Shown: piece after piece, positions 1 through 58,525 of the stretch
How the letters are laid out: each line of letters opens with the position of its first letter
Numbering within the stretch: the stretch's first letter is position 1
Position numbers and translations under genes: made by a program
Source: a virus
Direction: 5' to 3' (one strand)
Virus record (IMG/VR): IMGVR_UViG_3300021197_001797
Coordinates: 1-58,525 of that record
DNA length: 58,525 bases
Notes under the pieces: model-generated
Databases searched by the model: none
What the model was told of the DNA's origin: nothing
The model's input: only the letters and a program-made list of their open reading frames with translations

Positions 1-701
1 TGTTCAACTTTACGGGAGCACAGGCTACGTTCACATTGCCTGATCCAACTGTAGGTGGAGACAACTGGTTTTTATATTTAAGAAACTCAGGCTCTGGTGC
101 AATTACAGCAACACCTCCAGGATCTACCACGATTGATAGTGCAAGTACCTTGGCATTTCAACCAGGAGAGTCAGCCATTATAGCTACCGATGGGGTCAAT
201 TTCTTTACCATTGGATTTGGGCAATCGGCTACGTTTGCCTTTGACTACACTGTTATAGACATTCAGGGAAGTGGTGACAAAACACTTACTGGTACAGAGC
301 TTAATAGAGTTGCATACAGATTTACTGGTGCTTTAACTGGGGCAAGAAACATTATTGTTCCTGCTACTGTTCAACAATATTGGATTGATAATAGAACAAC
401 AGGTAGTTACGTTTTAACTGTCAAAGTTTCAGGACAAACCGGCGTGCAAGTTGGACAAAATACAAGAGGCATTTATTACTGTGATGGCTCAGATGTTTTA
501 GATGCTGATACAAGTACAGTTTCTTTTCCAATTGCTGTAAATCAAGGTGGAACAGGGGCAACTACTGCGACAAACGCCTTAATTAATCTAGGCGGTTCTG
601 CAACAGGTAGAGCTATTTTTACGTCAGCATCTCAAGCTGCAGCTTGGTCAGCATTAGGCGTTGCACAAAGTGGAAACATTAATGGTGGGGTATTTCCTTA
701 A
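1..701 (+). CDS. Tail fibre-like protein, C-terminal part (5' end cut by window)
   Basis: The reading frame is open from base 3 and matches residues from about 168 onward of the complete 400-residue protein at 55901-57103. On a circular map, 55901-56402 plus 1-701 gives exactly 401 codons. It holds two beta-rich repeat units (a DPTVGGDNW block and a NRVAYRFTGALTGARNI block) and the C-terminal GGTGATTA...NLGG motif typical of tail-fibre and collar proteins. An internal ATG at 36 is not a real start. It joins the nozzle gene through a TAATG overlap at 701. It is probably a structural component of the distal tail; a receptor-binding role is inferred only. Confidence 0.8.
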   Translation, partial: FNFTGAQATFTLPDPTVGGDNWFLYLRNSGSGAITATPPGSTTIDSASTLAFQPGESAIIATDGVNFFTIGFGQSATFAFDYTVIDIQGSGDKTLTGTELNRVAYRFTGALTGARNIIVPATVQQYWIDNRTTGSYVLTVKVSGQTGVQVGQNTRGIYYCDGSDVLDADTSTVSFPIAVNQGGTGATTATNALINLGGSATGRAIFTSASQAAAWSALGVAQSGNINGGVFP

Positions 702-2123
702 TGCCAGTTCAAACTACCGTCCTTAGATCTGATCCTGGAATCAAACGTGATGGCACTAAGTTTGAAGGCAACAACTATGTGGACGGACAATGGGTGCGTT
801 TTCAAAGAGGATTGCCAAGAAAAATAGGCGGTTATAAAACTACTCAAAAATACTTGTCTGAGATAAGTAGAGGGTTTGCTACTTTTTCACAGATGCTTTT
901 TGTGTATTGTCATTCAGGCGGTGACAACACTTTAGAAAGATTTACATTAGATCAAACAGGCAATAGCTCTATCGTCACTGACAGAACACCTGTTTTAGCT
1001 TATGCCTATGGCACTGTAACACTTGCAGGTGCCAGTGGTGCTGTAGATATGATTGCTGTAGACGGTGTGGACATAATGTCTGGGTCAGTGCCTTTTAACA
1101 CTGACATAAATCAAACAGCTACAGACGTTGCTTCTAATATAAATGCTTTTACTAGCACGCCAAATTATACAGCCAATGCGGTTGGGGCTGTTATTACAAT
1201 AACTTCTGTCACAGGTGGGGATCAAGTTAACGGTTTTATAATTACTAATACTTTAACAAATTTGACAAGCACTATAGTTAATATGGATTATGGAAGTGAT
1301 GCTTTAATAACATCTGTTCACAACTATTGGATGTTTGATTTTCAATACGACTCAAGCACTAATCAAAATTATGTGTTGGCACAGGTTAGCCCAAATGGTG
1401 ATTGCATTTGTAATGATCAAGATGGGCAAATATTTTTTGGCGAGGTGTTAGGAACAAATGTTTTACGATCTGTTTCATTGCCAGCAAATACAAATGTGAC
1501 AGGCGGTATCGTAAGTCTACACCCATATTTATTCTACTACGGAACGGACGGTATTATTGGATGGAGCATTCCAGGAAATCCTACTGATCTAACAGGCACA
1601 GGGTCAGGAAATGCACGAGTATGGGGTCAAAAAATAATAAAAGCACTTCCACTTAGAGCAGGTTCAGGAACAGCACCTGCGGGTCTATTTTGGGCGTTTG
1701 ACGCTGTTATTAGAGCTACTTTTGTAGGTGGAACAGCAATATTTCAATTTGATATTGTAGCAACAGATACTTCTATTTTATCACCATTTTCTCCGATAGA
1801 TTATGACGGTGTTTTTTACTGGGCAGGTGTTGATCGTTTTTATATGTTTAACGGTGTGGTTAGAGAAGTACCTAACTCATTGAATTTAAACTACTTTTTT
1901 GATGGAATTAATCGTAATGCAGCAACAAAATGCTTTGCATATAAAGTTCCAAGGTACGGTGAAATATGGTGGGCGTATCCAAAAGGTACAGCTACCGAAT
2001 GCACGCACGCTGTAGTTTATAACATTCGTGAAAATACATGGTATGACACAGAACTTCCTAATGATGGTCGATCAGCAGGTCAGTTTAACAATTCATTTGC
2101 CGCACCTATATTAACGGGCGTGC
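1..2123. repeat. Left copy of 2.1-kb diverged terminal repeat
   Basis: This stretch aligns base for base with 56403-58525 at a constant offset of 56,402, with no net insertion or deletion. Differences are scattered and mostly at third codon positions, at roughly 85-90% identity by eye, with long identical blocks. The final 127 bases (1997-2123) are exactly identical to 58399-58525; position 1996 is C where 58398 is A. I infer two strain alleles of one locus on a circular map rather than a true duplication. Confidence 0.9.
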
Positions 2124-2887
2124 AATCTTCTCCATTGCCATTAGATCCTACTGAGACATTTGCTGTTACAGTGGTTAATTCTGGTTCTGGTAACAAATAT
2201 AATATGAGTGGTAGCGCACAACCAACTTTAACTTTTAGAGAGGGCAACACTTACCGATTTGATCAATCTGATTCTTCTAACGTAGGTCATCCCTTGCGTC
2301 TGTCTTCAACATCAGATGGTACGCATGGCGGTGGTGTGGAATATACTACGGGTGTAACTGTTGTTGGTGTATTGGGACAAGCAGGTGCATACACACAAAT
2401 TATAGTACCAACTGGAGCACCAACTTTATATTATTATTGTGAAATTCATAGTGGAATGGGTGGTCAAATTAACACAAATGTTAGGGGGATTGGATATAAA
2501 GTTTGGCAACATGAATTTGGAGTAGATGAAATTGATGGTCCTACAATTACACCAATAAAATCATTTTTTGAAACTGCTGATCTTAGCACGCTAACTCAAG
2601 GTGCCAATCGTTATTTGAGAATAACACAAATTGAGCCAGATTTTGTTCAAGTCGGTGACATGACAGTAGAAATTACAGGCCGTGCAAATGCGAGAGCACC
2701 TGAAGTTACAAGTAGCACAGTTTCATTCCCTGCTTCTGCCACACAACCTTATGAGCAAATTGTCATGTTAAAAGAACAAAGAAGAGAATTAAGAGTTAAA
2801 TTTACATCCAATGCTTTGTATGGTGATTATCAGATGGGGCAGATAATAGGTCATATGGATGGTGGTGATGGAACGGATTTAGGGTAA
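701..2887 (+). CDS. Podovirus tail nozzle-like protein with inserted cupredoxin-like domain
   Basis: 728 residues. The N-terminal part (LRSDPGIKRDGTKFEGNNYV, then VRFQRGLPRKIGGYK) is typical of large beta-propeller-type tail proteins that form the nozzle or stabilisation ring of short-tailed phages. This is family-level recognition by eye. An Ig-like stretch sits near residues 110-195. Around residues 485-600 there is a foreign-looking domain with GHPLRLS and YYYCEIHSGMGG, placing His530, Cys580, His583 and Met586 as in a type 1 copper site with an amicyanin-like CxxHxxM loop. The C-terminal 120 residues return to tail-protein sequence. The gene overlaps its neighbours by TAATG on both sides. 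A second allele begins at 57103 but is cut before the copper-like domain. Confidence 0.75.
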   Translation: MPVQTTVLRSDPGIKRDGTKFEGNNYVDGQWVRFQRGLPRKIGGYKTTQKYLSEISRGFATFSQMLFVYCHSGGDNTLERFTLDQTGNSSIVTDRTPVLAYAYGTVTLAGASGAVDMIAVDGVDIMSGSVPFNTDINQTATDVASNINAFTSTPNYTANAVGAVITITSVTGGDQVNGFIITNTLTNLTSTIVNMDYGSDALITSVHNYWMFDFQYDSSTNQNYVLAQVSPNGDCICNDQDGQIFFGEVLGTNVLRSVSLPANTNVTGGIVSLHPYLFYYGTDGIIGWSIPGNPTDLTGTGSGNARVWGQKIIKALPLRAGSGTAPAGLFWAFDAVIRATFVGGTAIFQFDIVATDTSILSPFSPIDYDGVFYWAGVDRFYMFNGVVREVPNSLNLNYFFDGINRNAATKCFAYKVPRYGEIWWAYPKGTATECTHAVVYNIRENTWYDTELPNDGRSAGQFNNSFAAPILTGVQSSPLPLDPTETFAVTVVNSGSGNKYNMSGSAQPTLTFREGNTYRFDQSDSSNVGHPLRLSSTSDGTHGGGVEYTTGVTVVGVLGQAGAYTQIIVPTGAPTLYYYCEIHSGMGGQINTNVRGIGYKVWQHEFGVDEIDGPTITPIKSFFETADLSTLTQGANRYLRITQIEPDFVQVGDMTVEITGRANARAPEVTSSTVSFPASATQPYEQIVMLKEQRRELRVKFTSNALYGDYQMGQIIGHMDGGDGTDLG

Positions 2888-3120
2888 TGGCTTTAAGTGT
2901 AACTTTGCCTGTAGGAATTGAGTTAACAGATTGGGCAAATTGCTTAATTACAGATTTTGTAGAATTTGGTGCTTTTGATCCTTTAGATGATCCTGAAAAA
3001 TGGCAAGATTGGGGCACTCAATTCCTTAATGCTACGAATTTAGTAGAAGATTTTCCTGACCCATACGCATTTGACAACTGGCAAGATTGGGCTGAACGAT
3101 TTGTTCAGACAACGCTATGA
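2887..3120 (+). CDS. Small acidic virion-region protein
   Basis: 77 residues, acidic, with two copies of a W-Q-D-W element (KWQDWGTQF near residue 38 and NWQDWAERF near 65), so the protein may be an internal duplication. There is no signal peptide or membrane segment. It starts inside the stop of the nozzle gene (TAATG) and its own stop overlaps the next ATG (ATGA). This coupling and its place between nozzle and internal virion genes suggest a virion or assembly role. I do not recognise the family. Confidence 0.7.
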   Translation: MALSVTLPVGIELTDWANCLITDFVEFGAFDPLDDPEKWQDWGTQFLNATNLVEDFPDPYAFDNWQDWAERFVQTTL

Positions 3121-3566
3121 AGTTTATTGGATTTAGTAGAGAAGAAGAGGCTGAAAAGTGGGCAAGAGATAAGCTAGGTATAAAGGGTAACCCTGAATTT
3201 TTTAGGGCTATGTCGGCTGTAGATGATAAAGGTGAATTTGTTTGTGTAGCTATTTTCAACAACTTTACAAAAAGAAATATTGATGTAAACTTCGCTGCAA
3301 AAGAAGGTTATTGGTCAGCACCAAAAGAAACGATAAAAATGTTCAACGCTATATTTACTTACATATTCAAAATATCTGAAGCAGCAAGAGCAACTGCGTT
3401 GGTAGGAGAAAACAATTTAATTTCAAAGAAATTTGTTGCTAAACTTGGCTTTAAACACGAAGGTATAATGAGACGTGCTTATAAAAATAATGAGGATTTA
3501 AACATTTACGGTTTGTTGGCAGATGAATATAAAAACCATACTTGGGCGAGTGTGAGGAACAGATGA
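3117..3566 (+). CDS. GNAT-like acetyltransferase fold protein
   Basis: 149 residues. The C-terminal half carries the GNAT pattern NNLISKKFVAKLGFKHEG followed by RRAYKNNEDLNIYGLL, as in RimJ-like acetyltransferases, where the Q/R-x-x-G/A acetyl-CoA loop lies just before. Here that loop reads ALVGENN and is not canonical. GNAT-like proteins recur among tail and internal virion genes of short-tailed phages, and their substrate is generally unknown. The gene is coupled by ATGA to both neighbours. Catalytic activity is uncertain and a purely structural role is possible. Confidence 0.7.
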   Translation: MKFIGFSREEEAEKWARDKLGIKGNPEFFRAMSAVDDKGEFVCVAIFNNFTKRNIDVNFAAKEGYWSAPKETIKMFNAIFTYIFKISEAARATALVGENNLISKKFVAKLGFKHEGIMRRAYKNNEDLNIYGLLADEYKNHTWASVRNR

Positions 3567-5548
3567 GCATAAAAGAAGAAATATTAAAAATCACAGTCAA
3601 CGATCCGCAATATCAAGAGTCAATACAACTTATCCAACAACAACTTTCTAACACCAATATTGTTGCAGAAGACTTAGTTGAAGCAATAAAAATGTTGGAG
3701 TATGTGCTTCAAAATCCTGATTCATATGCAGAAGTTCGTCAAGCAGCGATCGCCGATGGCCTTATCGACGAAAATATGTTTCCTCCACAGTTTGATTACG
3801 TTTTGATAATCAGCTTGTTGGCTGTGCTTTACACCATGCAAGACAATTTAGCTCAACAAGGTTATGCAAGAGGTGGTCTTAGAGTAGGAGGAAGACAACT
3901 TGATTTCGGCGGTCAAGGTGGCGACACCATGTTGGCGCACATCAATCCTAGAGAAGCTGAAGTTTTAAGAAGAATGGGTGGGCAAGGATCTGTCAATCCT
4001 AATACAGGATTAAAAGAATACAAAGGTCTTAAAGACGCTTTAATGATAGCTTTGCCTATAGCTTTAACTTTTGTTGCAGGCCCATTAGGTGGTGCGATAG
4101 GCACGTCTTTGACAGCAGGAACAGCTCTCGCAGGAACTATTGCTGCGCCAATACTAGGCGGTGCGATAGTAGGGGCAGGCAGCTCGGCATTGCAAGGGGC
4201 ATTGTCTGGAAACTTGAACTTCAAAGATGTAGCTTTGGGGGCTGTTTCTGGTGGAGTCGGTGGAGCAACTGGCGGCATAGGGAAAATGATAAGCAATGCA
4301 ACTGGCATTGATCCTAACACTGCTAGATATTTAGCTGGAGCAGCAACAGGCGCAGGACAAGCTGCAATAAGAGGAGGCAAAATAGGGCAAGGTGCGTTGT
4401 CTGGGGTAGCTTCTCAAGTTTTTAGAAACCCAATTGCAAATACGACAAAGAGAGCTAGCGAAGCTGTTTTAGATGGTGTGATGGGAATGAAAACAGGATT
4501 GTCTAATTTGACGAGTGGTCCTATGGCTCCAAACACAGGCATGGCTTTCACTGAAATGGGAGATCTCAGTGACGTAGCAGGTTCGTTTCAATCAAGTTCT
4601 GCTCCTCCAATGAATGAAATGTTTTCAAACACTTTTTATAGCGTAGGTGAAAACGGAACATTGACAAATCCTCAAATGAATGTTGAAACAGGTTTAGGTC
4701 CAAACGCTGACCTGATGTATGGGCCTGTTGGAGCTCCTGCAGAGATCAATGCATTAGATCCTGTTGATCCAGGATTTTCACTCAGTGATTCTGTAGAAAA
4801 AGGACTTAGCAAAATGAGGGCGACGTCACAATCTTCTAAATCCCCTGGAAATCCTTTTAATCAAAAAACAAACTCATATTTACAAATGATGCCGAATGCT
4901 TTAGATGATGCAGATCTTATGGGAAATCAAAGCGGAGCTGTCACAGGCCAGCCAGTTAGCATTTTTGACAAAATGAAAGGTGCTTTAGGAAACATAGGAA
5001 TGCAAGAAGTTGCAGGCGCAGCATTGTTAGCAAGTATGTTAGGGGATGCGGGTGCAGCAAAAGTTAAAAATTCTATTTCTGTTATGGATGATGCACAAAA
5101 AGAATATTTCAATCGAAATTTAAGAACTTGGGATTGGCGTAAAATAAATGCTGCTGCAAACGCCAAAGGAACGAATATTAATGAATTTATAACTAATCCT
5201 AAATTTATTGCTGAAGCAGAAAGCGGTATGTTTGATATAAACGCTCCAGTTCCAGGATCTTCAAACCCAATGATGAGAGCAAGAGGTGGCATGAGTCAAA
5301 TAAACAGTTTCGTTTCAGGAGCTGGTTCAGGTCGTGATGACATAATAAATGCAAGACTGTCTGATGGTGAGTTTGTAGTAGATGCTGAAACTGTAGCACT
5401 ATTAGGTGATGGGTCAAACAAAGAAGGTGCAAGAAGGTTAAATCATATGAGAGAAAATTTGCGAGAACACAAAGGGAAAACTTTATCAAAAGGTAAATTT
5501 AGTCCAAATGCAAAAGCACCACTGCAATACATGAGGAGGAGTGCATAA
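3563..5548 (+). CDS. Large glycine-rich internal/tail virion protein
   Basis: 661 residues. I chose the ATG at 3563 because it overlaps the upstream stop (ATGA) and follows GAGGAAC; a start further upstream at 3542 lacks this. The order is a helical N-terminus (1-100), a basic glycine patch (YARGGLRVGGRQ), then a 100-residue hydrophobic Gly/Ala segment (about 155-265) able to cross a membrane. A disordered middle follows. The C-terminus carries RARGGMSQINS and the phage motif LSDGEFVVDAETVALLGDG. Such glycine-zipper hydrophobic segments are common in proteins ejected with DNA, so an ejection role is inferred. The exact function is unknown. Confidence 0.7.
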   Translation: MSIKEEILKITVNDPQYQESIQLIQQQLSNTNIVAEDLVEAIKMLEYVLQNPDSYAEVRQAAIADGLIDENMFPPQFDYVLIISLLAVLYTMQDNLAQQGYARGGLRVGGRQLDFGGQGGDTMLAHINPREAEVLRRMGGQGSVNPNTGLKEYKGLKDALMIALPIALTFVAGPLGGAIGTSLTAGTALAGTIAAPILGGAIVGAGSSALQGALSGNLNFKDVALGAVSGGVGGATGGIGKMISNATGIDPNTARYLAGAATGAGQAAIRGGKIGQGALSGVASQVFRNPIANTTKRASEAVLDGVMGMKTGLSNLTSGPMAPNTGMAFTEMGDLSDVAGSFQSSSAPPMNEMFSNTFYSVGENGTLTNPQMNVETGLGPNADLMYGPVGAPAEINALDPVDPGFSLSDSVEKGLSKMRATSQSSKSPGNPFNQKTNSYLQMMPNALDDADLMGNQSGAVTGQPVSIFDKMKGALGNIGMQEVAGAALLASMLGDAGAAKVKNSISVMDDAQKEYFNRNLRTWDWRKINAAANAKGTNINEFITNPKFIAEAESGMFDINAPVPGSSNPMMRARGGMSQINSFVSGAGSGRDDIINARLSDGEFVVDAETVALLGDGSNKEGARRLNHMRENLREHKGKTLSKGKFSPNAKAPLQYMRRSA

Positions 5549-6576
5549 TGGGAAGTTTATTTCAAGGTTCGCCACAAACAGCAACTTCTTACGTAGACAG
5601 CACTACGCAAACACCAAAGTGGATGCAAGATGCAATATTCAACCAAGTTCAATTAGCGCAAAATATAGCTAATAAGCCGTTTCAATCTTATGAACTTCCG
5701 ACGGTCGCCGATCTTTCTCCCCTGCAACAACAAGCTTATACAAATGTGCAGGCAAATCAGGGTGCTTATATGCCAGATTTAAATACTGCTCAAGCAGGGT
5801 TGAGAGCGATAGCAGGTTTGACACCAACGGCAGGCACATTATCGAGTGATATTCCTGCAAACACAACTACGGGGATGCTCAAAGCTCAGCCTTATTTTAC
5901 AAAAGCCGACAAAATGGGTTATGACAATATTGAAAATTACATGAATCCATACAACACCCAAGTGATGGATGCAATGGCAAGACAGAGCGCACGGAATTTG
6001 TCAGAAAATTTACTTCCTGCTGTTTCTGACAGTTTTATAAAAGCAGGTCAATTCGGTTCTAGCCGTATGGGTGACATGGGATCTAGAGCTTTGAGAGACA
6101 CTCAAGAGTCTTTGATAAACGCGCAAGCTGATTTGATGAATCGAGGTTACTCACAAGCAATGGCAGCACAGCAAGCTGATCTTTCTAGGATGGGGCAATT
6201 AGGTCAAACTGCGGCAGGAGTTCAAGCAGATGACTTGAGCCGACAAGCTACAGCACTGCAAAACATAGCTGCATTGGGACAGAATAGACAAGCCATGGGT
6301 TACACTGACACTGCAGCATTAGAATCAGCAGGAGCTGTTCAACAGGCTCAAATGCAAAGACAGTTAGGCGCAGCAGAAAAACAATTTTTAGATCAACAAA
6401 TTTATCCAATGCAACAAGCTGATTTTTTAAGCACTCAACTTAAAGGATTAGCCCCGATAACTCCAACAAGAACATTGACATCTAAAGATTCAACTGGAGA
6501 AACGTATTCAGCTTCTCCATTAGCACAAATTGGCTCAGCTTATGCTGCATATCGTGGTTTGAAAGCAATAGAATAG
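5548..6576 (+). CDS. Virion-associated helical protein
   Basis: 342 residues, starting in the TAATG of the upstream gene after AGGAGG. It is Gln/Ala-rich and mostly helical, with long runs of AQADL/MAAQQADLSRMGQLG-type sequence that suggest coiled coils. The N-terminus (MGSLFQGSPQTATSY, then TPKWMQDAIF) resembles conserved hypothetical proteins that sit beside internal virion proteins in marine phages. That recognition is by eye only. Position between two large virion genes suggests it is packaged with the head or tail. No catalytic motif is seen. Confidence 0.65.
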   Translation: MGSLFQGSPQTATSYVDSTTQTPKWMQDAIFNQVQLAQNIANKPFQSYELPTVADLSPLQQQAYTNVQANQGAYMPDLNTAQAGLRAIAGLTPTAGTLSSDIPANTTTGMLKAQPYFTKADKMGYDNIENYMNPYNTQVMDAMARQSARNLSENLLPAVSDSFIKAGQFGSSRMGDMGSRALRDTQESLINAQADLMNRGYSQAMAAQQADLSRMGQLGQTAAGVQADDLSRQATALQNIAALGQNRQAMGYTDTAALESAGAVQQAQMQRQLGAAEKQFLDQQIYPMQQADFLSTQLKGLAPITPTRTLTSKDSTGETYSASPLAQIGSAYAAYRGLKAIE

Positions 6577-6585
6577 GAGAGCAAA

Positions 6586-8835
6586 ATGGGATATGAATTA
6601 AACAGGTTGATGAGACAGTATGGTTTAGCTACTCCTACTATGGCTCAATACACGGGGGAGATGGGGCCAGACGTTGACATTATTGATGAAGATGAAAATT
6701 CCGACACATTCGGAAATGTGATTGGCGTAACGCCAGGAACATTAACATTTGACCCTGCAAAACAAGCTGAATTTGATGATTATCAAGATCAATATCAATT
6801 TCGTTTAAGCAACAGACCTATGTATGAAAGCTCTCAATTTCGTACAACACCTGCTCAAGAGCAACCCCAAACATACGAAGATATGTTTACAATGTATCTA
6901 GGAAGACAGCCAGGAGATGGAGAAACAAATCGTGGTCCCGTTAGCGATGCCCAACGAAATCAATTTTTAAGAACTTATGAAAATGAATTTGCTAATTTAG
7001 GAATTAACAATACTGGCAACCAACTCGTGGCAGATCAAATTGGTAATTACTACGGTAATATTTTAAGAAATCCAGACTATGTGGGTACACCTACGAACCC
7101 TGTTGACCCATCAGCAGACTTTATCAGAAGAAACCCTAGTGTAATTAATCCTAATCCACCGTTTACTGGCCCAGTTATGACAATAGATCAAGCATATTTT
7201 GATCCTGATAATCCTCCAGTAGTAGATGGAGAAGTTACTGACAATTTTCGTCAATATGCTCAACAACAAGAACAAATTTTAGCTAATTTACAAAACCCAG
7301 TTCCAATTTCTGCTTCTACTTTTACTGATGAGCAGGCACAACTGTTAGATCCAACAGCCCTTGGAAGCAACAATGTTTTTACGGGATTTAATTATTTAAG
7401 CAGAAATCAAGACGTTCTTGGTCATGCAAATAGAGTGGCTGATGCTGAAGGAATTGCTCCAGGCCAAGCACGCACAGATCGCATGAATGAAATAGCTAAA
7501 GATCATTTTGTTGGCTTTGGAAGAGAAGAAGGACGTAGTTGGTACAACAGAGGCGGTGAGGTTAAAGGTTATCGTCATGGTGGTGGGACTATGCCACACT
7601 CTGAAGATGTCATGCAACGTTATGCTTCCGACGCTGGCATGGCTGGAATAGAAGATGCAGGCATAAGAGTAGATATAACAACACCAAAAGCAGAAATTCC
7701 TACGTTAGATCAAATAAGTGAAACTATTGTCACAGGCGAATCGCCGACAAACGAAAGTTTGATTTTAGAAATGTTAGAAAAAGGTGAAATGGCACCAACA
7801 GCTTACGATAATAAATTAGCGCAACAACAACAACAACTTGGCGAAAACACAGCAGCATTTCAAAAAATGATGTTAGATATTGCAGAAGGTCAATCTGCCG
7901 GACCAAGCGAATCAGAGCAATGGTTCAGACTTGCTGCAGCATTGAATGAAAGCAAAGATGGAAGTTTCATGGGCAGTGTTGCAAGTGCAGCAGAAGAATT
8001 TGCTGAAATTGGCAAAGAAAAAAGACAAGCTGGCGTCAAAGGCGATGCGTTGAAATTGCAAGCAGCAAAATATGGCTTAGACACTTTGGAAAAAGCTATA
8101 ACTCAAACTTCTGGTTTGGCTAAAGAGAAAAGAGATGAAATAAGAAACACCCGAAATTATTACAGAGAGTTGATCGACGAACACAAAAAATTTCAAAGAG
8201 ACAAAAAATACGATTTAATGGTTCTCCGCGAAGGACGAGCATTCGATGCAGACAAACCATTAACTACAGCAGCTAAAACTGCTAAAGATATGGGATTACA
8301 AAGAGGCACCCCAGAATACAACGAGTTCGTGCAAAAATATTACGCTGAAGAGCAAGCAATAAGAAAACTAGAAATGCAGGCGATGAAAGCAAACGCTGGC
8401 AGGTTGACAAATCCTGAAATAACTCAACTTGTCGACACTGACACCAAACTAGATGCTGTTAACGAAAGTTTGAGCAATTTGAATGAAGCATTGAAAATAA
8501 ATCCTAAAGCCTATGGAGATTCTTGGACAGACGTTGCAGCGAAATTTGCAAAAGGTGTTTATGCTCCTAACGACGAAAAATATAGAATGAGTGAAAGGCT
8601 AGAGAACTTGCTAACAAAAGGAGCCTTGAGAGTATTGAAGTTAACTTTTGGTGGTAACATCACTGAAGGTGAACGAGCGATTTTGATAAAAGTTCAAGGT
8701 CTAGGAACAAAAAGTGTTAAAGAAAGAGGTGAAATCATAACAGAAGCAGCAAGAGCATTGGTAAATGTTAGGCGAAAACTAGAAGACAGACGAAGACTTA
8801 TAAAGAGTGGCGATTACGTTCGTAAGGAGACATAA
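6586..8835 (+). CDS. Internal virion-type protein with NPDV-like module (cassette copy 1, first gene)
   Basis: 749 residues, preceded by AGGAGAGCAAA. Around residues 268-320 it has a YLxxNxDV...HFxxFGxxEGR module (YLSRNQDVLG and FVGFGREEGRSW), the pattern seen in many bacterial surface proteins. Next come basic Gly patches (YNRGGEVKGYRHGGG) and EDVMQRYASD, an element repeated in the next gene as EDVMRRYASD. Residues about 395-749 are a long charged helical domain. It pairs with the following gene the way 32004-33509 pairs with 33502-35766. It is probably packaged in the virion; enzymatic activity is not evident. Confidence 0.65.
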   Translation: MGYELNRLMRQYGLATPTMAQYTGEMGPDVDIIDEDENSDTFGNVIGVTPGTLTFDPAKQAEFDDYQDQYQFRLSNRPMYESSQFRTTPAQEQPQTYEDMFTMYLGRQPGDGETNRGPVSDAQRNQFLRTYENEFANLGINNTGNQLVADQIGNYYGNILRNPDYVGTPTNPVDPSADFIRRNPSVINPNPPFTGPVMTIDQAYFDPDNPPVVDGEVTDNFRQYAQQQEQILANLQNPVPISASTFTDEQAQLLDPTALGSNNVFTGFNYLSRNQDVLGHANRVADAEGIAPGQARTDRMNEIAKDHFVGFGREEGRSWYNRGGEVKGYRHGGGTMPHSEDVMQRYASDAGMAGIEDAGIRVDITTPKAEIPTLDQISETIVTGESPTNESLILEMLEKGEMAPTAYDNKLAQQQQQLGENTAAFQKMMLDIAEGQSAGPSESEQWFRLAAALNESKDGSFMGSVASAAEEFAEIGKEKRQAGVKGDALKLQAAKYGLDTLEKAITQTSGLAKEKRDEIRNTRNYYRELIDEHKKFQRDKKYDLMVLREGRAFDADKPLTTAAKTAKDMGLQRGTPEYNEFVQKYYAEEQAIRKLEMQAMKANAGRLTNPEITQLVDTDTKLDAVNESLSNLNEALKINPKAYGDSWTDVAAKFAKGVYAPNDEKYRMSERLENLLTKGALRVLKLTFGGNITEGERAILIKVQGLGTKSVKERGEIITEAARALVNVRRKLEDRRRLIKSGDYVRKET

Positions 8836-10992
8836 ATGGCAGACGATAATTACTACACGAACACAGCCCGTGCTCTTTTCGGTCAAGGTCTTGCTATGGG
8901 TTGGGGAGACGAAATTGAAGCTAAACTAAGATCGTTTAGTGGTGATGAAACTTACGCGCAAGAGCTGGCTAAAATAAATAAAGAATATGATAAATATGCT
9001 GAAGAAAATTCTGGATTGTCATTCGGATTAGAACTTGCAGGAGGATTTTTACCTACAATCGCTGCTCTTTTAGCAACACCATTCACTGGTGGGGCCAGCA
9101 CAGCTGGTGCTTTGGCAAACGCAGGTAGGATGGCAGGAAGATATGCGCCTAAATTAACAAGAGTTATGAAAAATCCTGTTGGTAGAGGAACAGTTGTCGG
9201 AGGGTCTAGTGGTGCTTTTGCCGGAGCTGGATCAGCTGACGAAGGTGAAAGAACAACTGGTGCTTTAACAGGTTTAGGGTTTGGACTAGGCATTGGTGCT
9301 GGACTTCCTGTGGCTGGCAGAGGAGCAAAAATAGCTTATAAATATTTGAAAGACCGATTAAGTTCTTCAGGAGCTTATGTTAACGATGCAGCATTAAGAA
9401 AAATTTACGATGCTATTTCAGTACAAGGTGGAACTCCAGAAGATGTTATGCGACGTTATGCTTCTGACGTAGAAATGGACGTTCCCTCTTCAATTGCTGA
9501 TTACAATTATGCAACATCAGGTTTGGCAAACGTAGTAGGATCAGCAGATCCTTTTGGGGAAGCTGGTTCTATCATAGACTCTACAATTGGTCAAGTTAAA
9601 AAAGACACTAAAGGTCGTATGACAAAACAAATAGAAAAAGCATTCAGCGACAGGAATTATTACGCTGAAGAAGACAAATTGCTAGAAAAATTAAGAAAAG
9701 GTGCTGACAAAGCTTACAAAAAAGCATATTCTTATGGCGTGATAGATGACCCAGAATTGTTAGACATTTTGAGAAACAGCAAATACGCAAAAGCTGCATT
9801 GAAAAGAGGTGAAGACATTGCAGAAGCACAAAGAGATGCAGCAAGGTTGGCAGGAAGACCTTTTGAAGACATGAATGTTTTAGACGTTGAAGGTGGACAA
9901 ATGATCGACGTTCGTACGGTAGATTACATGAAAAGAGGGCTAGATGATTTAATAAGAAGAGGCTTTGATGGAAAAGGTGCACTAGGAGGTGCGGAAGCAA
10001 ATGCAGTTAAAGAATTAAAAACAGCAATAATAGACAGAGTGGATGAAATAGTCCCTGATTACAAAACAGCAAGAAAAGTCTACCAAGGAGACAAAGAAGT
10101 TCTTGATGCTATGGAAGAAGGAATAAAAGATTTTAATTCAATTGCTCCTGAAAAACTCGCGCGCAAATTAGGGGAAATGAGTGAAGGAGAAATAGACGCT
10201 TACATCATTGGTGCAACTAGAAATTTGATGAATTTAATAACTAAACCAAGCCAAGAAGCAAATTTCGCTGCAAGGATAATAGGCTCTACAGACATGAAAA
10301 ACAGGCTTCAAGTCTTGTATCCTAATTTAGGAGAAGAGGGTTTAAGACTTTTCGAAAATGCTCTTTTGAGAGAGTCTGACATGTTCAAAAAACAAAGCGA
10401 GATTTTAGGAGGGTCTAAAACTGGTAAAACTAGAGCTGGTCAAGAAAATATACAAGAAGACTCTGGTGTCGTAGAATTAGGTTTCAGCGCAATGGGCATT
10501 GGAGGAACCAGTTTCATGGAAAACATAAGAATGTTTTTGAAAAAGAACGCAATGTCTAAACCAATGATGGCTAAAGTAGCTGACATGTTGACAGAGTCTG
10601 ACCCTAGTAAATTTGCAGCAACAATCGGATTGATTGAAGATTATGCAACGAGATTGAAACCAAAACAAAAACAATTGAATGTCAGAGAAGGAGCAGAGAT
10701 CGTTGGCGGTGCGCAAGTTATGCCTACTTTAGAACAAGGTCTTTCTGCACCAGAAACGACTGTTGAAACAGAATCAGAAATTGGGGTTGATGTCACCGGA
10801 GACACTGAAGGTGAGTTTACCGAAGAACAACAAAGGATGATCAAAGAAACTCCAGCGTTGTTCGACGCAGGTTTAGCTCAAGAAACAGTAACAACAGAAG
10901 TTACAGAAGAAGACACCAATTTAACTGAAAAACAAAAAGCATTTAAAAAACAATTTCCAACTTTGTGGGCTAATGGGATAAGGGAAGACTAA
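8836..10992 (+). CDS. GQGLxxGWGDE-type internal virion/ejection protein (cassette copy 1, second gene)
   Basis: 718 residues. The first 150 residues match the start of the protein at 33502: FGQGLAMGWGDEIEAKLRS, then GDETY, a charged helix ending in EN, and a Gly/Ala-rich hydrophobic segment (GGFLPTIAALLATPFTGG) that could insert in a membrane. The remainder is long charged helix with EDVMRRYASD near residue 202 and an acidic C-terminus. There is no enzyme motif. The hydrophobic N-terminus plus helical body fits a DNA-ejection or internal core protein; this is inference. Start ATG follows AAGGAGACATAA, directly after the upstream stop. Confidence 0.65.
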   Translation: MADDNYYTNTARALFGQGLAMGWGDEIEAKLRSFSGDETYAQELAKINKEYDKYAEENSGLSFGLELAGGFLPTIAALLATPFTGGASTAGALANAGRMAGRYAPKLTRVMKNPVGRGTVVGGSSGAFAGAGSADEGERTTGALTGLGFGLGIGAGLPVAGRGAKIAYKYLKDRLSSSGAYVNDAALRKIYDAISVQGGTPEDVMRRYASDVEMDVPSSIADYNYATSGLANVVGSADPFGEAGSIIDSTIGQVKKDTKGRMTKQIEKAFSDRNYYAEEDKLLEKLRKGADKAYKKAYSYGVIDDPELLDILRNSKYAKAALKRGEDIAEAQRDAARLAGRPFEDMNVLDVEGGQMIDVRTVDYMKRGLDDLIRRGFDGKGALGGAEANAVKELKTAIIDRVDEIVPDYKTARKVYQGDKEVLDAMEEGIKDFNSIAPEKLARKLGEMSEGEIDAYIIGATRNLMNLITKPSQEANFAARIIGSTDMKNRLQVLYPNLGEEGLRLFENALLRESDMFKKQSEILGGSKTGKTRAGQENIQEDSGVVELGFSAMGIGGTSFMENIRMFLKKNAMSKPMMAKVADMLTESDPSKFAATIGLIEDYATRLKPKQKQLNVREGAEIVGGAQVMPTLEQGLSAPETTVETESEIGVDVTGDTEGEFTEEQQRMIKETPALFDAGLAQETVTTEVTEEDTNLTEKQKAFKKQFPTLWANGIRED

Positions 10993-11117
10993 TGATGAGA
11001 AAAATTTTTGACAGAATGCACGAATGGATTGGAAATCAAAAGTTATTTGTTCAAATAGTTATTTTATTTGCTGCAACATTTTTATGCCTCGCTGTATTTA
11101 TGATGGTTTCCAGCTGA
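10992..11117 (+). CDS. 41-residue membrane peptide, lysis cassette
   Basis: A short frame starting inside the upstream TAATG and ending in TGATG, which overlaps the next start. The peptide begins MMRKIFDRMHEW, then has one strong hydrophobic segment (LFVQIVILFAATFLCLAVFM) and a tiny tail. Charge distribution (basic and amphipathic N-terminus) fits an N-in single-span membrane protein. It heads a cassette with holin and lysozyme, so a holin-accessory or antiholin role is plausible. Start-stop coupling on both sides supports it as a real gene despite its size. Confidence 0.6.
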   Translation: MMRKIFDRMHEWIGNQKLFVQIVILFAATFLCLAVFMMVSS

Positions 11118-11386
11118 TGAATCCAACAAGAGATTTTGATGGAGACGGAAAAATAAGCATTGAAGAGTTGCAAGCTAGCAATCAAAGCGACAAACAACAA
11201 ACTCAAAGGTACATGGCTATTTGCGCTTTTGCCTTAATGGTTTGCATGACCATTGTTTTGTGCACTCCTATGATTGGTGATGAACGAGTTGCTGCATTAA
11301 GCGGTTTAATCAGTTCTATGTACTTTGCACTCGCCAGTCTTTGTGGTGCTTACATGGGTTTTAGCACATGGGCAAATAAGAAGTGA
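11117..11386 (+). CDS. EF-hand membrane protein in lysis cassette
   Basis: 89 residues from the ATG at 11117 (TGATG overlap). A longer frame from 11024 would run through the upstream gene. The N-terminus carries a textbook EF-hand loop, DFDGDGKISIEE, with D6, D8, D10, G11, I13 and E17 at the calcium-ligand positions. Two hydrophobic spans follow (about residues 33-52 and 58-82). Its place between a membrane peptide and a 3-TM holin suggests a role in membrane permeabilisation. Calcium binding is a strong sequence prediction; a calcium-gated lysis function is inference. A single EF-hand rather than a pair is unusual. Confidence 0.75.
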   Translation: MNPTRDFDGDGKISIEELQASNQSDKQQTQRYMAICAFALMVCMTIVLCTPMIGDERVAALSGLISSMYFALASLCGAYMGFSTWANKK

Positions 11387-11769
11387 TAGGCAATCTCCTT
11401 GGTCCAATAGCAAGTCTTGCTGGAACTTGGCTCGAGGGGCACGTTGCAACCAAAAAAGCTAAAACAGAAGCTAAAATAGTAACAATAAAAAGTGAAGCTA
11501 TAATAAAAGAAAGACAAGCTACTGGTGAAATAGATTGGGACATAGAACAAGCAAAAGCGTCTGCTCATTCATGGAAAGACGAGTTTTTGACAATCATATT
11601 TTGCATACCTTTGGTGCTTTGTTTCATTCCTGGTTGTGAAGACGTTGTTCAAATTGGATTCAATCAATTGAAATTAATGCCAGAGTGGTATCAATATTCT
11701 TTAGGTGTTATTGTTGCAGCCAGCTTTGGTTATCGAGGTGTTGCTAAATTTTATGGGCGCAAAAAATGA
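11383..11769 (+). CDS. Holin (GTA/3-TM holin-like)
   Basis: 128 residues with a GTG start at 11383 overlapping the upstream stop. The N-terminus (IGNLLGPIASLAGTWLEG) is amphipathic, followed by a charged Lys/Glu-rich linker, then KDEFLTIIFCIPLVLCFIPG and a second span near YSLGVIVAASFGYRG, ending in basic residues. This arrangement matches the 3-TM holin family found in phages and gene transfer agents. It lies directly before the lysozyme (ATGA overlap). It is expected to form the inner-membrane lesion that releases endolysin. Confidence 0.75.
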   Translation: MIGNLLGPIASLAGTWLEGHVATKKAKTEAKIVTIKSEAIIKERQATGEIDWDIEQAKASAHSWKDEFLTIIFCIPLVLCFIPGCEDVVQIGFNQLKLMPEWYQYSLGVIVAASFGYRGVAKFYGRKK

Positions 11770-12179
11770 CATTTATAAAAAAATTAACAGAAAAGTTGAA
11801 GTTTGAAGAGGGTTTCGAATTGATGCCCTATAAAGACACTTTGGGCAAATTAACTATTGGTATCGGTCGTTGCTTGGATGAACGAGGTATAACGATGGAA
11901 GAAGCAGAATTTATTTTGAAAACTGACATTGCTATAGTGATGACAGAATTAAATGATTCATTTTCATGGTGGACTAATTTGTCAGAAGAAAGGCAGTTAA
12001 TAATGTGCGATTTAGCATTCAATTTAGGATTGCCAAAGTTGAAACAATTTGTTAAATTCCTTGAAGCTATGGAAAACGCTGAATGGATTAAAGCGCACGA
12101 TGAGCTGTTGGACAGCAATTATGCGGATCAAGTGCCCAACAGAGCCAAAAGAAACGCTGAAGCTATTCTTGAGAGGTAA
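11766..12179 (+). CDS. Endolysin, T4-type lysozyme (GH24)
   Basis: 137 residues. The N-terminus holds the GH24 catalytic triad with T4 lysozyme spacing: Glu15 (FEEGF), Asp24 (YKDTLG) and Thr30 (LTIGIGR), matching Glu11, Asp20 and Thr26 of T4. NRAKRNAEAIL near the end matches the family's conserved C-terminal Arg-rich helix. It hydrolyses the glycan beta-1,4 bond of peptidoglycan. There is no signal peptide, so export depends on the holin. Start ATG overlaps the holin stop. Confidence 0.9.
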   Translation: MTFIKKLTEKLKFEEGFELMPYKDTLGKLTIGIGRCLDERGITMEEAEFILKTDIAIVMTELNDSFSWWTNLSEERQLIMCDLAFNLGLPKLKQFVKFLEAMENAEWIKAHDELLDSNYADQVPNRAKRNAEAILER

Positions 12180-12180
12180 A

Positions 12181-12348
12181 ATGGAATCAGCTAGTTTTTT
12201 AGATTTTTTCAATGCATTTTGGCCTGTCATAGTTTCTTTGGTTGGATTGATAATAATACTTGCCAAATTGCATGGGAGAGTGGAAGTTATAGAGGACAAA
12301 ATAAAAACATTATTCGAATTGTGGAACAACAGAAACAAACCAGATTAA
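12181..12348 (+). CDS. 55-residue single-span membrane protein after endolysin
   Basis: I chose the ATG at 12181, one base after the endolysin stop and preceded by GAGGTAAA; a longer frame from 12049 lies inside the endolysin gene. The protein has one hydrophobic span (about residues 12-27, FWPVIVSLVGLIIILA) followed by an amphipathic, coiled-coil-like tail (GRVEVIEDKIKTLFEL). Position suggests a second holin, antiholin or inner-membrane spanin; the tail is short for a spanin. I do not recognise a specific family. Confidence 0.6.
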   Translation: MESASFLDFFNAFWPVIVSLVGLIIILAKLHGRVEVIEDKIKTLFELWNNRNKPD

Positions 12349-12367
12349 CGGCAATGATGCGGTTAAT

Positions 12368-12421
12368 CTCCCAGAGCTGGGGTATTTAATGCCATCGTAA
12401 CAGCCATGCTCTGGGAGTTTT
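12368..12421 (+). terminator. 10-bp hairpin with 30-nt loop and U-run after lysis cassette
   Basis: CTCCCAGAGC (12368-12377) pairs perfectly with GCTCTGGGAG (12408-12417), followed by TTTTC. The loop is 30 nt, long for an intrinsic terminator. Just upstream TTAAC...GTTAA (12345-12366) forms a weaker second inverted repeat. It likely ends or attenuates the late left-hand transcript before the small gene at 12449; a small structured RNA is an alternative. Confidence 0.55.
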
Positions 12422-12448
12422 CTTTCAGCAAATAAGGACAAATGATAC

Positions 12449-12643
12449 ATGTCAAGTGATGAAGAGTTCATGAAACGCATCCAAGATCAATTTGATAAAA
12501 TAGTTGACAGCAAACCCCACAAACCAATGTCAGAAATGGAAAAACTCAAACAACAAGAAATCAAGAACAGGAAAGCTGACATCAAAAAAGGTTTAGATGA
12601 AAACGCCCAAGGCACGACATCCAACGAATTGGATGTCGTGTGA
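12449..12643 (+). CDS. Small hydrophilic protein, end of plus-strand late block
   Basis: 64 residues, strongly charged (Lys/Glu/Asp), predicted all helical, no membrane segment or known motif. It begins MSSDEEFMKRIQDQ and is the last plus-strand gene before the convergent minus-strand block. It is separated from the lysis genes by a hairpin, so it may be less transcribed or have its own regulation. Its 3' end overlaps a strong inverted repeat. The RBS is weak (AAGGACAAATGATAC upstream). Function unknown. Confidence 0.5.
   Translation: MSSDEEFMKRIQDQFDKIVDSKPHKPMSEMEKLKQQEIKNRKADIKKGLDENAQGTTSNELDVV
12613..12640. terminator. 12-bp perfect stem with CGAA tetraloop between convergent blocks
   Basis: CACGACATCCAA (12613-12624), loop CGAA, TTGGATGTCGTG (12629-12640). 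It sits at the 3' end of the plus-strand gene, 68 bp from the end of the convergent minus-strand block, so it can act on both transcripts. No clean U-run follows on the plus strand (TGAAAATC). On the minus strand the sequence after the stem is CCTTGGGCG. Termination is therefore inferred from position and stem strength. Confidence 0.5.
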
Positions 12644-12707
12644 AAATCAAAAAATAACTGATAAAATCCAAACAAATCCTAAAATTATATCTATTATCAT
12701 CATACCC

Positions 12708-13142
12708 TCATTTGTAAAATATATGATCACCAATCGTCACTACGTATTCATAAGTCCATTTAGGCTCTACATCTACGCTATGATAAAACATAGCGTTATC
12801 AGTTAGATTAATAGAAATACCATAAGAGTAAAATATGTCTTCTGCTACTCTAGTTGCTTTTCTCCATGCCTTTGCGTCAGTTGGTATGTCTGGTTTTCCA
12901 TCACAATACCAAGAAAATTGACATTTGTTCCTCAAAGGGAAATTTGTTTTGTGCTTATGAGTTGGACCTTCTCTGACAACTTCACAAACTGTGTTAGGCC
13001 AACGATCGTCGTGCACCCTATTCAGAACTACTGATGCGACTGCTAATTGACCTGCTGTTGGTTGATCTCTAGCTTCGAAATAAATGTTTTGAGCTAAACA
13101 TATTATTGAAGTGCCTACGGCAATTAATTCTAAACCTGTCAT
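12708..13142 (-). CDS. SleB-type cell wall hydrolase
   Basis: 144 residues from the ATG at 13142, which follows the upstream stop as TGACATG, the same coupling used at 20144; earlier in-frame ATGs would overlap the upstream gene. It matches the Hydrolase_2/SleB family: AQNIYFEARDQPTAGQLAVA with the catalytic Glu, VVLNRV, and CQFSWYCDG. The N-terminus (LELIAVGTSIICLA) is hydrophobic and could act as a membrane anchor. These enzymes are lytic transglycosylase or amidase-like peptidoglycan hydrolases. It is a second muralytic enzyme beside the plus-strand lysozyme. It is the last gene of the minus block. Confidence 0.8.
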   Translation of the reverse strand: MTGLELIAVGTSIICLAQNIYFEARDQPTAGQLAVASVVLNRVHDDRWPNTVCEVVREGPTHKHKTNFPLRNKCQFSWYCDGKPDIPTDAKAWRKATRVAEDIFYSYGISINLTDNAMFYHSVDVEPKWTYEYVVTIGDHIFYK

Positions 13143-13143
13143 G

Positions 13144-13353
13144 TCACCACTCACAAAACACAGAGCTGTCATATGGTGGCCAACCTCTTCTTTGCTCAGC
13201 TGGAATGCCCAGAGCTTTGTCTGACATCCACACTTGCACCATTTTGCAATATTGTTTGTCTCGTTGCAGTTCAAATTCCATGTCGCACTGACCTGCGTAA
13301 CCGAAAACTAAAATTAACAAGCCAACAGCTGTGGCTACTAAAATGTATTTCAT
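13144..13353 (-). CDS. Small membrane-anchored protein
   Basis: 69 residues. I chose the ATG at 13353 because GAGGAGGG lies five bases upstream; the ATG 24 bases earlier has no such site. The N-terminus is a signal anchor or signal peptide (MKYILVATAVGLLILVFGYA) followed by QC, so lipoprotein processing is possible though no clear lipobox is present. The rest is polar with VQVWMSDKALGIP and RRGWPPYD. Proteins with this ending are widespread small phage hypotheticals. It is coupled to the SleB-type hydrolase, so an accessory lysis role is conceivable. Confidence 0.6.
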   Translation of the reverse strand: MKYILVATAVGLLILVFGYAGQCDMEFELQRDKQYCKMVQVWMSDKALGIPAEQRRGWPPYDSSVFCEW

Positions 13354-13369
13354 TTTTCCCTCCTCGGAA

Positions 13370-13394
13370 AGAGCCACCTGTTGCAGATGGCTCT
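13370..13394 (-). terminator. 11-bp hairpin after DUF932 gene
   Basis: On the minus strand AGAGCCATCTG, loop CAA, CAGGTGGCTCT forms 11 pairs with one G-U, followed by TTTCC. It lies between the stop of the DUF932 gene and the RBS of the next gene. The U-run is short, so partial termination or mRNA 3'-end protection is likely. Confidence 0.55.
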
Positions 13395-13410
13395 CTTTCT
13401 GTTGAAGTTT

Positions 13411-14409
13411 TTATACAGCTTCTAAAAAGCGATTTGTTATTTTCACTTTCAAAGAAGCATTGTCAGTAAGGTGAGCTCTTTCGAATGCTCGACTTTTGTC
13501 GTCATTCTTGGAGCCAGACTCATGATCGTAGTATTGAGTAACAGCATTAACTAAACCCCATGCTGTACCTTTTGATGACTTGAAATCGTTGCCTAGACTC
13601 TCGCCATCATAAAGTTGAAAAATTCTTTTCAACGCTGTTGATGAATCTAGCTTTTCGTTTCCGACAAGCTCTTCACCGTTTTTGTCTTTCCAATCGTCTT
13701 TCAACTCTTGAGCAACAACATCGATAGCCCAATCTCGGTCTATTTTCAAACGAGCAAGCCTGTCTACGTTGTCTACAAAATTATCCCAAGTTTCTTCAAC
13801 AACACCAAGTTGTTCTTTCACTGAAGTAGCATCGAAGATCGCTGAATGAGGAACTCTGATAAGTGCATTGGAACCATTTTCGCCGATGGACAATCGCAAT
13901 GTATTATTACAAACCACACGTACGCTAGTTAAATGAACAGAGGTGGCAGAAGAACCGTCACAACTGGAAGCCATTAGAAGATACGGTGCAATAGCGTCTT
14001 GACCATGTATTTTGAACTCTTGGCCAGCTTTTGCTAAAGCCCAAAACTTCCGGCCATTGAACAAGCATCCGGCAGTTTCTAATTGATATTCTTTTTCGGA
14101 AATCAAGTCTCGGAAAAACTCTAGTGCTTGTTTAGGTTGCACTACTTTGTAGTTGGGAGAAACGATGCCAAGACCTTCATCATTGTCACTGCGATAAAGA
14201 GCATACCTGTTTTTGAATCGTTTCGTTTCACCGTCGAAATTAGTGAACTCGACAGAGGCCACATCGATGTTCCAATCCATGCCAGCTTCTTTTTCCCAAG
14301 TTTCAATTGGGGCATTGTAAGTTAATTCTTGACCAAGTCCGTGCCAAGGTTTGTCACCAACATAAGCCATGTTAGCGCGATTGTTAGTCATGTCTAATTC
14401 GTGAGCCAT
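13411..14409 (-). CDS. DUF932 phage/plasmid-like protein
   Basis: 332 residues. It has the DUF932 signature at the N-terminus (MAYVGDKPWHGLGQEL), then YRSDNDEGLGIVSPNYKVVQ and later RVVCNNTLRLS, at the usual length for the family. The molecular role of DUF932 proteins is not established; they are frequent in phages and plasmids near replication or recombination genes. It has its own promoter (14449-14477) with the shared leader and is followed by a hairpin, so it appears to be a separately expressed and probably abundant product. GGAAAA precedes the ATG. Confidence 0.85.
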   Translation of the reverse strand: MAHELDMTNNRANMAYVGDKPWHGLGQELTYNAPIETWEKEAGMDWNIDVASVEFTNFDGETKRFKNRYALYRSDNDEGLGIVSPNYKVVQPKQALEFFRDLISEKEYQLETAGCLFNGRKFWALAKAGQEFKIHGQDAIAPYLLMASSCDGSSATSVHLTSVRVVCNNTLRLSIGENGSNALIRVPHSAIFDATSVKEQLGVVEETWDNFVDNVDRLARLKIDRDWAIDVVAQELKDDWKDKNGEELVGNEKLDSSTALKRIFQLYDGESLGNDFKSSKGTAWGLVNAVTQYYDHESGSKNDDKSRAFERAHLTDNASLKVKITNRFLEAV

Positions 14410-14448
14410 TTTATTTTTCCAATTCTAAGTTGTTTAAGTTATGATTGT

Positions 14449-14477
14449 ACTATCGTTGAAGTTTTCAATTAAGGCAA
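14449..14477 (-). promoter_or_regulatory. Promoter A: TTGCCT-N17-GATAGT
   Basis: Minus-strand -35 TTGCCT (14472-14477), 17-base spacer, -10 GATAGT (14449-14454). The leader carries CAACTTAGAATTGGAAAAA before the DUF932 start, shared with promoters B and C. It matches sigma70 spacing. Confidence 0.75.
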
Positions 14478-14480
14478 CAT

Positions 14481-15995
14481 TTATTTTGAAAATAAATTCA
14501 ATCCATCGTTAACTATTTGTTCTGCCACATCTTTTTTATTCATTAAAGAGCCTATAACTGACATATCTATGGTTCCTTTCGCAGCAATGTTTATGTAAGT
14601 TACATTTTTCAATTGACCTATTCTGTGTGCTCGATCTTCAGATTGCAGACGATCTCTCAAACTAAAATTGTTGCTAAAGTATATGACGTAGCTTGCAGCA
14701 ACTAAAGTTATGCCTGTACCCCCAGCTTGTTGATTGCCAACAAAAACATTGGCATCGCCGTTTTCAAATGATTCAATAGTTTCAGTGCGACCATCTTTGT
14801 TGACACCACCGTGATATTCTACAGCCTCTATCTTTGCTAATTTCAAAGCCTGCACGATGTCTGCAATTTCTATACGGTAACGTGCCCAAACAATTACTTT
14901 TTCGCCTGATTCAACTATCTTTTTTACACGATCGACGAGCATTTCTAGTTTTGGATTTTTGCCTTCAATCCTGACAGGATTTTCTGCGAGAGGATGAATG
15001 TAGTATCCTGAAGTTATTTGCGCAAGTTTAGTAACAGCAACTAATTTCGTGAATGGCGTTTCTTCATTTTCAAAAACTATACGGCATTCGTTTTCAGCTT
15101 TTTTGTAAACTTTAGTTTGTTCTGGCGTCAAATCAAACACCATAGTTTTGTAAATTTTTTCAGGCAAATCTAAACAATCTTTTTTCAAAACTCTGAAACT
15201 GTGCGGAGCTATCAAACTAGACAGTTTGTCTAAGTTTTTGTATTTAGGTCTGCCACCTGCACCTTTTGCTACAACTTGTGGTTGTCCTCTGCCGCCAGTT
15301 CTTTGTTTGATGTGTTGTAAAAGTGGATTGTTGCCTTGCAACATTTCAGCATATTCTGATTTGAAAGCGTAAAAACTAGTCGTTTCTAATATGTCTCCAT
15401 GCAAAAAACTAAATTGACTGAACGCATCGAAAGGTGAATTGTTGATGGGTGTGCCAGACATTATTCTTCTCCAAGAAGCCAAATGTTTGAGTTTCATCAA
15501 ATTCCTGGTTCTTTTGGCGGTAGGATTCTTTACGCTGTCACTCTCGTCGCAAACAATCATGGCATTTTCACAATTTTCTAAAAAATTTTCTGCTTTCCAA
15601 CAACCTTTAGATGTTTGCAATGCTTCCCAATTCATAGTCAATATTTTCAAAGAACCGTCTTCACAATCATCTAACTCATCTAACTCTTCTTTTTCTTTTT
15701 TGCGGGGAGAAGCTGACCATGCAGCAGATTTGTATCGCACCCAGTCTGGCATGTGTTTGGGCAGTTCTAGCCTAGTCCAATTAGAGTGAACACCATTCGG
15801 CGCAAAAACAAGCAAGCCATCGCAGTCACCACTAGACCAAAGCTCTGCTGCATTATTTATTATTATCCAAGTCTTACCTGTCCCCATCTCAGCCAACAAA
15901 GCGAAATACTTTTTCCTGCCGAATGCATTTAAGCACTCTATTTGATGTCTGTAGGGTTTTGTTTTGAATTTAGAATGTTGCGCAAATTTTTCCAT
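14481..15995 (-). CDS. SNF2-family DNA helicase/translocase
   Basis: 504 residues. RecA-like lobe 1: Walker A MGTGKTW (Lys41), Walker B CDESDS, motif III MSGTPINNSPFD. Lobe 2: VIVWARYRIEI, VGNQQAGGTGITLVAAS and the SNF2 motif SEDRAHRIGQ. Such compact phage helicases act in replication or repair; which one is not evident here. Start ATG 15995 follows AAGGAAAAAGAAGC and lies within the end of the nuclease gene (58-base overlap). It follows polymerase and nuclease genes, suggesting joint action on replication intermediates. Confidence 0.9.
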   Translation of the reverse strand: MEKFAQHSKFKTKPYRHQIECLNAFGRKKYFALLAEMGTGKTWIIINNAAELWSSGDCDGLLVFAPNGVHSNWTRLELPKHMPDWVRYKSAAWSASPRKKEKEELDELDDCEDGSLKILTMNWEALQTSKGCWKAENFLENCENAMIVCDESDSVKNPTAKRTRNLMKLKHLASWRRIMSGTPINNSPFDAFSQFSFLHGDILETTSFYAFKSEYAEMLQGNNPLLQHIKQRTGGRGQPQVVAKGAGGRPKYKNLDKLSSLIAPHSFRVLKKDCLDLPEKIYKTMVFDLTPEQTKVYKKAENECRIVFENEETPFTKLVAVTKLAQITSGYYIHPLAENPVRIEGKNPKLEMLVDRVKKIVESGEKVIVWARYRIEIADIVQALKLAKIEAVEYHGGVNKDGRTETIESFENGDANVFVGNQQAGGTGITLVAASYVIYFSNNFSLRDRLQSEDRAHRIGQLKNVTYINIAAKGTIDMSVIGSLMNKKDVAEQIVNDGLNLFSK

Positions 15996-16390
15996 GCTTC
16001 TTTTTCCTTAACTGGTTTCTTAGTTTTCCACAAACATATGTTTGCAATTTCTTCTGTAGTCATTTCGTTTATTTCGTCAGCGTGCTCCCCACCAACTAAA
16101 ATCCATTGTTTATTTGTAACGATCAAAAAGTATGCGTTGCCTTCAGCTTTCATTTGTCTCAAAAACCAATTCTTTTGGTCTTGTGATATTTTATGATTAG
16201 AACCAAACAATTTGGTTGATTGTCTTTTTGGCTCTATAGGCGATTTTTGTTCTATCCAAGACTCTTTTCCTTCACTGCAAAAGTTTATGTCAGGCATTCC
16301 GGCCACGACGAAATTTTCTACTCTGTCTAATCGATCATTGCCTGTCGGCAAATTCTTTTTCAAAACTTTGTAATCATTGCTCTCTGGCAT
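15938..16390 (-). CDS. VRR-NUC/PD-(D/E)XK nuclease-like protein
   Basis: 150 residues from the ATG at 16390 (GGAAA eight bases upstream). A longer frame reaching 16447 lies further inside the polymerase gene. It has AGMPDINF, then SWIEQK, giving the D...E-x-K active-site pattern, followed by SQDQKNWFLRQMKAEG and AYFLIV, typical of the VRR-NUC fold. Such nucleases process branched DNA. It overlaps the polymerase by 17 bases and the SNF2 helicase by 58 bases, and VRR-NUC/SNF2 pairs are common in phages. Confidence 0.75.
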   Translation of the reverse strand: MPESNDYKVLKKNLPTGNDRLDRVENFVVAGMPDINFCSEGKESWIEQKSPIEPKRQSTKLFGSNHKISQDQKNWFLRQMKAEGNAYFLIVTNKQWILVGGEHADEINEMTTEEIANICLWKTKKPVKEKEAWKNLRNILNSKQNPTDIK

Positions 16391-19133
16391 CAATACGTTT
16401 CCATTTGGTGATGAAGGCAAATCGTATATCGTTGAAGAACTTTGCACGAACTAAAAGTTGAGCACCTTCAGGAACTCTTTCTAACAACTCACGCCCACAT
16501 CTTTCAAAATCAAATCTCCCGATCCTACCACCTATTTGTCCGCTGTCGTCTCTCAATCTTACGTCAACAAACTCTAATGGTCCGTAACCTATTTTACCAC
16601 CACGTTTCTTAACATTAACCTCTTCGTTGTAGTTTCGTGCATTCTTGTATATCATCTCACCTAAAAACACACGCTCTTCACGATGAGGGATGTTTTCTAA
16701 ATCTTTTATCTCAATAACAGGACTGGCAATGCCATTGTCTTGAGGATTTTCATACAAATGAGAATAATTATTGTGAAAAGGAAAAATATCGTAAAATGCA
16801 TTGCTGGCTTTTTCTATGTCCTCTTTCTGCTTGTCCGTCAAAGTGCCTTGATCTCTAGCTTCAATCAACTTGCTTGCTTTGCTGTCTCCTATGCCTTTCA
16901 AAGAAGTGAAACCGCCATACAACTTTCCTTCTTTCACGCACCAATTTTCTTCACTCTTCTCCAAATCAAAATGAACGTATTCAATACCTTCTCTGACCAT
17001 TTCACGCAACAACTCTACTGCGCTGTCCTCATCTTTTGCGTTGCGCAAATTTGCTGCAGCAAACTCTAATGGATGATGAGCTTTCAAATAAGCTGTCCAA
17101 TAACTTATAACTGCATAACTGTGTGTGTGTGCTTTGTTCATTTGCCAAGCACCCATGGCGTTAATAGTGTCCCATGTTTCTCTAGCTTCTATTTCACTTA
17201 TGCCTTGACTTTCTGCTCCTTGTTTGAATTTTTCCCAATAGGTGTCAAAGAATTCAACACCCATCCTTTTGCTCATGGCTTTTCTTATTGTGGAAGTTTC
17301 TGCCCAATCAAATTTTCCGATCTCACGGACAATGGCAAGTGTTTGCTCTTGATAAACAGGCAACCCATAAGTGTCTTTCATGTGCTCTTCAACCAACGGA
17401 TGGATAGATTTGTATTTTTCTCCATTTTTTCGATTCACATATTTTTCAGTAACACCTCCGCCAAATGGTCCAGGACGAGCAAGTGCTGTCACAGCATCGA
17501 CTTCGGTCAATGTTTTAAACTCTATGTCTCTGCTGATTGCTCTCAAAGCATTTCCTTCAAACTGGAAAATACCACAAAGTCTTCCTTGATTAAAAACGTC
17601 AAATGTAGATTTGTCGTCAAATTTCAATCCATACCAATCTATGTTTAAACCACTGTCTTCAAGCACGCCCAATGTGCGCAATCCTAAAACATCAATCTTC
17701 AAAAGACCCAGTTGTTCTGCAGCACCTTTTTCGATATGTGCTATCCCATCTGCATCGACAGTGGCGTAATTAGTTATTTCATCATTACAAACCAACAAAC
17801 CTGCGGCATGAACACCAGAGTGTGAAGCGTGACCTTCTAACAACATTGCGCTTTTTGCCTGTGGGTATTGTTTGATGAACTCTTTTCCAGGAGCTGTTTC
17901 ATTGAACGTGTCCTCAAGACAGTTGTTTGCTCTTGAGTCAGCTGATGACCTTTCTATCATGGCAACTTTCACTGCGCCAGTAGCTTGTGGCGGTATGTTC
18001 AAGCTCTTGCAAACTTGTATAAGTGCTGACCTCGGTCTGAACTGACCGATCGTACCTATGTGAGCAACATTTTCAGCTCCGTATTTTTCAGACATGTAAT
18101 CAAAAACCATTTGTCTTTTGTTGTCTGGGAAATCTAAATCTATGTCGGGCAAGTCTGTACGACTGACATCTATGAATCTTTCAAAATATAATTTGGCAGG
18201 TATAGGGTCTATCTCTGTTATCCTAGACAAATAACAAACTAGTGAACCTGCCGCAGAGCCTCTTGATGGACCAACCAACATATGATCTTTGGCATAATGA
18301 ACCATGTCTGCTACAACTACAAAATAACTCTCGTAATCTTTCAACTTGATCAAGTCTAGTTCGTAGTTCAATCGTTCTTCATATTCATCATTCCATTTCA
18401 TTTTCCTGAATTTTATGCCGTCCCTGCACATTTTCTCTAAACTACCTTTAGAGCGAACCATAGGAGCCTGAGGCAAATTCAAATCTTTGCATTCATCTGC
18501 TATTGCTATTGCTGTCGATTGGTTTTCTAACTCTTCTAACAAATGCTGTTCGCTGGCTTTCAAACCAGCTCTTGAAGCTAATTCAAATGTCTCTTTGTCT
18601 TCTGGAAAAGAATATGCGTTGTCTGAAGTGCTAACAACTTTCAAATCATGACTCTTAGCTATTTGCTTTTTCTTCATGTTCAAAATTCTGCTAGAAGGAT
18701 TCAAATCAATGACGGCATTGACTTCTTCCAAAAACTCTCCATCAACTACTTCGCCAGCAAATTTAATAATGTTTTCCGTCATTCCTAAAACGTCATGAGA
18801 GTAAAGCCTAGGAAGTGCTCCCACCCTAGTTTTAATGGTCTGCTGATGACTCTTGCTTTTCATCCTGTACATTTCGCTCAGACCCTGTTCGTTCTTGGCT
18901 AAGAACCACATTCTAGGAGTTGTTTCATCGTCAGAAACTACACATTCAACGCCCAAAATCGGGTTGATGTCTGCTTTCTTGCAAGCATTGTACCAAGCTA
19001 CATGACCCCAAGTCGAATTATCAACGATTCCTGCTGTAGTGCAACCGATAGATTTTAGACGATCGATGACCTTATTCAAAGGCGCAAATGTCTGACCAAA
19101 AGAATATTCTGTTTTGACCTTAAGCTGAATCAT
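16374..19133 (-). CDS. dnaE: DNA polymerase III alpha-like replicative polymerase
   Basis: 919 residues, shorter than bacterial DnaE (about 1160). The N-terminal PHP-like domain starts LKVKTEYSF, where the usual HxH metal ligands are missing. The C-family polymerase core has GPSRGSAAGSLV, PDIDLDF (Asp330, Asp332), the third Asp481 in KIDVLGLRTL, and YQEQ...RKAMSKRMG. The C-terminus keeps a helix-hairpin-helix (LKGIGDSKASKLIEA) and an OB-like domain but lacks room for a tau-binding domain. A separate DnaQ-type gene overlaps its start, giving a phage alpha-epsilon pair. No clamp or clamp loader is seen, so host beta clamp use is likely. Confidence 0.93.
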   Translation of the reverse strand: MIQLKVKTEYSFGQTFAPLNKVIDRLKSIGCTTAGIVDNSTWGHVAWYNACKKADINPILGVECVVSDDETTPRMWFLAKNEQGLSEMYRMKSKSHQQTIKTRVGALPRLYSHDVLGMTENIIKFAGEVVDGEFLEEVNAVIDLNPSSRILNMKKKQIAKSHDLKVVSTSDNAYSFPEDKETFELASRAGLKASEQHLLEELENQSTAIAIADECKDLNLPQAPMVRSKGSLEKMCRDGIKFRKMKWNDEYEERLNYELDLIKLKDYESYFVVVADMVHYAKDHMLVGPSRGSAAGSLVCYLSRITEIDPIPAKLYFERFIDVSRTDLPDIDLDFPDNKRQMVFDYMSEKYGAENVAHIGTIGQFRPRSALIQVCKSLNIPPQATGAVKVAMIERSSADSRANNCLEDTFNETAPGKEFIKQYPQAKSAMLLEGHASHSGVHAAGLLVCNDEITNYATVDADGIAHIEKGAAEQLGLLKIDVLGLRTLGVLEDSGLNIDWYGLKFDDKSTFDVFNQGRLCGIFQFEGNALRAISRDIEFKTLTEVDAVTALARPGPFGGGVTEKYVNRKNGEKYKSIHPLVEEHMKDTYGLPVYQEQTLAIVREIGKFDWAETSTIRKAMSKRMGVEFFDTYWEKFKQGAESQGISEIEARETWDTINAMGAWQMNKAHTHSYAVISYWTAYLKAHHPLEFAAANLRNAKDEDSAVELLREMVREGIEYVHFDLEKSEENWCVKEGKLYGGFTSLKGIGDSKASKLIEARDQGTLTDKQKEDIEKASNAFYDIFPFHNNYSHLYENPQDNGIASPVIEIKDLENIPHREERVFLGEMIYKNARNYNEEVNVKKRGGKIGYGPLEFVDVRLRDDSGQIGGRIGRFDFERCGRELLERVPEGAQLLVRAKFFNDIRFAFITKWKRIDAREQ

Positions 19134-19674
19134 TTTCTATTCCAAACAACATGTTCAAGAAACCATCTTCTTTAGTGCACTCATATAGTGCGCGAACGTC
19201 GTCAAGTGCTCTGTGAGTTTGCAACAAAGGTTTGCCCATGACCTTTTCATAAAGTTCTGTCATTTTCGGTCTATGACCAAATTGTGGTGTGTATTCTTGC
19301 ACAGTGCAAATTATTTCTTCAGGCCAAGGAAAATCTGCCGAAAGTCTTTCAAGTTCACACCTCAAAACTCCACTGTCAAATGGAGCATTGTGCGCCATGA
19401 AAACATCTGTGCCATCGAAAAACTCTCTCAACTGGGGCAAAAACTCTTCAAATGTTGGTTTGTTTTGCAAATCTTCCTGTTTGATTCCAGTTATCTTTGT
19501 TATTACTTGTTCTAGTTCTACTTGAGGATCAAGGAGTTGACTCAACTCCCTGATTTCCCCTGTTTCATCAACGACAACTCCACCAAGTTCAATGATGTGT
19601 GGTTGCTTTTCAATTGGTGCCGCAGACGGCATCAAAAGACCTGTAGTTTCAACGTCGAAGACAGCTACTTTCAT
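19120..19674 (-). CDS. dnaQ: DnaQ-like DEDDh 3'-5' exonuclease (proofreading subunit)
   Basis: 184 residues. Exo I: FDVETTG; Exo II: MAHNAPFDSGVL; Exo III: THRALDDVRAL, giving the D-E-D-H-D set of the DEDDh family. It overlaps the polymerase by 14 bases and precedes it in the operon, so it is best read as the proofreading (epsilon-like) subunit. The protein ends soon after the fold, and I see no clear clamp-binding motif. Start ATG overlaps the upstream VOC gene stop (ATGA). Confidence 0.92.
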   Translation of the reverse strand: MKVAVFDVETTGLLMPSAAPIEKQPHIIELGGVVVDETGEIRELSQLLDPQVELEQVITKITGIKQEDLQNKPTFEEFLPQLREFFDGTDVFMAHNAPFDSGVLRCELERLSADFPWPEEIICTVQEYTPQFGHRPKMTELYEKVMGKPLLQTHRALDDVRALYECTKEDGFLNMLFGIENDSA

Positions 19675-20144
19675 TCTGGCTCCAGCCTAACTATGAACTT
19701 CAAATCAACACCTAAAATTTCTTTAGTGTCAAAAATAACATAATTGTACCACCTTTTACCTGCTATCACAGGGTTGGTGTGCGATTGAGTCTTTACTTCT
19801 TGCGCTACAGGTATATTCCTTTCAGCGAAAAAGTTACGCCAACCTATCAATTCTTTGCCTGAACAATGCATGCCTAAATGACTGACGGTGTTCCGGCCAC
19901 GACCGAGAGTGTCTACCCAGTTGTTGCCCTCTTTGTAATTCAATATTTCAAACTCTTTGCCTTCAATGAGATCATAATTGAAATTCAAATCAGCTTGGTT
20001 TTCACCTTTTTTGCCGAACACCTTGCCAGAAGCAACAACTGTGTCCTCGACCCAATCAATTGCTCCCATGTCTTCTAATAATTTTCTTGCTTTTTCGACG
20101 TTTGCAGGCGCGATAGCTATTTGTTCTATTTTGAAATTCAACAT
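19671..20144 (-). CDS. VOC (glyoxalase-like) superfamily protein
   Basis: 157 residues from the ATG at 20144, which follows the SDR stop as TGACATG with GGAG upstream; the ATG at 20156 lies within the SDR gene. It shows the beta-alpha-beta-beta-beta pattern of VOC proteins: KIEQIAIAPANVEKARKLLED, then VSHLGMHCSGKEL, and a final strand YVIFDTKEILGVDLKFIV. The usual first metal-binding His is replaced (IEQIAI), so activity on a metal-bound substrate is uncertain. Substrate unknown. It lies between SDR and exonuclease genes, which suggests a small metabolic pair inside the replication operon. Confidence 0.7.
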   Translation of the reverse strand: MLNFKIEQIAIAPANVEKARKLLEDMGAIDWVEDTVVASGKVFGKKGENQADLNFNYDLIEGKEFEILNYKEGNNWVDTLGRGRNTVSHLGMHCSGKELIGWRNFFAERNIPVAQEVKTQSHTNPVIAGKRWYNYVIFDTKEILGVDLKFIVRLEPE

Positions 20145-20145
20145 G

Positions 20146-20814
20146 TCAGGCTCCATAAGGTAAGATGCACCCAGTGAGGTGCTTGTGATGATCTTTTGAC
20201 TGCAATAAGAAAGCTATGAACTCAGCTACTTTTTCGGGTGGTGTTTCTTCCCCACACAAAAGACCTTGGAGCTGATACTCCTGAGCGTATTCTTTAGTCC
20301 AACCACGAGTTGTTACAACTTGATCATCAATTGCAGCACTCATTCCTGTGCCTTTCAATTTGTTAGGAGCTATGCCGAAAACAGTTATGCCGTATTTCTT
20401 TGTTAGTTCACGAGCCAACTGCAACGTCATTATATGTGCCGCACCTTTGGAAGCATTGTAAGCTAAAGAGCAAGTCATTGGCATGTGAGATGCATTGCTC
20501 ACGATGTTCAAAACAGTGCCTTTGCTTTCTTTCAACATAGGCAAGTAAGCTTGAACCATTTTGAAAATGCCTTTAGCATTGACGTTTATTACTTGATCCC
20601 AAGCTTCATCAGTGAAATCTTCCAGCCAATCTATCAAGTTTATCCCTGCGCAATTTATCAAAACGTCCAGCTTTTCACAAGCTAACTTAGGTTCCAAAAC
20701 ATCTTGTCCATAGTTCCGGTCATAACCTATGACTTCATGATTTTCTTTTTCCAAAGCTTCATATATAGCCTTGCCCAGACCTTTTGCAGCTCCAGTTACT
20801 AATATCGTGCTCAT
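20146..20814 (-). CDS. Short-chain dehydrogenase/reductase (SDR)
   Basis: 222 residues. Classical SDR features: cofactor loop TGAAKGLGKAI at residues 7-17, NCAGIN, catalytic Ser in NIVSNAS, and YNASKGAAH (Tyr-x3-Lys). An acidic residue after beta-2 (GYDRN) favours NAD(H). The substrate is not predictable; relatives act on sugars, sterols or acyl carrier substrates. It overlaps the DUF6378 gene (ATGA) and is coupled to the VOC gene. It is a candidate auxiliary metabolic gene. Confidence 0.88.
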   Translation of the reverse strand: MSTILVTGAAKGLGKAIYEALEKENHEVIGYDRNYGQDVLEPKLACEKLDVLINCAGINLIDWLEDFTDEAWDQVINVNAKGIFKMVQAYLPMLKESKGTVLNIVSNASHMPMTCSLAYNASKGAAHIMTLQLARELTKKYGITVFGIAPNKLKGTGMSAAIDDQVVTTRGWTKEYAQEYQLQGLLCGEETPPEKVAEFIAFLLQSKDHHKHLTGCILPYGA

Positions 20815-21113
20815 TTGTCTTTTCCTTTTCCATTGATCAAAGACTCCACCATTGCGGCATAAACTGCGGCATCGTGTATGCTGTCTTCATGAGTTAAATT
20901 ACTATTTGTGAAACGAGTCAATTTTACTATCATCAATTCAAAAAGATGCCAGATGTTATAATCCTCGACAGTTTTTAATTCTACCCCATCAGGGAATAAA
21001 ACACTCATCACTTCACCAACTCTTTTGTAGTTGTCTCCGTAAACTTTATTTCTTTCACGAAATGTTTCCCCCATTTCGACGAGGATCGATCCGGCATCTT
21101 TGAATTCATTCAT
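20811..21113 (-). CDS. DUF6378/MazG-like small protein
   Basis: 100 residues, helical. The pattern ERNKVYGDNYKRVGEVM followed by LIVKLTRF-like helix and EDSIHDAAVYAAM resembles DUF6378 proteins, which look like single-domain relatives of the all-alpha NTP pyrophosphatases (E...E/D...D on helices). It lies between an SDR and a HAD phosphatase, close to thyX. A nucleotide-related role is inferred. Overlaps of four bases on both sides show tight co-translation. Confidence 0.65.
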   Translation of the reverse strand: MNEFKDAGSILVEMGETFRERNKVYGDNYKRVGEVMSVLFPDGVELKTVEDYNIWHLFELMIVKLTRFTNSNLTHEDSIHDAAVYAAMVESLINGKGKDK

Positions 21114-21592
21114 TTAATCACCCTCAAGTTTGGTTTCTTAGTTGCGTCTACTTTGTGAATAGATATACAATGAGCATTGATTCCATTTGCAATATACATG
21201 TCACAGACATCTTGACGGTCATCGTAAGCAAAGGCAACATCTTCACTTGTTGCTTTCATCCTTTGATAAAATAATTGTAGTTGCATCCTCTTCAAATAAG
21301 GTGAGCTAGAATGATCGCCATTTGGTCTCATCAAAAGACAACAAACTTCAAGACCGATTTCTTTCAACCAATGTTCAGCGATTGGAGCATAGAACTCTGG
21401 CCGTGCCGTAAAAATTGCAACATCCTCATACCTTTCTCTCCAAATGTGTTCATTGGCACTCTTGTCAAAGCCAGCAAGCAAATGATAAGCATTGTATTTC
21501 CAAGTTGGATCAGACTCGTCCCAATTTATTTTAGGTATCCTCCAACGGTCATCAGAAATAGTATTGTCAAGATCGAGGATTATGTAACTCAT
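21110..21592 (-). CDS. HAD-superfamily phosphatase
   Basis: 160 residues. Motif I is LDLDNTISDD at the N-terminus (nucleophile and acid/base Asp), motif II VAIFTARPE with Thr, and motif IV YDDRQDVCDMY. The layout resembles the phosphatase domain of phage polynucleotide kinase/phosphatase and related nucleotide phosphatases. Its place next to thyX suggests a nucleotide monophosphate substrate; 3'-end processing of nucleic acid is an alternative. Coupled by ATGA to thyX and to the DUF6378 gene. Confidence 0.8.
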   Translation of the reverse strand: MSYIILDLDNTISDDRWRIPKINWDESDPTWKYNAYHLLAGFDKSANEHIWRERYEDVAIFTARPEFYAPIAEHWLKEIGLEVCCLLMRPNGDHSSSPYLKRMQLQLFYQRMKATSEDVAFAYDDRQDVCDMYIANGINAHCISIHKVDATKKPNLRVIK

Positions 21593-22317
21593 TTCTTTTT
21601 CTCCTCTTTGCGCATCTTGTCAACGATCTTCAACAGCTTGCCTTTGGCTAACAAATCTCCGCCATATTGTTCTTCAGCGAATGCTTCAATTTCAGCGAAA
21701 TAATCTCTGCCTTGTTGAAACAAAAACTTTTCAGCCCATGGGTGCACAGACAAAACTTCATCAACCATGCCGTTCAACACCTTTTGATATTCACCCTGAG
21801 TTCGACCGCCTGTCCTCGCCTTGGCAAGTTCGACGAACGTACGCAAATTGAATTTGCAAACTATGTTGGTTGATATGTTTGTAGGCAGAACACCCCTAGC
21901 ATCTTCAACTGCATGGCCCATGTTGATCAAACCTGTGTAAGCTAATTTTATAGCGTCAAGTGCTTCATCAACTATTTTCACCGCTACAGGGTCTGCAGCA
22001 ATTTTGTCGCTGTAGATATAATCAAACTCAAACATGTCTAAAACACGCATGGTTTGTTGTGCGTAACTAGCCTGTCTAGTCCTGACTTGTTGGTGGGTGT
22101 AAGCACGACTGACACCTTCTACTAAAAAGACATAGTCCACAAACTCCCAAGAGCTAGGTATAGTGTTGGCCATGTACTCCAACTCATCCATCTTTTCTTG
22201 ATGTGGTCTTTCTTTTATTTCTTCCATCAAAGAAGGTGACATTGTGAGCCTAGTGGCTTTGGTGAACATCAAAATGTCTTGGGCATCTTGAGTGTGGCTT
22301 ATCAAAGTTACCTTCAT
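21589..22317 (-). CDS. thyX: FAD-dependent thymidylate synthase
   Basis: 242 residues, within the usual 220-250. It has EGVSRAYTHQQVRTRQASYA in the position of the ThyX motif (RHRxxSxNxxSxR), then DARGVLPTNISTN and RTGGRTQGEYQKV. It makes dTMP from dUMP using FAD, NADPH and methylene-tetrahydrofolate. The motif reads RTR rather than RHR, so the His near the flavin is Thr here. It sits in the operon with a HAD phosphatase and a MazG-like protein, consistent with supplying dTTP for the AT-rich genome. Confidence 0.88.
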   Translation of the reverse strand: MKVTLISHTQDAQDILMFTKATRLTMSPSLMEEIKERPHQEKMDELEYMANTIPSSWEFVDYVFLVEGVSRAYTHQQVRTRQASYAQQTMRVLDMFEFDYIYSDKIAADPVAVKIVDEALDAIKLAYTGLINMGHAVEDARGVLPTNISTNIVCKFNLRTFVELAKARTGGRTQGEYQKVLNGMVDEVLSVHPWAEKFLFQQGRDYFAEIEAFAEEQYGGDLLAKGKLLKIVDKMRKEEKKK

Positions 22318-22874
22318 GATGTTGCTCCCTCTTGAGGATGGGAATAATTTTCACTTGGCAAACTCTTGAAAGCACTTTCAGTTATCAATTTGAAATTGAA
22401 AACTTTGTATCTATTTTCTCTGTCAATGCAATTTAACATGCCTGTGTGAAATTTGTACTCACCTTTGTCTTTCAACTTTTGTCGGAACCTTATGTGAGCA
22501 CCTAATGAAAAACCTAAATCTTCAAACGCAACTTTGACAGATTTGTAATACCTAACCACGCCATCAGGACACTCTACAACAACACCGTGTCGCTTGGCTC
22601 TCTTTGCGCGAACTTCAGGGTCTTGCCAACTGCGAATAGCCACGGAAACTCGGTGTCGTGCTTGAGTTGCTTCCTCTTCGTTGCGTCTTCTTTTCAACTC
22701 CATGTCGCACCAATGCATGTCTCCCTGTTTGGAAGCTCTGGCTTTTTCAAGCTGTTTCTCGCCATTGGCTCTTGAAGAAAACTTCTTGATTTGCTTCTTC
22801 ATAATGGCGTTATACTCTGCGACCATTTCAGCGGTTGACATTTTGCTGACTTCTTTATATTCAAATCTAGACAT
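22314..22874 (-). CDS. Basic helical protein, possible DNA-binding
   Basis: 186 residues, Lys/Arg-rich. The N-terminal half is helical (STAEMVAEYNAIMKKQIKKF, then SRANGEKQLEKA). The central stretch GVVVECPDGVVRYYKSVKVA resembles the short beta-hairpin-helix of NUMOD-type DNA-binding modules (YKSVKVAFEDLG), but no HNH nuclease domain is present. A role as a DNA-binding or regulatory protein is a guess. It is the first gene after a terminator and overlaps thyX by ATGA; the AGGAG site lies within the terminator tail region. Confidence 0.6.
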   Translation of the reverse strand: MSRFEYKEVSKMSTAEMVAEYNAIMKKQIKKFSSRANGEKQLEKARASKQGDMHWCDMELKRRRNEEEATQARHRVSVAIRSWQDPEVRAKRAKRHGVVVECPDGVVRYYKSVKVAFEDLGFSLGAHIRFRQKLKDKGEYKFHTGMLNCIDRENRYKVFNFKLITESAFKSLPSENYSHPQEGATS

Positions 22875-22885
22875 AATAAATCTCC

Positions 22886-22917
22886 TAAAAAAAGAAAACC
22901 CCGCTCAAAGAGCAGGG
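22886..22917 (-). terminator. Intrinsic terminator after the 22905 gene
   Basis: On the minus strand CCCTGCTC, loop TTT, GAGCGGGG (22899-22917 in plus coordinates) followed by TTTTCTTTTTTT. It is the clearest intrinsic terminator in the window. The stop codon of the 22905-23264 gene lies inside it, and the RBS of the next gene follows directly, so downstream replication genes depend on read-through or on another promoter. Confidence 0.85.
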
Positions 22918-23264
22918 CTAACACGTTTCGCATATTTTAATTTGAAGTCTTTGTAACCAGAATCATACTCTGGACCTTCATCAATTTCGTCCAACCAATG
23001 TTCTTCAGTGACGACATCAGCAGGGAACTCTTTCAATTCAAGGCAGTTGATCGCGAACTTGGCCATCACAAACGCCATGGCGTCTGCGGCACTATGTACA
23101 CCCGAAACGATGTAGTCAGTACCACTCTTGAATTTCCAGTAAGCTTGTCCGTCAGAAAATTTTCCGGTTGACTCGTCGTCATGCGCACCATAATTTTCGA
23201 GGAGTTGAGTTGAAACCACCCAGTTGTGGCCCATTCCAGCGGTGTTGTTTAAATCTTGTCCCAT
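22905..23264 (-). CDS. Small protein of the shared-leader regulon
   Basis: 119 residues, acidic, beginning MGQDLNNTAGMGHNWVVSTQ, with a compact alpha/beta pattern (YWKFKSGTDYIVSG, then SAADAMAFVMAKFAIN). I do not recognise the family. It has its own promoter (23299-23327) and the shared leader AACTTAGAACTGGAGAAA, and it is closed by a strong terminator overlapping its stop codon. It is therefore a monocistronic, probably highly expressed unit, suggesting an early host-takeover or DNA-associated role (inference). Confidence 0.7.
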   Translation of the reverse strand: MGQDLNNTAGMGHNWVVSTQLLENYGAHDDESTGKFSDGQAYWKFKSGTDYIVSGVHSAADAMAFVMAKFAINCLELKEFPADVVTEEHWLDEIDEGPEYDSGYKDFKLKYAKRVSPAL

Positions 23265-23298
23265 TTTATTTCTCCAGTTCTAAGTTTATCAATTCCTT

Positions 23299-23327
23299 AC
23301 TATCGCTCTTTGAGGACTATAAGGCAA
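23299..23327 (-). promoter_or_regulatory. Promoter B: TTGCCT-N17-GATAGT
   Basis: Minus-strand -35 TTGCCT (23322-23327), 17-base spacer, -10 GATAGT (23299-23304). The -35 lies inside the 3' end of the FAD oxidoreductase gene. The leader contains AACTTAGAACTGGAGAAA before the start at 23264. Confidence 0.75.
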
Positions 23328-24222
23328 CACTTATTTTTGCTCTTTCGTATTTTATATTGTTTTTCATCAATTTCTTCAAAACATTGATGTCTTTTAATAC
23401 GTCATCCAACAACAAATTTCTCCAAGTGCCAAACCTGCCTAAAGAATAAATGTTGTGGTTTATGGACAGATCATAAATAAAACTTTTTCTCCAATCGTCA
23501 TTGATGGGGGCAATCTTGCCGTGTCGTTGATTTGACTTTTCTATTTTGACGCAATCATTTCGACTTATGCCGAACGATTGAAAGAAATTGTATTCATCTG
23601 GCTCATCAATGTATTCTGCTATCAAAAGATCTTTAGTTATGCTTGCCCTATATAAAGATGTCGCTGGACTGGGATAATAGATCGTTTGGTAAACATTTGC
23701 ATCTTTGATCCTGAACCGTTCGACGACGATAGGCGCAGAGTTAAACTCTGGCCAATGCAACGCTACTTGTTTTATACCCAACATCTCGCCTGTAACCATC
23801 ATAGGAATGGTGCTAATGGCAGGTACAGAAGAGTCTTTCATTTCTTCAGGAGTAACTTTGTGATTCCACTTAACTCTTCCCTCACACTTTTCTGCTAGCT
23901 CTAACAAAAAGTCTTCAGGTGCAATGAACCGTTCTACTGTTTCTAAGTTCCAAATGCTACGGTCAGCTAACCTGCCTATGACTTTCTCTGAATACCAATT
24001 TGCGTAACGTATGTTTGGCTCAACAAAATCACCGTCCCATATGCCTTTGTGGACTTTTACTTTGTCGAAATCTATGCCGACACTTTCGCCTACTTCATTA
24101 GACCGAAAACGCAAAACAGCTTTGTGTGACTGATTTAACTTGTCTCCAGCTTCGTATATCGTAGCTCGCTGAAAGTGACAACCAGCCAACAGACCAGCAA
24201 GACCTGCTCCATAAATTTTCAT
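23317..24222 (-). CDS. FAD-dependent oxidoreductase (Rossmann/UGM-like)
   Basis: 301 residues. The N-terminus is a dinucleotide-binding strand-turn-helix, MKIYGAGLAGLLAG, followed by TIYEAGD where an acidic residue binds ribose. The C-terminus has NIYSLGRFGTWRNLLLDDV, close to the second FAD-contact motif of the UDP-galactopyranose mutase and amine-oxidase-like group. At 301 residues it is shorter than UGM (about 380). Substrate unknown; it could act on sugars, amines or nucleic acid modifications. It is the first gene of the minus block with its own promoter (24250-24278), and AAGGATG precedes the start. Confidence 0.78.
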   Translation of the reverse strand: MKIYGAGLAGLLAGCHFQRATIYEAGDKLNQSHKAVLRFRSNEVGESVGIDFDKVKVHKGIWDGDFVEPNIRYANWYSEKVIGRLADRSIWNLETVERFIAPEDFLLELAEKCEGRVKWNHKVTPEEMKDSSVPAISTIPMMVTGEMLGIKQVALHWPEFNSAPIVVERFRIKDANVYQTIYYPSPATSLYRASITKDLLIAEYIDEPDEYNFFQSFGISRNDCVKIEKSNQRHGKIAPINDDWRKSFIYDLSINHNIYSLGRFGTWRNLLLDDVLKDINVLKKLMKNNIKYERAKISVAL

Positions 24223-24249
24223 AAAGACATCCTTATTAATTTCTTTTTT

Positions 24250-24278
24250 AGTATTGATCAGTCTTCAAAAGAAAGCAA
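24250..24278 (-). promoter_or_regulatory. Promoter E: TTGCTT-N17-AATACT
   Basis: Minus-strand -35 TTGCTT (24273-24278), 17-base spacer, -10 AATACT (24250-24255), upstream of the FAD oxidoreductase at 24222. It is the weakest match of the promoter set and diverges from promoter D, 26 bp away. Confidence 0.55.
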
Positions 24279-24303
24279 GTAATTTTTTGTTGGCAAAAAT
24301 AGT

Positions 24304-24332
24304 TTGCCTTTTTTATAAAATTCGAGAATAAT
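24304..24332 (+). promoter_or_regulatory. Promoter D: TTGCCT-N17-AATAAT
   Basis: Plus-strand -35 TTGCCT (24304-24309), 17-base spacer, -10 AATAAT (24327-24332). It starts the 24397-28938 replication operon. The expected start of transcription near 24340 leaves no RBS for the ATG at 24346, supporting the ATG at 24397 as the first start. Confidence 0.75.
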
Positions 24333-24396
24333 AAAAGAGCTGGAAATGATGAAGGCATTTTGCAAGACTGTTCCAGCACAGAAAGGAAAACTAAGA

Positions 24397-24807
24397 ATGG
24401 CAAAAGTGTACATTACTCAGGTTCCGCACAAACATGACAGGGAAACCGATACATTTGTCCCTGCCGTAAACATCTCTCCGGCAACTGAACATGGAGAGTT
24501 GGTAATAATGATGCCACCTCGTACGTCTTTTTATGCTACCGTTGATTTAGTTAAAATGCTCAGCGAAAAGTTGAAAGACTATAGTTACGAAAATGGTGAC
24601 AGCATTGTTTCCATGGGTGACCCATCGGTGATTGCCGTTGCGTTTGCCTTGTTGGGCAGGATCCATGGTCGTTTTGTTGTGTTGAAATGGGACAAGAATG
24701 TTGGTAGATATCTGCCAGCTCATGTTTCGGTTCTGGAGTTCCAAACAGCAAGCGAAAAGTTAACAAATAAAATGATTGCTGAAGGTCAGAAAAGGAAAAA
24801 GAAATGA
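24397..24807 (+). CDS. Conserved-type phage hypothetical, first gene of plus replication operon
   Basis: 136 residues from the ATG at 24397, preceded by AAAGGAAAACTAAGA. The ATG at 24346 is too close to the promoter. The sequence begins MAKVYITQVPHKHDRE and includes PATEHGELVIMMPP and a predicted alpha/beta core around SMGDPSVIAVAFALLGR, ending in a basic tail (EGQKRKKK). Proteins starting MxVYITQ are common before replication genes in phages, but no function is known to me. It overlaps the next gene by ATGA. Confidence 0.7.
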   Translation: MAKVYITQVPHKHDRETDTFVPAVNISPATEHGELVIMMPPRTSFYATVDLVKMLSEKLKDYSYENGDSIVSMGDPSVIAVAFALLGRIHGRFVVLKWDKNVGRYLPAHVSVLEFQTASEKLTNKMIAEGQKRKKK

Positions 24808-25070
24808 AAGTTTATTACGTAGATGGTCCAGGCGTCAGGACCAAAAACTATTGGACGGTGAAAGAGGCAAGAGCTGAGGCGAAGCAAATGAATTACCCTC
24901 CACTCTCGTCGGTCATAGAGATGAAAGTTGTCGGACAAAGCAACATCGCTGAAAGTCTTTTCAATTTTCTGAACAATGACAGGACAATCAAAAACGGATC
25001 GGAAAGAACCGTACGTTATCTCGGCAGCCCAAAGCAACTTGAGAAATGGGAAAGCGAGGACGTTGCATGA
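24804..25070 (+). CDS. Small hypothetical in replication operon
   Basis: 88 residues, starting MKVYYVDGPGVRTKNYWTV. Basic and acidic residues are mixed, with helix KEARAEAKQMNYP and a short C-terminal segment. There is no membrane segment or recognised domain. It is coupled by ATGA at both ends, so it is translated with the DUF7173-like protein that follows. A role in replication is inferred only from position. Confidence 0.65.
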   Translation: MKVYYVDGPGVRTKNYWTVKEARAEAKQMNYPPLSSVIEMKVVGQSNIAESLFNFLNNDRTIKNGSERTVRYLGSPKQLEKWESEDVA

Positions 25071-25570
25071 TATCCTTAGATGAAATGGCCTCACTCGCAA
25101 GAGTTATGGCCGAGGCAGAAGACGCTGTCCGACAACAGGAAGCATCTTTGAAAGAAGCAAAAGAAAAGGCGCGACGATTGCGTGAAGAAACTATCCCTGC
25201 CGCAATGCAAGAGTTGGGGATAGATAAACTCGAGCTGAACACTGGAGAAAAAATAAGTGTCAGCCAAGAAGTTTATGCTTCAATACCTAATGAACACAGA
25301 GACGACGCATTCCGATGGCTGAACGACAATGGCTTTGGTGGTTTGATCAAAGTTGGAGTCTCTTCAAGCTACGGCAAAGGCGAACAGTCCAAGGCTATGG
25401 AGTTGTTCCAAGAACTTCAAGAGCGAGGTCTGAATGCAAAGTTCGATGAAGGTGTTCATCCGCAGACGCTCAAAGCATTTTTGAAAGAGCAAATCTCTAC
25501 TGGTGCTAATGTGCCATTAGATCTATTCGGTGCTCGTCCTGTTTGGACAGCTAAAATCAAAAAGTCATAG
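25067..25570 (+). CDS. DUF7173-like phage protein
   Basis: 167 residues from the ATG at 25067 (ATGA overlap); a longer frame from 25046 would run further into the upstream gene. The N-terminal 60 residues are a coiled coil (MAEAEDAVRQQEASLKEAKE), followed by EETIPAAMQELGIDKLELN, ISVSQEVYASIP and FRWLNDNGFGGLIK, a pattern I recognise from a phage family commonly found just before a putative single-stranded DNA-binding protein. Function is unknown; recombination or replication accessory is likely from the neighbourhood. Confidence 0.7.
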   Translation: MISLDEMASLARVMAEAEDAVRQQEASLKEAKEKARRLREETIPAAMQELGIDKLELNTGEKISVSQEVYASIPNEHRDDAFRWLNDNGFGGLIKVGVSSSYGKGEQSKAMELFQELQERGLNAKFDEGVHPQTLKAFLKEQISTGANVPLDLFGARPVWTAKIKKS

Positions 25571-25580
25571 GAGAAAAATC

Positions 25581-26351
25581 ATGGCTAAGAAAAATCAAGT
25601 AGCTAAAAAAGAATCAAATACAGAAGTCAGTTTCATGGAAGACATGTTAGAAGATGCAGGCATGGGGCTAGAAAACGCAGACAAAGACTCGTTTGCCATT
25701 CCATTCTTGACGGTGCTTCAAGGTCTTTCACCACAGCTAGAAAGCATTGACGGTGCAAAGCCTGGACTCATAATCAATACGATAACCGAGGAACTGCACA
25801 AGGAGGTCATGGTTGTGCCTTGCGCTTATCAACGCAGGTATTTGCGTTGGGCTCCACGTGAACTCGGTGGTGGCTATCGTGGAGATCATTCACCGATCGA
25901 AGTTGATTCAGGACAGCTGGCCGGAGTTAAACGTGATGACGATGGAGTCTTGACGATCGAAGGTGACGTATTAAAAGACACCCGAAATCATTTCTGCATG
26001 GTGCAGAGTGAATCAGGCGGTTGGCAACCTTGTTTGTTGTCTCTTTCTTCAACACAAATCAAAAAGTCCAAACGATGGATGTCTTTGATACAAGGTGTTG
26101 AAAGCAGAACTCCAGCAGGCAAGGTGTTCACACCACCCTCGTTTGCTAACATCTACAAGCTGTCAACGTTAAAAGAAGAAAACTCAAAAGGATCTTGGTG
26201 GGGTGTTAAGATAGAACTTGATGGCCCAGTCGCTGAACAAGAACTTTATCAAAAAGCTCGTGACTTTTCCAAACAAGTCATGGCCGGAGAAGTTCAAGTT
26301 TCAGAACCGATAGAAGAAACTCCTGAGAAAACTTTTGAACCACCGTTCTAG
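25581..26351 (+). CDS. Putative single-stranded DNA-binding protein
   Basis: 256 residues from the ATG at 25581 (GGAGAAAAATC upstream). A frame from 25530 begins inside the previous gene and lacks an RBS. The core FAIPFLTVLQGLSPQLE, then VVPCAYQRRYLRWAPRE and SSTQIKKSKRWMSL, resembles a phage family often predicted to bind ssDNA. The C-terminus is acidic and ends TFEPPF, similar to the acidic, Pro-Phe-terminated tail by which SSB recruits partners. It lies between the DUF7173-like gene and the primase-helicase. Confidence 0.65.
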   Translation: MAKKNQVAKKESNTEVSFMEDMLEDAGMGLENADKDSFAIPFLTVLQGLSPQLESIDGAKPGLIINTITEELHKEVMVVPCAYQRRYLRWAPRELGGGYRGDHSPIEVDSGQLAGVKRDDDGVLTIEGDVLKDTRNHFCMVQSESGGWQPCLLSLSSTQIKKSKRWMSLIQGVESRTPAGKVFTPPSFANIYKLSTLKEENSKGSWWGVKIELDGPVAEQELYQKARDFSKQVMAGEVQVSEPIEETPEKTFEPPF

Positions 26352-26366
26352 GTTTTTGTCGAACAT

Positions 26367-26388
26367 GGGTCTGTCACTCGGCAGACCC
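26367..26388 (+). other. Intercistronic hairpin before primase-helicase
   Basis: GGGTCTG (26367-26373) pairs with CAGACCC (26382-26388) around an 8-base loop, with no U-run. It lies in the 54-base gap just upstream of the primase RBS (AGGAG, 26394-26398). It may protect or process the mRNA or tune translation of the TTG-started primase. Confidence 0.5.
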
Positions 26389-26405
26389 AAAGCAGGAGAA
26401 GTAGT

Positions 26406-28565
26406 TTGGAAAAAATTCACAAAGCTGCAATAACTTATGCCAACATGGGTTGGATGATCTTCCCTCTCCATTCAATAGATAAAGATGGCATATGTACTTG
26501 CGGCAATGCAACTTGCAGTGATGCAGGCAAGCACCCCAGAGTTCAACGAGGGTTGAAAGAAGCATCAAGAGACTTGGAGCAAATAGACAAATGGTTTGGG
26601 CCAGACGCTCCATTGAGCAACATAGGCATAGTCACAGGCGAAATATCCGGCATCACCGTTATTGATATAGATATAGGCGAAGGTAAGTTTGGTGCAGAGT
26701 CATGGCAAGAGGCTATAAAGGATCATGGAGAACCAAACACCCTAATGGCGCAAACAGGGTCAGGAGGCATGCACGTAATATTTAAGTACAACTCTGCCAT
26801 CAAGACTGCTAGCAATGTTCTAGGCAAAGGCGTAGACTCTCGCAACGATGGCGGTTACATAGTTGGTGCTCCTAGCTTGCATCGTTCTGGTGGAGTTTAC
26901 GATTGGATCAACTGGGACAATGAAATAGCCTCTTTGCCTTCACATCTTTCAAGAAGAAAAGAAAATAGAGGCAGACCAAAAAAAGACGACATGTATCGAG
27001 GCAAATATACTATCGAACAAATAACAGCAATGCTTGAAGTCATACCTGCTGATGATCGAGACTTGTGGCGGTCCATTGGTATCATTTTGGGCAGAGAGTT
27101 TGATCGTGTGGATGAAGCTTGGTTAGCTTATCAACAATGGTCTGAAAAGTTCGACGGTAAAAAAGGACGCAACCACGACACAATAATGCATGAGGCTTTT
27201 TACGAACTGTCTCAACAAAACTCTGACAAACAATTAACTGTCGGAACAATAGTCAAAGCTGCATTGGACAATGGTTGGGCTCCTAAGAGCGGTGAAGTGC
27301 CTCTCGGCAATTTCATTTTCTATGGTCCAGGAAACAATTACATTTACCGTCCAACTAATAGCTTTTGGATTGGTGCTGCAGTCGACAGTGCTGTTTCGCC
27401 TGTCAATGACAGTGGGGCGTTGATGAAAGCTTCTGACTGGGTACGCAAGAATGTCCTCGTAACTTCTATGACTTCTGATCCGAGCGTTGATGAAGATCAC
27501 ATGAAAGGATATGATTGTAGAGACGGTGAGATTGTCAAATCTCCTGGTGCTGCATTGTTCAATGCTTACCGACGACCGACGATCGAGTTAGGTGTTCCGA
27601 AGATGGCCAAGCCATTCATCGATCACGTGCACAAGGTGTTCGACAAAGATGGAGACGCTGATCAGTTTTTAAACTACATAGCTCATCGCGTTCAAAAGCC
27701 ATGGGAGAAACCTAGATTTGCTTTGCTCATTGCTGGCGGTCAAGGCGTAGGCAAAGACACTGCCGTAGAGTTTTGCTCTCCAGCCATTGGTCCATGGAAT
27801 GTTTCAAACATAGACCCAAGTGCATTTGAACAAGGTTTCAATGAATATGCTTCGTCAACTCTCGTAAGAATATCTGAAGCTGCAAACCTACACGAAATGT
27901 CTAAGTGGGCGTTCAATGAAAGAACTAAAGTGCTCATAGCTGGCTCTCCGGACACGTGTCAAATCAATCCAAAGTATGGACAGAAGTATTCTGTGCGGAT
28001 GTATTGCGGGGTCATCATAACGACCAATCATTTGGCCAATGGCATCTACATTCCTGAAGACGATCGACGCTATGACGTAATTGATTGCGCTACAATGCAA
28101 GACATGGGTCTTGCTCATGAAGACAAACGACGAGACTATTTCACTGAGCTTTGGGATTGGTTTTACGATGATGGCGCGAGTCACATTGCAGCTTACCTTC
28201 ATGAACATGACATCTCTAAATTTAATGCTTCCAACGGTCAACGAAAGACGGACGCACACAAGACAGTCGTCGCTGGGGGAATGCATGGAGACCAATGGCT
28301 GGACGACATCCTTGACGATATGAGCTACCCCAAAGCTGTGCGATCGGATTGGGTCATCACCAAAGCAATAGCCAATGGAGAAAAAGAAGGTGATGTTAAA
28401 AGAAAATTAGTTAACTCAATGGGAAGGAGTGGATACGCAATGCATCGTTCTGAACGCAAGGACGGTAGATGGAAGATAAACTCTAAGATAGCTACTGTCT
28501 ATACTAAAGTAGGCACAGACAAGTCTTATGATCCAACAGAGGAATTGAGCAATGAACCGTTCTAG
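26406..28565 (+). CDS. Prim-Pol primase / SF3 helicase fusion
   Basis: 719 residues with a TTG start at 26406, seven bases after AGGAG. N-terminal primase-polymerase domain (1-180): IFPLHS, Cys-rich CTCGNATC, GKHPR, NIGIVTG, IDIDIG with Asp87 and Asp89, and MHVIF with His123. Residues about 210-290 match a PriCT-type linker (IPADDRDLWRSIGI). The helicase domain has Walker A GGQGVGKDT (Lys450) and VIITTNHLANGIYI sensor region. The C-terminal 60 residues (SGYAMHRSERKDGRWK) are a winged-helix-like module repeated in the next gene. It primes and unwinds DNA for the phage polymerase. Confidence 0.92.
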   Translation: MEKIHKAAITYANMGWMIFPLHSIDKDGICTCGNATCSDAGKHPRVQRGLKEASRDLEQIDKWFGPDAPLSNIGIVTGEISGITVIDIDIGEGKFGAESWQEAIKDHGEPNTLMAQTGSGGMHVIFKYNSAIKTASNVLGKGVDSRNDGGYIVGAPSLHRSGGVYDWINWDNEIASLPSHLSRRKENRGRPKKDDMYRGKYTIEQITAMLEVIPADDRDLWRSIGIILGREFDRVDEAWLAYQQWSEKFDGKKGRNHDTIMHEAFYELSQQNSDKQLTVGTIVKAALDNGWAPKSGEVPLGNFIFYGPGNNYIYRPTNSFWIGAAVDSAVSPVNDSGALMKASDWVRKNVLVTSMTSDPSVDEDHMKGYDCRDGEIVKSPGAALFNAYRRPTIELGVPKMAKPFIDHVHKVFDKDGDADQFLNYIAHRVQKPWEKPRFALLIAGGQGVGKDTAVEFCSPAIGPWNVSNIDPSAFEQGFNEYASSTLVRISEAANLHEMSKWAFNERTKVLIAGSPDTCQINPKYGQKYSVRMYCGVIITTNHLANGIYIPEDDRRYDVIDCATMQDMGLAHEDKRRDYFTELWDWFYDDGASHIAAYLHEHDISKFNASNGQRKTDAHKTVVAGGMHGDQWLDDILDDMSYPKAVRSDWVITKAIANGEKEGDVKRKLVNSMGRSGYAMHRSERKDGRWKINSKIATVYTKVGTDKSYDPTEELSNEPF

Positions 28566-28938
28566 TACATTTGATCCTTTTGATCCCAACAACAGAGACA
28601 AAAGAAAAAGACGCACCAAGGCGCAAGTTGTAGCAGATCAATTAGCTTGGGAGTCGTCATTAGACAATGCCTTCAAGACTGTTTTGCAAGAACAACATTG
28701 GCCTAAGATTGTTCAAGGTGATTTGCTCTTGGAAGACTCTGCAGGCTATCACGATAACTATTATGCCCTGAGAAGAAACATCAGCTCCTGCATGCAACGT
28801 CTTGGCTATGAACTGGTGCAGAACCCTAACTCAAAAGACGGCAGGTGGAAGGCATTCTCAAAGAGTGTTTCTGTTTACAAAAAAATAGGGTCGCAAGGTT
28901 GGTGCCTCACGACCCTGAAGAAAGAATTAGATTGGTAG
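28552..28938 (+). CDS. Small protein sharing the primase C-terminal module
   Basis: 128 residues, overlapping the primase gene by 14 bases. Its C-terminal half (MQRLGYELVQNPNSKDGRWK, then SVSVYKKIGS) matches the last part of the primase-helicase (GY...KDGRWK...VYTKVG), so the two share a likely DNA-binding domain. The N-terminus is basic and low complexity (NNRDKRKRRTKAQ). It may compete with or assist the helicase at its loading site. Its 3' end encodes, on the opposite strand, the terminator of the convergent unit. Confidence 0.75.
   Translation: MNRSSTFDPFDPNNRDKRKRRTKAQVVADQLAWESSLDNAFKTVLQEQHWPKIVQGDLLLEDSAGYHDNYYALRRNISSCMQRLGYELVQNPNSKDGRWKAFSKSVSVYKKIGSQGWCLTTLKKELDW
28887..28916 (-). 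terminator. Minus-strand terminator embedded in plus-strand gene end
   Basis: Minus-strand AGGGTCG...CGACCCT stem (outer arms at plus 28910-28916 and 28887-28893) with an inner AGG/CCT pairing, followed directly by ATTTTTTTG. It fits an intrinsic terminator for the 29625-28940 unit and lies within the last codons of the convergent 28552-28938 gene. Confidence 0.75.
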
Positions 28939-28939
28939 C

Positions 28940-29143
28940 TTAAAACATTTCATCAACGTAGGTCACCTCTATTTCATGGTCGTAAATATGTTCTGGATCG
29001 TTCTTTACCAATTGAAGCAACTCCTTCAATGTGATCGTGTCAGTGAAATAATCCTCTGCTTCAGAACGTGTTTTTGCAAACTTTGCAACTTGAATTTTTA
29101 ACGTAACATCTACGCCAACTTGAAAATACTTTGCGACTCTCAT
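28940..29143 (-). CDS. Small hypothetical in shared-leader unit C
   Basis: 67 residues, beginning MRVAKYFQVGVDVTLKIQVA, beta-rich then helical (SEAEDYFTDTITLKELLQLV), ending VTYVDEMF. No recognised family. Its ATG shares a base with the upstream stop, so it is co-translated with the cysteine-peptidase-like protein. Its stop lies one base from the convergent plus-strand stop, making a very tight tail-to-tail junction whose terminator lies inside the opposite gene. Confidence 0.65.
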   Translation of the reverse strand: MRVAKYFQVGVDVTLKIQVAKFAKTRSEAEDYFTDTITLKELLQLVKNDPEHIYDHEIEVTYVDEMF

Positions 29144-29625
29144 CAGCTTTCTCCTCTGGGGTTTTTGATTCGGTAAATCATGTCAACTCTGCATGCACGA
29201 CCTTTGGTCCAGTCATGGTTGACGCCGTCAACTACAGCACCCATGTGCTGTCTGGTGTGAAGCAAATAGTTGTGGCCGTCTTTCCATACGTTAGGGAAAC
29301 GATCCATGTGGTGGGTTGTGACGTTCTTCAACTTGTCACAGTGACCTTTGGGGTACTGCTTGATGAAATCGCTTGGCCTGACTATCTCGGTTTCAACGCC
29401 TAACTCTTTCAGTGCTTTTGTCCACTGGTAGCCCCATGTGCCTTTGCCGTTCTTGCGACCTTGCTCGGCTAAAGCCTCGTGAACTTCTGGATAAGGAATG
29501 TTGCAAGCTAATGAGATGGCCATCACAACACAGTCGTTGTTCTCGTTCCACATGGCCCGTGACTCGCGTCTCATGTCTCCGTAGACGGCAGTCTGGCGAC
29601 GATCTTCTCTGTTAATTCTACCCAT
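29143..29625 (-). CDS. Papain/C39-like cysteine peptidase-fold protein
   Basis: 160 residues. NNDCVVMAISLACNIPY places Cys32 at the start of a helix, and HMGAVVDGVNHDW places His127 before a small-residue strand with Asp133 and Asp138 nearby. This Cys...His...Asp order is that of C39-like and other papain-fold peptidases, with EALAEQGRKNGKGTWG between. Activity is a prediction. It has promoter C and the shared leader with CGGAGAAA, so strong early expression is likely. The substrate is unknown. Confidence 0.65.
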   Translation of the reverse strand: MGRINREDRRQTAVYGDMRRESRAMWNENNDCVVMAISLACNIPYPEVHEALAEQGRKNGKGTWGYQWTKALKELGVETEIVRPSDFIKQYPKGHCDKLKNVTTHHMDRFPNVWKDGHNYLLHTRQHMGAVVDGVNHDWTKGRACRVDMIYRIKNPRGES

Positions 29626-29656
29626 TTTTCTTTCTCCGGTTCTAAGTTATGAAAGT

Positions 29657-29685
29657 ACTATGCCTGAACATTACACATAAGGCAA
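29657..29685 (-). promoter_or_regulatory. Promoter C: TTGCCT-N17-CATAGT
   Basis: Minus-strand -35 TTGCCT (29680-29685), 17-base spacer, -10 CATAGT (29657-29662). The leader has AACTTAGAACCGGAGAAA before the start at 29625, matching promoters A and B. Confidence 0.75.
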
Positions 29686-29888
29686 CATAAAAGAACACAA
29701 AGAACGATAATAATTTTTCGACGAGGGACGATCGGCACGCCATTCGGTGCTTATTTGCGCCCGCTAAACTTGATAAAACTACGTTGAAAAAATAATTAAT
29801 ATAATATCAAAAAGTGCTAGAAAACATATTAATTTAATTTATATTTTACTTTAGGTTTACCAAGTTTAGAGGGCTGTTAAGTTTTAAC
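29686..29888. other. Divergent intergenic region, AT-rich
   Basis: About 200 bp without a gene between promoters C and F. It contains a very AT-rich tract (about 29785-29855, including AATTAATATAATATC), a weak GCAC...GTGC hairpin near 29734-29750, and the inverted repeat GTTAA-GTT-TTAAC at 29876-29888 abutting the -35 of promoter F. An origin or packaging site could lie here since it sits between replication and terminase genes; nothing specific proves it. Confidence 0.5.
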
Positions 29889-29917
29889 TTGCCTAACTCG
29901 ACCACATGATCGATAAT
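29889..29917 (+). promoter_or_regulatory. Promoter F: TTGCCT-N17-GATAAT (late/packaging operon)
   Basis: Plus-strand -35 TTGCCT (29889-29894), 17-base spacer, -10 GATAAT (29912-29917). The 11 bases TTTTAACTTGC at its -35 are identical at promoter G. In-frame ATGs at 29906 and 29918 lie inside or at the promoter and cannot be translated from this transcript. Confidence 0.75.
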
Positions 29918-29944
29918 ATGAAAAACAACAGCGATGAGTGCGCG

Positions 29945-30433
29945 ATGAAAACTTATGCAGACAAAGAGAAAGACAAGCTGATCGACAAAGTCTGTGACAT
30001 GATGTCTACGGGCGTGCCTTGTGGTAAGTCCTGCGAGAAGATTGGAGTTCCTAAGTCTACATTCCTCGGCTGGACAAAGGCGGGAGGCCGTGCCGCCGAC
30101 CGGTACGCGCTCGCTCGCGAGGAAATGATCCATTCATTGGCTGAAGATGTGTTGCTGATAGCTGACAAAGACCCTGTGTCAGTCATTGACAACAACGGCA
30201 TAGCAAGGTACGACTCTGCTGCAGTACAGCATCAGCGATTGCGAGTCGACTCTCGTAAGTGGTTGCTCTCCAAGATGATGCCCAAGGTGTATGGCGACAA
30301 GGTCGCACAGGAACACTCTGGTGTCGACGGTGGGCCGATCAACATTGCGTCTCTCAATCTTAAGAACTTGACGGATGAAGAGCTCAGCAACATGGAACAG
30401 CTCATCGAAAAAGGGAACACTGAAGAGCAATGA
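29945..30433 (+). CDS. Terminase small subunit
   Basis: 162 residues from the ATG at 29945, the first usable start downstream of promoter F (GATGAG nine bases upstream). An N-terminal helix-turn-helix region (SCEKIGVPKSTFLGWTKAGG) would bind the packaging site, followed by a helical oligomerisation region (HSLAEDVLLIADKD, then RVDSRKWLLSKMMPKVYGDK), the arrangement of phage TerS proteins. It overlaps the large subunit by ATGA. GC content is higher here than in the later structural genes. Confidence 0.82.
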   Translation: MKTYADKEKDKLIDKVCDMMSTGVPCGKSCEKIGVPKSTFLGWTKAGGRAADRYALAREEMIHSLAEDVLLIADKDPVSVIDNNGIARYDSAAVQHQRLRVDSRKWLLSKMMPKVYGDKVAQEHSGVDGGPINIASLNLKNLTDEELSNMEQLIEKGNTEEQ

Positions 30434-31995
30434 ACGAGATGTCACCTGCGTTCGTCTCGCAAGCCATCCAGAAAGAGAAACAAAGGCGTCGTGCGTCTGC
30501 ATCGTTGTACGAGTTCGTTAAGCAGTCGTGGCACGTCGTTGAGCCATCGGCGAAGTTCATAGGCTCATGGCACATCGAAGAGATATGCGAACATCTTGAA
30601 GCGATCAGCACAGGCGACATTAAGAAGTTATTAATCAACATACCACCGAGACATAGTAAGTCGACGATCGTTAGCGTCATGTGGCCTATGTGGGAGTGGT
30701 TGACAGACCCAGCGCAGAAGTTCCTGTGTGCAAGTTACTCCGGCAACCTAAGCATACGTGACAACCTGAAAGCTAGACGACTCATACAATCACCTTGGTA
30801 TCAAGAGCGATGGGGTCAGATGTTTAAGTTGTCCGGAGACCAGAACGCAAAGCAACGATTTGAGAACGACAAGACAGGCTACAGGATAGCGACATCGGTT
30901 GGCGGTACAGCGACAGGTGAAGGTGGATCGAGATTGATCCTCGATGATCCGCATGCTGCACAAGAGGCACAGTCGGACGCCATACGTGAGTCTGCGGTTG
31001 AATGGTTCGATCAAGTATGGTCGACACGTCTCAATGACCCTAAGAATGATGCGATGGTCACGGTCATGCAACGTCTCCATGAGATGGACATAAGTGGACA
31101 CATCTTAGACATAGGCGGTTGGGAACATCTAATGATCCCAGCGGAATGGGACGGTTATAAACGTAAGACAAAGCTAGGATCATACGACCCAAGGACAACC
31201 AAAGGAGAGCTCATCTGTGCTGATCGTTTTGGGCCTAAGGAAGTGGCTGACCTGAAGCGGTTGCTTGGTGTCTATGGCTCTGCTGGACAGCTACAACAGG
31301 ATCCCAACCCTGCCGACGGTGGAATATTAAAAACTAGCTTTCTGGCGATGTGGCCTCAAGAATCTGGGCTACCCCCATTTGAATATATTCTGCAGTCCTA
31401 TGATTGCGCCTTCACGGAGAAGACCACAGGAGACCCAACTGCGTGCAGTGTTTGGGGAATCTTTACGCACGAAGGACAAAAGAATGCTATGTTAATAGAT
31501 GCTTGGGACAAACATTTAAGTTACCCTGACCTTAGAGAAAAAGCAGTTTCAGATTGGGCAAAAGAATACGGTGGTTTATCAAAAGAAAATCCATACAGCA
31601 AGGCAAGAAGACCGGACAGGATTCTTGTCGAGGCAAAAGCAAGTGGTCAATCTTTATTGCAAGACTTAAGATTAGCTAAAGTTCCGGCCATAGGGTATAA
31701 TCCAGGAAACGCAGACAAGATAAGCAGAGCACATCAAGCTGCACCAACTTTAGAATTAGGGTTGATTTGGGTGCCAGAGAGCAAAAAGAATCCTGGTCAT
31801 TTCGTTTCATGGTCTAACGATTTCGTAAAACAGCTTGCTAAATTTCCAGTAGCACCGCATGATGATTACGTAGATACTTTTACGCAAGCTATTATATATT
31901 TCAAAAACGACCACTGGTTTGATTTGCCGCAAGCAAGAGATCCTGATGAAAGAAAAGTTATACCGTTCCCGAATGTTAACCCATATGCTGCTTAG
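30430..31995 (+). CDS. terL: Terminase large subunit
   Basis: 521 residues. The ATPase has a Walker A-like NIPPRHSKST, Walker B RLILDDPH and coupling motif VTVMQRLHE. The nuclease domain has SYDCAFTEKTTGD, RILVEAKASGQ and DDYVDTFTQAI, with the acidic residues of the RNase H-like active site. It translocates and cuts concatemeric DNA at the portal. The first 900 bases are richer in GC (about 45-57% in sampled lines) than the last 600 (about 32-43%), suggesting a mosaic joint near 31330 between the two domains. Confidence 0.95.
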   Translation: MNEMSPAFVSQAIQKEKQRRRASASLYEFVKQSWHVVEPSAKFIGSWHIEEICEHLEAISTGDIKKLLINIPPRHSKSTIVSVMWPMWEWLTDPAQKFLCASYSGNLSIRDNLKARRLIQSPWYQERWGQMFKLSGDQNAKQRFENDKTGYRIATSVGGTATGEGGSRLILDDPHAAQEAQSDAIRESAVEWFDQVWSTRLNDPKNDAMVTVMQRLHEMDISGHILDIGGWEHLMIPAEWDGYKRKTKLGSYDPRTTKGELICADRFGPKEVADLKRLLGVYGSAGQLQQDPNPADGGILKTSFLAMWPQESGLPPFEYILQSYDCAFTEKTTGDPTACSVWGIFTHEGQKNAMLIDAWDKHLSYPDLREKAVSDWAKEYGGLSKENPYSKARRPDRILVEAKASGQSLLQDLRLAKVPAIGYNPGNADKISRAHQAAPTLELGLIWVPESKKNPGHFVSWSNDFVKQLAKFPVAPHDDYVDTFTQAIIYFKNDHWFDLPQARDPDERKVIPFPNVNPYAA

Positions 31996-32003
31996 GATTT
32001 GAT

Positions 32004-33509
32004 ATGGCTATTACCTATGAAGAAGCGATAGCACTAGACCCCAACACGGGTCAAGTCAATATGGATTTGTTTCAGCAATATGCAGACCAACAAAAAACAA
32101 ATTTAGCAAACATGAGGGCTAACCCTCCAACACTAAGCGCACCATTACAAACTTTACAAGCTAACCCAGAACTTTTCAATCAAGCCACATCATATGCTTC
32201 TTCACAAGGTGTGGCTCCAGGGGCAGACTTTCAGGCGAGAGTAGAAGACTTTGCTGTTCAGAGTCCTGAGAGACAATACTTGATGACCAATCCTGATGTG
32301 CTTGCACAGGCCACTACTGACTATCAAAACAGGTTTGGTAATTACTTACCAACTTCAGAATATGAAGAAGATTTTGCGAGACAGCATTATTATGGTACGC
32401 CATTCACTCCAGACTTTGGGATACAAGATAACCGATACGGTTTTGATATGGCGTTGCCGAATGTCAATTCTGGTTTGATGAACATTGCTAAAGTTTTAAC
32501 TAATGTAGAAGACAGAAACTATGTTGGTGATAATGCAGACGTGTCTAGGCCAACTTATATTTTTAACGAGGAGATATCCAATCCGAGTGCATTGAGTGAC
32601 GTGTATGGTGAAATAGGAAATGATTTCAAAACTAATTTGATTGGCAGTGGTGCAAGCGGTGGTATGAATGAAGACATGGCAGGCAATGACATGTCTAGAT
32701 TTTTGCGTAATGTGTTTGCCCCAAGCAACAACATGGGCGGTGCGTCTATGTTAGAAGATCTTGGAGGTTATTCAGAACTGTTAAGAGCTTACGATCTTCT
32801 TGGGGTTACTGGTGAAGGAAACAGTTATGCTGACAAACAAGTTAACAGTGTTTTAAATTTGTTAAACAATAGCGATTCATCTTTGAACATGGATGGCACG
32901 GGCGGTGCAGATGCAATGAGGGCAAATGTTGGAACAGCAGATATAGGAAATTTTTCTGTTGCCAATGCTGTGGATGCTTTTTCAAATGTGCCACCATTCA
33001 CGCCAACTGCGGCAGCATGGAAAGCAGCAAGAGTTATTGACAGCATGATGTACGACGGCATGAGTTTTCCTGAAGCATTAGATGATGCTATGGGTTTTTC
33101 TGGAGGAAATAAATATACCAATCCTCCTGTTGGGTTTGGTGATGAGTCAAATGAAACTGGAACGGTAGGACCAGGATTTAAAGAAGGTGGTTCCACATCT
33201 TTGAAAGAAAGTTTGCAAATCAACAAACCCAGAGCAACGCCAAGTCATCCTAAGAAGTCTCACGTAGTCAAGATCAATGACAACGGCCAAGAGCGTATGA
33301 TTCGGTTCGGTCAACAAGGAGCAAAAACAAACAGGAATGCAAAACAGCGCAAAGCATTCAAAGACCGCCATGCAAAGAACATAGCCAGAGGACAGACCTC
33401 TCCAGCATATTGGGCCAACAAGGTCAAGTGGAAAGCAGCAGAGGGTGGATTAGTTGAGTACGATCCTGCTAAAATTGCTGCATTGAAAGAGAGCATGATG
33501 GATGGCTAG
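32004..33509 (+). CDS. NPDV-module virion protein (cassette copy 2, first gene)
   Basis: 501 residues. It carries NPELFNQATSYASSQGVAPG and YLMTNPDVLAQATTDYQ near residues 55-110, ending in RQHYYGTPF, the same type of YLxxNPDV...HYxxFG module seen in the 6586-8835 protein. Basic Gly patches (FKEGGSTS near 395, AAEGGLVEY near the C-terminus) and a Lys/Arg-rich segment (QQGAKTNRNAKQRKAFKDR) follow. It overlaps the next gene by 8 bases and mirrors the pairing at 6586/8836. Probably virion-associated; enzymatic function not evident. Confidence 0.6.
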   Translation: MAITYEEAIALDPNTGQVNMDLFQQYADQQKTNLANMRANPPTLSAPLQTLQANPELFNQATSYASSQGVAPGADFQARVEDFAVQSPERQYLMTNPDVLAQATTDYQNRFGNYLPTSEYEEDFARQHYYGTPFTPDFGIQDNRYGFDMALPNVNSGLMNIAKVLTNVEDRNYVGDNADVSRPTYIFNEEISNPSALSDVYGEIGNDFKTNLIGSGASGGMNEDMAGNDMSRFLRNVFAPSNNMGGASMLEDLGGYSELLRAYDLLGVTGEGNSYADKQVNSVLNLLNNSDSSLNMDGTGGADAMRANVGTADIGNFSVANAVDAFSNVPPFTPTAAAWKAARVIDSMMYDGMSFPEALDDAMGFSGGNKYTNPPVGFGDESNETGTVGPGFKEGGSTSLKESLQINKPRATPSHPKKSHVVKINDNGQERMIRFGQQGAKTNRNAKQRKAFKDRHAKNIARGQTSPAYWANKVKWKAAEGGLVEYDPAKIAALKESMMDG

Positions 33510-35766
33510 CGCGACGGACGTAGCACGTAACATACTAGGCCAAGGTCTTCTTTTAGGTTGGGGAGACGAGCTTGAAGGTCTGGTGCGTTCTAAGTTTGGT
33601 GATGAAACTTATGAAGACGCTGTTAAGCAGATACGCGCAGAGAACGAAACTTATTCAACAGAAAATCCTTACGGAGCATTAGCAGGAGAAATTGCGGGTG
33701 GATTCATACCAACAATTGGGGCATTAGCTTTGACGCCATTCACTGGTGGATCATCTACAGCTCTTGCTGCAGGGAACATAGGCAGATTAGCAACGATGGG
33801 CGCGAGGAAGTTAGGGCCATTAGGAACCGCAGCATTAGTTGGAGCTGGAGAAGGCGCGATAGCTGGAGCAGGCACGGCAGAAGAAGGCAGTCGTTTACAA
33901 GGAGCAGGTTTAGGAGCTGTGATTGGTGGTGCGGCAGGAACAGTAGTTCAAAAAGGATCTGAGGCAGTAGTCAACGCACTCAACAAAAGAGCGATACAAA
34001 AAGCAGCACGGCAAGTTCCGGACGAGAGCGCATATGATCCATTGCAAGATCGGTTGGTAGCCAGTGGCGTACGCATGGACGCAGTGAAAGACAAAGGTGG
34101 CAATTGGATTGAAAACGAAGAATTGTTCACAGACCTTTACCGTGGTCCACCAGACGCGAGTCAACTCAACGAACCTATATACAAAGCTGAAAGATCAATA
34201 ATCAAAAAACTACAAAAGTATGCTAAAAGTGAAATGGGCACGCCAGAAGATCCTGTGAGAATACAAGCAGACGCCGAAAACATATTGCATTTTGATGGAG
34301 CAGAAAGATTTGGGCTGCCGGATCCTTTAGCCAATTACTCTTCGCCCAGATACGACAGCAATACAAAATTCAAAAGATATGGAGAATCGCGTGAAGGTCT
34401 TACGTGGGAAGACGTCAGCGACAGAGAAATAAGAATTGAAACAGCAGGAGAATTATTAGACCCTAAAAGGTATGCTGACTTGCGAAGAGACAAGCTAGCA
34501 GATGAGTTCTTTTTTGAAGACATAGATAGAGTAGACGGCAAACTCCCTGATGAAGTTGTGAACAAAAAAGTTGAAGAAACTTTAGAAAAATATCCTTGGT
34601 TGTCTAAAGTTCCTCCTGAAACTAAAGTTTTCTCGCCACAGTCGAATGCAAACAGATACACCAGTCGAAATTTGCGTTTTGATCATTTGATGGATGAGAT
34701 GAGAAACGCCATGGACCCAGATTCTAATTTGCCTGTTGACTTGCGCATTAATGCTGAAAAAGTAGAACAAATGAGCGTGCCAGCGATGATAAGGAAAGTT
34801 CACAAAATAAACGAATGGAGAGCAAAAGAAGCAGCAAGAGTTCAAAAAGAAGGGATGATGAGAACCCTACAAAACAAAAGTGTTTTCCAAGATGATTATT
34901 TTGAAATAGATTTTGTAGATCAAAAAGGTGGCAAGTGGGTAGAGTTGCCAAGTTCAAAATCAGAGGACGGGCAAGTTTGCACATTCATTGGTGCTGCAGG
35001 AGGTTGGTGCACACAGTCTCCGAACACTGCAGCTTATTACGCTCCAGAAAACAGGATGTCTAAATTAGACGTTTTGTTAGACGCAGAAGGAAGACCTCAT
35101 GTTCAAGTCTTTTTGAAAGACAATAGAGCTTTTGACCCTGAAGAAATCGGGACAGAAGAAGACCTGTATAGAGATTTAGAAGAATACATGGAAGATTGGT
35201 ATGGAACTAATGGAACAGCTGATGACGAAGCTGCAAATTTAGCCCAACAAGATTTTATAGAAGATTGGACTTCTGTAAACGAATACAAAATAGAATTGGC
35301 AAACGACCCCGCAGGCCGTTTTCAACAAGAGTTTTCCATAGATGAAATAAAGCCTGTTGGCAACTCACTAGGCAGCAAACAATCTGTTCAATACAATGAA
35401 AGAGACCCTGATTACGCTGAGAAGATTGCTAACAGCACAATGGCTTATTTGAACAACTTGTCCAAAAAATTTGGAGACAATTTGACAGATGTAACTTCCG
35501 GAGATTTAGATCATTTAGGAATTGTAGACACAAATAATTTGACACAAATGTCAGAAACATTATTAGATGGTCCGACAGGAAAAGCACCAAGAGCAGTCTT
35601 TGAAGAGTTCGATGACTGGGCAAGAGAAAATGGAGGTTATGGAGACGGAAGATTTATCAAAACATTTGAATTGATAAGGATGTTTGGTAGTTGGCAAGAC
35701 AGGAACTTCGCTGAAGGCGGTTCAGTAGACATTGATGCATTAATAGCAGACGTGCTTGGAGATTAA
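33502..35766 (+). CDS. GQGLxxGWGDE-type protein with PcfJ-like C-terminal part (cassette copy 2, second gene)
   Basis: 754 residues. The N-terminal 160 residues match the 8836 protein: LGQGLLLGWGDELEGLVRS, GDETY, and hydrophobic GGFIPTIGALALTPFTGG. Around residues 475-560 the sequence WVELPSSKSEDGQVCTFIGA and GGWCTQSPNTAAYYAPENR, then GRPHVQVFL, resembles the PcfJ-like or large-polyvalent-protein domain of mobile elements; function there is unknown. It ends FAEGGSVDIDALIADVLGD. A polyvalent protein co-injected with DNA would fit; this is inference. Confidence 0.6.
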   Translation: MASATDVARNILGQGLLLGWGDELEGLVRSKFGDETYEDAVKQIRAENETYSTENPYGALAGEIAGGFIPTIGALALTPFTGGSSTALAAGNIGRLATMGARKLGPLGTAALVGAGEGAIAGAGTAEEGSRLQGAGLGAVIGGAAGTVVQKGSEAVVNALNKRAIQKAARQVPDESAYDPLQDRLVASGVRMDAVKDKGGNWIENEELFTDLYRGPPDASQLNEPIYKAERSIIKKLQKYAKSEMGTPEDPVRIQADAENILHFDGAERFGLPDPLANYSSPRYDSNTKFKRYGESREGLTWEDVSDREIRIETAGELLDPKRYADLRRDKLADEFFFEDIDRVDGKLPDEVVNKKVEETLEKYPWLSKVPPETKVFSPQSNANRYTSRNLRFDHLMDEMRNAMDPDSNLPVDLRINAEKVEQMSVPAMIRKVHKINEWRAKEAARVQKEGMMRTLQNKSVFQDDYFEIDFVDQKGGKWVELPSSKSEDGQVCTFIGAAGGWCTQSPNTAAYYAPENRMSKLDVLLDAEGRPHVQVFLKDNRAFDPEEIGTEEDLYRDLEEYMEDWYGTNGTADDEAANLAQQDFIEDWTSVNEYKIELANDPAGRFQQEFSIDEIKPVGNSLGSKQSVQYNERDPDYAEKIANSTMAYLNNLSKKFGDNLTDVTSGDLDHLGIVDTNNLTQMSETLLDGPTGKAPRAVFEEFDDWARENGGYGDGRFIKTFELIRMFGSWQDRNFAEGGSVDIDALIADVLGD

Positions 35767-35767
35767 C

Positions 35768-38356
35768 ATGGCAGACGTACAAATAACAGAAGAAGAAATG
35801 ACTATAGTTGAAATGCCGGAGGAAGAGCTAGAAGTTGAAGACACAGCAGATGGCGGTGCAGTTATAAAGCTAGAGTCTATTTCTGTCAAAGAAGGTTCAG
35901 AGCATTTTGCCAACATTGTAGAAGAAGTTGATCGCAGCAAATTGAGAATTTGTATTAGTGATTTGTTGACAAAGATAGGACGTGACAAAGAAGCTAGGCA
36001 AAAAAGAGACAAACAATATGAAGAGGGATTGCGCAGAACAGGCTTGGGTGATGACGCTCCAGGTGGAGCACAATTTGCCGGAGCAAACAAAGTGGTGCAT
36101 CCGATGTTAGTTGAAGCTTGTGTAGACTTTTCAGCTAGGTTCATCAAAGAGATATTCCCTCCAAATGGGCCTGTGAAATCCAAGATCATAGGTGAAACAG
36201 ACAAGGTCAAGGTAGAAAAAGCGCAACGCAAAACAGAGTTTATGAACTGGCAAGCCACAGAACAGATGGTAGAGTTTCGTTCTGAGTTAGAGCAGTTGTC
36301 TACGCAATTACCTTTGGGTGGCGGTCAATACATGAAGTATATGTGGAGCCCACAGCACAACAGGCCAACATCTGAGTTCGTACCGATTGACGATGTTTAT
36401 CTTCCTTTTTCTGCCACAAACTTTTATACTGCAGAACGCAAGACGCACGTACAATACATCACGCACATGGAATATCAAAAACGAGTTGAAGCTGGAATGT
36501 ACGCTGACGTAGATTTAGGAAGTCCAAACCAGCCAGAATTTTCAAAAGCAGAACAAGCAAACGAAAAAATTGAGGGCAAACAAAACACATCTTACAACGA
36601 AGACGGTTTAAGAACGATTTACGAAATCTATACATATTTAGAAATGGAAGATGAATACGGTCTGGCTCCTTACATTCTTTCCATTGACAAGTCTTCTGAC
36701 AAGCCACTGTCATTGTATCGCAACTGGGAGGAAGACGATCAACAAATGAACGAACTAGATTGGATGGTTGAGTTTCCTTTTGTGCCTTGGCGCGGAGCTT
36801 ATCCAATTGGTTTGACGCACATGATCGGAGGACTGAGTGGTGCAGCAACCGGAGCATTGCGAGCTTTATTAGATTCAGCTTACATTCAAAATGTTCCAAC
36901 TCTTTTGAAGTTGAAGGGTGGACCAAACGGCCAAACGCTAAATGTTCAACCAACTGAGATTGTTGAGATGGAAGGTGGCGCACTGGTGGACGATGTTCGC
37001 AAGTTAGCTATGCCTTTGCCGTTCGCTGGACCAAGCCCAACATTATTTCAATTGTTAGGATTTTTAGTTGACGCCGGAAAAGGTGTTGTTCAAACTTCTT
37101 TTGAGAAATTTAGTGACCAGAACCCTAATGCTCCTGTTGGCACGACGATGGCGATCATCGAGCAAGGCATGGTTGTGTTTAGTTCTATTCATTCGCGTTT
37201 GCATTCGGCGATGGCGAGAAGTTTCAACATCCTCCATAGGATTAACAGCGCATATTACACGCAAGAAGGATTAGACGCGATCGACGCAGGACTTTCGATT
37301 AGCGCAGATGATTTTGATGGACCTTCAGATGTTGTTCCGATAAGCAATCCTGCAATATTCAGTGAGGCGCAAAGGTTCGCTCAAATTCAAGCTATTATGC
37401 AAAGAGCTGCATTAATGCCTCAAATGTACGATCAAAGAGCTGTAGAAGAGATGTTCTTACGCACTTTGAAAGTTCCAGGATCAGAAGTTTTGAACCCGAT
37501 GCCAGGATCAGAAGACAGAGATCCTGTAAGTGAAAATGTTGCTGCAGCAATGGGACAAGGCGTTTACGTTTTACCTTATCAAGATCATTTAGCGCACATG
37601 GAAGTTCATTTGCCGTTTTTGAAATCGCCTTTGTTTGGTTCGAATCCAACTATCACTCCTGTTTTCCTTTATCCGATGGCCATGCATTTGAGAGACCATT
37701 TGTTGAATTATTATTTAGCCGAATCACATCAAGCAATAGACCAAGCTCAAAGAAGAAAAATAATAGGAGACGACGCAGAGCAAGAAGTAGAAATAATTCT
37801 TCGTGTTCAAAAGTTTATAGAAGAGCAATTAGGTGGATTTGGTCAAGAGCTAGCGCAGATAAATCAAGCAGCACAGCAATTCAAGCCAGAGATGGCGTCT
37901 CCAGGAGATGAAGCTATGAAAATAGCAGAGCTGAGTGCGCAAATGAAACAAAGTGAATTGCAACAAAAAGCTGAAAAAGACACTGCTCAATTGCAACTTA
38001 ATAATATCAAGCTAGAAACCAATTCTAGAATACAAGAGTTGAAAATAGCTCAAACAGCTGAAATCGAACAAGCCAAGCTTGCTGCATCAGAAGCTGATAG
38101 AGTTCAAAGAACAGAGTTGCAGAGTTTGAGAGAGTTAGCTGAGACAGAAAGAAACAACGTAAGACAAATGTCTGAGACAGATCGTTTGAATACTCGTGAA
38201 ATGAACGAAAACAAGAGAAAAGAAGAAGATCTTGCGGCAAGAGAAAGAATGAATGCTTCGGACAACATGACAGCAAAAGAGTTAGCTGAGATGGAAATCG
38301 AATCAGGAGAGAAAGTTGCTGTGAGTACTGGCACTGGCATAGATCAGAATCCTTGA
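35768..38356 (+). CDS. Portal protein (head-tail connector)
   Basis: 862 residues from the ATG at 35768 (TTGGAG six bases upstream); a frame from 35756 begins in the previous gene. The middle has the portal-like segments KVVHPMLVEACVDFSARFIK, MIGGLSGAATGALRALLDSA and NAPVGTTMAIIEQG. The last 160 residues are a very long charged coiled coil (QSELQQKAEKDTAQLQL and onward), which may form the barrel that reaches into the head. At 862 residues it is at the large end for podoviral portals. It lies where a portal gene is expected, after terminase and before scaffold. Confidence 0.85.
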   Translation: MADVQITEEEMTIVEMPEEELEVEDTADGGAVIKLESISVKEGSEHFANIVEEVDRSKLRICISDLLTKIGRDKEARQKRDKQYEEGLRRTGLGDDAPGGAQFAGANKVVHPMLVEACVDFSARFIKEIFPPNGPVKSKIIGETDKVKVEKAQRKTEFMNWQATEQMVEFRSELEQLSTQLPLGGGQYMKYMWSPQHNRPTSEFVPIDDVYLPFSATNFYTAERKTHVQYITHMEYQKRVEAGMYADVDLGSPNQPEFSKAEQANEKIEGKQNTSYNEDGLRTIYEIYTYLEMEDEYGLAPYILSIDKSSDKPLSLYRNWEEDDQQMNELDWMVEFPFVPWRGAYPIGLTHMIGGLSGAATGALRALLDSAYIQNVPTLLKLKGGPNGQTLNVQPTEIVEMEGGALVDDVRKLAMPLPFAGPSPTLFQLLGFLVDAGKGVVQTSFEKFSDQNPNAPVGTTMAIIEQGMVVFSSIHSRLHSAMARSFNILHRINSAYYTQEGLDAIDAGLSISADDFDGPSDVVPISNPAIFSEAQRFAQIQAIMQRAALMPQMYDQRAVEEMFLRTLKVPGSEVLNPMPGSEDRDPVSENVAAAMGQGVYVLPYQDHLAHMEVHLPFLKSPLFGSNPTITPVFLYPMAMHLRDHLLNYYLAESHQAIDQAQRRKIIGDDAEQEVEIILRVQKFIEEQLGGFGQELAQINQAAQQFKPEMASPGDEAMKIAELSAQMKQSELQQKAEKDTAQLQLNNIKLETNSRIQELKIAQTAEIEQAKLAASEADRVQRTELQSLRELAETERNNVRQMSETDRLNTREMNENKRKEEDLAARERMNASDNMTAKELAEMEIESGEKVAVSTGTGIDQNP

Positions 38357-38554
38357 ACATGAATTATCACAGAAAATATTTCAAAAGAAAAGGACAGGTT
38401 TCAAAACCTAGCACGATAGAAACCCAAAAAGCTAGCGCAAAAGTCAAAAATAGTGAAAATATTGATGAAAAGCACAAATTTATTTGTTATAGTGTGGCCG
38501 GAGTGTCCGGAAGTAGGGACTGGAAGGACGCAATACGCTCAAAATTGAGGAAAA
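38357..38554. promoter_or_regulatory. Gap with extended -10 element and 5' hairpin
   Basis: A possible 71-73-residue frame from 38353/38359 covers this gap but has no RBS and no recognisable protein. At 38485-38493 TGTTATAGT matches an extended -10 (TGnTATAAT), without a good -35. The predicted transcript would start near CCGGA-GTG-TCCGG (38498-38510), a small hairpin, followed by GAGGAAAA before the ATG at 38555. Weak evidence for an internal promoter. Confidence 0.35.
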
Positions 38555-39244
38555 ATGCCGTATCTACAAAGTAATATCCCACATTTCAAGTGTTGGGTCA
38601 GAAAAGATTACACTTTCAACCATGAAAAATTCCATGGAGAGTTCATTCATGCTATGGCAATTGCAGTTACAACAATTCCTTGTAGGAGTCTTAGTTTTCA
38701 GATGATTTTTACCGGAGCTGAAACATACGACAACAACGATCCCAATGTTCATGGCGGTGCAATGTGGGCAAGAATGCCTATAACAGCGTTAGTTGGCGAC
38801 ACGCCATTTGATGAGTGGCCTGTTCCGATGGCAACTCATGATGCGCAACCATGGGATTGTTCTTCTAGGACACATAGTGTTTATGTATTAGACAGATGCA
38901 CGCCTTGTCCTTGGATAGCTAAGATTGATGGAGAACTTTATCCAGCAAAATATTACTTCACTGTCGATTACACTGATTCAGAAATAGGAGACGATCCTGC
39001 TCAACACAAGCAGTCTCACGTCTTAGAACTTTTGGATGCCGGAAAATGGACAGGAAATATAGTAGCTTTGCCAAACAACAGGGTTAGAGTTACGCATCCA
39101 GCGTGGTTTGAGCTGGGAGAAGGAGCACCAGAGTTTCGTCCATCACAACACATCCACTACAGCAAGTCGGATTTGGACTACACTTTGGATGTTAATCGTG
39201 TTTTTGACAATCTATATCAGGAGAAAAATGATGATGAAAAGTAA
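38555..39244 (+). CDS. Hypothetical protein between portal and head genes
   Basis: 229 residues with a good RBS (GAGG-AAAA-ATG). Beta-rich, with several conserved-looking Trp/Cys positions: MPYLQSNIPHFKCWVRKDY, TGAETYDNNDPNVHGGAMWA, WPVPMATHDAQPWDCSS, and CTPCPWIAKIDGELYPAKYY. His and Cys clusters hint at metal binding or disulfides but no family is recognised. Its place between portal and scaffold suggests a head-assembly or virion protein. Confidence 0.7.
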   Translation: MPYLQSNIPHFKCWVRKDYTFNHEKFHGEFIHAMAIAVTTIPCRSLSFQMIFTGAETYDNNDPNVHGGAMWARMPITALVGDTPFDEWPVPMATHDAQPWDCSSRTHSVYVLDRCTPCPWIAKIDGELYPAKYYFTVDYTDSEIGDDPAQHKQSHVLELLDAGKWTGNIVALPNNRVRVTHPAWFELGEGAPEFRPSQHIHYSKSDLDYTLDVNRVFDNLYQEKNDDEK

Positions 39245-39503
39245 AGGTTACAGAAAAGGTGGCACCAAATCCGAAGGTGAAAGAGAAGCATCTTTAAAAA
39301 GACGACAGTCTGTTAGTAACGCTATCAAAACTATAAAAAGTTTTGGTGGAGCTATGACTGACTCTGAGAAAAAATTGTTAGAAGGTCTTCTTAATAGACC
39401 CACCAAAAAGAGCATGGGCGGTTCTATGAAAACCAAAGGTTATTCTGCGGGCGGACCATATCAAGGACAACGTCAAGAGTATAAAAGAACTGGAAAAGTC
39501 TAG
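39228..39503 (+). CDS. Small basic KGG-motif protein
   Basis: 91 residues from the ATG at 39228 (AGGAG just upstream; the next two codons are also ATG). Lys/Arg-rich with repeated basic-Gly-Gly patches: GYRKGGTKS, KSMGGSMK, GYSAGGPYQ. A helical centre (SLKRRQSVSNAIKTIKSF) separates them. It is one of a group of small proteins in this genome built around [K/R]GG[S/T]. Possibly DNA- or capsid-binding; function unknown. Confidence 0.65.
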   Translation: MMMKSKGYRKGGTKSEGEREASLKRRQSVSNAIKTIKSFGGAMTDSEKKLLEGLLNRPTKKSMGGSMKTKGYSAGGPYQGQRQEYKRTGKV

Positions 39504-39691
39504 TGTCAGGCCTGTATGATAACATACATAAAAAGCGACAGAAAGTCGCTGAAGGCGTGATTGATCCTACTACTGGCAAGAAATTGAAAATGAGAAAGAA
39601 AGGACAAGAAGGAGCACCAACAGCTAGTGCTTTCAAAGAAGCTGCAAAAACAGCTAAAAAAGCAAAAGGTGGTTCTGTTTTTAAATGGTAA
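39503..39691 (+). CDS. Small basic KGGS-tailed protein
   Basis: 62 residues with a GTG start overlapping the upstream TAG (TAGTG). Begins MSGLYDNIHKKRQKVAEG and ends KAKGGSVFKW, so the KGGS motif is five residues from the C-terminus. Very basic (many Lys). Likely co-translated with both neighbours. Function unknown; grouping with the KGG family suggests a virion or assembly role. Confidence 0.6.
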   Translation: MSGLYDNIHKKRQKVAEGVIDPTTGKKLKMRKKGQEGAPTASAFKEAAKTAKKAKGGSVFKW

Positions 39692-39879
39692 CTGAAAAAC
39701 TTTTAAACAAACTTAAAGAGAGTCAGGCAACATTTGCGCTTGATGCTTTGAAACGACCCCAAGAACGCGATGTTTTTGAGTACGGGTATCGCGTTGGGAT
39801 GGTGGCTGGATTTGAAGAAGCTATCAACGTACTTCTAACACTTCTGGATGAGGAGAAATATAGTGACAAAGGATTATAA
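39685..39879 (+). CDS. Small helical protein
   Basis: 64 residues starting at the ATG at 39685, overlapping the previous gene's end. Mostly helical (KLLNKLKESQATFALDAL, then GYRVGMVAGFEEAINVLL), without membrane segment. Phages often have such a short helical protein before the head genes; no name is justified. Its end overlaps the GroES-like start by 17 bases. Confidence 0.6.
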   Translation: MVTEKLLNKLKESQATFALDALKRPQERDVFEYGYRVGMVAGFEEAINVLLTLLDEEKYSDKGL

Positions 39880-40279
39880 GGATGCATTGAAAGAGGCGTT
39901 TCCAGCAGTTAATGCAGGGATACAACCTTTTGGTAGTCGCATTCTGGTTCAAATAAGAACAGCAAAAAGTAAAACTGCCGGAGGAATCATTTTAACCACT
40001 GATTCCAAAGATACAGAAAAGTGGAACACTCAGGTTGGCAAAGTTATTTCTGTTGGTCCTCTGGCCTTTAAAAACAGGAATACGATGGAAAGCTGGCCTG
40101 AAGGACAATGGTGCAATGAAGGCGAGTTTGTTCGCGTGCCAAAGTATGGCGGTGATCGTTGGGAAGTTCCATTAGACGACAAACCTATGGGTGAAAAAGC
40201 TATGTTTGTTATTTTCAATGATTTAGATGTCATTGGTCAAATAACCGGAGACCCATTGAAAATCAAAGCATTTATCTGA
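39863..40279 (+). CDS. GroES-like co-chaperonin
   Basis: 138 residues from the GTG at 39863, seven bases after AGGAG; an ATG at 39848 precedes this RBS and is less likely. GroES beta-barrel features: IQPFGSRILVQ, then the mobile loop KTAGGIILT (GroES has GIVL here), QVGKVISVGPLAF, and FVRVPKYGGDRWEV, FVIFNDLDVIG. It should cap host GroEL and adapt it to fold a phage protein, most likely the capsid protein nearby, as T4 gp31 does. No GroEL is encoded. Confidence 0.87.
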   Translation: MTKDYKDALKEAFPAVNAGIQPFGSRILVQIRTAKSKTAGGIILTTDSKDTEKWNTQVGKVISVGPLAFKNRNTMESWPEGQWCNEGEFVRVPKYGGDRWEVPLDDKPMGEKAMFVIFNDLDVIGQITGDPLKIKAFI

Positions 40280-40293
40280 TAAGGAGATAAGAG

Positions 40294-41226
40294 ATGTCTG
40301 TAGAAGAAACTATGGTAGAATTAGACGAAGAAGAAGTTGAAGAGAATCCTGAAGAAGAGTTGGTCGTAGTAGAAGAACAGCCTGAACAGGAAGAAGAGGA
40401 CGAACCGATTCAACAAGAAGAAACTGTTGATGAGGTCGACGATGAGCGAGAAGCGATCCGCGAGCGAAGACGCAAAGAAAAAGCTGAACGAAAAACTCGC
40501 AGAGAAACAGCAATGAAAAGGGACAAAACTGAATTAGATTTTCTTCGATCAAGGAATGATGATTTAGAAAGACGTTTGACCGCGCAAGAGAAAAAGTCTA
40601 CGCAAGTTGAAGTTTCTAATTTTGATCAACGTATCGCGCAAGCTCAAAAAGAAGCTGAGATGGCAGATCGTGTTATAGCCAAAGCAGTTGAAGACGGCAA
40701 TGGGGCAGACGTGTCTAAAGCTATGAAATACCGTGATGTAGCTTTAGCCAAAATGCAACAATTGAGTCAACAAAAACAGCACACTGCCAGCCAAGCAGAA
40801 CAATCCACTACAGTTGATGAGCAAACAATGTATCACGCCAAACAATTCATGGATGAAAATACTTGGTATGATTCTCAAGGTAGAGATGAAGATTCGGCTA
40901 TTGTGATGGCAATTGACCAAGCATTGACTCGCGAAGGATTCAACCCAAGGTCTGAAGAGTATTGGGACGAGTTGAGAGTTCGGGCAGCAAGAAGAATCCC
41001 AGAGAGATTTGATGAAGAAGTTGCTCCGAAGAAAGCTGTTCGCAAAGCTAGAGGTGGCCCAGCAGTTGGTTCAGGCAAAGAGCATGCTCCTGCCTCTACT
41101 AGAAAAGAAGTTTACATCAGTCCCGAAAGAAAACAGGCGTTGATAGACGCAGGTGTTTGGGATGATCCTGTTTTGCGTATGAAATACGTGAAAAGGTATG
41201 CTGAATACGACAAAGAGAACGCATAA
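40294..41226 (+). CDS. Scaffolding protein (putative)
   Basis: 310 residues. Very acidic N-terminus (Glu/Asp-rich first 50), then a charged coiled coil (REAIRERRRKEKAERKTRRE, LRSRNDDLERRL) and a basic C-terminal part (KAVRKARGGPAVGSG) with YISPERKQALIDAGVWDDP near the end. This acidic-helical-basic profile just upstream of capsid genes is characteristic of podoviral scaffolds. The ARGG patch again shows the Gly-Gly motif. It is expected to guide procapsid assembly and then leave or be degraded. Confidence 0.8.
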   Translation: MSVEETMVELDEEEVEENPEEELVVVEEQPEQEEEDEPIQQEETVDEVDDEREAIRERRRKEKAERKTRRETAMKRDKTELDFLRSRNDDLERRLTAQEKKSTQVEVSNFDQRIAQAQKEAEMADRVIAKAVEDGNGADVSKAMKYRDVALAKMQQLSQQKQHTASQAEQSTTVDEQTMYHAKQFMDENTWYDSQGRDEDSAIVMAIDQALTREGFNPRSEEYWDELRVRAARRIPERFDEEVAPKKAVRKARGGPAVGSGKEHAPASTRKEVYISPERKQALIDAGVWDDPVLRMKYVKRYAEYDKENA

Positions 41227-41236
41227 AACTTTTAAC

Positions 41237-41265
41237 TTGCTTTTTTTGATGTTTAAAAACATAAT
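41237..41265 (+). promoter_or_regulatory. Promoter G: TTGCTT-N17-CATAAT (capsid genes)
   Basis: Plus-strand -35 TTGCTT (41237-41242), 17-base spacer, -10 CATAAT (41260-41265). TTTTAACTTGC at the -35 is identical to promoter F. The palindrome ATGTTT-AA-AAACAT overlaps the -10 and could be an operator. AAGGAG and a GTG start at 41293 follow. Confidence 0.7.
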
Positions 41266-41292
41266 GAACTTAATCGCTGAAAGGAGCGAATT

Positions 41293-41823
41293 GTGAAAGA
41301 CGAACGAAAAACGAAATCTGCAGACGAAGGCCGTGCTAACCGTGCGATGGTAGATCGTAATACCACAGAAAATCGGGGAGTCACTGAGGACGAGCGGGTA
41401 GAAATGTTCCGTCAAAATTTATTTCAGTCCAGTCTTCCGGACTTACCAGATATTCCTGGCTGGCACATGTGTTGGCTAACTACGACTAATCCTCGTGATT
41501 CTATACAGCAACGTATCCGGTTGGGATATGAACCAGTTAAACCTGAAGAAGTTCCTGGTTGGGAATATGCTTCTATCAAAACTGGTGAATGGCAAGGTTT
41601 CATAGGGGTTAATGAGATGCTGGCTTTTAAACTGCCAATGTCACTTTACGAAAAATTCATGATGGAAGCGCATCACGATGCGCCAAACCGTGAAGAAGGT
41701 AAGTTGACAGAAACAGCAGAATTTTTAGAAGAGCAAGCAAGAGCATCAGGCAGTAGTGTAAGTATGGGTGATGGTAATAGGGGGTTGGGAGAAGAAAGAC
41801 AGGGTCAATTCGATCTTGTCTGA
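41293..41823 (+). CDS. Head-region structural-type protein
   Basis: 176 residues with a GTG start after AAGGAG. A charged N-terminus is followed by PGWHMCWLTTTNPRDSIQQR and GYEPVKPEEVPGWEYA, a pattern I recognise from proteins encoded beside marine phage capsid genes. The C-terminal 50 residues are acidic and Ser/Gly-rich. It has its own promoter. Possibly a minor capsid or assembly protein. Confidence 0.7.
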   Translation: MKDERKTKSADEGRANRAMVDRNTTENRGVTEDERVEMFRQNLFQSSLPDLPDIPGWHMCWLTTTNPRDSIQQRIRLGYEPVKPEEVPGWEYASIKTGEWQGFIGVNEMLAFKLPMSLYEKFMMEAHHDAPNREEGKLTETAEFLEEQARASGSSVSMGDGNRGLGEERQGQFDLV

Positions 41824-41856
41824 CGTGCAACAATCTATTAACCAAAGGAGCTACTT

Positions 41857-42453
41857 ATGTCAGCGACAAGTGCACCATTTGGCTTCCGTCCATCCTACCA
41901 CAATAGTGGTCGAATCACGGCGAAAGCCTACGTGATTGCTTCTGGATACGCTCAAAACGTATTTCAAGGCGATCCAGTCAAATTAGTCGATGCTGGTGTT
42001 ATTCAATTAGGCACAAGCGACGGCACTCGATCAGGCACAACTGGTGGAATAAATCTACTAGGTATTTTTGCAGGATGTCAGTATAATGATTCTACTGGCC
42101 GTCCTTCACTTTCACCTTTTTGGCCAGCCAATGCTGCAGGAACCGAAATAATTGCTTGGGTTTATGATGACCCTGCAATCCTTTACGACGTCATGTACAC
42201 GAACCCATCTTCTGGAACTACGATTCAAGCTTCTGTTGGAAAACAGGCTGATTGGACAGTAGCGTCTCCAGGTGGATCAACTCAAGTTGGTCTTTCATCT
42301 ACTTCATTGGGCGTGCTTCAAGCGACATCAGGGCAGTTTCAAATCACCGGAGTTGCTGGTGGTGCTGATAATGCTTTGACAGATGCTTACGTCGATGTTA
42401 CGGTTCGTATAAACGAAATGCAGTATAATGCTGCAGTTAACACGATAAGTTAG
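41857..42453 (+). CDS. Putative head decoration protein
   Basis: 198 residues with strong RBS (AAAGGAG). It begins SATSAPFGFRPSYHNSGRIT and contains GDPVKLVDAGVIQLG, GIFAGCQYNDSTGRPSLSP, WPANAAG and VYDDPAILYDV, typical of a beta-rich protein found just before the major capsid gene in marine phages and interpreted as a capsid decoration protein. Family role is inferred from position and length. Confidence 0.75.
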   Translation: MSATSAPFGFRPSYHNSGRITAKAYVIASGYAQNVFQGDPVKLVDAGVIQLGTSDGTRSGTTGGINLLGIFAGCQYNDSTGRPSLSPFWPANAAGTEIIAWVYDDPAILYDVMYTNPSSGTTIQASVGKQADWTVASPGGSTQVGLSSTSLGVLQATSGQFQITGVAGGADNALTDAYVDVTVRINEMQYNAAVNTIS

Positions 42454-42466
42454 GGAGGATTGAACT

Positions 42467-43381
42467 ATGGCTACTCCAATGCGTAGTACCGATTTCCGCT
42501 CAGTCGTTGAGCCGATCCTCAACGAAGTTTTTGACGGAGTCTATGAACAGCGAGCTGATGAGTGGAAAGATGTTTTCCGCGAGCAGCAAGGTATCCCAAG
42601 AAACTATCATGAAGAACCAGTTCTTTATGGTTTTGGGGCAGCACCTGAATTGCCTGACGGCATGGCTGTTACTTACCAATCCGGTGGTATTTTGTTTGTC
42701 CAAAGGTATCTATACCATGTCTATGGTTTAGCGTTTGCGCTTACCAAAGTCTTGGTTGAAGATGGCGATCATATTCGTATCGGTCAAACTTATGCTAAGC
42801 ATCTTGCTCAATCATTGATTGAAACAAAAGAGACTTTAACAGCTAACATCATGAACAGAGCTTTCAACGCTTCATATACAGGCGGTGATGGCGTTGCTTT
42901 GAGTGCAAACAACCATCCGATTGTTAACGGTACTTTTAGTAACATTCTGACTAATGCAGCTGCATTGTCTCAAACGTCTCTTGAACAGATGTTGATTCAA
43001 ATTCGAAACGCTGTTGACAACAACGGCAAGAGAATAAGATTAACTCCAACTCAAATCGTTACAGGCCCAGCAAATGTTTTCCAAGCTGAAACACTGCTCA
43101 AGTCTGTGTTGAGAACTGGAACAGCTGACAACGACATCAACCCTGTTAAATCAATGGGTTTGTTAGGCGATGGTCAAGCTAACCTTTCCAGAATTACCTC
43201 TAACACTGCTTGGTGGATACAAACTGATGCGCCAGAAGGATTAAAACTTCTAATGCGTAGAGGGTTAGAGAAGTCTATGGAAGGTGACTTTGCAACGGAC
43301 TCCATGCGTTACAAAGCTACTGAAAGATATACTGTAGGTTGGACAGACCCTCGGGCTGTGTTCGGAACTCCTGGAGTATAA
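42467..43381 (+). CDS. Major capsid protein
   Basis: 304 residues with a strong RBS (GGGAGG). Position after scaffold and decoration genes, plus the segments TDFRSVVEPILNEVFDGVY, HVYGLAFALTKVLVEDGDH, ALSANNHPIVNGTFSN and LTPTQIVTGPANVFQAETLL, match HK97-fold major capsid proteins of the Mu-like-head type. The N-terminus is intact and there is no obvious cleaved delta domain. No capsid maturation protease gene is recognised in the genome. Confidence 0.88.
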   Translation: MATPMRSTDFRSVVEPILNEVFDGVYEQRADEWKDVFREQQGIPRNYHEEPVLYGFGAAPELPDGMAVTYQSGGILFVQRYLYHVYGLAFALTKVLVEDGDHIRIGQTYAKHLAQSLIETKETLTANIMNRAFNASYTGGDGVALSANNHPIVNGTFSNILTNAAALSQTSLEQMLIQIRNAVDNNGKRIRLTPTQIVTGPANVFQAETLLKSVLRTGTADNDINPVKSMGLLGDGQANLSRITSNTAWWIQTDAPEGLKLLMRRGLEKSMEGDFATDSMRYKATERYTVGWTDPRAVFGTPGV

Positions 43382-43527
43382 GTTGCGGCAGATCTCATCC
43401 TTCGATGAATTCCTCCTCTGGACATTGGGGGATGAGAAACTGTTTTTGGAGATTAACTTTGTGTCTGACAGCTCTCCAGCTGACTACATGCAGACAGGCA
43501 CATACAACTCGCATGTGAGGAAATAAA
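43382..43527 (+). other. Post-capsid gap with long hairpin
   Basis: 146 bases between the capsid gene and the next head gene. TCTCATCCTTC (43393-43403) pairs with GGGGGATGAGA (43427-43437), including two G-U pairs, followed four bases later by TTTTT. It could be a terminator that lowers transcription after the capsid gene, or an mRNA 3'-end stabiliser. A 28-codon frame from 43432 has a poorly placed RBS and is not called. Confidence 0.45.
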
Positions 43528-43983
43528 ATGGGTACAACTACTTTTTCTGGTCCGGTTAAAGCCGGAGGAATACAAGCAACTACAGGAACAGACATTGGTG
43601 TAAATGTAGCTAATGTGGGTTCTGTAGTAATGGCACAGTCAATGATGCCAAACATCACTGGTGCAAGCCAACTTAACCAAAGAGTTGCAATTGTCCCAGC
43701 AAAATCACAAATAGTAGATGTTATTGTAAACGTCACAACTATTGGTGATGACAGTGGGGCAGCTACTATTTCTGTCGGTACAGCAGCAGATCCAAATGCT
43801 TTTTTGGATGCAGTCAACACAAAAGCTCTTGGCACAACGCATGGAACGCTTGATACAGAAGCTACTAATGTAGGTACAGCCGATCTAGAAGTTTTAGCAG
43901 ACTTCACTGGTGCTACTGGTGACGGTACAACAGGTGTTGCTTCACTCACGGTAATGTATATTCAAAACAACAATCTCTCTTAA
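43528..43983 (+). CDS. Head/virion structural protein
   Basis: 151 residues with RBS GAGGAAATAAA. It begins MGTTTFSGPVKAGGIQ and is a beta-rich Gly/Thr/Ala sequence with PNITGASQLNQRVAIVPAKS and VTTIGDDSGAATISVGTA. Proteins starting TTTFSGPV are common next to capsid genes in marine phages. A capsid-surface or head-fibre role is likely, not proven. Confidence 0.7.
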   Translation: MGTTTFSGPVKAGGIQATTGTDIGVNVANVGSVVMAQSMMPNITGASQLNQRVAIVPAKSQIVDVIVNVTTIGDDSGAATISVGTAADPNAFLDAVNTKALGTTHGTLDTEATNVGTADLEVLADFTGATGDGTTGVASLTVMYIQNNNLS

Positions 43984-43996
43984 AGGGAGGTGAATT

Positions 43997-44443
43997 ATGG
44001 CTGATGCAGTCACAACTCAAGTTCTTCAAGATGGTGAGCGGTTATATATTGCCAAATTTACTAATATTTCTGATGGATCTGGGGAAGCAAAAGTAACCAA
44101 AGTTAATGTGTCAAGTTTAAATCCTAATTCTCACGGTTTAACCTGTATTGGTGTAAAAATTTCAAAAATATATGCTCAAACCGAAGACATGGGCGTGGAC
44201 ATATATTGGGTTGGAGATCCAACACCAGCTAATGATGCGTTGGCAATGACAATACCTCAAGGTCAATTATATGACATTGGCTATGATCCTTCTATTCCGT
44301 ACAATGGAGTAGGTGCTCTGGGAACTGGTGAAGCAGGAAATGTAGCTTTTAGCACTAGGAATGCTTCTGCTGGCGACACTTATACTATTATTCTATATGG
44401 AATAAAAGTTTATGCAGAAGCGATTCCAGGAGATCAAACATGA
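43997..44443 (+). CDS. Head/virion structural protein
   Basis: 148 residues. It has the strongest Shine-Dalgarno in the window (AAGGGAGGTG, six bases before ATG), implying abundant synthesis. Beta-rich, beginning ADAVTTQVLQDGERLYIAKF, with DMGVDIYWVGDPTPAND and TYTIILYGIKVYAE. Such proteins are conserved after the capsid gene in related marine phages. Abundance suggests a major virion component such as a head fibre or decoration. Overlaps the next gene by ATGA. Confidence 0.7.
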   Translation: MADAVTTQVLQDGERLYIAKFTNISDGSGEAKVTKVNVSSLNPNSHGLTCIGVKISKIYAQTEDMGVDIYWVGDPTPANDALAMTIPQGQLYDIGYDPSIPYNGVGALGTGEAGNVAFSTRNASAGDTYTIILYGIKVYAEAIPGDQT

Positions 44444-44967
44444 CAAAAGATTTTGATTTTCCCGAAAGTTTTGGTTTTCAAAAATATTCCAAAGGCGGTT
44501 CAGCCAGCCCTAAAAAGATGAGTCGTGGTGGAATGAGAAATATCCGTGATGAAGAAGCTAGGGTCATAGGCGTTCAAGATGATGCGGCTGATGAACTTAA
44601 AAGAGTTAGATCACGCAGGTCTAATGATTCACAAGAACGCAGAGACAAGTCTCAACAAATGAGGCGCGTATCATCAAGAGAAAGAAATGCTCGTGATGAA
44701 ATGACAAGGTTGCGAGGCGAAGCTGAAAAAGAAGTGAAAAAAGGTTTTTATGCAAAAGGCGGTTCTAAAAAAGATTGGATCCAAGGTGCTGTCAAAAAAC
44801 CAGGAGCTTTGCGAGGTTATATGGATGTAGCTAAAGGAGAAACTATTCCCAAAGGCGCATTAAATAAAGTTGCAAGCGGTCAGCCAGCAAAAGCAGGTGG
44901 GCCAAAACCTTCTTCTAAAACTCAACAGCGAGCACGTCTTGCTAAAACTTTTTCTAAAATGAAATAG
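44440..44967 (+). CDS. Basic KGGS/RGG protein
   Basis: 175 residues, highly charged (Lys/Arg/Glu/Asp), predicted mostly disordered or helical. It carries YSKGGSASPKKMSRGGMRN near the N-terminus and FYAKGGSKKDW in the middle. The central region (AADELKRVRSRRSNDSQERR) is Arg-rich and may bind nucleic acid. It belongs to the same Gly-Gly motif group as the genes at 39228, 39503 and 44977. Function unknown; capsid interior or DNA binding is plausible. Confidence 0.65.
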   Translation: MTKDFDFPESFGFQKYSKGGSASPKKMSRGGMRNIRDEEARVIGVQDDAADELKRVRSRRSNDSQERRDKSQQMRRVSSRERNARDEMTRLRGEAEKEVKKGFYAKGGSKKDWIQGAVKKPGALRGYMDVAKGETIPKGALNKVASGQPAKAGGPKPSSKTQQRARLAKTFSKMK

Positions 44968-44976
44968 GAGCAAAAA

Positions 44977-45219
44977 ATGGCACAAGGATATAATGATAAA
45001 TTAGACGAGTCCATGGGGTCTCGAAATGGCAAAAAGTCTCAGTCTATGAAATCTAGAAGAGATGAAAGCAAAGGCATGGAAAAATCTATGGGTCGTCGAG
45101 CTTATTCTTCTGTAGGAACTATGGATAAAAAAGCCAAAGGAGGTTCAGTAAGTGGCATAGGTGGTTTCAAACCCATGGAAGGTGACAGTATTTTCAAAAT
45201 GTCAAAGGGCTGGGGTTAA
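44977..45219 (+). CDS. Small basic KGGS protein
   Basis: 80 residues with RBS AGGAGCAAAAA. Rich in Lys, Ser, Met and Gly, low complexity (DESMGSRNGKKSQSMKSRRD), then DKKAKGGSVSGIGGFKPMEG and a C-terminal SKGWG. It resembles the C-terminal tails of other KGG proteins here. Presumably a small virion or assembly factor. A small inverted repeat AGCTG-AAA-CAGCT follows the stop. Confidence 0.6.
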   Translation: MAQGYNDKLDESMGSRNGKKSQSMKSRRDESKGMEKSMGRRAYSSVGTMDKKAKGGSVSGIGGFKPMEGDSIFKMSKGWG

Positions 45220-45258
45220 GCTGAAACAGCTACCGATCTTTAATAAAATGAGGTTGAT

Positions 45259-46269
45259 ATGGCTTATTCAGGCAACATTGCTGCAAAAACTTTTAACGCC
45301 TTAAAAGTTGTAGATCATGCTTTCAGGCGTTGCAGACTGCCTGCACAAGCTATAACTTCAGAGATGCAAAGTTATGCTTTAGACTCTCTTTCTTTTTTCT
45401 TAGATGAATTAGCTAATATAAAAACACCAAGTTGGTGCATACAACAACAGCTTTTGCCTATGTATGAAAACAATCAAATAGTAACTTTGCCTGTTGGCAC
45501 CATAGATGTTTTGAATATAAACTTGAACACATTACAAGAATTAAGTGGAACTGTGACTTCTACTAACACTTCTTATTTAGTAAATTTCACTACGCCAACG
45601 ATAGTTAATTTTATAGGAATAAAATGGTCAGCAACAGCTATTCCTGTGACTTTTCAAACTAGCACAGACAACGTGACTTGGACAACAGTCGGAACTTCTA
45701 CAAGCACTAATCTTTCTACAGGTTCTACTGCAGTAGCAGGTAATATAACTTGGGATGAAATAACTGGAGCACTGGCAAAACAATATTTTAGAATAATACC
45801 AACAGACGGTGTCTCTAATATTTCTACTACTTCTATAACTTTAGGAAACATGCCTCAAGCTATACCCATGGGAATTTTGAGCAGAGACAATTATGTGAAT
45901 CAAAGCAATTTGACATTTTCTGGAAGACCTACAAGTTTTTACTACCAAAGAAATTTGCCTCAACCTGTTGTTAATTTGTGGCCAGCTCCAAATATTGCTT
46001 CAGAAAAATATGTCATTTCATTGTGGCGTCATCGTCAAATCATGGACACTGACAATTTGCAACAAGAAATAGAAATACCTGATAGATGGTTGGAGGCTAT
46101 AATAAATGGTCTTGCAGCAAGAGTTTGTTTAGAAACGCCATCAGCTGATATGCAGCTTTTGCCTTTGTTAGAAGCAAGAGCAGAGAGAAGTGTGCAAAGA
46201 GCTTGGGATGGTGACAATGATGGTTCTCCAATACAAATAAATCCTGGAATTGGAGTTTACACGGCATGA
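45259..46269 (+). CDS. Connector/adaptor protein with inserted discoidin-like beta domain
   Basis: 336 residues. N-terminal helices (VVDHAFRRCRLPAQAITSEM, YALDSLSFFLDELANI) and the C-terminal EIPDRWLEAIINGLAARVCL segment resemble phage head-completion or tail adaptor proteins. Residues about 90-200 form a beta-rich insertion with FIGIKWSATAIPVTFQTSTD followed by NVTWTTVGTST, the pattern of F5/8C (discoidin-like) domains. The adaptor would bridge portal and tail; the inserted domain may be surface exposed and bind a glycan. ATGA overlap with the next gene. Confidence 0.7.
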   Translation: MAYSGNIAAKTFNALKVVDHAFRRCRLPAQAITSEMQSYALDSLSFFLDELANIKTPSWCIQQQLLPMYENNQIVTLPVGTIDVLNINLNTLQELSGTVTSTNTSYLVNFTTPTIVNFIGIKWSATAIPVTFQTSTDNVTWTTVGTSTSTNLSTGSTAVAGNITWDEITGALAKQYFRIIPTDGVSNISTTSITLGNMPQAIPMGILSRDNYVNQSNLTFSGRPTSFYYQRNLPQPVVNLWPAPNIASEKYVISLWRHRQIMDTDNLQQEIEIPDRWLEAIINGLAARVCLETPSADMQLLPLLEARAERSVQRAWDGDNDGSPIQINPGIGVYTA

Positions 46270-46571
46270 GTGTTTATTTAGATCCCCAAGGACAACCAAC
46301 TTTTGGTATAGGTATTTGCGCCAGATGTTCTCGCAAATTCTTTTTGGCTGATTTACATCCTGATCCTAATTTTCCAGGACTGATGGTTTGTGAAGCAGAC
46401 AAAGACGAGTATGATCCGTATCTTCTTCCTCCCAGAAGACCTGATCAGATCGTTTTACCTTTTAATCGTCCTGACACTAATATAGACACTCATCCTGCCG
46501 GAGTGATACAAGAAGCTGGTGATGAGTTTATTACTACAGAAGATAGTAATAAGTATTTGGAGATGGATTAA
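46266..46571 (+). CDS. Small zinc-ribbon-like protein
   Basis: 101 residues. It contains GICARCSRKFFLADLH and, 20 residues on, GLMVCEADKDEYDPY, a Cys-x2-Cys...Cys arrangement with acidic or His positions completing a likely zinc knuckle. Small proteins of this type are conserved beside tail adaptor genes in podoviruses. The remainder is Pro/Asp-rich. Role probably in tail assembly; not certain. TAATG overlap with the next gene. Confidence 0.7.
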   Translation: MSVYLDPQGQPTFGIGICARCSRKFFLADLHPDPNFPGLMVCEADKDEYDPYLLPPRRPDQIVLPFNRPDTNIDTHPAGVIQEAGDEFITTEDSNKYLEMD

Positions 46572-48226
46572 TGTCAGACGTTCCAAGTAATTTAATACCT
46601 AGCAGGGTTACCCAACTGCCTACTGCGCCAGTGGCATCTCCTGACGGATTGCTCTTGTTCACTTATCAAGGTGTCAGTTATCAAGTTAGAGCTGGCGATC
46701 TGCTTCAAGTTTCTGGAGTGCCCACAACTCGACAAGTTATAGCTGGTACTGGAATGACAGGCGGTGGCCCTCTTTCATCAGATGTAACTTTGAGCATTGC
46801 AAATGGTGGGGTAGGAACAGCTCAACTCGCAACTTCTGGTGCAACGGCAGGAACTTACGGAAGTTCTACTCAAATACCTGTTATGACTGTAGACTCAACA
46901 GGAAGAGTTACAGCTATAACTTCGGTTACAGCTACGATAACAGGTTACGTTCCTACTAGCACGCAAATTATTGCAGGCAATGGTTTAGAAGGCGGTGGTA
47001 ATTTAAGTGGCAATGTGACTTTAACAGCAGATTTTGAGGACAATGTACCTTTAGTTGGAACATCAGGAGGATCTGCCGGAACGTCTAACGAATTAGCAAG
47101 AGGAGATCATCAACATCCTCCAGTAGATTTATCAGACAGTGATGAGATAAACGGTGTTTTGCCAATAAATAGTGGTGGAACAGGCCGAAGTAACACTTCA
47201 AGTCCTGGAGCTATTGCTTACGGTGGTGGGTCTGATATTGCATTAGGTCCAGCAGGTTTAGCAGGTCAAGTTTTAATTTCTGGTGGAACAGGTGCCTACA
47301 CATGGGGATCAGCATTAATACAAACTGATCAACCTGCTAATGTGTTTTATGGTGGACCTGCTTCTGGCCCTAATGCACCTACAGCATTTAGAGCATTAGT
47401 AAATGCGGATTTACCAAACTCTGGAGCTAGTGCAGGAACATACGGATCATCAAATTTAATACCAGTAATAACAGTTGATGCTAAAGGTGTGATAACAGGA
47501 GTTACTACAGCTAGTTTTCAAACAGGTTTAGATTATCAAGGCACATGGAATGCATCTACTAATACTCCTTCATTAGCTTCTGGAGTAGGTACGCAGGGTC
47601 ATTATTACATCGTTAGTGTTGCGGGAACTACTAACCTTGACGGTGTTACAGATTGGCAAGTTGGTGATTGGGCTGTTTATAGTAGCACTTCAGTTTGGCA
47701 AAAATTAGATCAAAGTAACACAGTAACTTCTGTTAACGGTCAAGTTGGTGCCGTGACATTGACTGCCAGTGATGTCGGTGCTCCTCAAACAAACGGCACT
47801 GGGGCAACTGGAACTTGGGGCATCGACATTTCAGGCACTGCGGCTAGTGCAACTAATGTAGCTGGCGGTGGAGCAAATAGAATTGTATATAATACGGCAT
47901 CTGGAACAACTGATTTTCTAGTAGCTCCGACTGTGACTGACACATTTTTAAAGTGGAATGGTAGTGCATTTGTTTGGAATAGTGCTGTTACTGCGGCAGT
48001 CACAGGTTTCAGTGGAGGCACAACAGGTCTTACACCCAACACTTTAACAACAGGTGATATAACTGTTGCAGGAACTTTAATTGCGGCTAATGGTGGCACA
48101 GGGCTGACAAGTTCAGGTGCAAATGGTAATGTATTAACGAGCAATGGTACAACATGGGTGTCACAGGCACCCACAGCAGGAGTAACAACAGACGATGTAA
48201 TTGCTTTAGCGATAGCATTAGGTTAA
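46571..48226 (+). CDS. Tail fibre/trimeric repeat protein
   Basis: 551 residues, Gly/Thr/Ser-rich, with repeats GTYGSSTQIPVMTVD and GTYGSSNLIPVITVD, and TGMTGGGPLSSDVTLS / NGLEGGGNLSGNVTLT pairs, all common in phage tail fibre shafts. The centre has TNLDGVTDWQVGDWAVYSS (as in fibre or endosialidase-associated modules). The C-terminus has NGGTGLTSSGANGNVLTSNG. Likely a trimeric fibre contacting the host surface. No catalytic domain is visible. Confidence 0.8.
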   Translation: MSDVPSNLIPSRVTQLPTAPVASPDGLLLFTYQGVSYQVRAGDLLQVSGVPTTRQVIAGTGMTGGGPLSSDVTLSIANGGVGTAQLATSGATAGTYGSSTQIPVMTVDSTGRVTAITSVTATITGYVPTSTQIIAGNGLEGGGNLSGNVTLTADFEDNVPLVGTSGGSAGTSNELARGDHQHPPVDLSDSDEINGVLPINSGGTGRSNTSSPGAIAYGGGSDIALGPAGLAGQVLISGGTGAYTWGSALIQTDQPANVFYGGPASGPNAPTAFRALVNADLPNSGASAGTYGSSNLIPVITVDAKGVITGVTTASFQTGLDYQGTWNASTNTPSLASGVGTQGHYYIVSVAGTTNLDGVTDWQVGDWAVYSSTSVWQKLDQSNTVTSVNGQVGAVTLTASDVGAPQTNGTGATGTWGIDISGTAASATNVAGGGANRIVYNTASGTTDFLVAPTVTDTFLKWNGSAFVWNSAVTAAVTGFSGGTTGLTPNTLTTGDITVAGTLIAANGGTGLTSSGANGNVLTSNGTTWVSQAPTAGVTTDDVIALAIALG

Positions 48227-48235
48227 GGAGAGAAC

Positions 48236-48568
48236 ATGGCTAATACATTTACGAGGAAGCTATCGAGGTCCATAGGAACAGCACTTACGGCTGTTGGGTC
48301 TTACGTTGTGGGTTCTTCTACTCAGACCACTGTTATTGGACTGACAATATCAAATACTAGCGCATCCACTGTTAATATTGATGTTACATTAAATGATGGG
48401 GCAAATGATACATACATTGTTAAAGATGCACCTGTGCCTGTAGGCGGTGCGTTAGTTCCAATCGGGGGAAATCAAAAGATAGTGATGATTACTGGGGATT
48501 CAATTAAAGTTAATTCAAGTGCAGCAAGTTCAGTCGATGCTGTTCTATCAGTTCTGGAGATAACATAA
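48236..48568 (+). CDS. Small beta-sandwich fibre-region protein
   Basis: 110 residues with RBS AAGGAGAGAAC. It begins ANTFTRKLSRSIGTALTAVG and follows a beta-rich pattern (TVIGLTISNTSASTVNID, VTLNDGANDTYIVKDAPVPV, SSVDAVLSVLEIT), conserved in marine T4-like and podovirus-like phages near fibre genes. Probably an adaptor joining fibres to the tail. Stop overlaps the next ATG (TAATG). Confidence 0.75.
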   Translation: MANTFTRKLSRSIGTALTAVGSYVVGSSTQTTVIGLTISNTSASTVNIDVTLNDGANDTYIVKDAPVPVGGALVPIGGNQKIVMITGDSIKVNSSAASSVDAVLSVLEIT

Positions 48569-48786
48569 TGTCAAATCCATATATTGGTAATTCACCCACC
48601 GACATACCATTAACTTCAGATCAGTTGGCAGATGGCATTGTAACTACTGCTAAACTAGCTTCTCCAATTGCTCCTACGATTGTGGGGGGATCGATCAACA
48701 ACACACCCATAGGGGCCACAACTGCTAACACAGGGGCATTTACAAGTGTTACAGCAACGTCAGGAATTTCAGGAGGTACATTCTAA
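48568..48786 (+). CDS. Short fibre-associated protein
   Basis: 72 residues, low complexity Thr/Ser/Ala/Gly-rich. Begins SNPYIGNSPTDIPLTSDQLA and contains GAFTSVTATSGISGGTF, as in short tail fibre adaptors and the N-terminal segments of cyanophage fibres. TAATG overlaps on both sides suggest it is made together with the 110-residue and 219-residue fibre proteins. Possibly a separate segment of a split fibre. Confidence 0.65.
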   Translation: MSNPYIGNSPTDIPLTSDQLADGIVTTAKLASPIAPTIVGGSINNTPIGATTANTGAFTSVTATSGISGGTF

Positions 48787-49445
48787 TGCCACAATCAGGT
48801 TTTACACCAATACAACTTTATCGTAGTTCAACTGCTTCTGCCACACCAAATCCAAGTGATCTACAAGATGGTGAATTAGCCCTAAATACAAATGATGGAA
48901 AACTGTTTTATAAAGACAGCTCTGGGAATTTAGGAACATTAGCTACAAGTTCAGGATCTGCAGGCGATGTTACTGGTCCTTCAACTTCTGTTGATAATGC
49001 GTTAGTTGCTATGAACGGCACAACAGGAAAAGTAATCAAAAGTGCTGATCTAACACTTAATAACGTGATACTTGGAAATGGCACCAATGCACCTCAAGTT
49101 GTAGCTCCAGGAACCAATGGGAACGTCTTAAAGTCAAACGGTACAACTTGGACATCAGCTGCTGAAGCTGCCATTCCTCAATTGGTTGGAACAAACACCA
49201 CCGCAACTTCTGATCAATTTCTTGTAGCAAGTGCAGGTTCAATTACTATTACGCTTCCAAGTGGACCAAGTGCAGGTGACTTTGTAATTATAAAAGACGG
49301 AACAGGAGCTGCAGCAACGACTAATTTTACAGTAAACGGAAATGGTGCGAATATTGCTAGTTCGGCTACGCCATTAACTTTTGACAAAAACTTTGCACAA
49401 ATTACTATGACGTATATGGATGCAACGATTGGTTGGAGTGTCTAA
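48786..49445 (+). CDS. Tail fibre protein
   Basis: 219 residues. N-terminal PSDLQDGELALNTNDGKLFY then KDSSGN is a classic fibre attachment segment, followed by GNVLKSNGTTWTSA, and a C-terminal beta domain (PSGPSAGDFVIIKDGTGAAA). The FVIIKDGTG and NFTVNGNG segments resemble pyocin/tail-spike knob domains. Likely receptor-facing. It overlaps the next gene by TAATG. Confidence 0.75.
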   Translation: MPQSGFTPIQLYRSSTASATPNPSDLQDGELALNTNDGKLFYKDSSGNLGTLATSSGSAGDVTGPSTSVDNALVAMNGTTGKVIKSADLTLNNVILGNGTNAPQVVAPGTNGNVLKSNGTTWTSAAEAAIPQLVGTNTTATSDQFLVASAGSITITLPSGPSAGDFVIIKDGTGAAATTNFTVNGNGANIASSATPLTFDKNFAQITMTYMDATIGWSV

Positions 49446-50881
49446 TGAGCAATCTGTCAGAGCTATTACCCTCTGGCGGTGGTCAGAATGTAGGGAGCTT
49501 TGTAGCTTCTGGTACGCTCACTAATGGTAAACCAGTAGCGTTAAGAACTGACGGTAAGGTTGAGGCAGTATTAACTACTACAACACAAGCAGGAAGTGCA
49601 ATTGATATTACTACGGTTGCAGTCGTTGGACCAACTCCAGTTTCTGCCTATGCAACCAATGCAGACAGAATGGTAATAGTATATAGTCTTAGCGGTACTT
49701 TATATTACAAACTAGGGCAAGTTTCTGCTTTTGGCATGACACTTGGTTCAGAAACAGCAATACCGACCATTAGCACTAGCACTAATCAACAAGCGATTTG
49801 TTACGATGAAACATCTCAAAGAATAGTAGTATTTTTTAAAGACACTAATAACTCAGAATATGGAACTGCAATTGCAGGAACTGTTTCTACCAGTGGAATT
49901 ACATGGGGAACTGCGGCTGTTTATAATAGTACAAATACAAACTACTCAAAAGCTATAGCAGGTGGTGGTAAAGTTTGTGTAGTATTTACAGAATATTCTA
50001 GCGGAACTGGTGGCAGTGCAATTCTTGGGACGATTAGTGGAAATAACATAACTTTTCCAGGGAGCAGTAGAAGATTTTTAGCTGGCAATGGTAACTCTTA
50101 TGGTCTTGTTTATTCAGAAGACCAAGGAAATTTCGTAGTTTTTTACAATCAAGAAACTACTTCAGCAGCTTCTACACCTTTAAACATTAGTGGTAACAAT
50201 ATAACTTTAGGATCAGAAGTTCAATTCAACACCCAAAGAACAGATTATATAACTGCCGCATATGACAAAACTAAAAATAAAACATTAATTACTTATTTAG
50301 ACGGTAGCACAGCATATAAAGCGATTGTAGGTACAAACTCTGGGAGTGCAATGAGTTTTGGAACAGAAGAAAATGCAAATTTTGGAAGTGCTGCAGATGA
50401 CGGAAATGTTGTTTATGATCCCCATGCACAACAATGTGTAATTGTTTTTGGAAATGCAGCAAGAACTAATGAACTTACATTTAGACCTGCTACTATTTCT
50501 GGAACAGATGTTACTTTTGGTAACACCACCCATGTCAATGTTGGGTCCAATGCTATTTATTATTTTTCTTTAAGTGCTTACACGAGTCAAAATAAATTAG
50601 TTACAACTTTCTATGGGGCCAGTAATCACGCTGACGGTGTGGTTTATCAAAGCGTAGGAACTAATTCTGCAAATTTCATAGGCATAACAGGTCAAGCTAT
50701 ATCAGACACTGCGACAGGCAACGTGGATATGTTGGGTGGGATAAACTCTCAACAGACCTCATTGGTTATTGGCAGTAAATATTACGTTCAAAGTGATGGC
50801 ACTTTAGGAACAACTGTCACGAGTATATTTGCAGGGCAAGCAATTAGTGCCACTACTCTTAACATAAGGGATTTGACATGA
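49445..50881 (+). CDS. Propeller-like fibre paralogue 1
   Basis: 478 residues, starting at 49445 (TAATG). The N-terminal cap SNLSELLPSGGGQN and VASGTLTNGKPVALRTDGKV is shared by three successive genes. A beta repeat body follows with recurring AICYDE..., IAGTVSTSGITWG, VYDPHAQQCVIVF units. It ends with the FIGITGQAISDTATG module and the C-terminal KYYVQSDGTLGTTV...AGQAISATTL. The repeated strands suggest a beta-propeller receptor-binding head. Probably a tail tip protein, one of three variants. Confidence 0.78.
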   Translation: MSNLSELLPSGGGQNVGSFVASGTLTNGKPVALRTDGKVEAVLTTTTQAGSAIDITTVAVVGPTPVSAYATNADRMVIVYSLSGTLYYKLGQVSAFGMTLGSETAIPTISTSTNQQAICYDETSQRIVVFFKDTNNSEYGTAIAGTVSTSGITWGTAAVYNSTNTNYSKAIAGGGKVCVVFTEYSSGTGGSAILGTISGNNITFPGSSRRFLAGNGNSYGLVYSEDQGNFVVFYNQETTSAASTPLNISGNNITLGSEVQFNTQRTDYITAAYDKTKNKTLITYLDGSTAYKAIVGTNSGSAMSFGTEENANFGSAADDGNVVYDPHAQQCVIVFGNAARTNELTFRPATISGTDVTFGNTTHVNVGSNAIYYFSLSAYTSQNKLVTTFYGASNHADGVVYQSVGTNSANFIGITGQAISDTATGNVDMLGGINSQQTSLVIGSKYYVQSDGTLGTTVTSIFAGQAISATTLNIRDLT

Positions 50882-52410
50882 GTACTTTATCTGATCTTTT
50901 ACCCGCAGGGTCTGGTGGCAAGAATGTCGATTTTGTTGCTGACGGAGCTTTAACGAGTGGTCAAACGGTAGCATTAAAAACTGATGGTACGGTTGAGCCA
51001 ATTGCTACAGCAAGTTCTTCAGCAACAAGTCCTGCCACATTTACCACTGTGTCTCTTCAAGCAGGAAATTCCAGCGATGATTACGGAAATAAATCTGCTT
51101 CTGTTTATGATGTTAACGCAGACAGAGTTATTATATTCTATGGCAAACAAGGTTCAACTTACGGGCTGTGGGCTGTTGCGTATACCCCAACCAGTACTGG
51201 ATTAACTAATCCTGGTACTGAAAAATTAATTAGTAGTTCGGGTGCTGAATGTGATCGAGTATGCACTGTTTATGACCCCAGTGCTCAAAAATCTGTAGTT
51301 GCTTATAAGCGTAGAGTTAGTGGAACTACTGGTCCAGGTAATTGCGTAGTTGTAGAAGTAAACCCTTCAACAAATACTATTACTACCGGATCACAAACTG
51401 ATTTTGGTTACAGTGGTGCATATGTTAATGGCATTGCTTTGGCTTATGACAGCAAAAACTCCAAAGTTGTGATAAACTATGGTGCCTCTAGTTCAGGCTA
51501 TGGAGAAACAAGAGTTGGTGCCGTATCAGGCACGAGCATAAGTTTTAGCGGTTACTCAATTTTTTCAACTGGCGGTGCAGGTTTGGGTGGAATGGGGTCT
51601 GCTTATGATCCACACAGTGATACAATTACGGTAACATGGCCTTACGTTAACAATAATTATTATGCATCTGTGATGGTAGGAAGAGTTAGTGGAAACACAG
51701 TCACTTGGGGAGGGACTAGACAAACCTATGACACTGCTAATAGTTTTAAAAAATTTGCAGCAGTTACTGACACGGTTTCTAACCAAGTTTGGACACTTCA
51801 AGCTTTCAGTGCTGATCAAGGTGGTCGGCAATGTTTGTTAACTCCTTCTCACAATGGAAGTTCAGGATCTGTTACTATGGGAACGCCACAAAATTCGGGA
51901 TATTATTTTTATAACTATCCCGTGGTAGAATTTTCATCTGTTGATAATAAACTTAGTGCAGTTGCAATGTCAGGAGCTTCTAGTGTTACTTACATGATTT
52001 GGTGGACTGTTTCAGGAACTACGGCAACTTATAGCTCTCAGCATATCGGTACTGAAGTTCCAAATGGAAACGAAAGTGTTGGAATGAGTATTATTTCATC
52101 TACCAAACAAAATATAATAACCTACAGAGGAACAACTGAAAATGGAAGATATTATTTAGGGAACCCTCCAAATCAAACTAACGTATCAAACTTCATCGGA
52201 ATAACCGATGCATCAATATCGGACACTGCCACAGGTTCTGTAACGATTAAAGGTGGAATAGCTACAAACGCTAGTTTACCTACGTTAACGCCAAACAGCG
52301 TTTATTATGTTCAAGGTGACGGAACGATCAGCACAACATCCACATCCCCTGCTGTTAGAATAGGTAAGGCATTGTCTTCAACAAGCATTAATTTGGAGTT
52401 TAACTCGTGA
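50878..52410 (+). CDS. Propeller-like fibre paralogue 2
   Basis: 510 residues, coupled by ATGA. It has the same layout as its neighbours: cap STLSDLLPAGSGGKN with GALTSGQTVALKTDGTV, repeat units such as VYDPSAQKSVVAY and LAYDSKNSKVVINYG, then FIGITDASISDTATG and YYVQGDGTISTTSTS. The body differs strongly in sequence from paralogue 1, which fits divergence at a host-contact surface while cap and C-terminal modules are kept. Confidence 0.78.
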   Translation: MSTLSDLLPAGSGGKNVDFVADGALTSGQTVALKTDGTVEPIATASSSATSPATFTTVSLQAGNSSDDYGNKSASVYDVNADRVIIFYGKQGSTYGLWAVAYTPTSTGLTNPGTEKLISSSGAECDRVCTVYDPSAQKSVVAYKRRVSGTTGPGNCVVVEVNPSTNTITTGSQTDFGYSGAYVNGIALAYDSKNSKVVINYGASSSGYGETRVGAVSGTSISFSGYSIFSTGGAGLGGMGSAYDPHSDTITVTWPYVNNNYYASVMVGRVSGNTVTWGGTRQTYDTANSFKKFAAVTDTVSNQVWTLQAFSADQGGRQCLLTPSHNGSSGSVTMGTPQNSGYYFYNYPVVEFSSVDNKLSAVAMSGASSVTYMIWWTVSGTTATYSSQHIGTEVPNGNESVGMSIISSTKQNIITYRGTTENGRYYLGNPPNQTNVSNFIGITDASISDTATGSVTIKGGIATNASLPTLTPNSVYYVQGDGTISTTSTSPAVRIGKALSSTSINLEFNS

Positions 52411-54989
52411 CAAATTTATCCGAATTATTACCTTCAGGTGGCGGTGCCAAAGAATTTAGTACTGTAGCTAGTGGGACTTTAGCAAATGGTCAAACGGTAG
52501 CTCTTAAAACAGACGGTAAAGTAGAGGCTGTTGGAATTTCAAGTGAAGCAGTAGGTACTACACAAACGTGGAGTGGAACGGCTGTCGCTTACAATATGAG
52601 AGCTGTTTATGATCCAGACCAACAAAAAGTCGTAATTGCATATAGATCAACTTCTGATTACGGCTATGCTATTGTAGGAGATGTAGATCCTTCTAATAAC
52701 AGCATAACTTTTGGAGCTCCTGTTCTTTGGGTAAGTAGCTTTGTTATTCCGCAAGCTATTGGATATGACACGGTTAATGATAAAATAGCAGTGTTTTATC
52801 AAGATGTTAGTTCAGGTTCTCACGGCAAATCTAGGGTGGGAACTGTCAGTGGAAATACTATCACCATTGATACTGCTGTTGGCACCTACAACGCTGGAAG
52901 CACTGAAGCTACAGAAGTAGTTTTTAACCCAGACCAAGGCGTGTTTCTTGTAATTTATAAAGATAATGCTAGTTCAGGCCGTCCTACGGGTGTGGTCGGA
53001 ACAATTTCAGGCACCTCTATTAGTTTTGGTAGCGAAGCATCACTTGATAGTAATGATACCTCGTACCTATCTATCACTTATAACACCACTACTAGTTCAT
53101 ATGTTATGGTTTACAATAGCAACGCTGTACCACAAAACATTTATTATCAAGTGCCAACAACGAGTGGAACTACTGTAACTGCTGGAACTCCAACAATAAT
53201 AACTTTAAATAGTTCTACGACAGCCAGCGGTAAATACACTACTTTATCTTCTGACAACGCAAGCAACACTGTGTTTTTAACTACTGTTAATAGCTATAAC
53301 AATAATTATGCATCATCAATTGCCGCTACACTTAGTGGTAGTACACTTACTTTCGGCACTGAAAATGTATTTTATACTAGTACAACTTATGAGTTAGGTT
53401 CAACATATGACATCGATGCTAAAAAACTTGTAGTGTCTTACTCTAAACAAGATGGAGTTGTTATTCCCGCTACGGTGTCAGGAACAACTCTAACTTTCGG
53501 ATCACCTACAACTTTTAGAAGTTCTCAAACTGGTAATCTTATAAATGTTTATGATAGTTCGCACAAAAGAGTGTTTATATCTTATGCTGAAAACAACACT
53601 GCCTATGGTGGAGCAGTAGTATATGCAGCTGAGTCTACTAACGCATCAGATTTCATAGGCATAACATCTGAGGCCATAGCCAATACAGCTACGGGGAAAG
53701 TCAATCCTCAAGGTGGGGTTGCTACGGCACAGGCAACAGGTGGTGCAACAGTAGGAACAGCTACTGAGTTCACAGGAGGTATTCCAGCAACCGATTTGAA
53801 AGGCGTTTTTACAAGTACTAGTAACAAGGTGGTTTATGCTTTTCAAAATGCAGGAACAGGGTATGGAAACGCAATAGTTTCAAACATAAATGCTTCTACT
53901 AACGCAATTACTTTTGGATCGGCTGTTTCTTACAATGCTATTTCTACTAGTTATAACAATATAGGGTTTGATGCAAATGCCCAAAGAATAGTTGCAATAT
54001 ATGCAAGCGCAGGAAATAGCTATGCGGGAGATGCACGAGTTAGTTCTGTTTCAGGAACATCTCTTGGTGGTTTTGGGGCAGTAGGAACATTTACATCTGG
54101 TTCAGATGATTATATGTCTGGAGACATTGTTTTTGATTCCAACAGCAATAAGATGGTTATAGCTTTTAGAAGAAAAGACAATAGTAATAATTATTATGGC
54201 AGCGCAGTTGTTGGAACAGTAGATTCTTCTAATGATACTATCAGTTTTGGTTCAGTTACTAATTTTTCAAACACTGATGTTTCATATGTAAATGCAACTT
54301 TTGACTCAAATTCTAACAAAGTAGTAATTGCTTATAGGGACAATAGTAATAATCATGGAACAGCAATTGTGGGAACTGTTTCTGGCACGGCTATATCTTT
54401 TCCTAACAGCGCAACAGTTTTTAATAATGCAAACACTGAAATGAACGAAGGAAAAACAATTTGTTTCGACTCTAATTCTAATAAAGTTGTTATTCCTTTT
54501 CTTTCTTCAACAGGAAAAGCTATTGTTGGCACTGTTAGTGGTAATACAATAAATTTTAATGGAACTGCCACGGCATTTTCTGGAGGTGATAATTCTAGTC
54601 AAAGTTCTACTTTCGACAGCACCTTGAATAGAGTTATTGTTCAATGGAGAGACAATTTCAATAATAGTTACGGCACGGCTTCTTCAGGAACTGTTTCTGG
54701 AGATAGTATTACTTTTGATACAGCCGTTATTGTGAGTACTAATCAAGCCGTGACAGCAGGTTCTAACTCTGCTGTTTATGACTCTAATTCTAACAGAACA
54801 TCATTAGCCCAAAGGATTGGAAACCCTGCAAGTTCTTTAGTTTTTATACCTAGTGGAGTTTTAGAGCCACTTGTTACAGGCTCAACGTACTACGTTCAAA
54901 ATGACGGAACTCTTACCACCACATCAAGCACTGTCACGGCAGGTAAAGCTATTTCAACCACTCAACTCGTTTTAAAAGGAGCATCATAA
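52407..54989 (+). CDS. Double-propeller fibre paralogue 3
   Basis: 860 residues with a GTG start overlapping the upstream stop. Cap TNLSELLPSGGGAKE and LANGQTVALKTDGKV as in paralogues 1 and 2. First repeat body to about residue 410, then FIGITSEAIANTATG. A second repeat body (about 440-830) with units like DSNSNKVVIAYRDNSNNHG and AIVGTVSGTAISF follows before the C-terminal YYVQNDGTLTTTSST. So a second propeller seems inserted between two modules that are adjacent in the other paralogues. Confidence 0.78.
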   Translation: MTNLSELLPSGGGAKEFSTVASGTLANGQTVALKTDGKVEAVGISSEAVGTTQTWSGTAVAYNMRAVYDPDQQKVVIAYRSTSDYGYAIVGDVDPSNNSITFGAPVLWVSSFVIPQAIGYDTVNDKIAVFYQDVSSGSHGKSRVGTVSGNTITIDTAVGTYNAGSTEATEVVFNPDQGVFLVIYKDNASSGRPTGVVGTISGTSISFGSEASLDSNDTSYLSITYNTTTSSYVMVYNSNAVPQNIYYQVPTTSGTTVTAGTPTIITLNSSTTASGKYTTLSSDNASNTVFLTTVNSYNNNYASSIAATLSGSTLTFGTENVFYTSTTYELGSTYDIDAKKLVVSYSKQDGVVIPATVSGTTLTFGSPTTFRSSQTGNLINVYDSSHKRVFISYAENNTAYGGAVVYAAESTNASDFIGITSEAIANTATGKVNPQGGVATAQATGGATVGTATEFTGGIPATDLKGVFTSTSNKVVYAFQNAGTGYGNAIVSNINASTNAITFGSAVSYNAISTSYNNIGFDANAQRIVAIYASAGNSYAGDARVSSVSGTSLGGFGAVGTFTSGSDDYMSGDIVFDSNSNKMVIAFRRKDNSNNYYGSAVVGTVDSSNDTISFGSVTNFSNTDVSYVNATFDSNSNKVVIAYRDNSNNHGTAIVGTVSGTAISFPNSATVFNNANTEMNEGKTICFDSNSNKVVIPFLSSTGKAIVGTVSGNTINFNGTATAFSGGDNSSQSSTFDSTLNRVIVQWRDNFNNSYGTASSGTVSGDSITFDTAVIVSTNQAVTAGSNSAVYDSNSNRTSLAQRIGNPASSLVFIPSGVLEPLVTGSTYYVQNDGTLTTTSSTVTAGKAISTTQLVLKGAS

Positions 54990-55258
54990 TGAAAACGATT
55001 GTAGAAAATGTAACGAATTTATCTAAATTTCTTTTTGAGGATGACAAGCGTGTCATAATGAAAGAAACTCAAATTGACGTTGGACCAGAAGAAAAACTAG
55101 ATTTTATTGTAGGATGTCATTCAACAAGTGATAGTACTTTGTATGAAGGTATCACTGGTCCTGAAGAAGAATGGTATGGAAATAAATGGTTTTTCGATGG
55201 GGCCACTTGGACACTAAATCCAGATTGGGTAGACCCAAGAGAAGAGATCTCTGAGTAA
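54989..55258 (+). CDS. Small tail protein
   Basis: 89 residues, acidic, beginning MKTIVENVTNLSKFLFEDD and containing TQIDVGPEEKLDFIVGCHST and WYGNKWFFDGATWTLNPDW. The pattern of a short protein with a C-terminal G-x-W...W-x-x-NPxW is common just after phage fibre genes; role unknown. It starts in TAATG after the third propeller protein and could be a fibre chaperone or tip protein (inference). Confidence 0.65.
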   Translation: MKTIVENVTNLSKFLFEDDKRVIMKETQIDVGPEEKLDFIVGCHSTSDSTLYEGITGPEEEWYGNKWFFDGATWTLNPDWVDPREEISE

Positions 55259-55268
55259 GGATTAAGCC

Positions 55269-55901
55269 ATGAGCTATACAATGACATACGATAGCTTGCT
55301 AGTGGACATGAGGCGTTATTTAGAACGTGGATTTACACAGGCAAGCGATCAAATAGTCTTTGATCAACTGCCTCGTTTAATTACGTTGGCAGAAAGACGG
55401 ATAGCTCGTGAGTTAAAGATTGAAGGATTTATTAGGGCTGTAACAACGCCTTTAGCTGTTGGCGTTGCAACCTATTTGAAACCTGATAGATGGCGTGACA
55501 CTGTTAGTATGACGGTTGGTGGTTCTTCTATTTTTACTAGATCCTATGAATATTGCAGAAATTATTGGCCCAATGAGGCAGAAACTGGAAAACCTCAATT
55601 TTATGCTAATTATGACTATCAACATTGGTTAATTACACCTACACCAAGTGCTGTGCAAACACTAGAAGTGATCTATTATGAGCAACCTGCTTTGTTGGGG
55701 GATGACTTTCAAAGCAATTGGCTAACAGAATATGCACCAGAAGTATTGTTGTATGCATCATTGTTAGAGGCCACACCATTTCTGAAAAATGATGAAAGAG
55801 TGCAAATGTGGCAAGCATTATATGACAGATCAGCGCAGGCACTTAATGGTCAAGATCTAGGTCGTATTCTTGACAGATCCGCACAGAGGAGTGAATCGTA
55901 A
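55269..55901 (+). CDS. Tail adaptor protein (gp6/SU10-adaptor-like)
   Basis: 210 residues. Helical N-terminus (TYDSLLVDMRRYLERGF, then QLPRLITLAERRIARELKIE), beta region with DTVSMTVGG, then a C-terminal helical part (YAPEVLLYASLLEATPFLKN). This matches phage adaptor proteins that sit between portal and nozzle in short-tailed phages. Gene order (adaptor, fibre, nozzle) agrees. Start follows AAGGATTAAGCC and its stop forms TAATG with the fibre gene. Confidence 0.8.
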   Translation: MSYTMTYDSLLVDMRRYLERGFTQASDQIVFDQLPRLITLAERRIARELKIEGFIRAVTTPLAVGVATYLKPDRWRDTVSMTVGGSSIFTRSYEYCRNYWPNEAETGKPQFYANYDYQHWLITPTPSAVQTLEVIYYEQPALLGDDFQSNWLTEYAPEVLLYASLLEATPFLKNDERVQMWQALYDRSAQALNGQDLGRILDRSAQRSES

Positions 55902-57103
55902 TGCCTAGTTATACTGATGTATTTGGTGGGGCTAATATTTATCCAAGTGAAATTAGCTATAGCTCTTTAAATTTAACTGCCGATATAACACTGAGTTGGC
56001 CTGAAGAAACGTCAACTAATGTCAATTTAGCCACTAGAATTATTGACGTTACACAAGCAAGTGCAGGGTTTAGTATCATTTTACCTGATGCTAAAAAAAG
56101 TGGAACGGGTAACACTATCCTTTTTAATAACAGAGGATCACACACTTTTACTGTTAAAAGTTCAGGCGGTACTTCAGTTGGTACGATTGCTTCTGGTCAA
56201 TTATGGCAAGTTTATCTCACTGATAATTCTACAGTCGATGGAACATGGGTGCTACTGCAATATGGTGCGACCACTTCTAACGCTAATGCAAGTTCATTAG
56301 CTGGTACAGGCATAGTTGCTGTCGGAACTTTGTTAAGTCAATCTGTTCCAGTAAGTTCAATAAATAGTTCCTATGTTAGCGGTGTTGATGATCGTGCAAA
56401 GATGTTCAATTTTACGGGAGCACAGGCTACTTTTACATTGCCCGACCCAACTGTAGGTGGAGACAACTGGTTTTTATATTTAAGAAACTCAGGCTCTGGT
56501 GCAATTACAGCAACACCTCCAGGATCTACAACAATTGATGGTGCTGGAACACTGGCGTTTCAGCCAGGAGAGTCAGCCATTATTGCTACTGATGGAACTA
56601 ACTTTTTTACAATTGGTTTTGGACAATCGGCAACATTTGCATTTGATTACACTGTTATAGACATTGCTGGAACTGGTGACAAAGTACTTACTGGTACAGA
56701 ACTTAACAGAGTTGCATACAGATTTACTGGTGCGTTAACTGGGGCAAGAAATATTATTGTTCCTGCTACTGTTCAACAGTATTGGATTGATAATAGAACA
56801 ACAGGTAGTCACGTTTTAACTGTTAAAGTTGCGGGACAAACTGGAGAAATTATAACTCAAGGTAGTAGAGGAATTTACTATTGTGATGGAAATGATGTTT
56901 TAGACGCTGACACATCAACTGTAGCTTTCCCTATTACTATACTTCAAGGTGGAACTGAAGCAACCACAGCAGCACAGGCAAGAATTAATTTAGGGGGAGG
57001 TAGTACGGGGATTTCATTATTTCAATCTACTACACAACCAGATGCTTGGGCTGCAATGGGCGTGGCATTGAGCGGAGTAGTTAACGGAGGGGTATTTACT
57101 TAA
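55901..57103 (+). CDS. Tail fibre-like protein with three beta repeats (complete copy)
   Basis: 400 residues. Three successive units of about 80-95 residues share a pattern: one around FSIILPDAKKSGTGNTILFN, one around ATFTLPDPTVGGDNWFLYLR, one around ARNIIVPATVQQYWIDNRTT; each ends near a Gly/aromatic strand (QLWQVYLTD, ESAIIATDG, RGIYYCDGN). The C-terminus is LQGGTEATTAAQARINLGGG as in tail collar or fibre proteins. From 56403 it is the second allele of window start; the first 502 bases are unique. TAATG leads into the nozzle copy. Confidence 0.85.
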   Translation: MPSYTDVFGGANIYPSEISYSSLNLTADITLSWPEETSTNVNLATRIIDVTQASAGFSIILPDAKKSGTGNTILFNNRGSHTFTVKSSGGTSVGTIASGQLWQVYLTDNSTVDGTWVLLQYGATTSNANASSLAGTGIVAVGTLLSQSVPVSSINSSYVSGVDDRAKMFNFTGAQATFTLPDPTVGGDNWFLYLRNSGSGAITATPPGSTTIDGAGTLAFQPGESAIIATDGTNFFTIGFGQSATFAFDYTVIDIAGTGDKVLTGTELNRVAYRFTGALTGARNIIVPATVQQYWIDNRTTGSHVLTVKVAGQTGEIITQGSRGIYYCDGNDVLDADTSTVAFPITILQGGTEATTAAQARINLGGGSTGISLFQSTTQPDAWAAMGVALSGVVNGGVFT

Positions 57104-58525
57104 TGCCAATCCAAACAACAGTTTTACGTTCAGAGCCAGGAATTAAACGCGATGGCACTAAATTTGATGGTAATAACTATGTTGATGGTCAATGGGTACG
57201 TTTTCAAAGAGGATTACCTAGAAAAATAGGTGGATATAAAACCACTCAAAAGTATTTGTCTGAGGTAAGTAGAGGGTTTGCTACATTCTCACAAATGCTA
57301 TTTGTTTACTGTCATTCTGGCGGTGACAACACGTTAGAGAGATTTACATTAGATCAAACAGGCAATAGCTCTATCGTCACTGACAGAACACCTGTTTTGG
57401 CTTCTGCTTATGGAACTGTAACAATTGCAGGTGTTAGTGGTGCTGTAGATATGATCGCTGTAGACGGTGTGAACATAATGTCTGGGTCAGTGGCTTTTAA
57501 TACTGACATAAATCAAACAGCCACAGATGTTGCCTCTAATATCACTGCTTTCACAAGCACACCAAATTATACAGCTAATGCTGTTGGGGCAATCATCACA
57601 ATTACTTCTGCTACAGCAGGAGATCAGGCCAACAATTTTATTATAACAACTACTTTGACCACTTTAACAAGCACTATTGTCAACATGAATTATGGCAGTG
57701 ATGCGCTAATAACATCTATTGATAACTATTGGATGTTTGATTTTCAATATGACTCAAGCACAAATCAAAATTATGTGTTAGCACAGGTTAGCCCAAATGG
57801 TGATTGTATTTGTAATGATCAAGACGGACAAATATTTTTTGGCGAAGTGCTAGGAACGGATGTTTTAAGGTCTGTTTCACTGCCAGCTAATACTAATGTA
57901 ACAGGCGGTATTGTTTCGTTGCACCCATATCTTTTTTACTATGGGACTGATGGAATAATTGGTTGGAGCATTCCAGGAAATCCCACAGATCTTTTAGGAA
58001 CAGGGTCAGGAAATGCACGAGTGTGGGGTCAAAAAATAATAAAAGGGCTTCCACTTAGAGCAGGTTCAGGAACAGCTCCTGCGGGTATATTCTGGGCGTT
58101 TGACGCTGTGATTAGAGCTACTTTCGTAGGGGGAGCTTCTGTATTTCAATTTGATATTGTGGCAACAGATACTAGTATTTTGTCACCATTTAGCCCAATA
58201 GATTATGACGGTGTGTTTTACTGGGCTGGTGTGGATCGTTTTTATATGTTTAACGGAGTGGTTAGAGAAGTACCTAACTCATTGAATTTAAATTACTTTT
58301 TTGATGGAATTAATCGCAATGCGGCAACAAAATGTTTCTCATATAAAGTTCCAAGATTTGGTGAAATATGGTGGGCATATCCAAAAGGCACAGCCACAGA
58401 ATGCACGCACGCTGTAGTTTATAACATTCGTGAAAATACATGGTATGACACAGAACTTCCTAATGATGGTCGATCAGCAGGTCAGTTTAACAATTCATTT
58501 GCCGCACCTATATTAACGGGCGTGC
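56403..58525. repeat. Right copy of 2.1-kb diverged terminal repeat
   Basis: Aligned to 1-2123 without net indels. 58399-58525 is an exact 127-base match to 1997-2123 and runs to the last base of the window. Best explained as an alternative allele of the same locus that rejoins the main path. The non-redundant circular map would then be 56,402 bp. Confidence 0.9.
57103..58525 (+). CDS. Tail nozzle-like protein, N-terminal 474 residues (3' end cut by window)
   Basis: Open to the last base. It begins MPIQTTVLRSEPGIKRDG, compared with MPVQTTVLRSDPGIKRDG at 701, and is colinear with residues 1-474 of that protein. Amino-acid changes are few and clustered (for example the Ig-like stretch near 110-190: DGVNIMSGSVAF versus DGVDIMSGSVPF). 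The cupredoxin-like segment lies beyond the cut. It is read as a second allele of the 701-2887 gene, not a separate gene. Confidence 0.85.
   Translation, partial: MPIQTTVLRSEPGIKRDGTKFDGNNYVDGQWVRFQRGLPRKIGGYKTTQKYLSEVSRGFATFSQMLFVYCHSGGDNTLERFTLDQTGNSSIVTDRTPVLASAYGTVTIAGVSGAVDMIAVDGVNIMSGSVAFNTDINQTATDVASNITAFTSTPNYTANAVGAIITITSATAGDQANNFIITTTLTTLTSTIVNMNYGSDALITSIDNYWMFDFQYDSSTNQNYVLAQVSPNGDCICNDQDGQIFFGEVLGTDVLRSVSLPANTNVTGGIVSLHPYLFYYGTDGIIGWSIPGNPTDLLGTGSGNARVWGQKIIKGLPLRAGSGTAPAGIFWAFDAVIRATFVGGASVFQFDIVATDTSILSPFSPIDYDGVFYWAGVDRFYMFNGVVREVPNSLNLNYFFDGINRNAATKCFSYKVPRFGEIWWAYPKGTATECTHAVVYNIRENTWYDTELPNDGRSAGQFNNSFAAPILTGV

What the first reader, a model, noticed from the sequence alone, without database searches (positions are those of the whole stretch)
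2150..2510. Cupredoxin-like copper site inside a phage tail nozzle protein
Within the nozzle-like protein, a segment of about 110 residues has GHPLRLS (His530) and YYYCEIHSGMGG (Cys580, His583, Met586). The order His...Cys-x2-His-x2-Met is the ligand set of type 1 copper proteins, with amicyanin-like spacing. A redox-type or metal-binding domain in a short-tail nozzle is unexpected; it might stabilise the tail tip, bind a host surface, or sense the environment.
Basis: partly seen in the sequence, partly recalled or inferred. Interest (0 to 1): 0.75.

Follow-up and report, generated by a model that had tools for sequence, protein, structure and literature searches.

The report
Copper-protein-like module on marine phage virions
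A short-tailed marine virus of bacteria carries, plugged into its tail nozzle, a copper-protein-like domain with all four copper-holding residues intact, and the same undescribed domain appears on many other ocean phage particles and on adhesion-like proteins of ocean bacteria and archaea, so it looks like a shared exposed binding module rather than a nozzle part.

Summary
Residues ~485-594 of the 728-aa protein at 701-2887 form a separate domain with H530, C580, H583 and M586. AlphaFold2 gives a confident cupredoxin-like sandwich (pLDDT 87), and its best PDB matches are copper nitrite reductase, AcoP, rusticyanin and amicyanin. The host protein is a P22/SU10-type nozzle by sequence. The four ligands are kept in 240/240 distinct relatives and in 21/22 BLAST-found records; Cyanophage PSS2 lost H, C and H together. 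A cellular member passes Pfam's Copper-bind cut-off, but the domain has no family of its own in Pfam or NCBIfam.

It is not a nozzle feature. Of 80 nozzle relatives 59 lack it, 17 carry it at this site, and 4 carry it inside another inserted domain. In the nearest nozzle clade without it, all four contigs tested carry it instead on a gene just downstream of the major capsid gene. Elsewhere it sits on tail fibres, T4-like cyanophage structural proteins, and cadherin-, RTX- or collagen-bearing proteins of marine bacteria and archaea.

Best reading: a mobile, surface-displayed cupredoxin module, probably copper-binding, used for surface binding as Ig-like domains are on other phages. Copper binding and function are untested; ligand distances could not be measured.

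The parts
701..2887 (+). Nozzle (tail tube, P22 gp10/SU10 gp17-type) protein, 728 aa
   Evidence: phmmer to Pa223 tail chain 9nwi_Y E=2e-12 and 8zkk/8zkm 'nozzle gp16' E=1e-6; profile E=2e-17 and 3e-11; phrog_3287 virion structural protein
2153..2482 (+). Inserted cupredoxin-like domain, residues about 485-594 (site C, between nozzle core and C-terminal part)
   Evidence: AF2 pLDDT 87.1, pTM 0.81; Foldseek PDB best hits cupredoxins; absent in 59/80 nozzle relatives
2288..2290 (+). His530, putative Cu ligand 1
   Evidence: invariant; loop just before a predicted strand
2438..2440 (+). Cys580, putative Cu ligand 2
   Evidence: invariant; end of predicted strand 97-101 of the model
2447..2449 (+). 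His583, putative Cu ligand 3
   Evidence: invariant
2456..2458 (+). Met586, putative axial Cu ligand
   Evidence: invariant
2324..2326 (+). His542 in the conserved DGTHGGG loop; highly conserved but not a ligand candidate (W or lost in some relatives)
986..1315 (+). Second inserted domain of the nozzle (residues about 96-205); in L297, L298, L308 and L323 the cupredoxin domain is nested inside it (site N)
   Evidence: well predicted in the full-length model (about 90 pLDDT)
43997..44443 (+). 148-aa protein downstream of the major capsid gene; here without the domain, but its homologue in the nearest nozzle clade (L364, L372-L374, 258 aa) carries the domain at its C-terminus
   Evidence: 68% identity over 139 aa
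42467..43381 (+). Major capsid protein gene
   Evidence: Phage_capsid_4 E=6.5e-10; phrog_4523 and phrog_133
55269..55901 (+). SU10-type adaptor protein
   Evidence: PF24175 E=2e-27
57103..58524 (+). Second, diverged copy of the nozzle gene start (474 aa, 94% identical in protein) cut by the contig end exactly at the insertion junction

Best explanation
The segment is an autonomous cupredoxin-fold domain of a widespread marine family that has no Pfam or NCBIfam entry. It has been inserted into a linker, probably surface-exposed, of a P22/SU10-type nozzle. Six copies per tail are expected because such nozzles are hexamers (inferred). It keeps a complete type-1 copper ligand set (His, Cys, His, Met) and most likely binds copper. 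It works as a mobile display module: the domain is carried on the outside of the virion, on the nozzle, on a probable head-decoration protein or on a fibre, where it most likely gives weak, reversible binding to host-cell or particle surfaces, as Ig-like domains do on other phages. Shown: sequence, fold prediction, ligand conservation, recurrent gain/loss and relocation. Inferred: copper binding, surface exposure, adhesive role.
For: Confident AF2 model with cupredoxins as the leading PDB fold matches (2dv6 E=2.5e-4, AcoP, rusticyanin, amicyanin). Pfam Copper-bind: cellular member L240/L250 over the cut-off; hhalign to another Copper-bind hit (L248) with probability 95.8%, E=7e-9 and H, C, H, M aligned. 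Ligands kept in 240/240 and 21/22; in PSS2 H, C and H are lost together, as expected of a metal site. Modularity: site C in 17, site N in 4, none in 59 of 80 nozzles; starred branches force at least 5 label changes for site C. Relocation to a capsid-neighbour gene in 4 of 4 contigs tested of the nearest nozzle clade. Same domain in fibres and structural proteins of 51 phage records, named as cyanophages, Pelagibacter or Methylophilales phages or other marine viruses, in 70 of 151 genomes of one SAR86 order, and with cadherin, RTX, Calx-beta or collagen domains.
Against: No measured copper, no coordinates to check ligand geometry, no binding partner. PDB TM-scores are only about 0.5. The His ligand is followed by Pro, not Asn as in plastocyanin or amicyanin (own knowledge). 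Part of the conservation count comes from loci found with patterns that include C and H; the BLAST-found set does not have that bias. Surface exposure of site C rests on analogy with the SU10 nozzle (PMC9509320), since the full-length model failed (pLDDT 49).
Confidence: 0.55

Rival explanations
1. Structural spacer: a cupredoxin-fold domain used only as a rigid beta-sandwich filler or stabiliser of the nozzle; metal binding, if any, only stabilises the fold.
For: PSS2 gp080 keeps the fold signature after losing three ligands. Cupredoxin and Ig sandwiches are common inert modules.
Against: Near-total retention of all four ligands across very different proteins. The domain is missing from most close nozzle relatives and from a full-size relative genome, so the nozzle does not need it.
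Confidence: 0.2
2. Metal lure: a copper-loaded domain that docks on host metal or chalkophore uptake receptors, by analogy with the iron 'Ferrojan horse' idea for tail-fibre iron.
For: Complete type-1 ligand set on exposed virion proteins of ocean phages. Iron in phage tail fibres is documented for T4 and proposed for marine phages (PMC11705849).
Against: No receptor link tested. The domain also sits in large bacterial and archaeal surface-type proteins and on a capsid-neighbour protein, where a receptor-docking role is less natural. Type-1 sites bury copper and do not usually hand it over (own knowledge).
Confidence: 0.12
3. Redox or electron-transfer function on the virion.
For: Ligand set and fold of electron-transfer cupredoxins.
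Against: No redox partner gene or domain identified; occurs alone beside adhesion-type domains.
Confidence: 0.06
4. Assembly chimera: the domain was joined to the nozzle gene artificially in this metagenome contig.
For: The window ends are an imperfect 2.1-kb overlap (85.7% identity), so the contig probably mixes strains, and the second nozzle copy stops at the insertion junction.
Against: The same fusion is found in independent contigs from many samples with 95-99% identity, always in frame.
Confidence: 0.02

Closest known systems
Plastocyanin/azurin family (Pfam PF00127 Copper-bind)
   Same: His...Cys-x2-His-x2(4)-Met order, cupredoxin fold, and a detectable profile link through cellular members.
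   Different: The phage members do not reach the Pfam cut-off (best E 0.096). His is followed by Pro rather than Asn. There is a conserved DGTHGGG loop, and the domain is embedded in virion or adhesin-like proteins rather than being a free electron carrier.
Amicyanin
   Same: Cys-x2-His-x2-Met loop; in the PDB fold list (3rym, 2idq).
   Different: Longer His-Cys spacing (50 versus 39 residues, own knowledge), about 13-17% identity, no amine dehydrogenase partner.
Ig-like display domains on phages (T4 Hoc and relatives; PMC10385173 and the 2006 Fraser et al. paper it cites)
   Same: A promiscuous beta-sandwich module on virion proteins of unrelated phages, dispensable, variably placed.
   Different: Cupredoxin topology with a conserved metal ligand set; so far seen in marine phages and mostly marine microbes.
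SU10 gp17 / P22-type nozzle with inserted nozzle domains (PMC9509320)
   Same: Nozzle core with inserted beta domains; an SU10-type adaptor gene in the same genome.
   Different: SU10's four inserted domains are Ig-like; here one insert is a cupredoxin-like domain between core and C-terminal part.
Iron-binding HxH tail fibres (T4 gp37; alterophage R22Y, PMC11705849)
   Same: Putative transition-metal sites on phage tails in the ocean.
   Different: HxH pairs in trimeric fibres versus a single-chain type-1 copper ligand set in a folded domain.

Membership tests
Cupredoxin fold | Greek-key beta sandwich matching cupredoxins | tested here: met
   AF2 pLDDT 87, pTM 0.81; Foldseek PDB best matches are cupredoxins, E 2.5e-4 and up, TM about 0.5. 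No phmmer or profile match in the PDB by sequence.
Type-1 copper site | His, Cys, His (+Met) ligands conserved | tested here: met
   240/240 distinct sequences; 21/22 BLAST-found records, one of them with C-x2-H-x4-M.
Type-1 copper site | Ligands converge in space in a trigonal or tetrahedral site | not testable with these tools
   Model coordinates not released; only the order relative to strands is consistent.
Type-1 copper site | Copper bound; about 600-nm absorption | not testable with these tools
   Needs expressed protein.
Pfam PF00127 Copper-bind | Profile score over 21.2 bits | tested here: inconclusive
   Window domain: no match. Two of 37 viral members match weakly, best E 0.096. Cellular members over the cut-off: 21.4-24.5 bits.
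Amicyanin | Amicyanin-type Cys loop plus close sequence identity and a redox partner | tested here: not met
   Only the loop spacing agrees; identity about 13-17% in fold alignments.
P22/SU10-type nozzle protein | Homology to solved nozzle chains | tested here: met
   9nwi_Y E=2e-12, 8zkk 'nozzle gp16' E=1e-6; profile 2e-17 and 3e-11.
Phage display modules (Ig-like-domain behaviour) | Found on several virion protein types, with gain/loss between close relatives | tested here: met
Phage display modules (Ig-like-domain behaviour) | Ig fold itself | tested here: not met
   Top PDB matches are cupredoxins; Ig hits are weaker.

The most novel reading that the evidence does not exclude
Many marine phage virions are copper proteins: a mobile type-1 copper domain shared with the surface proteins of marine microbes is moved between nozzle, capsid-associated protein and fibres, and its bound copper is needed for attachment to cells or particles in the sea.
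Probability: 0.25. Interest if true: 0.85.

Novelty: new variant of a known kind. Interest (0 to 1): 0.62.

Why it matters
If the domain binds copper, a sizeable group of ocean phages, including cultured cyanophages and SAR11 phages, carry type-1 copper sites on their particles. That bears on how marine phages attach and on trace-metal budgets of virus particles, and can be tested directly on cultured isolates. It also points to a protein family common in SAR86 and other uncultured marine microbes that Pfam and NCBIfam do not hold. The relocation of one domain between the nozzle and a capsid-neighbour gene in close relatives is a natural experiment suggesting that selection acts on display of the domain rather than on nozzle mechanics.

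Tried and rejected
Sequence searches of the PDB with the domain and its profile: no hits. Pfam and NCBIfam with viral members: no family, only weak plastocyanin/Copper-bind hits. hhalign with azurin-type sequences: no signal; with pseudoazurin-type sequences: weak and misaligned at the first His. Full-length nozzle AF2 model: too poor for placing the domain (pLDDT 49); its fold search is used only as weak support. Tree of the domain itself: too few columns to resolve origins. Literature: no paper found describing this domain in phage virions; the library holds open-licence PMC papers only. An earlier notebook figure of 20/21 isolates was miscounted; the correct count is 21/22. Assembly chimera was considered and rejected because independent contigs carry the same fusion.

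Full report
Observation. The pattern H-x(30-80)-C-x2-H-x2-M is rare by chance: 0.06% of shuffles of this protein, and one open frame of 89 in the window (this one) when looser loop lengths are allowed.

The host protein is a nozzle. It matches the Pa223 tail chain 9nwi_Y at E=2e-12 and chains deposited as 'nozzle gp16' and 'nozzle of release VP1' at E=1e-6; with a family profile the values are 2e-17 and 3e-11. An SU10-type adaptor gene lies in the same genome (PF24175, E=2e-27), and nozzle relatives in Caulobacter phages lack the insert.

Fold. AlphaFold2 with 37 viral relatives gives pLDDT 87.1 and pTM 0.81. H530 sits in a loop just before a strand, C580 ends a strand, and H583 and M586 lie in the loop before the last strand, which is the cupredoxin layout. 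Foldseek against the PDB puts copper nitrite reductase first (E=2.5e-4), followed by a multicopper oxidase, AcoP, rusticyanin and amicyanin; TM-scores are about 0.5, so this is a distant relative. In the library of viral models, 69 proteins match at E<=0.001, among them cyanophage virion proteins and tail fibres.

Homology by sequence. The viral members are too far from Pfam Copper-bind to match well on their own. Cellular members of the same family bridge the gap: the Woeseiaceae protein in L240 (the same as L250) and its relative L259 score over Pfam's cut-off in the same stretch that my family profile matches. A profile comparison with another Copper-bind hit, L248, gives 95.8% probability and aligns His, Cys, His and Met.

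Ligand conservation. All 240 distinct domain sequences keep H, C, H and M, while the nearby conserved His542 is not always kept. Because some collection scans used patterns containing Cys and His, I checked 22 phage records found by BLAST alone: 21 keep all four, one of these with a C-x2-H-x4-M loop, and only Cyanophage PSS2 gp080 has lost them, with H, C and H gone together. Joint loss is what a metal site predicts.

Modular behaviour in the nozzle. Among 80 nozzle sequences with full core and C-terminal parts, 59 have no such domain, 17 have it at the window's site (C) and 4 have it inside another inserted domain (site N). On a tree built without the insert, starred branches force at least five changes for site C. 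L279 and L286 are close neighbours that differ by the whole domain; the 56.6-kb record of L279 has none anywhere. The empty site has about 10 residues in place of about 115-120.

Relocation. The nearest nozzle clade (L266-L274, 87-89% identical in the core) lacks the domain in the nozzle. In all four of its longer contigs that I searched (G163, G169, G170, G185) the domain is instead the C-terminus of a 258-aa protein. That protein is the homologue (68%) of the window's 148-aa protein at 43997-44443, which has no domain and lies two genes after the major capsid gene. It is therefore a candidate head-decoration protein; this role is inferred from position only. In five contigs filed under bacterial MAGs (L162-L165, L193) a domain-bearing protein also lies about 4-5 kb downstream of a homologue of this capsid gene, so those are phage contigs.

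Wider distribution. The domain occurs in 51 of 50,697 phage records: Synechococcus and Prochlorococcus phages and cyanophages, Pelagibacter and Methylophilales phages, and a few marine or uncultured viruses, often called tail fibre or virion structural protein. At least 591 stretches in viral contigs and 101 in genome contigs encode it. In one SAR86 order 70 of 151 genomes have a match. Cellular proteins pair it with cadherin/Big_9, RTX and Calx-beta, collagen or lectin-type domains, which points to exposed, adhesion-type surroundings. Not every GTDB hit is cellular: some are phage contigs, such as a T7-type tail fibre in L173.

Mechanism. In SU10, whose nozzle has a platform, a propeller and inserted Ig-like domains, blades 1-3 lie away from the tail axis, blade 1 is where the chain enters from and leaves to the two halves of the platform domain, and blade 1 also holds the short-fibre dock (PMC9509320). 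By analogy site C, between core and C-terminal part, should be on the outer face of the tail hub in six copies; this is inferred, as the full-length model is too poor to check. The combination of dispensability, two nozzle sites, relocation to a capsid-neighbour gene and use in bacterial adhesin-like proteins argues against a mechanical role in the nozzle and for a displayed binding module. The closest functional parallel is the Ig-like domains of Hoc and relatives, which bind surfaces and are displayed on capsids in several ways (PMC10385173). Whether copper is bound and needed is open; iron on phage tails is an established precedent (PMC11705849).

Verdict. Copper binding I rate about 0.7, an adhesive or surface-binding role about 0.5, and a true redox role below 0.1.

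Noticed in passing
window 1-2123 and 56403-58525: Imperfect terminal overlap (85.7% identity, 293 mismatches). Together with relatives of 54.8-58.6 kb this suggests a circularly permuted genome of about 56.4 kb whose contig ends come from different strains. The second copy ends exactly at the domain insertion junction (residue 474), as expected if assembly broke at a polymorphic site.
   Followed up: partly
window 986-1315: A second domain inserted in the nozzle (residues about 96-205), itself absent in some relatives (L279, L286, L316, L325, L335, L340). The full-length model's fold search shows about 117-residue matches to tail proteins of Agrobacterium phages Milano and 7-7-1, possibly through this domain.
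   Followed up: partly
window 38555-39244: 229-aa protein matching a PHROG labelled 'ferredoxin' (phrog_3704, E=6.5e-26), but without an obvious iron-sulphur Cys motif; the label may be wrong.
   Followed up: no
window 3117-3566: GNAT-type acyltransferase gene right after the nozzle gene (phrog_4470, E=9e-21).
   Followed up: no
L356 (Cyanophage PSS2 gp080, about 112 aa): Stand-alone domain protein in which H, C and H are lost while M is kept; a natural no-ligand control.
   Followed up: partly
SAR86 genomes and L212:1585-3492:-: A roughly 636-aa SAR86 protein family carries a more distant copy of the domain (HPF...CDFHAGM in L212, E=5.7e-5); no confident family assignment.
   Followed up: partly
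L206: A member in an Epulopiscium single-cell genome, whose host is a fish-gut bacterium; the one clear hit outside free seawater.
   Followed up: no
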